From assembly GCA_005882895.1 (NCBI GenBank), contig VBBD01000023.1:1-40394 (forward strand): a stretch of 40,394 bases of DNA, read 5' to 3'. Each line of letters opens with the position of its first letter. The first letter of the stretch is position 1. Positions 1 to 40,394 of the stretch are shown here, in pieces. Made by a program: the position numbers and the translations under genes. Below the pieces are notes generated by a model. The model was not told the origin of the DNA, made no database searches, and saw nothing but the letters and a program-made list of their open reading frames with translations. The DNA comes from Candidatus Bathyarchaeota archaeon (GTDB lineage: Archaea; Thermoproteota; Bathyarchaeia; 40CM-2-53-6).

Positions 1-135
1 TAAGTCCCACGAATGGGATGAATAAGACTCCGTCGATTATCGCCGCGACGGCATAGTACCGATGCTGCGCAAACCTCCGACACTCCTCAGCTAGACATGT
101 CGAGGACCTAGGCTGTTGTTTGAGCCGGCTGTTGC

Positions 136-452
136 CTAGGGACTCCGAAAGGGGACAGTATTAGTTAAGGCACGTATCCATGGTGAAGGTTTCCGGCCTC
201 TCCCTTTCAGAATTATTATCGCGGTGACCATGACGAGGACGATGGCCAGAACGACGAAGCCTATCGTCTCCGGATCGCGGTGAAGTCTCCTTGCTGGAAG
301 TAGGTGTTATTCTGGTATTCCCCATAGAACCGCCAAGAAGCGTACACAACGCTCAGGGCCGAGACGACAATCATGGCCACCCCAAAGCCGGCGAGTCCTT
401 TCTCGGAACCAGGTTTTGGACTTGAACCAGAACTCGTAGAGATCAGCGCCTA
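136..452 (-). pseudogene. Remnant of a two-TM membrane protein (frameshifted)
   Basis: Reverse strand reads ...SSPKPGSEKGLAGFGVAMIVVSALSVVYASWRFYGEYQNNTYFQQGDFTAIRRR* and in another frame ...ETIGFVVLAIVLVMVTAIIILKGRGRKPSPWIRA..; two hydrophobic segments in different frames, no convincing start codon. Confidence 0.4.
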
Positions 453-577
453 GTCTGAGCCTTTCACGCGTTATTCGTTCTTATGCATAATGTAACTCTA
501 AAAGCCCCGGTTCAAAGCCCCTTTACCGATCAGCGCGGCTGGGGATACCTAGCTGGTGAGAAGTCTCCGAGCCACTG

Positions 578-1170
578 CTAGACTATTCTCAGCCTCAGCC
601 TTTCGTCCCATCTTTTCCTAGACCGAGCTAAGTCCCCATAGACCCGCGCCAGCTCGTAACGTTTCTCGACCCTCTTCCATCTGCTAACGCACTCCTCAAG
701 AAGCAACAAGCTGCTGGAAGCCTCACCCTTCGCTTCTGCGATGGGGCCTTCCGCCCACTTATCATAGGCCTCGGCCCAGTTCTCGTCTAACGCCAAGACA
801 ACATTGTGAAGTTCTTGGTAAAGCGAAGCCGCCTCTTCCTCCCTCTTTGGGTTAACCAGCACCAGCATGAACAGGGTGGCAATAATGGAAACGTCGAACG
901 GCGACTGTTTCGCGAACTTTCACGAGTCGAGAAGGTCCCGTTCGGCCTTCTCCAGCATCCCCTGCTCAAGGTAGAGAGCTCCTCTAACCGCGTGGGAGTA
1001 TGCCAAGGACTCTGACGACCCAATCTTCTCGGACGAGGAAATGGCCTCGTTTGAGAACTCTTCGGCCTTTTGGTATTCTCCTCTCGCTGTCAGTATGACT
1101 GAGAGAGTGTTGTGTGTGGGGCTATTGGGTATCTTTCGCTTATTTCCGAGACGTCTCTGATCAGTTGGTT
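578..1170 (-). pseudogene. TPR-repeat protein remnant with an in-frame TGA and an upstream frameshift
   Basis: Same reverse frame continues across TGA at 922..920: ...LTARGEYQKAEEFSNEAISSSEKIGSSESLAYSHAVRGALYLEQGMLEKAERDLLDS*KFAKQSPFDVSIIATLFMLVLVNPKREEEAASLYQELHNVVLALDENWAEAYDKW...; further upstream coding-like sequence (LIRDVSEISERYPIAPHTTLS) is in another frame. Confidence 0.6.
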
Positions 1171-1340
1171 TTAGTTTTTCCGCCAGGCATGTTCTCTACA
1201 CCTTACAAATTCAGCTTCACCGTTGAATTCAACAACGGAACCGACAAGAGCATTGCCACTCGAATATTCTCTTCCATGACTGGCTTAGACTGTAAGAAAA
1301 GAGGGGTTTTTCGAGGGAGAGCCGTCGCCGGCCCTCTTCT

Positions 1341-1880
1341 CTAGTGGGTCAGTTGAACTACTTGGATTTGGAAGTTGACGCCTGGAGGCGGGGTGAAGCC
1401 GAGTACGGATGCCATTGAGAAGTGACCCGGTACAGCGGGAATTCCTGTGTCGAGTGGGGTCGGTAATATGGGCATCGTTATCGGTGGTCCCCTTGGAACC
1501 GTGCCGGTGAAGGTCATTGTTCCGCTGGTTACAAAGAAGGTCAAGGGACCCACGCTCCCTGGCATGATTGTCCATCCTGTAATCTCGGCGTTGAAGTGGT
1601 CCGCGCCCGCTGATCCATGGCTTGTTGGACCCGTTAGATGGCTGCATCCGGTAAGCGTTGCGTCTCCGAGGCCGCCGCTGTCGAACTCAATCCAGCCCCA
1701 GAAGCCGCCTAGCATTGAATCGCAAACCGACGGGTTGTTACAGTTGAAAGAGAGGCCGATCTGCCACAGGGCGGTGTTTCCATAGGCATGGACCGCAGGA
1801 ACTGTAGCTGACATAAGCGGTAGAACTGCGAGAATGGCGCTGAGAGCCGCGAATTCCAAAATTGTCCTCGGTCTAACCAA
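1341..1880 (-). CDS. Secreted hypothetical protein
   Basis: 179-aa ORF with N-terminal signal peptide (LEFAALSAILAVLPLMSATVPAVHA); extracellular-type composition. Confidence 0.7.
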   Translation of the reverse strand: MVRPRTILEFAALSAILAVLPLMSATVPAVHAYGNTALWQIGLSFNCNNPSVCDSMLGGFWGWIEFDSGGLGDATLTGCSHLTGPTSHGSAGADHFNAEITGWTIMPGSVGPLTFFVTSGTMTFTGTVPRGPPITMPILPTPLDTGIPAVPGHFSMASVLGFTPPPGVNFQIQVVQLTH

Positions 1881-2192
1881 TTTTTCTTCCTCGCGACCTA
1901 TTCTTCTTGTTTATTTAACATGATTTGAATCTTGAGGATGCCGAAGATATCGATAGAATGATAGTTTTCTGAAATCCAGTGCCAACCCCCGAATTAGCAT
2001 CAACCTCCAATTTTTTTTCTTTCGTTCATCCACTCGTGTCTGATGATCGAATCCCACTGATCCCGCCAATCGCGGATCCTCGACTACGCAAGGCGCATCT
2101 CCTGTCCACGGTACACAAACTCCCTTGTTTTTCTAGCAGGACTTCAGAAGTACAACTTAATACCTGTTGAATCCCGTTCGGGTTAGGGGTTT

Positions 2193-2756
2193 TTGCAGGC
2201 GAAAGCAGTGATTGAGAACCCTTTGAGCGGGGAACGCGTCACTTTTCCTGAGCAGGAACCAGCGACTAGCAATGATCTGCTTCGCTTTGAGTGGTCCGTT
2301 CGCCCGCAAGGTCCGTTGCCGGATAAGGTCAAGCAATATCCTGGACACGCGCATCCGGTTTCAGAGGAACGAATTCGAATAGTAAGCGGAAAGATTTGGT
2401 TTCGTTCTGGAGGAGTCGAGAAGACAATGCTTGAGGGACAAGAAGTAATAGTCCCTCCAGGAACGCCTCACTCTTGGTGGAACGTTGGGGATACTGAGGC
2501 TAACGCCATCGTCGAGTTTCGACCAGCCGGAGAGATCAAATCCTTCTTCGAGACAACCTTCGGGCTTGCCAAGGATGGAGAGCTAGGAAAGGGTTTCAAA
2601 ACAATGCTACGATATGCCGTAATCTGCCACGACTTCAAAAACGACGTCAAGGTCCTACAGCGCTCCGAGCGCGTGGGCGTCTTCCTCTTCTGGCCGCTGG
2701 GAAAACTCTTCGGGTACAGTTCAAGATATTCAGGCAAGCCGACTGCCCCGACGTAA
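2193..2756 (+). CDS. Cupin-domain protein
   Basis: Cupin motifs PGHAHPVSEERIRIVSGKIWF and GQEVIVPPGTPHSWWNVGDTEA; TTG start. Confidence 0.8.
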   Translation: MQAKAVIENPLSGERVTFPEQEPATSNDLLRFEWSVRPQGPLPDKVKQYPGHAHPVSEERIRIVSGKIWFRSGGVEKTMLEGQEVIVPPGTPHSWWNVGDTEANAIVEFRPAGEIKSFFETTFGLAKDGELGKGFKTMLRYAVICHDFKNDVKVLQRSERVGVFLFWPLGKLFGYSSRYSGKPTAPT

Positions 2757-2989
2757 ATTAGATATCTTCACTCGATTTTTCCGGATCGAAAGGCAGGCTT
2801 CCCGCCAGACTCAATTCCCCGCTGGTCTGGACCAGCCAAAGCCCAAATTTGCCACCGCCTCTAATCCAGTGTAAGAATCATCGCAAGGGAACTTAGTTAG
2901 GTAAACACTGGACGACCGAAACACTTAACCCCACAAAAAACCGTACGGGTAGCTATACCGTGCCATCGGTGTAATTCTTGAGAATCATA

Positions 2990-4378
2990 ATGAAATTGTT
3001 TTTCCTCTTTATACTATTGACGGGATTGGTCTTCGCGGTTCCATCAGGCAGCTGGACCGGTGTGACATCAGCCGCGACAACACCAGACTTTACAATGTCC
3101 GCCCATCCAAACATGCTCACGATTCCACAAGGCTCAGCCGGAAAAACCATGATCCTCCTGACGAGCCTTAACGGTTTTCAAGGAAACGTGACTCTCAGCC
3201 CGCCAGTGTCATGCTTGGCAATTGGCTGCCCCCAGTACACCATTAGCCCGACAGTCGTCAAATTAGCCCCGAACCAAAACGCGACAGCCGGCTTCACGAT
3301 CTACACCTTCTCACAGACACCCCTTGCAACCTACAATGTGGCCGTGACCGGCACGAGTGGCAACCTCTCCCACTCTGCACCCGTCACATTTACAGTCGTG
3401 GCCTCCGGCCCTCCGGATTTCACAATCTCAGCCAATCCGCCGAGCCAAACAGTCATTGCGGGCAATACCGCCAAGTCCCAGATCGCACTGACCAGCATCA
3501 ACAGTTTCAATGGAACCGTTAAGCTCACAACGTCTCCCGCACCACTCTGCGTCTCATGCCCAAATTGGGGCATCAGCCCGTCGAGTGTCGACCTCTCACC
3601 CGGCGGAACTGCCACCTCGACCCTCACCTTCTACACCACAACCGGCACTCCACCTACCAACTGGGTCGTAAAAGTGACCGGAACAAGCGGCAGCACATCA
3701 CACAATGTCAATGTAACCTTCATCGTGGTCTCGTCCACTCCAGCTCCGGACTTTACAATGACCGCCAACCCTAGTAGTCTCAATATTCCCGCGGGCACCA
3801 CGGGCAAATCGACAATCACTCTTACAAGTCTCAACGGTTTCAGCGGGACCGTGAACCTTTACACGTCCCCGTCTCCTCTCTGTCCATCACCCGCATGCAG
3901 CACTTGGTCCATACATCCGACAAGTGTCAATCTCGTTCCTAATGGATCGGCCACCGCAACCCTCTCAATCTATGGCGGAACCCAGGGAGGGTACGGCAAT
4001 GTCACCGTCTACGGAAACACCGGCAACCTTACACACTCCACAATCGTGTCATTCAAGATCACCCCATCCCCAGACTTTACAATCACACTCAGCCCATCCT
4101 CCCAAACCGTCAGAAAAGGCTCCACCACAACGTTCACGATACAGGTAACAGGAACAAACGGCTTCAACAATACCATCGACCTAACCGCAACCATCGCGCC
4201 TATCACACGTCATGGTCCGGCAATCTCTCTACCCTCGCCCGTCGGCCCCTATTCCACTTCAACCCTCACTGTTTCAACAACACGCAACACGCAACTAGGC
4301 ACGTACACGATCACGGTGACCGCCACCAACGGCTCACTGACGCACACCTCTACCGCGACAGTAACGGTTACAAGTTAG
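2990..4378 (+). CDS. Secreted protein with four tandem Ig-like repeats
   Basis: Signal peptide MKLFFLFILLTGLVFAVPSG; four PDFT(M/I)...P....G......LTS.NGF.GTV.L repeats starting at about nt 3083, 3413, 3746, 4070. Confidence 0.8.
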   Translation: MKLFFLFILLTGLVFAVPSGSWTGVTSAATTPDFTMSAHPNMLTIPQGSAGKTMILLTSLNGFQGNVTLSPPVSCLAIGCPQYTISPTVVKLAPNQNATAGFTIYTFSQTPLATYNVAVTGTSGNLSHSAPVTFTVVASGPPDFTISANPPSQTVIAGNTAKSQIALTSINSFNGTVKLTTSPAPLCVSCPNWGISPSSVDLSPGGTATSTLTFYTTTGTPPTNWVVKVTGTSGSTSHNVNVTFIVVSSTPAPDFTMTANPSSLNIPAGTTGKSTITLTSLNGFSGTVNLYTSPSPLCPSPACSTWSIHPTSVNLVPNGSATATLSIYGGTQGGYGNVTVYGNTGNLTHSTIVSFKITPSPDFTITLSPSSQTVRKGSTTTFTIQVTGTNGFNNTIDLTATIAPITRHGPAISLPSPVGPYSTSTLTVSTTRNTQLGTYTITVTATNGSLTHTSTATVTVTS

Positions 4379-4614
4379 ACCCACATCCTCCTAAGCCGAC
4401 CTAACCGGAGTCCCTAGTCCGACCTAAAATGCGCATACGGTGCGATGCCCTCGTCCTGTGACGAAGCAGATGAGAATCCAGTCCTTTTAGGATAATTCAA
4501 CCCACTAGAATCTTCGCGAAGAGATTGAGCATTTGATTAACGGACTGAAGGAGTTTGCATTATCACGGGGTCTATTCGACAGACTTGCCAGACTGGTGGG
4601 GTTGAGGTCTCCTC

Positions 4615-6360
4615 ATGCTCAAACGAGCCTTTGAAGATCTTCGACCGTATCTCTGGCCAATCGTCGTCCTGCTGATAATATCTCTGACAGCAGTACCGAT
4701 AACCCTGATCTTTCCCCTGCCCATCAAGTTGTTAGTTGACAGCGTTCTCGGTTCTCAGCCGTTGCCCGGATATCTCACAGTTTTCGTTGGATCCCAACTC
4801 TCCAAAAGTCTCACCCTATGGCTTGCGATCATCATACTCATGGGAACCGCTGTCCTGACTTACCTGCAGAACCTGGTGAATGTCTGGTACACCAACAAGG
4901 TCGGAAATCGGATGACACTTGACGTCCGGGCCCGTCTCTTTCGCCAGATGCAGCGTCTTTCCATTGCCTACCATGACACCATGGGGGCGGCAGACTCGGC
5001 ATATCGTACTCTCAACGATGCCCCAATGCTGCGTTCGTTCGGAATCGATAGCATGATTCCCCTGGCTACCTCCATCCTGACTATTGGCGCAATGATTCTT
5101 GTCATGGTCTACTTTGACTGGCAGCTTGCCCTAGTCGCGCTGCTCGTGTCTCCCGTGATGTTCCTTCTCACCTTTGTATTTCGGCCACGGATTCGCGCTG
5201 GATGGCGGAAGTTCAGGGCCTCAGAAAGCGCCGCTATGGCAGTGGCCCAGGAGAGCCTAGGCGCCTCCAGATTAGTGAAATCGTACGGTCAAGAAGAGCG
5301 AAAGAACGAGCAGTTAGTCTCTCACTACAATGCGAGCCTGTCCGCTCAGCTCAAGGTACAGGTAGACAGCGCGGTTTACAGTCTACTCGTGGGCATTGTG
5401 ACAGCTGCCGGTTTGGCGGCCGTGTTCTACATCGGAATAGGCCATGTTCAAGCAGGCGTGCTAACGCTCGGGAGCCTTCTAGTCGTAAATTACTATGTGA
5501 CCCAGCTCTACGGTCCCCTAAGGAACGTAGGCCAGTCAATACTTGACATTCAGATGTCGCTGACTGGAGTAGAACGATATCGTGCCGTTCTCGACGAGAA
5601 GCCCGACGTACCCGAGTCGCCCAACGCGCTTCCACTAGCGAGAGCTAAAGGCAAGATTACCTTCCAGAAAGTATCGTTCGAGTATACGAAGGGCCATCCG
5701 GTACTCAACGACGTATCCTTCGAACTGCCGTCGGCCAATTGTCTCGGCGTAGTTGGACCGACCGGTTCAGGCAAGACCACACTGTCGACCCTCCTGCTAC
5801 GCCTCTTCGACCCAACTGATGGCGTAATTGCTCTGGACGATATCGACCTGAAAGACTACAAGCTGGCGGATCTCCGAAACCAGTATGCAGTCGTCCACCA
5901 GGAGACTGTACTCTTCTCAACGACCGTAGCCGAGAACATTCGCTTCGCCCGGCCCAATGCAACCATGGACGAGGTTATCGGAGCAGCAACTGCCGCGAAA
6001 GCTCACGACTTCATCACAAGTTTACCAAACGGATACGACACCTTGGTCGGCGAGCGAGGAATGAAGCTCTCCGGCGGAGAACGTCAACGCATATCACTAG
6101 CTCGCGCATTTCTCAAGAACGCGCCCATCCTCATACTCGACGAGCCTACCAGTTCATTGGATGTTCATACTGAAGCGGCTATCCTCGAGACAATTCAGGA
6201 ACTGATGAAAGGCAAGACCACCTTGATGATAGCCCATCGCCCAAGCACGCTAAGGAACTGCAACATGATTTTGGTGCTAGAAGAGGGTAGAGTGGCTCGA
6301 ATGACGACTGAAGTCGATTTGGTAATCTCTGGCATGCAGACCCCAAATCTACAGATATGA
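4615..6360 (+). CDS. ABC exporter, fused TM + ATPase (MsbA/multidrug type)
   Basis: Walker A GPTGSGKTT, signature LSGGERQRISLARAF, Walker B ILILDEPTSSLD; N-terminal six-TM region. Confidence 0.93.
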   Translation: MLKRAFEDLRPYLWPIVVLLIISLTAVPITLIFPLPIKLLVDSVLGSQPLPGYLTVFVGSQLSKSLTLWLAIIILMGTAVLTYLQNLVNVWYTNKVGNRMTLDVRARLFRQMQRLSIAYHDTMGAADSAYRTLNDAPMLRSFGIDSMIPLATSILTIGAMILVMVYFDWQLALVALLVSPVMFLLTFVFRPRIRAGWRKFRASESAAMAVAQESLGASRLVKSYGQEERKNEQLVSHYNASLSAQLKVQVDSAVYSLLVGIVTAAGLAAVFYIGIGHVQAGVLTLGSLLVVNYYVTQLYGPLRNVGQSILDIQMSLTGVERYRAVLDEKPDVPESPNALPLARAKGKITFQKVSFEYTKGHPVLNDVSFELPSANCLGVVGPTGSGKTTLSTLLLRLFDPTDGVIALDDIDLKDYKLADLRNQYAVVHQETVLFSTTVAENIRFARPNATMDEVIGAATAAKAHDFITSLPNGYDTLVGERGMKLSGGERQRISLARAFLKNAPILILDEPTSSLDVHTEAAILETIQELMKGKTTLMIAHRPSTLRNCNMILVLEEGRVARMTTEVDLVISGMQTPNLQI

Positions 6361-6411
6361 CCCATTGCCAGTTACGTCAAATTTGACCGACAATCGAGAG
6401 AGATTGAGAAC

Positions 6412-6750
6412 GTGATTAACGGACTGAAAGAGTGGTTGTTACAGTTGCCGGATGTTGTGGAGGCACCACATAGTTTCGGCGGAACTGAGTATCAGGTTAA
6501 CGGCCGCCAGTTCATGCACAACCATGGTCCAAGATATTTGGATATACATTTGTCGCGGGAAGACCAGCAGCGGGTACTCCGTGAGGGCAAGGCTGAGCGG
6601 CACCGGTTCACACCAGCGCGGGCGGGATGGGTTACCTTCCACGTACGATCCGATGGAGATGTTGAGACAGCGAAGGAATTGATCACATTGGCCTACAATG
6701 ATGCTCGGAAGACAACTGCGTTTCGAAAACAACGCCTCTCTTCACAGTAG
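6412..6750 (+). CDS. DUF5519 ('luciferase family') protein
   Basis: GTG start; SFGGTEYQVNGRQFMHNHGPRYLDIHLSREDQQRVLREGKAERHRFTPARAGWVTFHVRSDGDVETAKELITLAYNDA. Confidence 0.65.
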   Translation: MINGLKEWLLQLPDVVEAPHSFGGTEYQVNGRQFMHNHGPRYLDIHLSREDQQRVLREGKAERHRFTPARAGWVTFHVRSDGDVETAKELITLAYNDARKTTAFRKQRLSSQ

Positions 6751-6977
6751 TCCGCTCGAAGCCTCCAGAACCTACAAGGTAGAAGTGCGTCCCGAGAATC
6801 TAAGAGACCAAAGATCGAGGGACTCAGGGACACCAGACTGGGCTGAATGAACAGTTCGTGTATGTTAGAGTAAGAAGCTCGTAGCCAAGTGACGGGTTAG
6901 GCTTTGAATATCAGCACTGTTGCGACTCATCGATTGGACGGTTCATAAGCTGGGACCCGTATCGAAGCGTTTCGCTC

Positions 6978-7256
6978 TTGACTCTATCTGAGAGGGCTTG
7001 GAAACATATTCGCGAAAGACATCCTGAGGTCTCTTCCTACAAGCAGCTGATTGGGGAAGTGTTGGCAAAGCCCGAGATTATCGTAAAGGGCAAGAAGGCT
7101 GAGTTGAAGGCAGTTAGATTCGTCCCAAAGACGCATCTTGGACCTAAGTATCTTGTAGTGGTCTATCGAGAAGATTCGGGCCAGAAGCGTATAATAACGG
7201 CATACTTCACATCAGATCCGAAGAAGCTGAAAGGCGAAGTAGTATGGAGAGCATAG
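6978..7256 (+). CDS. Putative BECR-fold (PBECR2-like) nuclease toxin
   Basis: LSERAWKHIRERHPEV...IGEVLAKPEIIVKG...YLVVVYRED...IITAYFTSDPKKLKGEVVW pattern; overlaps the downstream DUF2283 gene. Confidence 0.6.
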   Translation: MTLSERAWKHIRERHPEVSSYKQLIGEVLAKPEIIVKGKKAELKAVRFVPKTHLGPKYLVVVYREDSGQKRIITAYFTSDPKKLKGEVVWRA

Positions 7257-7438
7257 TACTGAAACCAAGCAAGCTTGATGTCGAGTACGACAAGGAGAGC
7301 GATGTACTCTACATTTCTACGGGCAAACCCCGGGAAGCTGACGATAGTATCGAGCCGCAAGAAGGTGTTGTGATTCGAACCAGAAAGGGCGAGCTTGTCG
7401 GAATCACAATAATCGGGCTTCACACCTATCTTTCCTGA
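7244..7438 (+). CDS. DUF2283 family protein (putative antitoxin)
   Basis: VEYDKESDVLYISTGKPREADDSIEPQEGVVIRTRKGELVGITIIG; start overlaps preceding ORF by 13 bp. Confidence 0.7.
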   Translation: MESIVLKPSKLDVEYDKESDVLYISTGKPREADDSIEPQEGVVIRTRKGELVGITIIGLHTYLS

Positions 7439-7666
7439 AAGAGAATTTAGCAATAATGCCCTCACCGTAGGCTATCCTGCCTTTCTTGAATGGTATAGGA
7501 ACGATGATTGGAGACTGAACGCTCCCCTGATCTGCGGTCTTTCCCAAGGATGCTTGCCTCGTGCCCGAAGGCTACGAATGGATATCGGACTTTTACTAGC
7601 TATGGCTATAGTACCTTTTATATACGTCCTATGAAAATAGTTGCTTTCTAACCGAGGATCAGAAGT

Positions 7667-9172
7667 TTGTCTCCATCGTTTTGGAACATTAGAGAAAGAG
7701 TTGGAGGAAAGATCCGTCGTCCTTCGAGTCTGAGCTTTACCCGCGCCGCCGGAATCCTGTTGATTTTGACGCTTACGATGAGCCCTTACCTTTCGCAAGT
7801 CTCCGGTGCAAAGCCTCCGCCTTCGCCTCAACCATCAAACTCGACGACCTGGGCCAAGGAGTACAATATCCCGTATGATTACGCTGCGGCCTACAGCGTT
7901 TCGCAGCTGTCCAGTGGTGGTTATGTCGTGGGAGCCTTGTGTACCGCAGCTGCGGTAACCACTCCCAACTGCAACACACTCTCAGAGCCAACTGCAATGG
8001 TCATGATGGTCGACTCAAGCGGAAATATTCAATCGCAGACTCAGTACGACTACACGCGTTATCCCTACTCTACAGCATTGGACCTTATCCGTCCAACCTC
8101 GGACGGAGGCGCTATCTTCGCGGGCAACGCTCAATTCGGCTGTCCCGCAACCGGACAGACCAGCTGTGCTGCGATCGTCAAAGTGGATTCGAACGGGAAG
8201 GTGCAATGGGCAAACGACCTGCAATTCTCGACCAGCTCCACCTACGGCCCCCTCACATGGCCTCTCGACCTCCAACAAACCACCGACGGAGGATACGTCA
8301 TAGCAGGCTACACCTTCGCCCCGGCGTCGATCTACAACCCGTTCGTCGTGAAACTAAGCTCAACAGGGCAGATACAATGGCAACACGTCTTCGCTGACCC
8401 GAACAGCCAGTACTCCGCAGCCTACGCGATCCGGCAGACACCTGACGGCGGCTATGTGGTCGCCGGCGAGATATACTACAACCAGATACTCGTCTTCAAA
8501 CTCGACTCGACAGGTACGCTACTCTGGCAGCACGTCTACGCCATAGGAACAGACAGTTACGCTGAGACCTTGGGGTTGACATCTGACGGTGGCTTCATCC
8601 TCGGCGGGCTAGTATCCACAAGTACTGCAACATCGTACAGCAGCAGTGTCTTGCTTCTAAAGCTCGACTCAACCGGCAACCCGCAATTTGCCAAGACCTA
8701 TACCCCATCCGGCAGCATCAGCGACCTAGCAATCACGGGCGCACAACAAACCACTGATGGAGGATACGCGTTCGCGGGATACTACTTCCAAAACACAATC
8801 TACAACGAGCGAGCATGGCTGGTCAAGACGGACTCCACCGGTAAAGTGCAATGGGACAAGATCTATGGTGCGGACGTTGAGTATTCTGATAGAAAATTCC
8901 TGTCTTTCCAGCAGACGAGCGACGGAGGGTTCATAGCCGCAGGCTTCACCAACCAATACAACAACGGGTACACCTCGATGTGGCTGGCAAAAACTGACTC
9001 CAACGGGAACATCTCGAACTGTAGCGATGTTAAAGCAGCATCAGACACGAGCGGTTCGGTCTCAGTGAAAATCTCGAACTCAGATATTGGAGCGGTCAAT
9101 GATGGCTTCTCCTACTTAGCCGACACACTCTCGTCCTTGGCAGGACCCTTCACAGCAACAAAGGAATGCTAG
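7667..9172 (+). CDS. Secreted repeat protein, beta-propeller-like 'TTDGGYVIAG' repeats
   Basis: Recurring (Q)TxDGGY/FxxAG...K.DSTG.(L/V)QW units about 50-65 aa apart; hydrophobic N-terminus. Confidence 0.75.
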   Translation: MSPSFWNIRERVGGKIRRPSSLSFTRAAGILLILTLTMSPYLSQVSGAKPPPSPQPSNSTTWAKEYNIPYDYAAAYSVSQLSSGGYVVGALCTAAAVTTPNCNTLSEPTAMVMMVDSSGNIQSQTQYDYTRYPYSTALDLIRPTSDGGAIFAGNAQFGCPATGQTSCAAIVKVDSNGKVQWANDLQFSTSSTYGPLTWPLDLQQTTDGGYVIAGYTFAPASIYNPFVVKLSSTGQIQWQHVFADPNSQYSAAYAIRQTPDGGYVVAGEIYYNQILVFKLDSTGTLLWQHVYAIGTDSYAETLGLTSDGGFILGGLVSTSTATSYSSSVLLLKLDSTGNPQFAKTYTPSGSISDLAITGAQQTTDGGYAFAGYYFQNTIYNERAWLVKTDSTGKVQWDKIYGADVEYSDRKFLSFQQTSDGGFIAAGFTNQYNNGYTSMWLAKTDSNGNISNCSDVKAASDTSGSVSVKISNSDIGAVNDGFSYLADTLSSLAGPFTATKEC

Positions 9173-9279
9173 TCAACCCTTCCTGTTATGCCTCCTGCGC
9201 AGATCTTCTGATATCCAAACTGGCTCACTGTAATCGACCATTTTCTGAACCTGACTTTCGACGTCACGTCTCCCGTCTA

Positions 9280-10181
9280 TCATCGCGGTTGAGATTCTCG
9301 CGAGTGTCGCTCTATTCCATTGAGCTTTTGCATCGTCAGTGCGACCGAGCTGAAATCCATCTCTCCCTGACCCTGGTTCACACAGGTCATGAAAAGCTGT
9401 TTCACCAGGCTTCCAGCAGGAAGAGCCACCTTCTGTCGCGTTGCCTGGTTCTCGGCCAGTGTTAGATCCTTCAACAACATGTTCACCGTGAAGAGCGGAG
9501 AATAATCTCCCTTTGCGATCAAGGGTCCCTTAACCTCCGAGAAATAGTTCTTCTGAACTGTCTTGTTGAAAGCATCAACGAAGACTCCAGGCTCGAAGCC
9601 TAGCTTCTGCGAGAGGACGAACGCCTCTGAGAAGGCCAGCCCGATGGTTCCGAGATGGAGGTTGAGTATGAGCTTCATCTTATGACCACTGCCAGGTTTT
9701 CCGAGATAGATGACGGTGGAGCCGAGCTGGTTGAGAAGTTCTCGGTTCTTCTCGAACACGCTCTCGTCGCCTCCGACGAGCAACGCCAAATGCCCTTGGG
9801 CGGCCATGTCTGGGTTGCCTATGACTGGGGCATCAAGCCTATCGACCCCTGACTTCTTTGCTTGCTTGCTTGATGGGAAGCGTCTGGGTCGATGGTGCTC
9901 ATCTCGATCCAGAGAGCTCCCCTCTTCATCCCATGCAACGCCCCATCCTTTCCCATGACGATGATTTCGACCACGTCCTGGTCTGTGAGAGAAGTAACGA
10001 CAACATCAACAGACTTGCCCAGCTCGTAGGGGGAAGGATGTGCTATTGCTCCCTTTGCAACTAGCTCACGCAGTCTCTCTTTGCTTCTATTGTAGACGTG
10101 GACCTCGTGTCCTTTCAAGAGAAGGTTTAGTGCAAACGCGCTTCCCATCTTTCCGAGACCTAAGATTCCCAGCTTTGTCAT
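9280..10181 (-). pseudogene. 3-hydroxyisobutyrate dehydrogenase-family NAD-binding protein, frameshifted
   Basis: N-part MTKLGILGLGKMGSAFALNLLLKGHEVHVYNRS (9819..10181) and C-part GSGHKMKLILNLHLG.. (9280..9807) in two frames; frame breaks at an AAGC tetranucleotide repeat (about 9858..9872). Confidence 0.8.
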
Positions 10182-10387
10182 TTGGACGACACCCTCCAGT
10201 CCAAGTAATCCCCCTTTACGGCTTTAGAAGCGTTCCTGGGAAAAAGTCGCTGACGATTAGACCACTTCCCCCAGCTTCGATCCTCAAATCCTGCTTCTTT
10301 TGAAACTGTGATTAGGCGTTAATCGATACGCATAGCCTGGAATAGGCTCAGCTGGCTGACCCGTCTAAGTTCTTGCTCGCGGCCAGT

Positions 10388-11062
10388 CTATGTTGTGGAG
10401 TACCTGTCGAGGGAGGATGCTGTCTGGAGGTGTTCTATCCGTTCGGTGATGCTGGGAAGACCTGCAAGGCGACGGCCGCCTCTGCCAGTCTTCAACCTGT
10501 CAATATCATCAAGACCCATCATATCGATCTTCTTCAGCACGTTCAAAAACGAGTCTTTTCCAATCAGCGCCGACACTTGCGTGTCCGCTTCTAGTCTAGC
10601 CTTCTTCAAATCCCTACTATAGCTCCTGCCGCCCAGGTATGCTAGTGGTAGGACGAGTATTGGGTAGAGGAAGATTATCCATGCCATTTGCAACAGGATG
10701 GCAACAGAAATCGGAACGGCTAGGGAAATTATCAAGGGCACCCCTGTGAGCAAAAAAGCCCTACCCCTCAATGTTCGTCTTATCTTCTTCTCAAACAAGA
10801 GCGAGGAAGCGACCAAAGGCCGCCACTCCTCAACTGTCAGCTTTCCCATCATACGTGCCGGCATTACCATAGAATGGCGAAGAAAAGTACACCAGTCGGA
10901 AGGAACAGTCCGGGCACTACGGCCCGCCGGGATCCACTCCATCCACCGAATATCCCTGATATTGAGCGCGACAATATCGAGCTGTTGGCCGAGACCACTA
11001 GCAACTTCTAGGAGCTTAGGATCATCAGGACTAGTCGGAAGAGACCTTCGAAACCGGCTCAA
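10388..11062 (-). CDS. Membrane protein resembling an inactivated M48 peptidase
   Basis: GKLTVEEWRPLVASSLLFEKKIRR (HExxH position lacking His/Glu), TM hairpin, ARLEADTQVSALIGKDSFLNVLKKI, LPSITERIEHL. Confidence 0.5.
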   Translation of the reverse strand: MSRFRRSLPTSPDDPKLLEVASGLGQQLDIVALNIRDIRWMEWIPAGRSARTVPSDWCTFLRHSMVMPARMMGKLTVEEWRPLVASSLLFEKKIRRTLRGRAFLLTGVPLIISLAVPISVAILLQMAWIIFLYPILVLPLAYLGGRSYSRDLKKARLEADTQVSALIGKDSFLNVLKKIDMMGLDDIDRLKTGRGGRRLAGLPSITERIEHLQTASSLDRYSTT

Positions 11063-11128
11063 ACCCAGACAACTAAACTTTCCATCAGCCGAGAATTAAA
11101 GATCGAGGGTCCTTCTTTCGGCTTCCCC

Positions 11129-12136
11129 TCAAACTTGGTACTTTTTCTTCCTCCTTGCTTGACGCACTCGGCGGGCGACAACCGGGACCATGCTTAGGGC
11201 TCCTAGTATGGCCGACCAGTATCCAACAGCCGCGATGACGACGAGGGCTGCGCATGTATTGGTCACACAAGCTATCGTTTCCTGTCCTCGAACGTGGAGA
11301 TTACCCGCGATTACCCCTGAGCCCCAGAAAATAGCCACACCGAGAACAATGATGATTGCCCGTCCACGGAAGCCTATCTTCGGCATTCGAGACGGTCTTG
11401 GAGGACCTACAAACCGCTGGTCCCTCAACTCCTCCATCCGCTTGCTAATGCTTGGACTCCAGAACGCCGAAAACCGATCGGCGAGGCTTGACAGTGTTGC
11501 CCTCGGATCGAGACCTTGCATCTTCTCGAGAACAAGTGTTACTTGTTCGGTTCCGAACTGACTGGCCGCGTTTCCGTCCAGTTCGAACTCCCACGTTCTC
11601 AACGATCTCCTGACCCAGAGTAGAGATAGCAAGATCGCGGCGCTCGATGCTGGGAAAACGAGAATCGGGCCCCATGGTCTTCCGACAAAAATGTAGAAGA
11701 GGATGAGGAGAGTCGCAAACGCGCCAAGGATCATTAGAGCCATCACTCCGAGCAACCTAGACATCCTCCCTGAATTGAAGGCCTTAAGCCTCAACAAGTG
11801 CATGTCAATCAGAATCCTCCAGTCATCAAGCGACAACTTTCCCTTCAGATATTCAGGAAACATAAGCTCGGCCAATGGAATACCTAGGGGCCCAAGCCAG
11901 AACTCTCGCGAGATCACCGGCATCGTGATCATCCAGCCTACGCCGCCGCGAACGAACCTTCCCCAGACAATCTGCCTGTACCAGAAACGCGAGTCCAGCC
12001 GCACAGCTATCTCTCGAGTCAATTGCAAAAGCGCATCATCTTCTGGGCTAGGACCAGTCTTGATTCGGTCATACCATCTCAGAGGACGAAGCTTGACCAA
12101 GGGTCCATACCACACTTGCCCGCCGTCGTAATACAC
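11129..12136 (-). CDS. Membrane protein, paralog of the neighbouring pseudo-M48-like gene
   Basis: GKLSLDDWRILIDMHLLRLKAF, TM hairpin, WEFELDGNAASQFGTEQVTLVLEKM, SPSISKRMEEL; extra C-terminal TMs and RRKKKYQV tail. Confidence 0.5.
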   Translation of the reverse strand: MYYDGGQVWYGPLVKLRPLRWYDRIKTGPSPEDDALLQLTREIAVRLDSRFWYRQIVWGRFVRGGVGWMITMPVISREFWLGPLGIPLAELMFPEYLKGKLSLDDWRILIDMHLLRLKAFNSGRMSRLLGVMALMILGAFATLLILFYIFVGRPWGPILVFPASSAAILLSLLWVRRSLRTWEFELDGNAASQFGTEQVTLVLEKMQGLDPRATLSSLADRFSAFWSPSISKRMEELRDQRFVGPPRPSRMPKIGFRGRAIIIVLGVAIFWGSGVIAGNLHVRGQETIACVTNTCAALVVIAAVGYWSAILGALSMVPVVARRVRQARRKKKYQV

Positions 12137-12512
12137 TTAGTGGAATGATAGCCGAGAGAATATACCGGCCGGAAGATGACGATATCTATCCCTTGTGGGA
12201 CAAGACCAGTATAACCTCAATGAAAGTCTCCAACTCCCGGATTCCATAGGCCAGACACTTGGCAGGCCTCTATTCCTATCGTGAGCCTGATAGTCAAATC
12301 ACGTGCTTGAAAACATCCCGGTGCCCATTTTCTATCTGATATTGTGAGGGTCAGCATCCTCCTATGGTTAAGTTGAACTCGACTATTTCTCAGCTTCTGC
12401 TATGCCAAGGAATCGTGGTTTTCGTTTTCAGGTTGGAAGGGTGCGACAACTAGCTCGTTACCCGCAGCGGCAGTTGCCGACTGTGACATTATTTCCTCCT
12501 TGAGTAACATGA

Positions 12513-13970
12513 TTGCGAAATAGTTCGCGTCACTTGTATGTCATAGGCTTGGCATTCAGTTTTCTCTCCCATGGAAATCTCGGGGGCACTCGGGGATGGC
12601 TCCTCGTCATTATACTCTTCTTAGGAATCTTCTCGACTGTTGAAGCTTATACTGGCGGAGATCTGCCCGTCCGGCTCGGGCTTGCGGCCGCGTCCCCCAC
12701 TCCACCTCTCGTTAGAGGCTGGGCCGGGATATTCGCAGACAGTCAATCCCTACAGGCCAACCTGGACATCATCAAAGCGAGGGGCTACAACGGTTTTCGT
12801 TGCATGATTTACAATTCAGACTTAGGCAGAACCCCCTCCATCGCCTCAATAGTTAACGCTGTTAACGTTGCCAAGGCTAACGGATTATGGATCATTCTCG
12901 ACCATCACGCTTACACTGACAGTTTCGACACAGACCCTCACTGGGACCAGGTTGTTGCGGCGGTCAAGGACCTGTACCCTCAGATTATTTGGCAGCCGCA
13001 GAACGAGCCTGCCTACAGCCTGCCCACTCTAACCACGATGTATCAGAACTGGATAAACAAGGTAAGGGCTGCGGGAGATACTCACTGGATTGTCGTGAGC
13101 ATCGACTATCAGGGCTACGGAGCGCCAGGAGACTCAAGCTTCCTATCCCAATTCCCCCAGGTCACAGACCCCCTCAACAAGATATTCTATGATTTCCACG
13201 ACTACTACTTCTACCAGTACCATCCAGCATGGAGCGTATCCGATGCACAGGCCTATGCGGACAACGTGCCGGTTGCAGTCAAAAGCCTCATCTCAGCCTA
13301 CGGACGCCCGGTGCTGATCACGGAGACTGGAGCCGATGCCTCCGGAGGAGGCAGCTGGCCCCCCGACACGGTCGTCGCGGGAAGCGCAGGATACGCACCG
13401 GAATCCCTAGCCTACGTCAGCAGAGAGATCTCCGACTTGCACGCGATCAACACTGGCTACATGCTCTGGACCGCGGACGACTGGACAGGCACCCAGGGCG
13501 CAGGAGCAACAGGAGCCTTGAATATCTGGGGCCAATACCTTCCCCTTCCCGCAAGCTCTCTCAACCCTCCGCTAACCGGGTCCTTCAACTACCAGCCTAG
13601 TCAAATATTCCCGAACACCACAGTCACCTTCAGCGCAACAGCCAGCAACGGCAACTCCCCCTATACTTACAGCTGGGTCTTCGGAGACGGAACAACAGGG
13701 ACCGGAAAACAAACAACGCACAAGTTTTCGACAACCGGAACCTACAACGTTACCCTCACGCTAACTGACTCCGCCCAGGCCCAATCCACAACCAGCCAGT
13801 CCGTAACGGTGGTTCAACCCCCGCCACCCTCTGGCTGGATAGGTGTCGTGACCCAGAACACATCGCTCTTCGGCGTCGCGCTCGTCGGACTAATCGCGGG
13901 TCTGACTTTGACGATGTTGATCGAGAGGAAACGTCGAAAGAACCGGCTCGGCCCGAACAATCTCCTATGA
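12513..13970 (+). CDS. Secreted GH5-type glycoside hydrolase with PKD domain and C-terminal TM anchor
   Basis: LDHHAYTD, IIWQPQNEP, VLITETGAD motifs; PKD YSWVFGDGTTGTGKQTTHKFSTTGTYNVTLTLTDS; C-terminal TM then RKRRKNR. Confidence 0.8.
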   Translation: MRNSSRHLYVIGLAFSFLSHGNLGGTRGWLLVIILFLGIFSTVEAYTGGDLPVRLGLAAASPTPPLVRGWAGIFADSQSLQANLDIIKARGYNGFRCMIYNSDLGRTPSIASIVNAVNVAKANGLWIILDHHAYTDSFDTDPHWDQVVAAVKDLYPQIIWQPQNEPAYSLPTLTTMYQNWINKVRAAGDTHWIVVSIDYQGYGAPGDSSFLSQFPQVTDPLNKIFYDFHDYYFYQYHPAWSVSDAQAYADNVPVAVKSLISAYGRPVLITETGADASGGGSWPPDTVVAGSAGYAPESLAYVSREISDLHAINTGYMLWTADDWTGTQGAGATGALNIWGQYLPLPASSLNPPLTGSFNYQPSQIFPNTTVTFSATASNGNSPYTYSWVFGDGTTGTGKQTTHKFSTTGTYNVTLTLTDSAQAQSTTSQSVTVVQPPPPSGWIGVVTQNTSLFGVALVGLIAGLTLTMLIERKRRKNRLGPNNLL

Positions 13971-14037
13971 CTATCTTGCCTGCTCAAGTCCCGCGTCGGC
14001 AGAGGAATAGTTTCGGCTAGCTAACCCGTCTAAGTTC

Positions 14038-14241
14038 TTGCCCGCGAACATTGAAGAAAAGATAGTCTTGGGTCTGGATTACATCGGGGTGGCTCCTGGA
14101 TTCGTGAGAGAAGTCCTCGATGTCTATGAGGCCTGGGAGGGCAAAGAGTCCGTTCCGATGAAGGTCAAAGAGCTGATGCTGATTTTCCGGATAGAAGTCC
14201 GCAAACGCTACAACCCATACGTCCCCCCGGAAAAACCATAG
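14038..14241 (+). CDS. Small hypothetical protein
   Basis: 67-aa charged ORF, TTG start, MPANIEEKIVLGLDYIGVAPGFVREVLDVYEAWEGKESV. Confidence 0.5.
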   Translation: MPANIEEKIVLGLDYIGVAPGFVREVLDVYEAWEGKESVPMKVKELMLIFRIEVRKRYNPYVPPEKP

Positions 14242-14347
14242 ACCAAGATACTCCGGGACGCCAGACTCGACTGAACGAATCAGAACACTGAACTCATTCC
14301 GACTTATTTCTGTAAAGTATCATAAGCCGACTCGGTATTTGGGAGAG

Positions 14348-15008
14348 GTGGATTTGTCGAGGCAGGGAGATCGGACACATCGACATCCTCGACCGCGACT
14401 AGAGACATTGTCCGATCTGATCTACGGACTCTCCCTGTCGATTGGCGCGATCAGCCTGGTCATAACCAACAGCCAAGCATCAGAGCGGAAATGATATCGA
14501 CAGGAACATTCTAGAGTTTCTCTTCGTTTTCTTGATCCTGATTACCAGCTGGATAATCTACACCAGCGACATGTCGGTTCTGCCTCTCGAGACACGTCTC
14601 GTAACATTCCTAAACGTAGTACTCTTGATTCTTGTCGCGATCATTCCGTACTTGTTCGACCAAGCAGTGTCCCGGTACAATACTCTCGATATCCAGAGCT
14701 ACGCGTCAACCCTGTTCACTTTCGACTATGCGGGTTCTCTGTTCATCATGGCTGGATTTGCACATTTGATCGCACAGGAAGAGAAGCAACTCGTTGACAG
14801 TGACCAAGTGATAAGGTTCCGAAGGATTCGAAAGAGACTGACAATCCTGACCATTTTAGTGCTTCTCTCTCTCGCAGTTCCGTGGGACTGGCTCTTTCTC
14901 GGAGTACACGTTAGGCTCTTGATTTGGTGTGTGCCGATCATCTCATTCTGGGTCAACCGTATGACGACCATACCGATTAGAATCGCTGTCACATCGAAGC
15001 CTGCATAG
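14348..15008 (+). pseudogene. TMEM175/DUF1211-like membrane protein, frameshifted
   Basis: RLETLSDLIYGLSLSIGAISLVITNSQASERK* then other frame GNDIDRNILEFLFVFLILITSWIIYTS...LVTFLNVVLLILVAIIPYLFD. Confidence 0.6.
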
Positions 15009-15024
15009 AATCCCTTCTGATTGG

Positions 15025-16659
15025 TCACGCCTCTAAGCGGTGGATGATCTGCCTCGCACGATGCTGTGAGAGGAGAAAAACCAGTAGAAAGCCCGCTACC
15101 GACAGTATCACAAAGAAGGGAACAGTCGTTTTGAACGCGTCTATGTACGAGGTCGGTGATTGTTGTCCGTTGAGAAAGCGGTAGTAGAGGTGTCCGAAGA
15201 GAGAGATGCCGACTGTGTTCCCGATCTGGAACGAAGTAGAGACTACTCCTGATGCTTCCCCCGCCTCTTGGCTTGGAACACCGGAAAGTATGACTCCCAG
15301 TAGTGGTGACAGCGCAAACCCTGCACCGGCTCCGAATACTATGAGTGGAGGCGATAGCTCGTAGAGGGTGAGGCTTGCTCCGTATGAGTTGAGGGTTAGT
15401 ATTATCCAGCCTAGACCTGCTGTTTGTAGGATGTATGCGAGGCTGAGGACGCGGTTTCCGAAGCTTCGGATGAGTCGTGGCCCGAGGAGTGAAGCTGTGA
15501 TGAAGCCAATGTTGAGCTGGGCGAATGAGAGCCCGGAGATTATGGGCGAGAATCCGAGACCCGACTGTAGGAACAGGACGAGCGTGAAGAAGAGCCCGCT
15601 GGCTGTGACATAGTATAGAAGGGTTAGTGGTATACCGACCGCGAACGACCGGTGCTTGAAGAGATCCATATCGACCAGTGGGTCTTCTCCGTTCTTTGTC
15701 CTCTTGCGCTCGTAAATGACGAAGAGGGCTAGCACTGGAAACGATAGTATGAGTAGCATTATCATCCAATTCGGCCAACCGGTCTGTTGACCCTCAGCGA
15801 GCGGTAGGACCAGCGAGACAAGAAAGAGCGATATCAGTCCAACACCCGGCAAGTCTAACTTAGGTGCTCGTTCTGTTCTAGAAGGGTGTAGAACTAAGAA
15901 TCCGGCCAGAACCCCGATAATGCCAACAGGTACGTTGACTAGGAAGATAGGTCTCCAAGAGAGACCGGCTAGGTTGAGTTGTATGAGGAGGCCTCCAACG
16001 ATGTTTCCGGTAATTGCGCCTATCCCGCTGGTAGCGGCGAACAATCCCAGCGCCAAGGAACGTTCGGACCCTTTGAAAGTGACCTGAATAATCGACAAGA
16101 CCTGGGGATACATGAGCGCCGCGCCAAGACCCTGAAGCGCGCGAGCTCCGATGAGAACTGCGGCCGAAGGTGCGTAACCCGCTAAAGCAGAGGCAACAGT
16201 GAAGACTGTCATACCGGATAGGAAGATCCGTTTCCGGTCTAGAATATCACCAAGACGGCCTCCCGTTATCAAGAAGACAGCATAGACGAGCGAGTAAGCT
16301 GATACCACGAGCTCAAGATCAGCGACACCAGCACCGAGACTGGTCTTAATTGAGGGAAGGCCCTGAGTCACAATAAACACGTCCAGAATAGCCATAAATG
16401 AGCCAACCAGTACAACCCCTAGAATCAACCAGCGTCTCCGAAGAGCCAGCGCCGTAGCCGTCTCGGCCACCCTCGCCGGTTGTGGCAACTCAAGTTTGGT
16501 CGAAAACTTCGAGCTTCCCGGGTCGAATCTGGACCCGCTCTCCCCAGTCTGCCACCTGAGGCTAACCCGACGAGTCTGAACCCATGGCATTTCCAGCAAG
16601 GACATAATGCAACCCGATGGCTGATGCCTTTCTTGTCTAGCCATTCCATCGCTAGTCAC
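15025..16659 (-). CDS. MFS transporter, DHA2 (EmrB/QacA-type) family; true start may be internal
   Basis: MAILDVFIVTQGLPSIKTSL, SAYSLVYAVFLITGGRLGDILDRKRIFLSGMTVFTVASALAG; about 14 hydrophobic segments. Confidence 0.9.
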   Translation of the reverse strand: MTSDGMARQERHQPSGCIMSLLEMPWVQTRRVSLRWQTGESGSRFDPGSSKFSTKLELPQPARVAETATALALRRRWLILGVVLVGSFMAILDVFIVTQGLPSIKTSLGAGVADLELVVSAYSLVYAVFLITGGRLGDILDRKRIFLSGMTVFTVASALAGYAPSAAVLIGARALQGLGAALMYPQVLSIIQVTFKGSERSLALGLFAATSGIGAITGNIVGGLLIQLNLAGLSWRPIFLVNVPVGIIGVLAGFLVLHPSRTERAPKLDLPGVGLISLFLVSLVLPLAEGQQTGWPNWMIMLLILSFPVLALFVIYERKRTKNGEDPLVDMDLFKHRSFAVGIPLTLLYYVTASGLFFTLVLFLQSGLGFSPIISGLSFAQLNIGFITASLLGPRLIRSFGNRVLSLAYILQTAGLGWIILTLNSYGASLTLYELSPPLIVFGAGAGFALSPLLGVILSGVPSQEAGEASGVVSTSFQIGNTVGISLFGHLYYRFLNGQQSPTSYIDAFKTTVPFFVILSVAGFLLVFLLSQHRARQIIHRLEA

Positions 16660-16708
16660 GCTGCACGTTTCGTTGATCCTACTCTGGCTCGCGAAATAGT
16701 TTAGCTTA

Positions 16709-16975
16709 TCACAGGAATTTCATGAGAGCGTCGGTCGTTTCCCTAGGGCGCTCCTCCATGACCCAGAGTCCCGCATCCTTGAGAACGACAATCGACACAT
16801 CTGACGCTACCCAGTTTGACCTGCTGCCGTAACAAATTCAACTTTGCCTTTTTCACCGGCGATCACGAGCAACGAAATGCCGAGCTTCGTCTCCGAAAGC
16901 AGCGCGAAATCCCCCGCCGTCTTCCTTGGCCGACACTTCAGTGGTTCATGGGAGCGATTTCCTTCTCGAGGTATC
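16709..16975 (-). pseudogene. C-terminal remnant of an alpha/beta hydrolase
   Basis: Reverse strand KTAGDFALLSETKLGISLLVIAGEKGKVEFV.. then, in another frame, SIVVLKDAGLWVMEERPRETTDALMKFL*. Confidence 0.55.
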
Positions 16976-17138
16976 CAGGGTGGTGGTTCGGGGTTTCTTC
17001 CAGATCGACATCCCATTCCACAATGTATCGTAGGCCATTCCGTGTCTTCTTTGTCGACATTATCGTGCCAATCTTACGTTCTGCCACAAGTCGTGGGGTC
17101 TTGACCCATACCCTGTCGCCCGGTTTGAGTTTCTCCAT
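16938..17138 (-). CDS. Small hypothetical protein
   Basis: 66-aa ORF MEKLKPGDRVWVKTPRLVAERKIGTIMSTKKTRNGLRYIVEWDVDLEET; promoter-like element upstream. Confidence 0.55.
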   Translation of the reverse strand: MEKLKPGDRVWVKTPRLVAERKIGTIMSTKKTRNGLRYIVEWDVDLEETPNHHPGYLEKEIAPMNH

Positions 17139-17202
17139 CGTGTCACCTCCCGAAATCGCGTATAACTTGCGCTTCCGAGAATGTTCTGTTAGGGATCGAT
17201 TC

Positions 17203-17225
17203 GGTATATAACATTTTATACACTG
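17203..17225 (-). promoter_or_regulatory. TATA-like/palindromic promoter element, copy 1
   Basis: + strand ggtatataacattttatacactg; 22/23 identical to 17721..17743; lies 65-87 bp upstream of the start of 16938..17138(-). Confidence 0.6.
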
Positions 17226-17429
17226 GGTCGCAAATTCTAAGCCCCATAGGTTCCTAGCAATGTTTTCTCCATGTCAATCGATACTTCCTGTCATGCTTCT
17301 GCATAGGTGGTAAGTCCTTACCTAGCCGTTATTCCCGGGAAAACTGGTTCTGGACAGTTCACACAAGGAATGAAGTTTCGGAATGCTTTGTTACCGACGG
17401 GTACCGAGATCTCGGTAATTTCGACCGGC

Positions 17430-17669
17430 CTAGGTTCTGGGCCGGACGAGCGCGGCTTTGAGGAAAGGGTCTGGTTGGGCCGAGAGTGCCGAGTGGTTGC
17501 TTATTCGTAGTGCAACTTCCCTCAAAGGTTGTTGCAGCGTGGACTGCGCAATATTGTCTTTAACCCATTCTGGCACGATCACAGCTCTCAACAACTCTTG
17601 CACTGACACGCCTCTCTCCCTTGCTTCCGCCGATATTGTTTGGTATGGTTCTTCCCGAATGGATAACAT
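17430..17669 (-). CDS. Short putative RHH-like DNA-binding protein
   Basis: SIREEPYQTISAEARERGVSVQELLRAVIVPEWVKDN; paralog of 34054..34272; ATG at 17669 preferred since the longer ORF runs into the TATA element. Confidence 0.55.
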   Translation of the reverse strand: MLSIREEPYQTISAEARERGVSVQELLRAVIVPEWVKDNIAQSTLQQPLREVALRISNHSALSAQPDPFLKAALVRPRT

Positions 17670-17720
17670 GAATTTGGCGATGGCTGGTGACCTCCGCCTT
17701 TTCCTCTTGCCGATCGTGTA

Positions 17721-17743
17721 GGTATATAACAATTTATACACTG
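17721..17743 (-). promoter_or_regulatory. TATA-like/palindromic promoter element, copy 2
   Basis: + strand ggtatataacaatttatacactg; upstream of the RHH-like gene. Confidence 0.6.
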
Positions 17744-17776
17744 TCCCACAGCTCGGCCGATGTCCGTTTCGATCGT

Positions 17777-18604
17777 CTAGAGAATTTTCATAGGCCCGCC
17801 CCTTCTATATGCTCTGAAGGGCTGGTCGAGAATCGCATAGCCATGGAAATCAATCAACGTCTCCAGATGCTTGGGATCGGTTAGCTTCGAAACATTGTAT
17901 CCGCAGAGGATAGTCATGTTCTCCTTCACCCTGCGCCCGATATTCTGTTCTAAGTCCATGAGCCCCTTAGCTAATCCGTTTTGTAAGAACCAAGAGTAGT
18001 CTTCCACCGCGATTCTGGTAGGAAGACTGGTATCGTTTGATGCGTGGACCTCGGCCATCCAACCCCTTATCTTCTTGATCGCTTCAGTCTTCTCTAGACC
18101 TGAGACATCTTTTTGCACCAAATTGTTCACCGATTCCAATGCTGAAGGTTTCACGGAGAATAGGCCCTTTGGGGCTTTGCCGGTTGCGCCCGGATCGAAG
18201 AATTCTGATAAGACCATGTCGAGGAATGTCTCTTCCTCCCAGAGGAAGATGGCGTGCTCGTTTTTCGGCATATGTCGAACGCGTGATTCAAGCATTTCTG
18301 CTTCGTGAATCTCGCTCAGCATCTGGTTGATTCTCTCGGCTTTTGAGGTGAGGGGGGAAAAGTTGAGGACGTCTAGAGTTTTGGTCAATATCTTGTCTCT
18401 ATTGCTACGGGCTTCGTCCAGCTTAGGTGGCCGGCGGCCACTCCTTCCGTCCTTGTCTATTATCAGAGCGTCTCCTTCGATCCTCACCGTAAGATCCTCA
18501 TCAGTGTGGAATGGAAAGGTGCTGTCTTCGACTAGGTCCTTGGCGAGGTATATGGTGTGTCGTGGGCCGACGCGGTGGATCTTTGCTTCTGCGTGAGTAA
18601 CCAT
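17777..18604 (-). CDS. AbrB-like N-terminus + MEDS (DcmR-type) sensory domain protein
   Basis: N-term GPRHTIYLAKDLVEDSTFPFHTDEDLTVRIEGDALIIDKDG; HAIFLWEEETFLDMVLSEFFDPG and TILCGYNVSKLTDPKHLETLIDFHGYAI match the MEDS layout. Confidence 0.55.
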   Translation of the reverse strand: MVTHAEAKIHRVGPRHTIYLAKDLVEDSTFPFHTDEDLTVRIEGDALIIDKDGRSGRRPPKLDEARSNRDKILTKTLDVLNFSPLTSKAERINQMLSEIHEAEMLESRVRHMPKNEHAIFLWEEETFLDMVLSEFFDPGATGKAPKGLFSVKPSALESVNNLVQKDVSGLEKTEAIKKIRGWMAEVHASNDTSLPTRIAVEDYSWFLQNGLAKGLMDLEQNIGRRVKENMTILCGYNVSKLTDPKHLETLIDFHGYAILDQPFRAYRRGGPMKIL

Positions 18605-18737
18605 CTCTTATCAACTATGAAGGAGGCGGTCGAGGACTCATTGCGCTCTCAACCGTCGTTGTATAGGTTGTGGGGTCGTTCTTTTATATTCTGCGAGGCC
18701 GAGTTTGCTACGAGAATTATCCTCAAGCGTTTGCTGA

Positions 18738-21700
18738 TTGGCCCAAAAACTCGCTGAGCGAAGACGTGTGAAGAAGAGGCATGTGGGTGCCCGTGAGGGG
18801 AAACTGGTTTCTCGGCCCGCGGAGTCAGCGACACGAAAGAACGCGGAGGTCCTTGTCCGTGATCGAACTCGTGACGATTCGTTCTCAATAGTGGGGGTCG
18901 GTGCTTCTGCGGGGGGACTCGAAGCCTTCACGCAGCTGCTGCAAGAGCTACCTTCAGGCATTAACATGGCACTGGTACTGGTACAGCACCTTGACCCAAC
19001 CTACAAGAGCTTGTTGACCGAGCTTCTCTCCAGGACAACCAAGCTGGCGGTGGAAGAGGTTACTGACAGGACCCGGGTGAAGCCTGGACATGTCTACGTG
19101 ATTCCGCCGAACACGACTATGATGATTTCCAAGCGTGTTCTACACCTCACCCCTCGTGTCGAGGTTGGTAGGCATACTCCCATCGACCAATTTCTGGAGT
19201 CCCTCGCTCAGGACCAGAAGGGCAGAGCGATCGGTGTCATACTCTCCGGAACCTCCATGGATGGTATTCGTGGGCTGAGGGCCATCAAGGATGAAGGGGG
19301 AATCACAATTGCCCAAGACGAGAAGTCGGCCAAGTACTACGACCTTCCCCGGAGTGCAGTCGCGGCAGGTTGCGTCGACCTAATCCTTCGGCCACAAGAC
19401 ATCGCGCAAGAGCTTGTCAAGCTGAGCCAGCATCCCTACGTGCCTTACCTGGAAACTGAAACGGCGGAGAAGCTCTTACCGCAGAGCGACCTCGACAAGA
19501 TCTTCGGTCTACTTCGAAAAGCGACCGGGGTTGATTTTGCAGATTACAAACATGCAACCATAAAGCGACGGATTCTGAGACGAATGCTTATCCTCAAGAC
19601 GAACAAGATGGAGGATTACCTGAACAACCTAAAGACAAACCCGGGCGAATTGAGTTCCTTGTTCCAGGACATTCTAATCAATGTGACCGGATTCTTCCGC
19701 GAGCCTCAAACCTTCGACGCGTTGAAGCAGGAAGTATTTCCCAGCATTATGAAGAAAAGGTCCGCTGACGACCCCATCAGGATATGGATTCCAGGCTGCT
19801 CGACCGGAGAAGAAGTCTACTCGCTAGCCATCTGCCTCGTGGAGTACCTGGACCATTCCCCGGTTCACCCGTCGATCCAGATCTTTGCAACCGACGTGAA
19901 TGAGACAGTGTTGGAGAAGGCTCGGCAGGGCGAGTACGCTGCATCCGCTTCGATATCGGCCGAACGTCTACGACGCTTTTTCGTCAGGGTGAATGGTTCC
20001 TACCAGGTAAACAAGTCGATTCGCCGGATGTGCGTCTTCGCCAAGCAGGACGTTACAGCGGACCCGCCGTTTTCGAAGCTTGACCTGATCATATGCCGGA
20101 ACCTGCTGATCTATCTTGGGCCAGCTTTGCAAAGGAAGCTACTCCCAATATTCCACTATTCGCTCAAGTCTGCGGGGTTCCTTGTCTTAGGAGACTTTGA
20201 AACTGTGGGTGAGTTCGACAACATCTTCAAGGTGGCTAACAAGCACTTCAAGATCTATTCCAAAAGACCCGTGGTCACCCGTAAGCCCCTTGATTTTTCG
20301 ACAACGTACATTGCTAAACCAGGACGGGTTGGCAAGCCGGCAGACAATCGACTGGCTGAGAGCCAAGTCCCAGAACCGGAAATTTTCAAGGAGGCGGACC
20401 GGATCTTGCTGACAAAGTACACGCCGGCCAGCGTCATCGTGAACAGTGAGCTGGAGATTATCCAGTTTCGGGGACGCACAGGTTCTTTCCTCGAGCCGGC
20501 ACCTGGGAAGGCCAGTCTCAACGTTTTGAAGATGGCCCGCGAGGGCATGATGACGGACCTCAGAAATGTGCTAGACAGAGCGAAGAAGAGCGGCGAGATA
20601 GTTAGGAAGGAAGCGATCGCGATCAGGTCCGATGGGAAATACTTGGATGTGAACCTAGAGGTGGTGCCGCTGAAGACCAATCGAGCTCATCCCTGTTTTC
20701 TCGTGGCGTTCGAGGAAGCTTTGCCGAAGCCTGCTCCTTCAGTGACGTTGGGAAGGGCTGGAGGCGAGAAGAGTAGGAAGGAGAGGAGAGCGGAAGATCT
20801 CAAGCTTGTCCGGCTCCAGCAGGAGCTCTCTGCGACTAAGGATTATCTCCAATCGATCATCGAGGACAAGGAGGCGGCCAACGAGGAGTTGAAGGCTGCC
20901 AATGAGGAGATACAGTCTAGCAATGAGGAGTTGCAGAGTACTAACGAGGAGCTTGAAACGGCCAAGGAGGAGCTTCAGTCAACGAATGAAGAGCTGACTA
21001 CTGTTAACGAGGAGCTTCAGAACAGGAACCTTGAGCTGACGCAGGTCAACAATGATATCACGAACCTCAACGCTAGTGCGAACGTGCCGGTCCTCATGAT
21101 GGGAAGTGATCTGCGATTGCGTCGTTGGGGCCCGCTTGCCGATAAACTGTTCAATTTGAAAGCCAGCGATCTCGGCAGACCCATCTTTGACATCAACCTT
21201 GGTTTCCAGATACCGGATCTCAAAGAGACAATAAACGATGTAGTCGACAACGTCATCATCAAGGAGATAGAGGCCAAGGGTCCGCAGGGGCGCTGGTTTC
21301 TGGTCCGGATAGGACCATACCGGACAGCGGATAACAAGATCGAGGGAGCCGTCTTGGCCTTTGTCGATATCGACCGTTTGAAACAGGGTGAGGCGAAGCT
21401 TAGAGCACGTTCTGAACACTTGGAGGACTTGGTTGAGGAGAGATCTAGGATGCTAAGTAACACGACCCGGTTGGCGGCTATTGGAGAGACGGCGGGGATG
21501 GTGGGCCATGATCTCCGAAACCCCCTGCAGACTATAATCAACACGATCCATCTGGCGAAGGAGGCTATGAAAGCGAATTCAGCGTCGACACCGGAGAAGG
21601 ACCCTCGTGTTGGGAGTGCGTTGGAGACGATCCGGGAGCAGGCTGATTTCATGAACAAAATCGTGTCCGACCTGCAAGACTATGCGAAACAGGCGAAGCC

Positions 21701-22145
21701 GACATTTGTTGAGTATGACATGCAGAGGCTGATCAATGATTCTCTCTCCTCAATCCCGGTACCCAGGTCCGTGGATGTCTCATCTAGCGTTGAGACGGGC
21801 TTTCCGAAACTGAGCGTCGACCCAGGCTTACTTCGCCGCGCCTTTACCAACATTATCACCAATGCTCTGCAAGCGATGCCTGATGGTGGGAAGCTGAAGA
21901 TTAGAGCGTGGACGAGTCAGAACATTGCCGCGGTCAGCTTCGAGGACACTGGGATCGGTATTCCGGAGGATGTCAAGACCAAGATGTTCAGCCCGCTCTT
22001 CACGACGAGGGAGAAGGGAGTGGGACTCGGGTTGGCCGTGACCAAGCGTCTGATTGAATCGCACAAGGGCGAGATCAAGGTCTTCTCCAAAGTAGGCGAG
22101 GGGACGACTTTGACGGTTGAGTTGCCGCTTGACTTGAAGAGGTGA
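18738..22145 (+). CDS. CheB-CheR-coiled coil-PAS-histidine kinase fusion
   Basis: CheB VGVGASAGGLEAF / LVQHLDP / VILSGTSMDGIRG; CheR IKRRILRRM and PGCSTGEEVYSLAI; NEEL.STNEEL coiled coil; HisKA GHDLRNPLQTI; HATPase DTGIGIPEDVKTKMFSPLFTTREKGVGLGLAV. Confidence 0.95.
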   Translation: MAQKLAERRRVKKRHVGAREGKLVSRPAESATRKNAEVLVRDRTRDDSFSIVGVGASAGGLEAFTQLLQELPSGINMALVLVQHLDPTYKSLLTELLSRTTKLAVEEVTDRTRVKPGHVYVIPPNTTMMISKRVLHLTPRVEVGRHTPIDQFLESLAQDQKGRAIGVILSGTSMDGIRGLRAIKDEGGITIAQDEKSAKYYDLPRSAVAAGCVDLILRPQDIAQELVKLSQHPYVPYLETETAEKLLPQSDLDKIFGLLRKATGVDFADYKHATIKRRILRRMLILKTNKMEDYLNNLKTNPGELSSLFQDILINVTGFFREPQTFDALKQEVFPSIMKKRSADDPIRIWIPGCSTGEEVYSLAICLVEYLDHSPVHPSIQIFATDVNETVLEKARQGEYAASASISAERLRRFFVRVNGSYQVNKSIRRMCVFAKQDVTADPPFSKLDLIICRNLLIYLGPALQRKLLPIFHYSLKSAGFLVLGDFETVGEFDNIFKVANKHFKIYSKRPVVTRKPLDFSTTYIAKPGRVGKPADNRLAESQVPEPEIFKEADRILLTKYTPASVIVNSELEIIQFRGRTGSFLEPAPGKASLNVLKMAREGMMTDLRNVLDRAKKSGEIVRKEAIAIRSDGKYLDVNLEVVPLKTNRAHPCFLVAFEEALPKPAPSVTLGRAGGEKSRKERRAEDLKLVRLQQELSATKDYLQSIIEDKEAANEELKAANEEIQSSNEELQSTNEELETAKEELQSTNEELTTVNEELQNRNLELTQVNNDITNLNASANVPVLMMGSDLRLRRWGPLADKLFNLKASDLGRPIFDINLGFQIPDLKETINDVVDNVIIKEIEAKGPQGRWFLVRIGPYRTADNKIEGAVLAFVDIDRLKQGEAKLRARSEHLEDLVEERSRMLSNTTRLAAIGETAGMVGHDLRNPLQTIINTIHLAKEAMKANSASTPEKDPRVGSALETIREQADFMNKIVSDLQDYAKQAKPTFVEYDMQRLINDSLSSIPVPRSVDVSSSVETGFPKLSVDPGLLRRAFTNIITNALQAMPDGGKLKIRAWTSQNIAAVSFEDTGIGIPEDVKTKMFSPLFTTREKGVGLGLAVTKRLIESHKGEIKVFSKVGEGTTLTVELPLDLKR

Positions 22146-22154
22146 GAATCTGAG

Positions 22155-22646
22155 ATGGAAAAGAATATTCTGATTGTTGATGATGATCGGGGGATTCTGA
22201 AGAGCTTCAAGGATATTCTAGAGCCGGAGGGCTACAGCGTCGATACTGCAGAGACTGCGCTGGAAGCGGTTGAGAAGTGTAGGGCTCGGCCGTACAATCT
22301 AGCGATTATTGATATCAAGCTGCGGGATGTTGATGGGACGGATTTGTTGGCTCAGGTTCACGAGATTCTTCCGCGGTCGAGGAAGATCATGATCACGGGT
22401 TATCCGTCTCTGGAGAACGCGGTTGACTCTGTGAACTTGCAGGCGGACGCGTATATCATCAAGCCAGTGAACCCGGAGACCTTCCTCAAGGTGGTTGCGG
22501 AGAACATGGACAAGCAGCTGGAGGCTGAGCAGATGACCGAGCAGAAGGTGGTTGGCTGGGTAGAGTCTCGATACGAGGAGACGAGACGAAACAGGAGCAA
22601 GCGCAAGCCTATGGGGCCAGAGCTACTGCCGAACGCCGAGGAGTAG
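22155..22646 (+). CDS. Response regulator (receiver domain, no DNA-binding output)
   Basis: ILIVDDDRGILKSF, LAIIDIKLRDVDGTDLL, MITGYPS, YIIKPVNPETFL. Confidence 0.93.
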   Translation: MEKNILIVDDDRGILKSFKDILEPEGYSVDTAETALEAVEKCRARPYNLAIIDIKLRDVDGTDLLAQVHEILPRSRKIMITGYPSLENAVDSVNLQADAYIIKPVNPETFLKVVAENMDKQLEAEQMTEQKVVGWVESRYEETRRNRSKRKPMGPELLPNAEE

Positions 22647-22860
22647 AGAGCACGCCCCAAGGAACGAGTTGAGAATCCGATATGAGAGATCATAGAATGG
22701 AGATAGGCAATTGGAACCACTTCTTCGGAATCAGGCATTCTGGAAACGTTTTCTTGAAATCCAGTCTCTTGAAACCCCGTAACCAGTGAATTCAAGCGAC
22801 CCCTGGGGCCTATTCCAACCTCGCGGCGCCAGAGAAAAGGCCCGTCAAACGGACATGGAC

Positions 22861-23169
22861 TTACACGTAGATATTCGACTTGCCCAGCTTGTCGATGTCG
22901 AATCCTAGTCGTCCAACCATGTACTTGAAAACGTCCCTTCCGACCTCTGTCGCCTTCGCCGGGTCTACTTGGTCCTTCCGGAACCTTGAGAGTAAACTGA
23001 CAGAAATATCAGTCAAGGCAGCAACGAGCGTGACAACTTCTTCCACGGAGACCTGTTTCCGTTCCTCGAACACGTCCTTCTTGATGAACTCCAGGACCAT
23101 AGCCGCATACTTCGCCATACCGTCGCCACCCTCCTCCATATCAGAGAGCACAGAACCTGAATCAGACAT
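22861..23169 (-). CDS. Hypothetical protein
   Basis: 102-aa acidic/helical ORF. Confidence 0.5.
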   Translation of the reverse strand: MSDSGSVLSDMEEGGDGMAKYAAMVLEFIKKDVFEERKQVSVEEVVTLVAALTDISVSLLSRFRKDQVDPAKATEVGRDVFKYMVGRLGFDIDKLGKSNIYV

Positions 23170-23326
23170 AGACTGAAGGAGACATTGGCCCGCTAATAAG
23201 AACCACTACAGCTGATCATTCTTTCCTATTTTCCGATTTAAAATGGAGGGCTTCAAAACGGAGGCTAAAGTGGCGTTTTGGATTTCTACCGTTGGTTGGA
23301 AATGTATTGTTTCGGTAATCCGGTGC

Positions 23327-23863
23327 TTAGCTTTGTGAGGCTGAGGTTGAACCTGTCCGTGTCTTCGGGCGAAGTGAGTAGAACGCTATTGTTCCGCCAA
23401 CGCCTAAGGTAGCAGCGACAAGTGCGAGTTCTATCCATGTGTTTGTCGCGGTGCCAGGCTGTGTTGTGACCGTGTAGCTGAAGTAGGTGCCGTTGCTAGG
23501 GTTAACCGCCTTGTTGCTGTTGCCGTCGAAGGCCACAATATAGTATTCCACATGACCTCCGTTGTACTGCGGCGGTATGTGCGCCGTGGCTACGTGGCTT
23601 GTCGAATTGTAGGACGCCACAAGGGTAGTGTTAGCGGCCTTCCAATTGTCGGTCGTGTAAACCAGAGTCACGTTCAGCACCCCGCTATTTCCGGCCGTGA
23701 CCGTCGTTGTTACCGTGACTTGGTCGCTGGGTCCCGGAGAAGAAGGAGAGATACTAGGCGTGCTAATGGTCGGCCCAGGTGGCGGCGCAGCGACGATAGC
23801 GACAGCTGGGAGTAGCAATAGTAGTGAGAGGACAAATGCCACATTCCTTGTGAAAGACGACAT
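23327..23863 (-). CDS. Secreted/anchored Ig-like protein
   Basis: Signal peptide, beta-rich domain, C-terminal TM (WIELALVAATLGVGGTIAFYSL) and basic tail. Confidence 0.7.
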   Translation of the reverse strand: MSSFTRNVAFVLSLLLLLPAVAIVAAPPPGPTISTPSISPSSPGPSDQVTVTTTVTAGNSGVLNVTLVYTTDNWKAANTTLVASYNSTSHVATAHIPPQYNGGHVEYYIVAFDGNSNKAVNPSNGTYFSYTVTTQPGTATNTWIELALVAATLGVGGTIAFYSLRPKTRTGSTSASQS

Positions 23864-24004
23864 ACGTTTTCATAACATGTCTAGGGATACTGGAACATAC
23901 CTCTCTTGTAACCACTAGGCACTGACGAATGAAATTCTAAGCGGCTGCAAAGTCTCGTTGTGTTTGCATAGTATTGAGCCGGGCAGTGTCCAGCCCGAAA
24001 CTTC

Positions 24005-25003
24005 TCACGGTCGACCGAGCACTAGAGTCAGACCGTAGCCGAGAAGAAGCCCTAGTGCCGGGGAGATAACCCAGCTTGCAATGATGAGGAAAACGTTCCT
24101 GGAATTCATGACTCGCATTTTGCTTGCTAACCCAGACCCTATGATTCCAGAGGAAACTGTCTCGGTAGTAGACAGTGGAACTCCGAGCTGATTGGCCAGT
24201 TCGACAGTCCCTGCGCCAAGTAGCTGGGAATAGAACGCGTTAGGGTACCTGAGGCTATAGATCCCCTCTGTTAGCCTTCGTAGAGCTCCTCGACCGAGAA
24301 CAAAGACTCCGAGAACGCTCCCAATGCCGACTGCAACGGTTGCGATCTGTGGCTGGTTGGAAGGTACTCCGGCGATAAGTCCTAGCGCGTTGCTACCGGT
24401 GACGTATGCTGAGAGGAACGCCATTATTACCAGCCCGATTTTGAGCAGTGAAAGTTTCACCCAGAGGTTTCTGACGCTGTACCGGTCGTCGAGTCTAACG
24501 AAGAACAGCCCGAGAGCTGTCGCCACTATTGGCGCGCTCACCCAGAAGATCAGTATGAGAATCAGATAGTCGGTTTGTTGCAGGGTCCCGATGGCGAAGC
24601 TTACCCCGAGGATTGTCCCGGTTAGCGACTTTGATAGAGAGAGGGGGATTCTTGTGAGTTCTCCGCCGATGAAGATGAGTAGCGTTGCTAGGAGTATCGA
24701 GAAGATTTCAGTGCTGGTTTCGGATGGGAGGAACGCTTGTCTGACTCTGAAAAGCTTGGGACCTTCAATCAACAATCCCAGTAGATAGCCTGCGACGGCG
24801 ATCAGGATTCCCGACCGTCTGTTGACCATTCTGCTACCGATGATCGTCCCGCAGCATGCTGAGAGATTGTTGCCACTAACAACTGCTCCCAGAAGCCCCG
24901 CTATGACAAGGGAGAGGGCGTCTAGGGAAAGGATCAAGCTTTGTTTTCCTAAGCGCCGAGACCCTTCATTATCACGATGACCAGGTCCGACGCGTCCTCG
25001 CAA
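24005..25003 (-). CDS. PiT-type inorganic phosphate permease (real start probably internal)
   Basis: VSGNNLSACCGTIIGSRMV and GVPLSTTETVSSGIIGSGLA typical of Pho4/PiT; overlaps DUF47 ORF. Confidence 0.85.
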   Translation of the reverse strand: MRGRVGPGHRDNEGSRRLGKQSLILSLDALSLVIAGLLGAVVSGNNLSACCGTIIGSRMVNRRSGILIAVAGYLLGLLIEGPKLFRVRQAFLPSETSTEIFSILLATLLIFIGGELTRIPLSLSKSLTGTILGVSFAIGTLQQTDYLILILIFWVSAPIVATALGLFFVRLDDRYSVRNLWVKLSLLKIGLVIMAFLSAYVTGSNALGLIAGVPSNQPQIATVAVGIGSVLGVFVLGRGALRRLTEGIYSLRYPNAFYSQLLGAGTVELANQLGVPLSTTETVSSGIIGSGLASKMRVMNSRNVFLIIASWVISPALGLLLGYGLTLVLGRP

Positions 25004-25641
25004 CGGTCGAGGATATCATCAGCCTCGATCGTGGTCTCGATGTAGTTGTGGAAGGAAGCATAGTCAAGCACTTCCCAAGACCCATAGATCTCGTCGAGCA
25101 TACTGTCCTTAACATCGTCTCCCTGTTCTTCCAGCCGTTCAATCTGTCTAGCCAGTTCAAGTGATTGTTTCATGTCTGAGCCTGCAATGTTGAAGAGTTT
25201 CCGGAGCATCTGGAGCTGCATAAGTCCGATCTCGATGAGGCGAACTTGGTCTTTGCGGATGATCGCGTCAAACTCCTTAGCCTCCCGCAAGGGTCTCTTC
25301 GTCACTCTTCTAATCTGCCGTGACAAGGCATGAGCTCGGTCAAGAACACCGTCCACAGAGTCAGCTAATCTCTCGAACTCTCTCATAAGAATCGCAGAGA
25401 TTGAGCCTTTCCCAAACATTTCTTCGAGCAACTGAACTATCTTGTCACCCTGTTTCTCCAAGAGACTAATCCTGTTAGTGCACGTTTCAATGTCGGAGAG
25501 TCCGTTGGGCGAGCCAGTAAGTATCTTGATCAGCAGGTGAAGCGATTCTTCGCCCAGACTGGCGAGCTCATCGACTCGGGTGAAAGCATCCCTCTCGCCC
25601 AGCTGGAAGAAGTCTTTGACTCGACGAATCATTTGGTTCAT
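24949..25641 (-). CDS. DUF47/PhoU-like protein
   Basis: Helical ORF directly upstream of PiT; RLADSVDGVLDRAHALSRQI, IETTIEADDILDRCEDASDLVIVI. Confidence 0.85.
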   Translation of the reverse strand: MNQMIRRVKDFFQLGERDAFTRVDELASLGEESLHLLIKILTGSPNGLSDIETCTNRISLLEKQGDKIVQLLEEMFGKGSISAILMREFERLADSVDGVLDRAHALSRQIRRVTKRPLREAKEFDAIIRKDQVRLIEIGLMQLQMLRKLFNIAGSDMKQSLELARQIERLEEQGDDVKDSMLDEIYGSWEVLDYASFHNYIETTIEADDILDRCEDASDLVIVIMKGLGA

Positions 25642-25764
25642 GGCATTTCAATCTCCGGGGAAAAGAGAAATCGTTGCCTCTAACGAATCTGACAGTTCAG
25701 CCCTGAAGACCTAGAAAAGACTGCTGTACCTCTCATCTTGACCGAGCAGCACGCTAGCATCGCT

Positions 25765-27063
25765 TTAGAGACGAAGGATTAGAATCAGATTCGCAATGGC
25801 TAGGTCGATTATTGTCAACGGTATGGATCTCTTTGCGAACCGGGCGAAGGTCAACCGTTGTTTCGGCTTGTTTAGAATGTTCAGCGCGACAAGGTTGGAA
25901 GCGGTACCTACGGGCGTTGCCATTCCTCCTATTCCAGTTCCGACAGCAAGCGCCCACGCAAGTGGGGCGATGGGCACGCCCGGCGTGTTGGCCATCGCCG
26001 CGATGACAGGTATGAAGACCGTGGCCAAGGGTACATTGTCCACGACTTGTGATATGACCGCGGTGACCCATAGAACGAGAGTTACGGAAAGCGCGAGGTT
26101 TCCTCCTGAGACTTGGATCATTTCGCTTCCCAGCATCGAGAGAACTCCCGTCTTTCCCAGGGCAGCGACGAGTATGAAGAGCCCCCCGAAAAAGAAGAAT
26201 ATCTGCCAATCTATGCGAGCGAGAACGTGCTGGACCTCGTTCGACCGGGACGACTCATAGACAAGTATCAGGAATGCGGGGAGAAGAGTTGCGAGAGCCG
26301 CTGAGACCCCGAGAATTGTATGAACCACCAGGAAACTGACAGCCAGGACCAGAGATACGAGGCTGACCCTTAGCAGCCCGCGATCCTTCACCGCCTCGGA
26401 CGGGCTTCGCAAGTCGAGCACGGGTTTCTGCCGATGACGTCTCATCGCGTCCCGATGGAGAAAATTCCGGTTCTTCAAGTAGAGCAAGCCACCGTTCACG
26501 GCAATGGCGGCAAGAGCGATTGGCGCAGTGTTCTGGAGAAACTGGTTGAAGGTTAGTCCTAGAGAGGACCCGATAATGATGTTTGTTGGATCGCCTACCA
26601 TGGTGGCTATGCCGCCTATGTTTGCGGCGAGAACCTCGGCGATAACGAAGGGAACCGGGTCGATGTCCAGTCCCTCAAACACCTCGACAGTGAGTGGAAC
26701 GATGAAGAGCGCAACAGTCACGATGTCGAGCAGGGAGGCCATTCCGGCGGTCATGAGAGGGAGAAGGACGTACATGCGGATGGGATGGGCGTCCACTGAT
26801 CTAGCAAGGTGGAGTCCCATCCATTCGAAGAATCCCGCTTCTCGAAGCGATGATGCGATGATGAACATCCCTAGCAAGACGCCCAGAGCCTGCCAGTTGA
26901 TCGCCGAGGATAGGTCCGATTCGGTGAGAACGCCGGTCCCCGCCATCAGGGTTGCGCCGAGAACGGCAGCGGAGGGCTTGTGGAACTTGTCCGAGAGGAT
27001 GAGGATGTAGGTGCCGATGAAGACCCCGATGACTATGACGCCTATTGGCGTGGAGAGAACCAA
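25765..27063 (-). CDS. ArsB/NhaD (ion transporter superfamily) permease
   Basis: 12-TM pattern; ANIGGIATMVGDPTNIIIGSSLGLTFNQF and GTGIGGMATPVGTASNLVAL. Confidence 0.88.
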   Translation of the reverse strand: MVLSTPIGVIVIGVFIGTYILILSDKFHKPSAAVLGATLMAGTGVLTESDLSSAINWQALGVLLGMFIIASSLREAGFFEWMGLHLARSVDAHPIRMYVLLPLMTAGMASLLDIVTVALFIVPLTVEVFEGLDIDPVPFVIAEVLAANIGGIATMVGDPTNIIIGSSLGLTFNQFLQNTAPIALAAIAVNGGLLYLKNRNFLHRDAMRRHRQKPVLDLRSPSEAVKDRGLLRVSLVSLVLAVSFLVVHTILGVSAALATLLPAFLILVYESSRSNEVQHVLARIDWQIFFFFGGLFILVAALGKTGVLSMLGSEMIQVSGGNLALSVTLVLWVTAVISQVVDNVPLATVFIPVIAAMANTPGVPIAPLAWALAVGTGIGGMATPVGTASNLVALNILNKPKQRLTFARFAKRSIPLTIIDLAIANLILILRL

Positions 27064-27232
27064 ATTCCTCTCTGGCTAAGGCCTATTTCGTAAAAAAGCC
27101 TCGCCCAAGATTATGGCAACGAAATGCGCTCGGACCCTGCTACAACATCTTCGATCAAAATATCCTCTCTCTGACTCGAAGATGTTCCGGTTCGAAAAAG
27201 AATTCAGAGACAATCCGGGAGATACAGGAGAA

Positions 27233-27679
27233 TCATGGGCGATAAAGTTCCTGGAATTCGGCTAGGTCGTTCAGGGCTTGTTTGTCAAGCGTTTTTTCGG
27301 CCTCGTCGTCCGGCGCACGAAGGTGCTTGTCAAAGTTTCCCGACTTCAAGTTCTTGACCAGATGAGCGAACTCGTGAGCCAGAGTTAGAAGAGGCTCGCG
27401 CGATGCTTTGAAGACCGTGATTAGAAACTCGTTGTGGCCATCCTTTTCGCGGTACGAGAGTAGCCCCTCATAGTAGCCTGGCCTAGTACCTTTGAGTGGA
27501 GGAGGCGGTCTAGAACTATACTCGACAAACAGCTGGTTCCTATCTACACGGTACTTCTTGCACAGGAACAGTACGAAATCGACGAATTGGCCTGGGTATT
27601 CCTTTCCTTCCATCAATGATCGCTTCAATTCAGGACCGTTCAAAAGCTGCGCGCCCGATCTGTTGGCTTGGACAGGCAT
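27233..27679 (-). CDS. Small HExxH metalloprotease-like protein
   Basis: LLTLAHEFAHLVKNL...DDEAEKTLDKQA. Confidence 0.6.
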   Translation of the reverse strand: MPVQANRSGAQLLNGPELKRSLMEGKEYPGQFVDFVLFLCKKYRVDRNQLFVEYSSRPPPPLKGTRPGYYEGLLSYREKDGHNEFLITVFKASREPLLTLAHEFAHLVKNLKSGNFDKHLRAPDDEAEKTLDKQALNDLAEFQELYRP

Positions 27680-27765
27680 CCTATACTAGTTTCCCGCCCC
27701 GCGAACAGCCATCCCAACCAGAACAACTCCTACAAACACCAAAGGTCCCGGGCTTGCAAAAAGAA

Positions 27766-27975
27766 AAACTCGCCCATTTCAAGCCCTGATCGCAATTCTG
27801 GGACCTCCTTAGAGACTCTCCCGAAATTCGTTCGGAATTGTCGCCAACTTTCCATTACCATCCCAGCCAAGATTGCGCCCTGAATTGCCTGACTCGCCCA
27901 TTATCAGTGCCGGACAGGAAATGGTTTCTAGAAAATAGGGGATCTTAGCGACTCGACCTCGCGAGGCAAGAGTGC
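27766..27975 (-). repeat. ~210-bp intergenic element, copy B
   Basis: Reverse strand gcactcttgcctcgcgag...cgctaagatcccc...tccggcactgataatgggcgagtc..attcagggcgc...gatcagggcttgaaatgggcgagttt aligns end-to-end with copy A at 39895..40113. Confidence 0.75.
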
Positions 27976-27999
27976 TCGGCTCGGGAATCCAGACGTTAG

Positions 28000-28130
28000 A
28001 AATCGGCTATTATCAGCCCCGATCACAATTCCAAGCCCACGATTTCCAGAACACAACTTTCCACGCTTAACCACAGGGGAAAACACGGAGATCGAAAAAG
28101 GCCAGACAAGCCCATAATACGCCCGTCTCA
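28000..28130 (-). repeat. Partial/degenerate copy C of the same element
   Basis: Reverse strand gtattatgggcttgtctggc...ggaaagttg..ttggaattgtgatcggggctgataatagccgattt. Confidence 0.5.
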
Positions 28131-28296
28131 AAGAAACAAACCGGAACAAAGCCCGGACAGAGACATCCAACAGAAAAATTTCAGGCAGATTGCTAAAAGC
28201 TCCCACGACGCCCACGACGAAAGAGTGGTTCCTGGGCGAGTATCACACACGGTTTTGAGCATAGTTTTTTATCAACAGCACTACGGCCGAGACCTC

Positions 28297-28905
28297 ATGC
28301 CCCATCACCGATACAAGCTACCCGACCTTCCTTACGCGTACAACGCGCTCGTCCCGACAATCTCTGAAGAGATAATGAAGCTCCACCACGACAAACACCA
28401 CCTTGCCTACGTGAACGGCGCCAACGCTGCCCTGGACAAGCTCCAGAAAGCCCGCGAGACCGGCTTCGCTGGCGTCGATGTCAAAGGGATCGAACGAGAC
28501 CTCGCTTTCCACGGTTCAGGCCACACCATGCACAGCACCTTCTGGCCCAACATGAAACCGAACGGCGGAGGAAAACCAGGTGGAAAAATAGCCGACCAGA
28601 TTAACACCGACTTCGGAAAGTTCGAGTCGTTCAAGGAACAGTTCAGCACCGCCGCCAAACAAGTCGAAGGCAGCGGCTGGGCCGCCCTATCCTACGAACC
28701 ATGGACACAACAATTGATCACCCTCCAAGCCGAGAAACACAACGATCTAACGGTCCAAGGAGTAGTCCCGATCCTCGTCCTTGATGTCTGGGAACACGCC
28801 TACTACTTACAATACAAGAACGACCGCGCGGCCTATGTAGACGCTTGGTGGAACGTCGTCAACTGGGACGATGTAGAGAAAAGGCTAGAAAAGGCCAGAC
28901 GTTAA
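28297..28905 (+). CDS. sodA: Fe/Mn superoxide dismutase
   Basis: KLPDLPYAYNALVPTISEEIMKLHHDKHHLAYVNGAN; LDVWEHAYYLQYKNDRAAYVDAWWNVVNWDD. Confidence 0.95.
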   Translation: MPHHRYKLPDLPYAYNALVPTISEEIMKLHHDKHHLAYVNGANAALDKLQKARETGFAGVDVKGIERDLAFHGSGHTMHSTFWPNMKPNGGGKPGGKIADQINTDFGKFESFKEQFSTAAKQVEGSGWAALSYEPWTQQLITLQAEKHNDLTVQGVVPILVLDVWEHAYYLQYKNDRAAYVDAWWNVVNWDDVEKRLEKARR

Positions 28906-29661
28906 CTCCTCCAAGTCCTCCTCCTCTTCCTTTTTCTTCGCCACAACTACAGGCTTCACTATCCTCTTCTCGACCTTTACCTTCGACGCGGGCAGCGGCT
29001 TCCCGTGCCCTGGACAGATAATCTCCGGATCCAGATCCAACACCCGTTTTATGCTCGCCTCGGTCTGAGAGATACTCTCCATCAGCAATGGCGCTACAAG
29101 TCGGCCTCGCCGAGCCCGCAAGAGATCGCCTACAATAGCCACGCTAGGCTGGTTGAGAAAGAGTGTAACTGAACCTTTCGTATGTCCTGGCGTCCAGACC
29201 ACAGACCCGTCCAAACCAACGCTATCCAAAACCGACTCTTCATCAGCCGCCAGATCCACGTGCGCGGTCTGGAACTTGATGATGCGAAACAGCTTCAACG
29301 ACCAATATTCAAGCGTCGTCAGCTTTCTCACCATTCTTCCATAGAGGCTCCAAGCTCTCGGAGCCGAAATCACCAGCGTCCCGGCTGCATAGGGCTTCTC
29401 GAAGGGATGAGAAGCCAGCTTAGCCCCGGTCTGCTTCTTCAAAGCGGCCGCACTTCCAATATGATCCAAGTGCCGGTGTGTCAACAATACAAGCTTCAAG
29501 TCCGAGGGTTTCTTTCCCAGCTTGGCGATAGCATTGAGAATCCCCTTCTCGCTACCGGGCAGTCCGCTGTCTACTAACACCAGACCCTTGGAAGCCTCAA
29601 CGAGGTATGTGTTAGCCGCTCTGGCTGGAACCCTGTAAATTCCCTCTGTAACCTTGCGCAC
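28885..29661 (-). CDS. Metallo-beta-lactamase-fold hydrolase
   Basis: LLTHRHLDHIGSAAALKK, VVWTPGHTKGSVTLFL, ICPGHGKPLP. Confidence 0.9.
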   Translation of the reverse strand: MRKVTEGIYRVPARAANTYLVEASKGLVLVDSGLPGSEKGILNAIAKLGKKPSDLKLVLLTHRHLDHIGSAAALKKQTGAKLASHPFEKPYAAGTLVISAPRAWSLYGRMVRKLTTLEYWSLKLFRIIKFQTAHVDLAADEESVLDSVGLDGSVVWTPGHTKGSVTLFLNQPSVAIVGDLLRARRGRLVAPLLMESISQTEASIKRVLDLDPEIICPGHGKPLPASKVKVEKRIVKPVVVAKKKEEEEDLEELTSGLF

Positions 29662-29835
29662 TTACAGCAACATCCCTTCCCCGCAGTTCGAAACCAGTGT
29701 CTTCTTTCTAGAACCCGTTAGGCGCAAGTCCTGCCCAGCTTTCACGCATGACCTATCATAAGCTGATTTAAGAATGGTGAACCGATGGAAGGAGATCCAC
29801 GGTCCACTCTGACACGTTGAAAGATTTCGTGTCGG

Positions 29836-30906
29836 CTAGCGAGTATTGAGTTTCTCTATTTCCGCAACCTGCTGGAGAATCTCCGCTACGGAACAAGGCA
29901 TCAGATCAGACCTCCTCATATAGGCTGCCGCGGTAGCATTCGCGAAAACTAGCCGTTCCCTATGTTCCAGTCCCATACCCTGAGCAAAAATGTCCCCCGC
30001 GTTCCATGCATCCCCCGCGCCGGTCACCTTCAACGGAGTTGTACTGGCACACAAGGCTCGTTCTCTCTGGCCATCGATGAAAGTTGCCGAGAACCCCGTG
30101 GTGTGAAGATCGACCCGGACCCCGAGCATGCTGAAGATGCTCGCGGCTTCAAAGAGAGGGTTCGCATCCTCGCCTTCAATCTCACCTGTCTCCTTTCTGA
30201 GATCAGCCGCCAACTGCTGCAACTCGTTCTCGTTAACGCTCAAGACATCTACCAATCCCTGGGTGAGAACCCGCTCGTTAAGCCCAGGAATCTGACTCAC
30301 CTTCGAGGTCGGGTCTCCAGGGTCGAAGAACGTCACGGCCTTTCCCTCGTTCCTCGCCGTCTGAAACACCTGTTCAGCCAGCTCTGTCCCCTTCAGGTTC
30401 TGGTTCCAGTTGAAAACACAGACGAAATCAGCTTCCCGGATCAACTGCATATCATTCTCGTCCAGTTTCTCTGGGCCGAAACTCGACAGGGACCCGGGAT
30501 CGCTCGCCATAATGTTGACTCGTCTGCCCGAGTGCTCCGCCTCGAATGCGAGAGTCCTCGAAAGCGTTCCCATATCGGTAACATGCGAGAGATCTACGCC
30601 CTTCAGAAAATGACCTAGAGCTATCTTCCCGAACTCGTCTGTCTCGATAATCGGGACCACGTTGACCTCTAGTTTTGAGAGCTGGGCAGAAAAGTTGGAC
30701 GCGTTCCCGCCCCTCCCGACCAAGTGCTTCCAGCCGAGGAGGTTCCCCCCTCCTCTTCCGGCTACGTCAACCATTGCACTAGCCATCTCGTCAAGTTTGC
30801 CTGGAAAAGCGAGAACGTAGTCCAGATAGAAGTCGGGCATCGCAACAACCTTGAAGCCAGGCTTCTTGGCCAGTTTTTCCTTCAACGCAGACTCGAGTCG
30901 TGACAC
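29836..30906 (-). CDS. PfkB/ribokinase-family carbohydrate kinase
   Basis: GRGGNASNFSAQLSKLEVNV and VTGAGDAWNAGDIFAQGM. Confidence 0.85.
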   Translation of the reverse strand: MSRLESALKEKLAKKPGFKVVAMPDFYLDYVLAFPGKLDEMASAMVDVAGRGGGNLLGWKHLVGRGGNASNFSAQLSKLEVNVVPIIETDEFGKIALGHFLKGVDLSHVTDMGTLSRTLAFEAEHSGRRVNIMASDPGSLSSFGPEKLDENDMQLIREADFVCVFNWNQNLKGTELAEQVFQTARNEGKAVTFFDPGDPTSKVSQIPGLNERVLTQGLVDVLSVNENELQQLAADLRKETGEIEGEDANPLFEAASIFSMLGVRVDLHTTGFSATFIDGQRERALCASTTPLKVTGAGDAWNAGDIFAQGMGLEHRERLVFANATAAAYMRRSDLMPCSVAEILQQVAEIEKLNTR

Positions 30907-30991
30907 CTATCCGCCACCGGGACCAGTGATATTTTCCTACTATTAGTTGATAAGGCTGGGCTAGAGGAGAGGAATAGAATCGGCCTAGTCT

Positions 30992-31558
30992 ATGTCGCAG
31001 GGACAAGAACGCGCTATAACCCAGCGCAAGATCCAACAACTCGCATTACGAATCTATCGTACTACAAGGTTCGATACCGAGACTATCCGCGAACTCAAGG
31101 AGGACAGAACTGCGACCGGGCAGGCGGTCGCAGTCTTACTCCTTGTCGGACTATCATACGGACTCGGATTCAGCATCTTCAGCGGGCTTGAACAAGGCAC
31201 CTTATCACTTGACTATCTGATCTCAAACACGTTGGCCAACATGATCATCACTGACTTCGCCGCCTTCATCTGGTCGGCAACGGTCTTCCTCGTCGGAACA
31301 AAACTGTTTCAAGGCAAAACAGGCTACTGGCAACTCGCCCGACCCTTATTCTTCTCCACAGCCCCAGGCATCCTCTTCATCCTTATCGCAATACCATTCT
31401 CACCCATGGTAGTAACAACGGCTATCGTTGCCGCAGCATGGATCGTCTGGGGAGAATTCGTCGCCTTGAAGAGTGCGATGGGTTTCAACACGCAACGGAC
31501 GCTCCTGACATCGGTTGTGGGGCTGCTAATCCTCGTTTTCATTCAGATGACGATCTAG
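30992..31558 (+). CDS. Yip1-like membrane protein
   Basis: Five-TM pattern, paralogous to next gene. Confidence 0.65.
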   Translation: MSQGQERAITQRKIQQLALRIYRTTRFDTETIRELKEDRTATGQAVAVLLLVGLSYGLGFSIFSGLEQGTLSLDYLISNTLANMIITDFAAFIWSATVFLVGTKLFQGKTGYWQLARPLFFSTAPGILFILIAIPFSPMVVTTAIVAAAWIVWGEFVALKSAMGFNTQRTLLTSVVGLLILVFIQMTI

Positions 31559-31720
31559 CAACGCGGCGTTCCGAATTTAGCCGTTCCATCAGTTCGGAGA
31601 AACCATCAGCATGATCATGCACAGTAGATCTTCCCAAGGGAACACGAAGGCGACAAAGAGCTATTTTCCCATGAGTTGATAAGTGTCGGGACAACAAGAT
31701 ACGAGAAAAAGGAACCCTGA

Positions 31721-32293
31721 ATGATGACCTGGCCCTTTGCTACTAGGCAAGACCTCAACCTCAAGAGGATGATATCCCGAATGTCGAAGGCAGCACGACT
31801 CGATAGTGACACCTTCAGAGAACTAAGAGACGATGCAAGCACCACTGTTCAGTCGGTCTCTCTTGTAGCGATAATCGGGCTGTGCTACGGTGCAGGCCTG
31901 GGCTTCTTCGGCTTTTTCGTCGCCGGAATATCTGTCCTTGACATCTTCACAATCATCCTGATAGGTTTGCTCTCTGCCGTCATCATTGCCTTCGTCTGGT
32001 CAGGCACAACCTTCTTGATCGTCACGAGACTCTTCCGTCGAACAATTGACTACTGGGGGCTTGCGCGTCCTTTTTTCTTCTCATGGGCACCAGGGCTTCT
32101 GTTCATCCTAATGTCTAGTCCTATCCCCATAATTTCGGAAATCATCGGGGCCGCGGGAACCGCTTGGATAGGAGTAGCCAGTGTGTTCGCAGTCAAGAAC
32201 GCCGCAGGATTTAGCACTCAGCAGAGCATGCTGACGTTCATCATCGGCGTATTAGTCTTAATCTTCATCCGGTCCCTCATTCCACTGAGTTGA
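31721..32293 (+). CDS. Yip1-like membrane protein (tandem paralog)
   Basis: Shares RELKED/RELRDD..., WS(A/G)T.FL..T.LF...YW.LARP.FFS.APG.LFIL with 30992..31558. Confidence 0.65.
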   Translation: MMTWPFATRQDLNLKRMISRMSKAARLDSDTFRELRDDASTTVQSVSLVAIIGLCYGAGLGFFGFFVAGISVLDIFTIILIGLLSAVIIAFVWSGTTFLIVTRLFRRTIDYWGLARPFFFSWAPGLLFILMSSPIPIISEIIGAAGTAWIGVASVFAVKNAAGFSTQQSMLTFIIGVLVLIFIRSLIPLS

Positions 32294-32384
32294 GGTAACA
32301 CGAGTCGATCTTTTCGTCCCGACATCCTAGTACGAACATGTGATGCCTAGAGAAACTCCGAACCCAAAAAATTCATCTTAGCGC

Positions 32385-32576
32385 TTAATTGCCAGACTGC
32401 GGAGAAGTGGCAGCTCTTGGAGCTGAAGCCCTATACTTATTGAAAATCTCCATGGCTGGATCTTTAGTCATATCATGGTCCTTGTAGAGATGGTCCTGCA
32501 GTTCGTAATAAGTTGCGAATGTCCTTTCGATACCCTTCACCGCGCAAACAAAACAGAGAATTTTATCCTGAACCAT
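32385..32576 (-). CDS. Small C2H2 zinc-finger-like protein
   Basis: CFVCAVKGIERTFATYYELQDHLYKDH. Confidence 0.6.
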   Translation of the reverse strand: MVQDKILCFVCAVKGIERTFATYYELQDHLYKDHDMTKDPAMEIFNKYRASAPRAATSPQSGN

Positions 32577-32679
32577 TCCCCAGACACGATTCCTGATCGA
32601 CTGAATTACTTCCTGGCACCTGGATAAAAAGAGACTCTATCAACATCCAAAAATGAGATGTTAACTACGTCGCGCTACC

Positions 32680-33975
32680 GTGGAAACCGAGCAGGGAAAC
32701 TTGACCGACAAGTCTGGAGGCTTCATCAAAGACCCGATTCATGGCTACGTCAGGATTAGCCAGACTGAGAGATCAGTGATCGACACTGAACCTCTTCAAA
32801 GACTCAGGCGCATACGCCAACTTGCCGGTTCAGAATTCGTCTACCCGGCCGCAAACCATACACGGTTCGAGCACGCCATAGGCGCAATGCACCTAGCGGG
32901 CGCTTTGTCAGAGACACTGCCGATAGATCTCTCTCAGCACCAGCAGAGACAGCTGCGCCTGGCCGCGCTGCTTCATGACATTGGGCACGGTCCTTTTTCA
33001 CACGTGTTCGAGCCGCTGATGGCAAAGTACCTCGGCAAGAATCACGAGGACCTTGTGCCATGGCTTGTGAACCAGACCGAAATAGCTGGAACGCTTGAGG
33101 CCGAAGGATTCAACGCGAAGACTTTGGGTCGATTGGCGATTGGAAAACTGAGGGATAAGAAGCGTCCATATCTGGACCAGATAATTAGTGGCGGCGTCGA
33201 CGTCGACAAGATGGACTACATTGTCAGGGATTCCTTTCACACGGGAGCTGGATATGGTTCGATCGACGTTCATCGCCTCCTATACACGATGGACATCATA
33301 GATGGCAATCTTTCAGTTGATGGAACAGCTGTAGCAACACTTGAGAGCTTCCTCCTTGCACGATTCGAGTCTTTTCGGACCATTTATTTCCACAGGGCGT
33401 CTAGAGCGGTTCAGATAATGATAGTCAAAGCCCTTGAGGCGGCAAGAAATGAGCTCCACCTATTGGACTTTGATGGACCCGAAGATTACCTCAAACTTGA
33501 TGATTACAAGGTATGGACAGAGCTGAAGGAGTGTAAGAAGTCCAAGAAAATCATGAATGACCTAGAAGCTAGAAGGCTCCTGAAATGCGCATACGAACGG
33601 ACCCTATTTTCCAGTGAAGCGCTCGCTTCCAACGTGTTTTCAAGCGCAGACGTTCGAGCAGATATTGAAAGACAGATTGCCCGGAAGGCGAGGATTGCAG
33701 AAGAGGACGTGATCATCGACGTGCCTACCTTACCATCAGTCCCTTACCAGCAGACTGCAGATATGCAACCCATGGATGTACCCGTCTTCAAGCGCGTTCC
33801 TTCGGGAAAGAAACAGATCATTCCTTTAGCCGAGGTTTCGAGGATAGTCGGAGTTATCCAGACGTTCATGAAACTAGTAAGAGTCTACACGGGAGAGGCC
33901 AACCGTTCTAGAGTCGAATTGGCAGCGCACCAGATTCTAGGAGACGCCCAAAGTTCACGAAAGACCAGTCCCTGA
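32680..33975 (+). CDS. HD-superfamily phosphohydrolase (SAMHD1/dNTPase-like)
   Basis: IKDPIHGYVRIS, LQRLRRIRQLAGSEFVYPAANHTRFEHAIGAMHLA, LAALLHDIGHGPFSHVFE; GTG start. Confidence 0.92.
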   Translation: METEQGNLTDKSGGFIKDPIHGYVRISQTERSVIDTEPLQRLRRIRQLAGSEFVYPAANHTRFEHAIGAMHLAGALSETLPIDLSQHQQRQLRLAALLHDIGHGPFSHVFEPLMAKYLGKNHEDLVPWLVNQTEIAGTLEAEGFNAKTLGRLAIGKLRDKKRPYLDQIISGGVDVDKMDYIVRDSFHTGAGYGSIDVHRLLYTMDIIDGNLSVDGTAVATLESFLLARFESFRTIYFHRASRAVQIMIVKALEAARNELHLLDFDGPEDYLKLDDYKVWTELKECKKSKKIMNDLEARRLLKCAYERTLFSSEALASNVFSSADVRADIERQIARKARIAEEDVIIDVPTLPSVPYQQTADMQPMDVPVFKRVPSGKKQIIPLAEVSRIVGVIQTFMKLVRVYTGEANRSRVELAAHQILGDAQSSRKTSP

Positions 33976-34053
33976 TGCGGATTCGCTCGCCTAAATCCTG
34001 TCACTTCCTCGGAATTCTACAAGTTACATCAGCACTTTATTTCAACCCCTGAA

Positions 34054-34272
34054 TTGACTTTGATATCCCGAGAAACCGTGGTGTCAATCCTGCCCAAGTT
34101 CATGCAAACACTTGACGATCTAATTTATCGAGAGCTGGAGAAGATGGCGAAACGGAGAGGAATAACGATCCAAGAATTGATCAGAGCGGTTATAGTACCG
34201 GAGTGGATCAACGGACACAATAGCGGGGACTCAAGGGATCCCCCCGCGAACAAACTGAATAATTGGCGCTAG
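34054..34272 (+). CDS. Short putative RHH-like DNA-binding protein
   Basis: YRELEKMAKRRGITIQELIRAVIVPEWI, paralog of 17430..17669. Confidence 0.55.
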   Translation: MTLISRETVVSILPKFMQTLDDLIYRELEKMAKRRGITIQELIRAVIVPEWINGHNSGDSRDPPANKLNNWR

Positions 34273-34595
34273 CTTCTACGAAGCCTAGAGCCAACACTCT
34301 AGGCGAAACCACACGCGACTGACAACACGTCAAAACGTCTTCTTTCCTATTAAAGAATCGCGGAAAGCCTTGGATTGTTTGTACTGTTACAAAGAGGATA
34401 ATGCTGGTCCAACTCATTCTCTTCTCAGTGAGTAAGATGTCGAAAAGCAAGCCAACATACTCGACTACTGTACAAAACATTCTCTCAATGATTGTCCGCA
34501 GGATGACGATTCGATGAGCGTTGAGAGATTAGATGATACTGTGGCGGCGATTACCTTCGCTGCTACAGTAATCACCATCGCACTAGGTTTCCTCC

Positions 34596-34949
34596 TCAAT
34601 CTTTAGAGAAAGCTGAGTCGGTATCTGGCCCAGACCTAGCCTTATCAAAAAGGCTCGCGTAGAGGCGCAGTGCCTCGCCTTCTGGGAGCTTTGTGTTTAT
34701 CGATACTATGCTCATTTTGTTATAGATTGCCGCAACCCTCTCCGATAGGGCTCTCGCGGCGATCAGGTATTTCCCGCCGAGGAGAACAGATGAGGTCCCT
34801 GTTCCTCCCTCGCGCAACCCTGGGGTCGACACGGCCAAGGTGCCAATTTTGATTGTATCTTCGTAGAAGAACGCCAAGACTGCGTTTTCCATCGGAAGGA
34901 GGCTCACCTTGTGGACCTCGCCGTTCCTTTCCAGACTTGCTTCGAGCAA
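34596..34949 (-). CDS. Small conserved-looking protein, possibly PAC3/PAC4-like proteasome assembly chaperone
   Basis: IKIGTLAVSTPG...SSVLLGGKYLIAARALSERVAAIYNKMSIVSINTKLPEGEALRLYASLFDKA; located downstream of PAC2. Confidence 0.4.
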   Translation of the reverse strand: MLEASLERNGEVHKVSLLPMENAVLAFFYEDTIKIGTLAVSTPGLREGGTGTSSVLLGGKYLIAARALSERVAAIYNKMSIVSINTKLPEGEALRLYASLFDKARSGPDTDSAFSKD

Positions 34950-35051
34950 ATCTCGTTCAACTCACTCCTTGTATTCTCCTGCTATGAGATTGAAGGAAAC
35001 GGGTGAGTTGCCTCGAGACTAGCCTGCAAATTAGGGGAGACATTTTCTCGG

Positions 35052-35840
35052 CTAGGTAATGTACCGATCCTTCCCTTCCTCAGGGTTCTCCTCGCCCTCC
35101 TTGGACTCTTCAACTTCCGCATGTCTGAAACGTTCCATCTTTTTGCGCATGTCCTCAATCTCGGTATCCAGCTCCGTCAAGTCCACTGGGATACTAACCA
35201 GACCGGTCAACATTTGAATGACAGCCCTTGCTGCCTCCAAATCCGGGTAAGCGCCTGTTGTCGCTCCCAAGAGGCCCGCGCACGATAGATTGCGCTGCCG
35301 GCCTATTCCAAGAATCACGCCCGCTGCTCCTGTGACTGCGCCGCCCTTTGCAAGTTTTGCTCCCATTTTCCTCAAACGTTCTCCGAGCGCAGCTTCTCCA
35401 ACAACGGCGTATACAGCTCCGACGTCGTTTCCGGAGCGTGTGCCGTATCCTCCCATCGTGTAGACGGCCTTGCATCCGAATCGTTGGGCAAAGTCGAGAA
35501 CGATGCTTGCGACTTCATACTGTCCTGTTACGCTTGGCTGGGCGTCTCCTGTGAGGAGGATGACGTTGGGGTCTCGCTCGCCGTAGGCGAAGAATTCGTA
35601 TCGGGGGAGAGAATATGTCCCGTCTTCTGAGATGTTGATGCCGAGGTTGCCGTCGGGAAACAGTAGGTAACTGGAGTATAGTTCGCCTATTTTCTTGGGT
35701 TTGAGTTTTTCGATGAAATAGTCGACCGCAACCTTTCCTACGTAGCCGAGACCAGGAAGGCCTTGAATCAGAACGGGTTCCTTTAGTTCGACTTGTGCAA
35801 GCTCATGTATCCTAGTGTCGCCGAGCGTTTGAGAAGCCAT
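35052..35840 (-). CDS. PAC2-family (proteasome assembly chaperone) protein
   Basis: LIQGLPGLGYVGKVAVDYFIEKLKPKKIGELYS, ILLTGDAQPS, YTMGGYGT, GLLGATTGAYPDLEAARAVIQML. Confidence 0.9.
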   Translation of the reverse strand: MASQTLGDTRIHELAQVELKEPVLIQGLPGLGYVGKVAVDYFIEKLKPKKIGELYSSYLLFPDGNLGINISEDGTYSLPRYEFFAYGERDPNVILLTGDAQPSVTGQYEVASIVLDFAQRFGCKAVYTMGGYGTRSGNDVGAVYAVVGEAALGERLRKMGAKLAKGGAVTGAAGVILGIGRQRNLSCAGLLGATTGAYPDLEAARAVIQMLTGLVSIPVDLTELDTEIEDMRKKMERFRHAEVEESKEGEENPEEGKDRYIT

Positions 35841-35966
35841 GAAGCAACGCTTTCGGGCTCTCGCGGGCTTTGTGGCTTATAGTTATTTCGCAAAGCTCTG
35901 CCCAAGACCGAGTCGCGGGCTCGAATCTTTGCGTGTTCGACCGATTCCTCAAGGGTGAAGAATGGG

Positions 35967-36215
35967 CTAATGTTCGCCCTTCATCGTGGAACCTGATGGG
36001 ACCAGAGCCTTCAGCTGGGTGTTTGCTCTCAGCAGTTCTCCAGTGACGGCATAATATGCCCGGCTTCCAAGCGGCAGGAATTTCAAAGCCTTCGATAATT
36101 GTTTGATGTATATCTTGAGTTCTTGTGGGTCGTGCCGTTGCCGAGGCTGGACACTATGCGTCTCAAACTCTTCTCCAGAAGACTTGATTGTGAGCCGTTC
36201 CTTCCTTCTCGGCAC
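35967..36215 (-). CDS. Hypothetical protein
   Basis: 82-aa charged ORF. Confidence 0.4.
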   Translation of the reverse strand: MPRRKERLTIKSSGEEFETHSVQPRQRHDPQELKIYIKQLSKALKFLPLGSRAYYAVTGELLRANTQLKALVPSGSTMKGEH

Positions 36216-36418
36216 GCCTACTTCATCTCGGGTTCCTTCACCATAATCAAACGTAATGAGTATTCTGTATCTGAAACACTGGCTGTACCGGAATGATTTG
36301 GAACTCTGACGGGGTATTAGAGAAGGGGATCAAAATTCCTCCACGGACTGATGATGAAATTTGCAGAGGGAGAGTTAAAATAGCGTGAATCGCGCTTGCA
36401 CGTCACTTCAGACTAGAA

Positions 36419-36898
36419 GTGACATTCGTGAGCTGTGCACCATTCGTCTCATCACCGCACGATGTTGTGAAGAAGATGCTGGAAGTTGCGAGAGCGAGTA
36501 AGGACGACGTTCTCTGTGACCTCGGCTGCGGCGACGGCCGTATATTGACTACTGCAGTCAAGGATTTCGGTATCAAAGCCGCTGTTGGTTATGAGATCAG
36601 GGAGGACCTGTTTAAACAGGCGTCTGGAGAAGTTGAGAAACTGAAGCTGGTTGAGAGGGTGCGGATCTTCAACAAGGACCTGTTTCAGGCGGACCTGAAA
36701 GATGCAACTCTGATCACCCTATATCTCACTACGTATGCTAACGAACGGTTGAAGCCTAAACTGCGATCAGAGGCTCGGCCTGGTTCGAGGATTGTAAGCC
36801 ATGACTTCATGATCAATGGCTGGAAGCCTTCGAGGAAGGAGAACTACAACGAGCACACGATCTATGTCTACTCGATTCCTGACGCCTACTCGATCTAG
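36419..36898 (+). CDS. aKMT-like SAM-dependent methyltransferase
   Basis: PFVSSPHDVVKKMLEVA, DVLCDLGCGDGRILTTAV, ATLITLYLTTYANERLKPKLRSEARPGSRIVSHDF. Confidence 0.85.
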   Translation: MTFVSCAPFVSSPHDVVKKMLEVARASKDDVLCDLGCGDGRILTTAVKDFGIKAAVGYEIREDLFKQASGEVEKLKLVERVRIFNKDLFQADLKDATLITLYLTTYANERLKPKLRSEARPGSRIVSHDFMINGWKPSRKENYNEHTIYVYSIPDAYSI

Positions 36899-37856
36899 GC
36901 TCGTACGCAATCTCGTCGAATCCTGAAGAGAGAATAACTGCCCCTAGCTCGACTGTCCTCGGCATTTCCTCAGCCGTTGTTGTGATACTAATGATACCGG
37001 TCCCGATTCGCACGATCCTTCCTATCGAGAGCAATACTCCCTTCTCGTCGAGTAGTCCGGCAAGAGTTCCTCTGTGTGTTGAATCTCGATCGATCCGTTG
37101 CTGTCTGGGGGCGTTGAACATTCTGAGCTTGATCGCGTTGAGTCTAAGATTCAGACGCTTAGGGTTCTGGAGAAATCTTCTGTATCCTTCTTCCCTTGCC
37201 TTCTTTCTTTCTTCTCTTGTTCTTGTCCGGGCAAAGCTTGAGGCTTCGAGCCGCAGCGTTGGACATTGTTGCAGATCAAGGATATGATCGAGCTCGTGAT
37301 CGAGGCTTAGGCCAAGGACAAGATCTGGTCGTAGGCTGTTGAGGAGCTGGAGCTTGTGCGCGACAGCTTCATCCTCTCTCACCCAACCATCGGTGTTCAA
37401 GATCGTGGTCTCGCTTCCCGTTGAGAGTTCGTCTTTGAGACGGGCGATTGATTTTACGAGCTTGTCTGGGACTGAAGAGGGGCTGGTGTCGCCGATGAAA
37501 TATGATCTTTCAGGTCTTAGCTCTTGGAGGTTGAGGATGTGCTTGGAAACGGTTGAGGAACTGGTGGTCGTTGGTGGACCGATGTCTGCTTGTCCAACAT
37601 CACCATCGATGATACTTGTCCGAAGTCTATGGTCTAGGCAGGTGTTGGCGAGATAGGTGCAGAGTGTGGATTTTCCAGCGTCGACATCTCCCAGAATAAC
37701 AGCGAATCCTAGCGAACGTCTGAGGACGTCCGCAGCGTCCCGCCAGCTCGGGGGAATAGTAGAACCGTTGACTTGCCTACAGACGCCTTGCTCTCCAGTC
37801 CTAACTTGAAGCACGGCGTCTGTGTCTGTCTCTATTGGGATTCTTCGATGTTCCAC
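36813..37856 (-). CDS. Clp1/Grc3-type polynucleotide 5'-kinase; real N-terminus likely upstream to about 38011
   Basis: P-loop GDVDAGKSTLCTYLAN, DGDVGQADIGPP, YFIGDTSPS; coding-like in-frame extension LLIDGPASIILQEGTATSLAAPIKIGEPITVV upstream. Confidence 0.8.
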   Translation of the reverse strand: MEHRRIPIETDTDAVLQVRTGEQGVCRQVNGSTIPPSWRDAADVLRRSLGFAVILGDVDAGKSTLCTYLANTCLDHRLRTSIIDGDVGQADIGPPTTTSSSTVSKHILNLQELRPERSYFIGDTSPSSVPDKLVKSIARLKDELSTGSETTILNTDGWVREDEAVAHKLQLLNSLRPDLVLGLSLDHELDHILDLQQCPTLRLEASSFARTRTREERKKAREEGYRRFLQNPKRLNLRLNAIKLRMFNAPRQQRIDRDSTHRGTLAGLLDEKGVLLSIGRIVRIGTGIISITTTAEEMPRTVELGAVILSSGFDEIAYEPRSSRRQESSRHRSCARCSSPSSKASSH

Positions 37857-38052
37857 GACCGTTATTGGCTCGCCGATTTTGATTGGGGCGGCAAGTGACG
37901 TCGCTGTTCCTTCTTGCAGAATTATGGATGCAGGGCCGTCGATGAGAAGGGTTTTCTCTTTCTGGAGCCGAAGTTTGGGGAAGTATCTTCCTCCTAGGCA
38001 GAGTTATTCAATCTAGGCGAGTCTCGCTCCTCAGACTGGTTGATTCTTGGTT

Positions 38053-38733
38053 ATGGAGAGGCTGAGCACGGGGACGAGTGGTCTGGACCGGTTGTTGAAG
38101 GGGGGCTTTGCTCTTAGACAAATCAATCTGGTCTACGGGGAGGCGTCGACTGGGAAAACGGTCTTGGCGATGCAATCTGCACTCGGAGCCGCGGCGAGGG
38201 GCTTCAAGGTTTTCTTTGTTGACGCGGACCTCTCCTTCTCGGTGCAGAGGCTCGAATCCCTGGATCGAGGGAGCGAGCTCGCTGAGAACATTGTAGTGTT
38301 TCAGCCAGAAGACTTTCGAGAACAGACTCGGATAACCGAGAGCTTGGAGGTTCTCTTGTCAAAGACTCCAGCTTTATTGGTGGTTGACTCGGTGACGGGT
38401 CTCTACCGTGCCGATCTCGAGAAGCCTGGAACGGTTTTTGTCCACAATCGTGAGCTGAACAGGCAGCTGGCCTATCTGTCCGATCTCGCCTCAAGATTCG
38501 AGCTTACTATCTTGTTGACTGGACAGGTTCATAGCCAGCCGAGCCGAGGGAACTGGCTTATCGCGCCTGTCGCGACTAGGACGCTGAGACACTGGTCGTA
38601 TCTCATCTTGAGACTGCGCCCAACTCCAAGACGTGACGTGAGAGAGTGTCTCGTCGAGAAGATAGATGGTAGAGAGGCTAGGGGTCCGAGGGCACTGTTT
38701 AGGATTGGCAAGACTGGATTAGAAGATGTGTAG
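38053..38733 (+). CDS. RadB-like RecA-superfamily ATPase
   Basis: LSTGTSGLDRLLKGGFALRQINLVYGEASTGKTVLAMQ; LLVVDSVTGLYR. Confidence 0.85.
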   Translation: MERLSTGTSGLDRLLKGGFALRQINLVYGEASTGKTVLAMQSALGAAARGFKVFFVDADLSFSVQRLESLDRGSELAENIVVFQPEDFREQTRITESLEVLLSKTPALLVVDSVTGLYRADLEKPGTVFVHNRELNRQLAYLSDLASRFELTILLTGQVHSQPSRGNWLIAPVATRTLRHWSYLILRLRPTPRRDVRECLVEKIDGREARGPRALFRIGKTGLEDV

Positions 38734-38816
38734 CGTTTGGTTCATAACTGTGCCTGGTTGACGGAGCGGATCAAGGCTCTAGGCGATCCAGTCTGGGAAT
38801 ATTTCTAGACGCTTTA

Positions 38817-39278
38817 TTGTTCATCGGGCCGTCATACGTGGCGAACGCTGCACCTCTCCTCCTCGGCGGCGGCACTCCACTGGATGGGGGAAAGAACTTT
38901 CTCGACGGAGAGAGAATTCTGGGCGCACACAAAACGGTTCGAGGATTATTCGCAGGGATCATAGGTGGTTCCGTGATAGGGCTTGCCGAATCACCAGTTG
39001 ACAGCCGCCTTCTGCTAGGCGGTATTATGATCGCGTTGGGAACGGTTCTCGGGGATCTGGTGGGCGCTTTTCTAAAGAGGCGTATCCGGATAAAACCGGG
39101 CAGTCCGCTACCGATCGTGGACCAGCTGGATTTCGTGTTCGGTGGTCTGCTCCTTGGACAGGTCTTTTTCCAGATGAATCTGCTATCTGTCCTCATTGTG
39201 ATATTGGTGACTCCGCCGATTCACCTAGGAACGAATTACGGAGCGTACTTGCTCGGAATCAAGAGGACACGCTGGTAA
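38817..39278 (+). CDS. carS: CDP-archaeol synthase (CarS/DUF46 family)
   Basis: SYVANAAPLLLGGGTPLDGGKNFLDGERILGAHKTVRGLFAG; four-TM pattern; TTG start, N-terminus uncertain. Confidence 0.85.
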   Translation: MFIGPSYVANAAPLLLGGGTPLDGGKNFLDGERILGAHKTVRGLFAGIIGGSVIGLAESPVDSRLLLGGIMIALGTVLGDLVGAFLKRRIRIKPGSPLPIVDQLDFVFGGLLLGQVFFQMNLLSVLIVILVTPPIHLGTNYGAYLLGIKRTRW

Positions 39279-39353
39279 ACGTCAAAAATAGACGCGTGCT
39301 TGTATCTGCATAAGTCTAAAATCCTCACCTTCTAACGAACTCGCCTCTTAGAA

Positions 39354-39878
39354 ATGTCAGCTCCGCCGACAAAGAAGAAGAGCAGAAAGGGCCTTCTAGT
39401 TCTCCTAGTTATCGTAGTTGCCGCTGCTGTTCTGGTAATTCCTCCAGCGTTGGCAGGGGGCTTGATGGTTCCGGTTTCCAAGGTGGTCTTCGGCGAGACC
39501 ACAGGGTCGCTTTCAGCAACGCAGGCGGCCGCGAATGTCTCATTGGTAACAGCGTACGAGTACTATTTTTCGATCAGGACCGGAGGAATGCTCAGAACAA
39601 GCGATACAAGCGTGTCCAGCTCAAACGGCAACACCAGCATCACAATGGATCTGAAACTGACTAATCCATCTGGTCAGACGGTGGATCTGGGAAACACCAA
39701 CATCAGCGGAGGATTAGGCACGAGGACTCATACGATCTACTTGTCGATCGATCAGGGCGTAAAGGTCTCCGGTTCCTACACTCTGAATATAGAGCTTACA
39801 GTTCATGTGACTGTTCTTGGGATCTTGGGGGTTAGTATCTACTCAAAAACCGTAGTGGCCACGTTCACCGTGACTTAG
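39354..39878 (+). CDS. Membrane-anchored extracytoplasmic beta-rich hypothetical protein
   Basis: KKKSRKG + TM (LLVLLVIVVAAAVLVIPPAL), then beta-rich domain. Confidence 0.65.
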   Translation: MSAPPTKKKSRKGLLVLLVIVVAAAVLVIPPALAGGLMVPVSKVVFGETTGSLSATQAAANVSLVTAYEYYFSIRTGGMLRTSDTSVSSSNGNTSITMDLKLTNPSGQTVDLGNTNISGGLGTRTHTIYLSIDQGVKVSGSYTLNIELTVHVTVLGILGVSIYSKTVVATFTVT

Positions 39879-39894
39879 GAAGACAGCTGCTCAG

Positions 39895-40113
39895 GCACTC
39901 TTGCGTCGCGAGTCGCGTTCGCTAAGACCCCCCTCCTGGAGAGGTCACTTGCTGTCTGGCACGTATTATGGGCGAGTCTCGTGATTCAGGGCGCGTTCCG
40001 GGCTTGGGTCGGATAATGGATGGTGGGATTTCGTCGGGGGGATCCCGAACGTTTGGAGGGAAGTCTAGGGACCCCCTCTCATTTTCAAGATCAGGGCTGA
40101 AAATGGGCGATTT
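39895..40113 (+). repeat. ~219-bp intergenic element, copy A
   Basis: gcactcttgcgtcgcgag...cgctaagaccccc...tctggcacgtattatgggcgagtc..attcagggcgc...gatcagggctgaaaatgggcgattt aligns to the reverse strand of 27766..27975. Confidence 0.75.
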
Positions 40114-40138
40114 CTTCCTCTATCTTGAGGACCACAGC

Positions 40139-40394
40139 TTAGTTCGGACGGCGATTAGCTCCATTATCAGGTTGTGCTAGGGCTTGTCCGGGCGGAGCCT
40201 GTGATATGGGAGGATATGAAGGTGGCACGTTTGGACTGCTGGGAGGTGCGAAGAGACGCGCCATAGCCATAGCGGTTTTGCTCTCCCTAACCTTCGCCAG
40301 AATCCCCGGTTCTACCCGTCGATAGAAGAGTGTTGGCGCGAGAATACATGAGGGCAATAATGATGCGAAGAGGGTGGTTGTGAGCGCGATTGCC
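40139..40394 (-). CDS. C-terminal part of a membrane protein truncated by the window edge
   Basis: Open to window end: AIALTTTLFASLLPSCILAPTLFYRRVEPGILAKVRESKTAMAMARLFAPPSSPNVPPSYPPISQ... Confidence 0.45.
   Translation of the reverse strand, partial: AIALTTTLFASLLPSCILAPTLFYRRVEPGILAKVRESKTAMAMARLFAPPSSPNVPPSYPPISQAPPGQALAQPDNGANRRPN

Follow-up and report, generated by a model that had tools for sequence, protein, structure and literature searches.

What kind of DNA is the intergenic element of about 215 bp that lies twice, in inverted orientation and 12 kb apart, on contig VBBD01000023.1 of a Candidatus Bathyarchaeota archaeon? An earlier note on the window (i.e., the whole stretch of 40,394 nucleotides that was analysed) had described this pair at 27766-27975 and 39895-40113, and had taken it for an RNA, a regulatory or a non-autonomous mobile element and not for a protein-coding gene.

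Copies in the window and their distribution

The positions of the pair are correct and the two copies, inverted relative to each other, can be aligned from end to end. With a covariance model they span 27767-27975 and 39896-40113. Both copies are real, but their number was understated, as a third copy in the window (copy 3 in Table 1) had been missed and the family is far larger. With the main profile copy 3 gives a partial match of 34.9 bits (28127-28001), and with the G-type profile it is full length. It is conserved at the orthologous site of other species.

Table 1. Copies of the element in the window and the spacer of the tandem pair.
Feature	Position	Strand	Description
Copy 1	27769..27975	-	Full-length core of the A subfamily; follows copy 3 as second tandem unit; profile 176.8 bits, core positions 2-207
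Spacer	27976..28000	-	25 bp, separates tandem copies 3 and 1
Copy 3	28001..28227	-	G-type (divergent) subfamily; first of the two tandem units, lying 25 bp upstream of copy 1
Copy 2	39895..40113	+	D subfamily, solo; profile 160.1 bits

A superoxide dismutase reading frame (28225-28905, GTG start at 28225) slightly overlaps copy 3. Because the match to several homologs begins only at residue ~23, its start was probably called too early and may in fact be located further inside the frame. Elsewhere in the window, positions 18738-22145 of this soil archaeon encode a 1135-aa protein with CheB, CheR, PAS, and histidine-kinase domains (Pfam).

The assembly from which the window is taken is a MAG of 1.97 Mb in 92 contigs with a completeness of 86.6%. 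When copy 1 was compared with it by BLASTN, as the earlier note had proposed, 46 matches were obtained, copy 2 being found at E=4.6e-13. A sequence-only covariance model gave 87 matches in the same assembly, and an iterated profile, run over the stretches around copies, gave 56, nearly all of them full-length over the 208-column core. Matches per genome range from 13 to 87 within the genus. The genome of the window (87) and ten relatives from the same genus (51-78 each) form clade 1; seven other relatives of this genus form clade 2 and carry 13-45 copies, which are more divergent. About 60 copies were found in genus g2 (G018) and about 21 in genus g4 (G020), and none in genus g3, which is represented by one genome of 67% completeness. 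No copies were detected by the covariance model in other families of the order, and a broader second model found the element in 20 of 201 Bathyarchaeia genomes, all belonging to one family.

Exact-pattern matches in named genomes fall into soil MAGs labelled Bathyarchaeota or Crenarchaeota with the exception of one bacterial bin. In this Rhodospirillales bin (L065) a 19-mer is matched; the profile search finds no element there and chance is the likely explanation. Viral and plasmid sequences contain no copies, and a viral or plasmid origin was rejected on this ground. Rfam does not list the element, and no description of such repeats in Bathyarchaeota/Bathyarchaeia was found in a literature search that had most subscription journals outside its reach. 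The element is a large non-coding DNA repeat family, found only in one soil Bathyarchaeia family.

Anatomy of the core and tests for coding and folding

The core comprises ~208 bp of intergenic, non-coding DNA. It starts near CACTCTTGCGTCGCGAG, ends with ATCAGGGCTGATAATGGGCGATT and contains the internal blocks GTCGCTAAGACCCCC, CTGTCTGGCA, GATAATGGGCGAG, and TCAGGGC, while its variable middle defines the subfamilies. Copies stand alone or are paired in direct tandem with a member of a different subfamily; in nearly all such pairs the units are separated by spacers of 23-27 bp. No frame of the six is open in more than 15 of 142 cores, in line with the non-conserved reading frames reported earlier, and a protein-coding gene or pseudogene was rejected. 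The earlier note had named a lack of further copies and homology to a pseudogene family as findings that would speak against such an element; neither occurred.

The motif GGGC is found 3.9 times per core on the plus strand vs 0.27 times on the minus strand, mostly at distances of 11 bp. Because of this strand bias and phasing, the GGGC boxes suggest a directional array to which a putative protein could bind. In inherited orthologous pairs (see below) 7.2% of the conserved columns have changed vs 14.3% of the variable ones. This twofold slower change suggests constraint on the individual copies, and exchange between copies could contribute to it. The copies lie in mixed orientation relative to the flanking genes, which are diverse in kind. 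Gaps between convergent genes are mildly overrepresented (32% vs 19%, a small sample with crude gene calls), which together with the diverse neighbours does not fit a 3'-UTR or terminator element.

The RNA option of the earlier note is disfavoured by the folding tests. Folding z-scores of 110 distinct clade-1 copies average -0.02 and +0.02 on the two strands and match those of control DNA, and values around 0 were likewise obtained on both strands for 42 copies of the divergent type and for 24 copies from genera g2 and g4. With RNAalifold, 55 copies give -2.7 kcal/mol and the divergent type 0. Rfam has no match in the window at gathering score, nor does one appear up to E=5 around copies 1 and 3. 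The top covarying column pairs are mostly non-complementary and reflect the subfamily signal of the variable middle; the sole helix candidate, TCGCT/GGCGA, follows divergent subfamilies and was rejected. With folding no better than that of shuffles, no conserved fold and no Rfam match, a structured RNA was discarded, and the element appears to act as DNA and not as a folded RNA.

A further possibility would be small RNA genes or cis-regulatory RNAs that are conserved in sequence but have little structure. The conserved blocks and the intergenic position would suit them, and so would an observation made in G020, where a conserved AT-rich box (about AAATTTTCTTAAAAG) follows ~22-25 bp beyond the 3' end of each element (L173-L199, odd numbers). 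The bases in between are unconserved, so that the box is placed like a TATA box before a transcript start; it may be an archaeal promoter or, alternatively, an insertion target. However, this box is absent beyond clade-1 copies, and the mixed orientation relative to flanking genes as well as the folding and Rfam results speak against RNAs of this kind, which we consider distinctly unlikely.

Stable sites with exchanged cores

Flanking genes were used to trace three sites through the genus: site A, site B (copy 2 of the window) and site C (copies 1 and 3). An element or a remnant of it is present at these sites in every clade-1 species in which the site was sufficiently recovered, and at site A weak profile matches extend to three clade-2 species. 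Downstream of clade-2 elements at this site a short hairpin-like sequence, CTACTCTGAAAAGTAG, is shared by three species (L111, L113, and L114). No clean empty site was seen among the loci examined. Internal deletions occur, some of which keep both ends (L103, L106), and at site C the copy number differs between species while the terminal block is shared. In the close species pair G012/G014 site B carries the same allele, with 91% identity in the core and 91% in the gene.

The contents of the sites are far less stable. Between the window's genome and the sister species G009, 27 orthologous copies were paired by their flanks, a sample that favours well-scoring copies. Nine of these core pairs are 87-95% identical and four 78-82%, whereas the remaining 14 reach 51-71%, as randomly chosen pairs of copies do (median core identity 61%), even though their long flanks are 82-91% identical. 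Near the element this contrast is weaker yet still visible: the adjacent 60-bp flanks average 75-78% identity in replaced pairs vs 86% in inherited pairs. Because the flanks beside replaced cores are more diverged, part of the signal may come from local fast evolution or from imperfect pairing (L016/L209, L013/L225).

Copy 2 illustrates the exchange. Its 60-bp flanks are 90% and 92% identical to those of its ortholog and its core only 78%, but it is 95.8-99.5% identical to five D copies at unrelated sites of its own genome. Altogether six near-identical D copies (95-99.5%) occupy unrelated sites, and in other species the site of copy 2 holds other subfamilies. Apparent mosaics were found as well: two copies that are 81% alike have an exact tract of 59 bp in common, and in another example one half of the core is diverged and the other half identical. 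Where D copies stand in tandem, they have the spacer and the final part of the unit before them in common. The element is therefore a dispersed repeat with stable genomic positions, in which the resident sequence is often exchanged for that of other family members.

Explanations of the exchange and comparison with known repeats

The reading that we prefer, at a probability of roughly 0.55, is that these DNA elements are old and stable in position, that ectopic recombination overwrites their cores and that they possibly carry a GGGC binding array; both the mechanism and the function are deduced from sequence comparison. Core replacement would be due to ectopic homologous recombination between copies, i.e., gene conversion or unequal exchange, for which the near-invariant end blocks would serve as homology. 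A copy would spread by overwriting its relatives, tandems would grow or shrink via exchange in the 3' block, and the conserved blocks with the GGGC boxes would be bound by a putative sequence-specific protein. In view of the apparent mosaics, the sharing between tandem D copies and the differing copy numbers at site C, the most likely process by which cores are overwritten and the number of tandem units changes is ectopic recombination via the conserved end blocks. What counts against ectopic exchange is that homologous recombination at only ~60% identity is demanding.

The same exchange could be brought about by a non-autonomous element that would be moved by a putative recombinase and insert preferentially beside existing copies, after which unequal recombination deletes one unit, so that the outcome looks like replacement. 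Near-identical copies at unrelated sites, the constant tandem spacing of 23-27 bp, the copy-number differences at site C and the recent-looking family in G020 with its AT box at a fixed distance would all be accounted for in this way. However, a classical non-autonomous transposon, the mobile option of the earlier note, is unsupported. As stated there, terminal inverted repeats are absent: the first 25 positions and the reverse complement of the last 25 are 24% identical, which is the chance level. The flanks were checked for target duplications as the note had suggested, and at 80 solo copies identical flank k-mers were no more frequent than under shuffled pairing, whatever the boundary offset. 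The Y1 (RAYT-type) transposase PF01797, the only transposase family searched, is absent from all 20 element-bearing genomes, whereas the positive controls were matched. The lack of a clean empty site among the loci examined, the lack of viral or plasmid copies and the partial tracts inside cores add to this, and we regard insertion followed by deletion as rather unlikely. Dedicated cassette exchange seems less probable still; here a recombinase specific to the lineage would use the conserved end blocks as its recombination sites and repeatedly swap non-coding cassettes among ~100 fixed chromosomal addresses, thereby altering the protein-binding character of these intergenic regions.

Since only MAGs were compared and several of the near-identical copies (L008, L031, L035) are located at the ends of contigs, swapping and near-identity could also be artefacts of short-read assembly. 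This is very improbable: the swapped cores are mostly 60-75% alike, too unlike to mislead an assembler, ~10 separate assemblies have these same sites occupied, and G012 and G014 agree in their allele at site B.

With this element an uncultured soil Bathyarchaeia lineage gains a genome-wide, lineage-defining repeat, and stable addresses with exchanged contents are a pattern that ordinary transposons or regulatory RNAs do not explain. If this is confirmed, the family would offer a natural system for measuring archaeal ectopic recombination, a marker for the element-bearing Bathyarchaeia family and a pointer to a putative new DNA-binding or recombination protein.

Among known systems, the pneumococcal BOX, RUP, and SPRITE repeats (PMC3049150) and the enterobacterial RU-1 (127 bp) and RU-2 (168 bp) (PMC2759123) are likewise short, multi-copy, intergenic, lineage-restricted and without a transposase of their own. 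For BOX, RUP, and SPRITE extensive secondary structure has been reported (PMC3049150), whereas the archaeal element folds no better than chance. In addition, it has many coexisting subfamilies, and from species to species the core at a given site is exchanged, which sets it apart from these repeats. MITEs (PMC10969869) are also short, non-autonomous and multi-copy, but the archaeal element has neither terminal inverted repeats nor a target-site duplication and was not assigned to them. With REP/RAYT systems (PMC3733652) it has in common the intergenic location, the high copy number, some clustering and the mild excess between convergent genes. REPs, however, are palindromes of 20-40 bp (PMC3733652), whereas the ~208-bp core is non-palindromic, has a folding z around 0 and forms direct tandems; this and the absence of PF01797 led us to reject a REP/RAYT system. 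The concerted evolution of rRNA operons (PMC6053082, PMC8022953) is similar in that some copies are closer to paralogs than to orthologs, as under gene conversion. Unlike these genes, which are kept near-identical, the element is short intergenic DNA in which coexisting subfamilies replace one another without homogenising.
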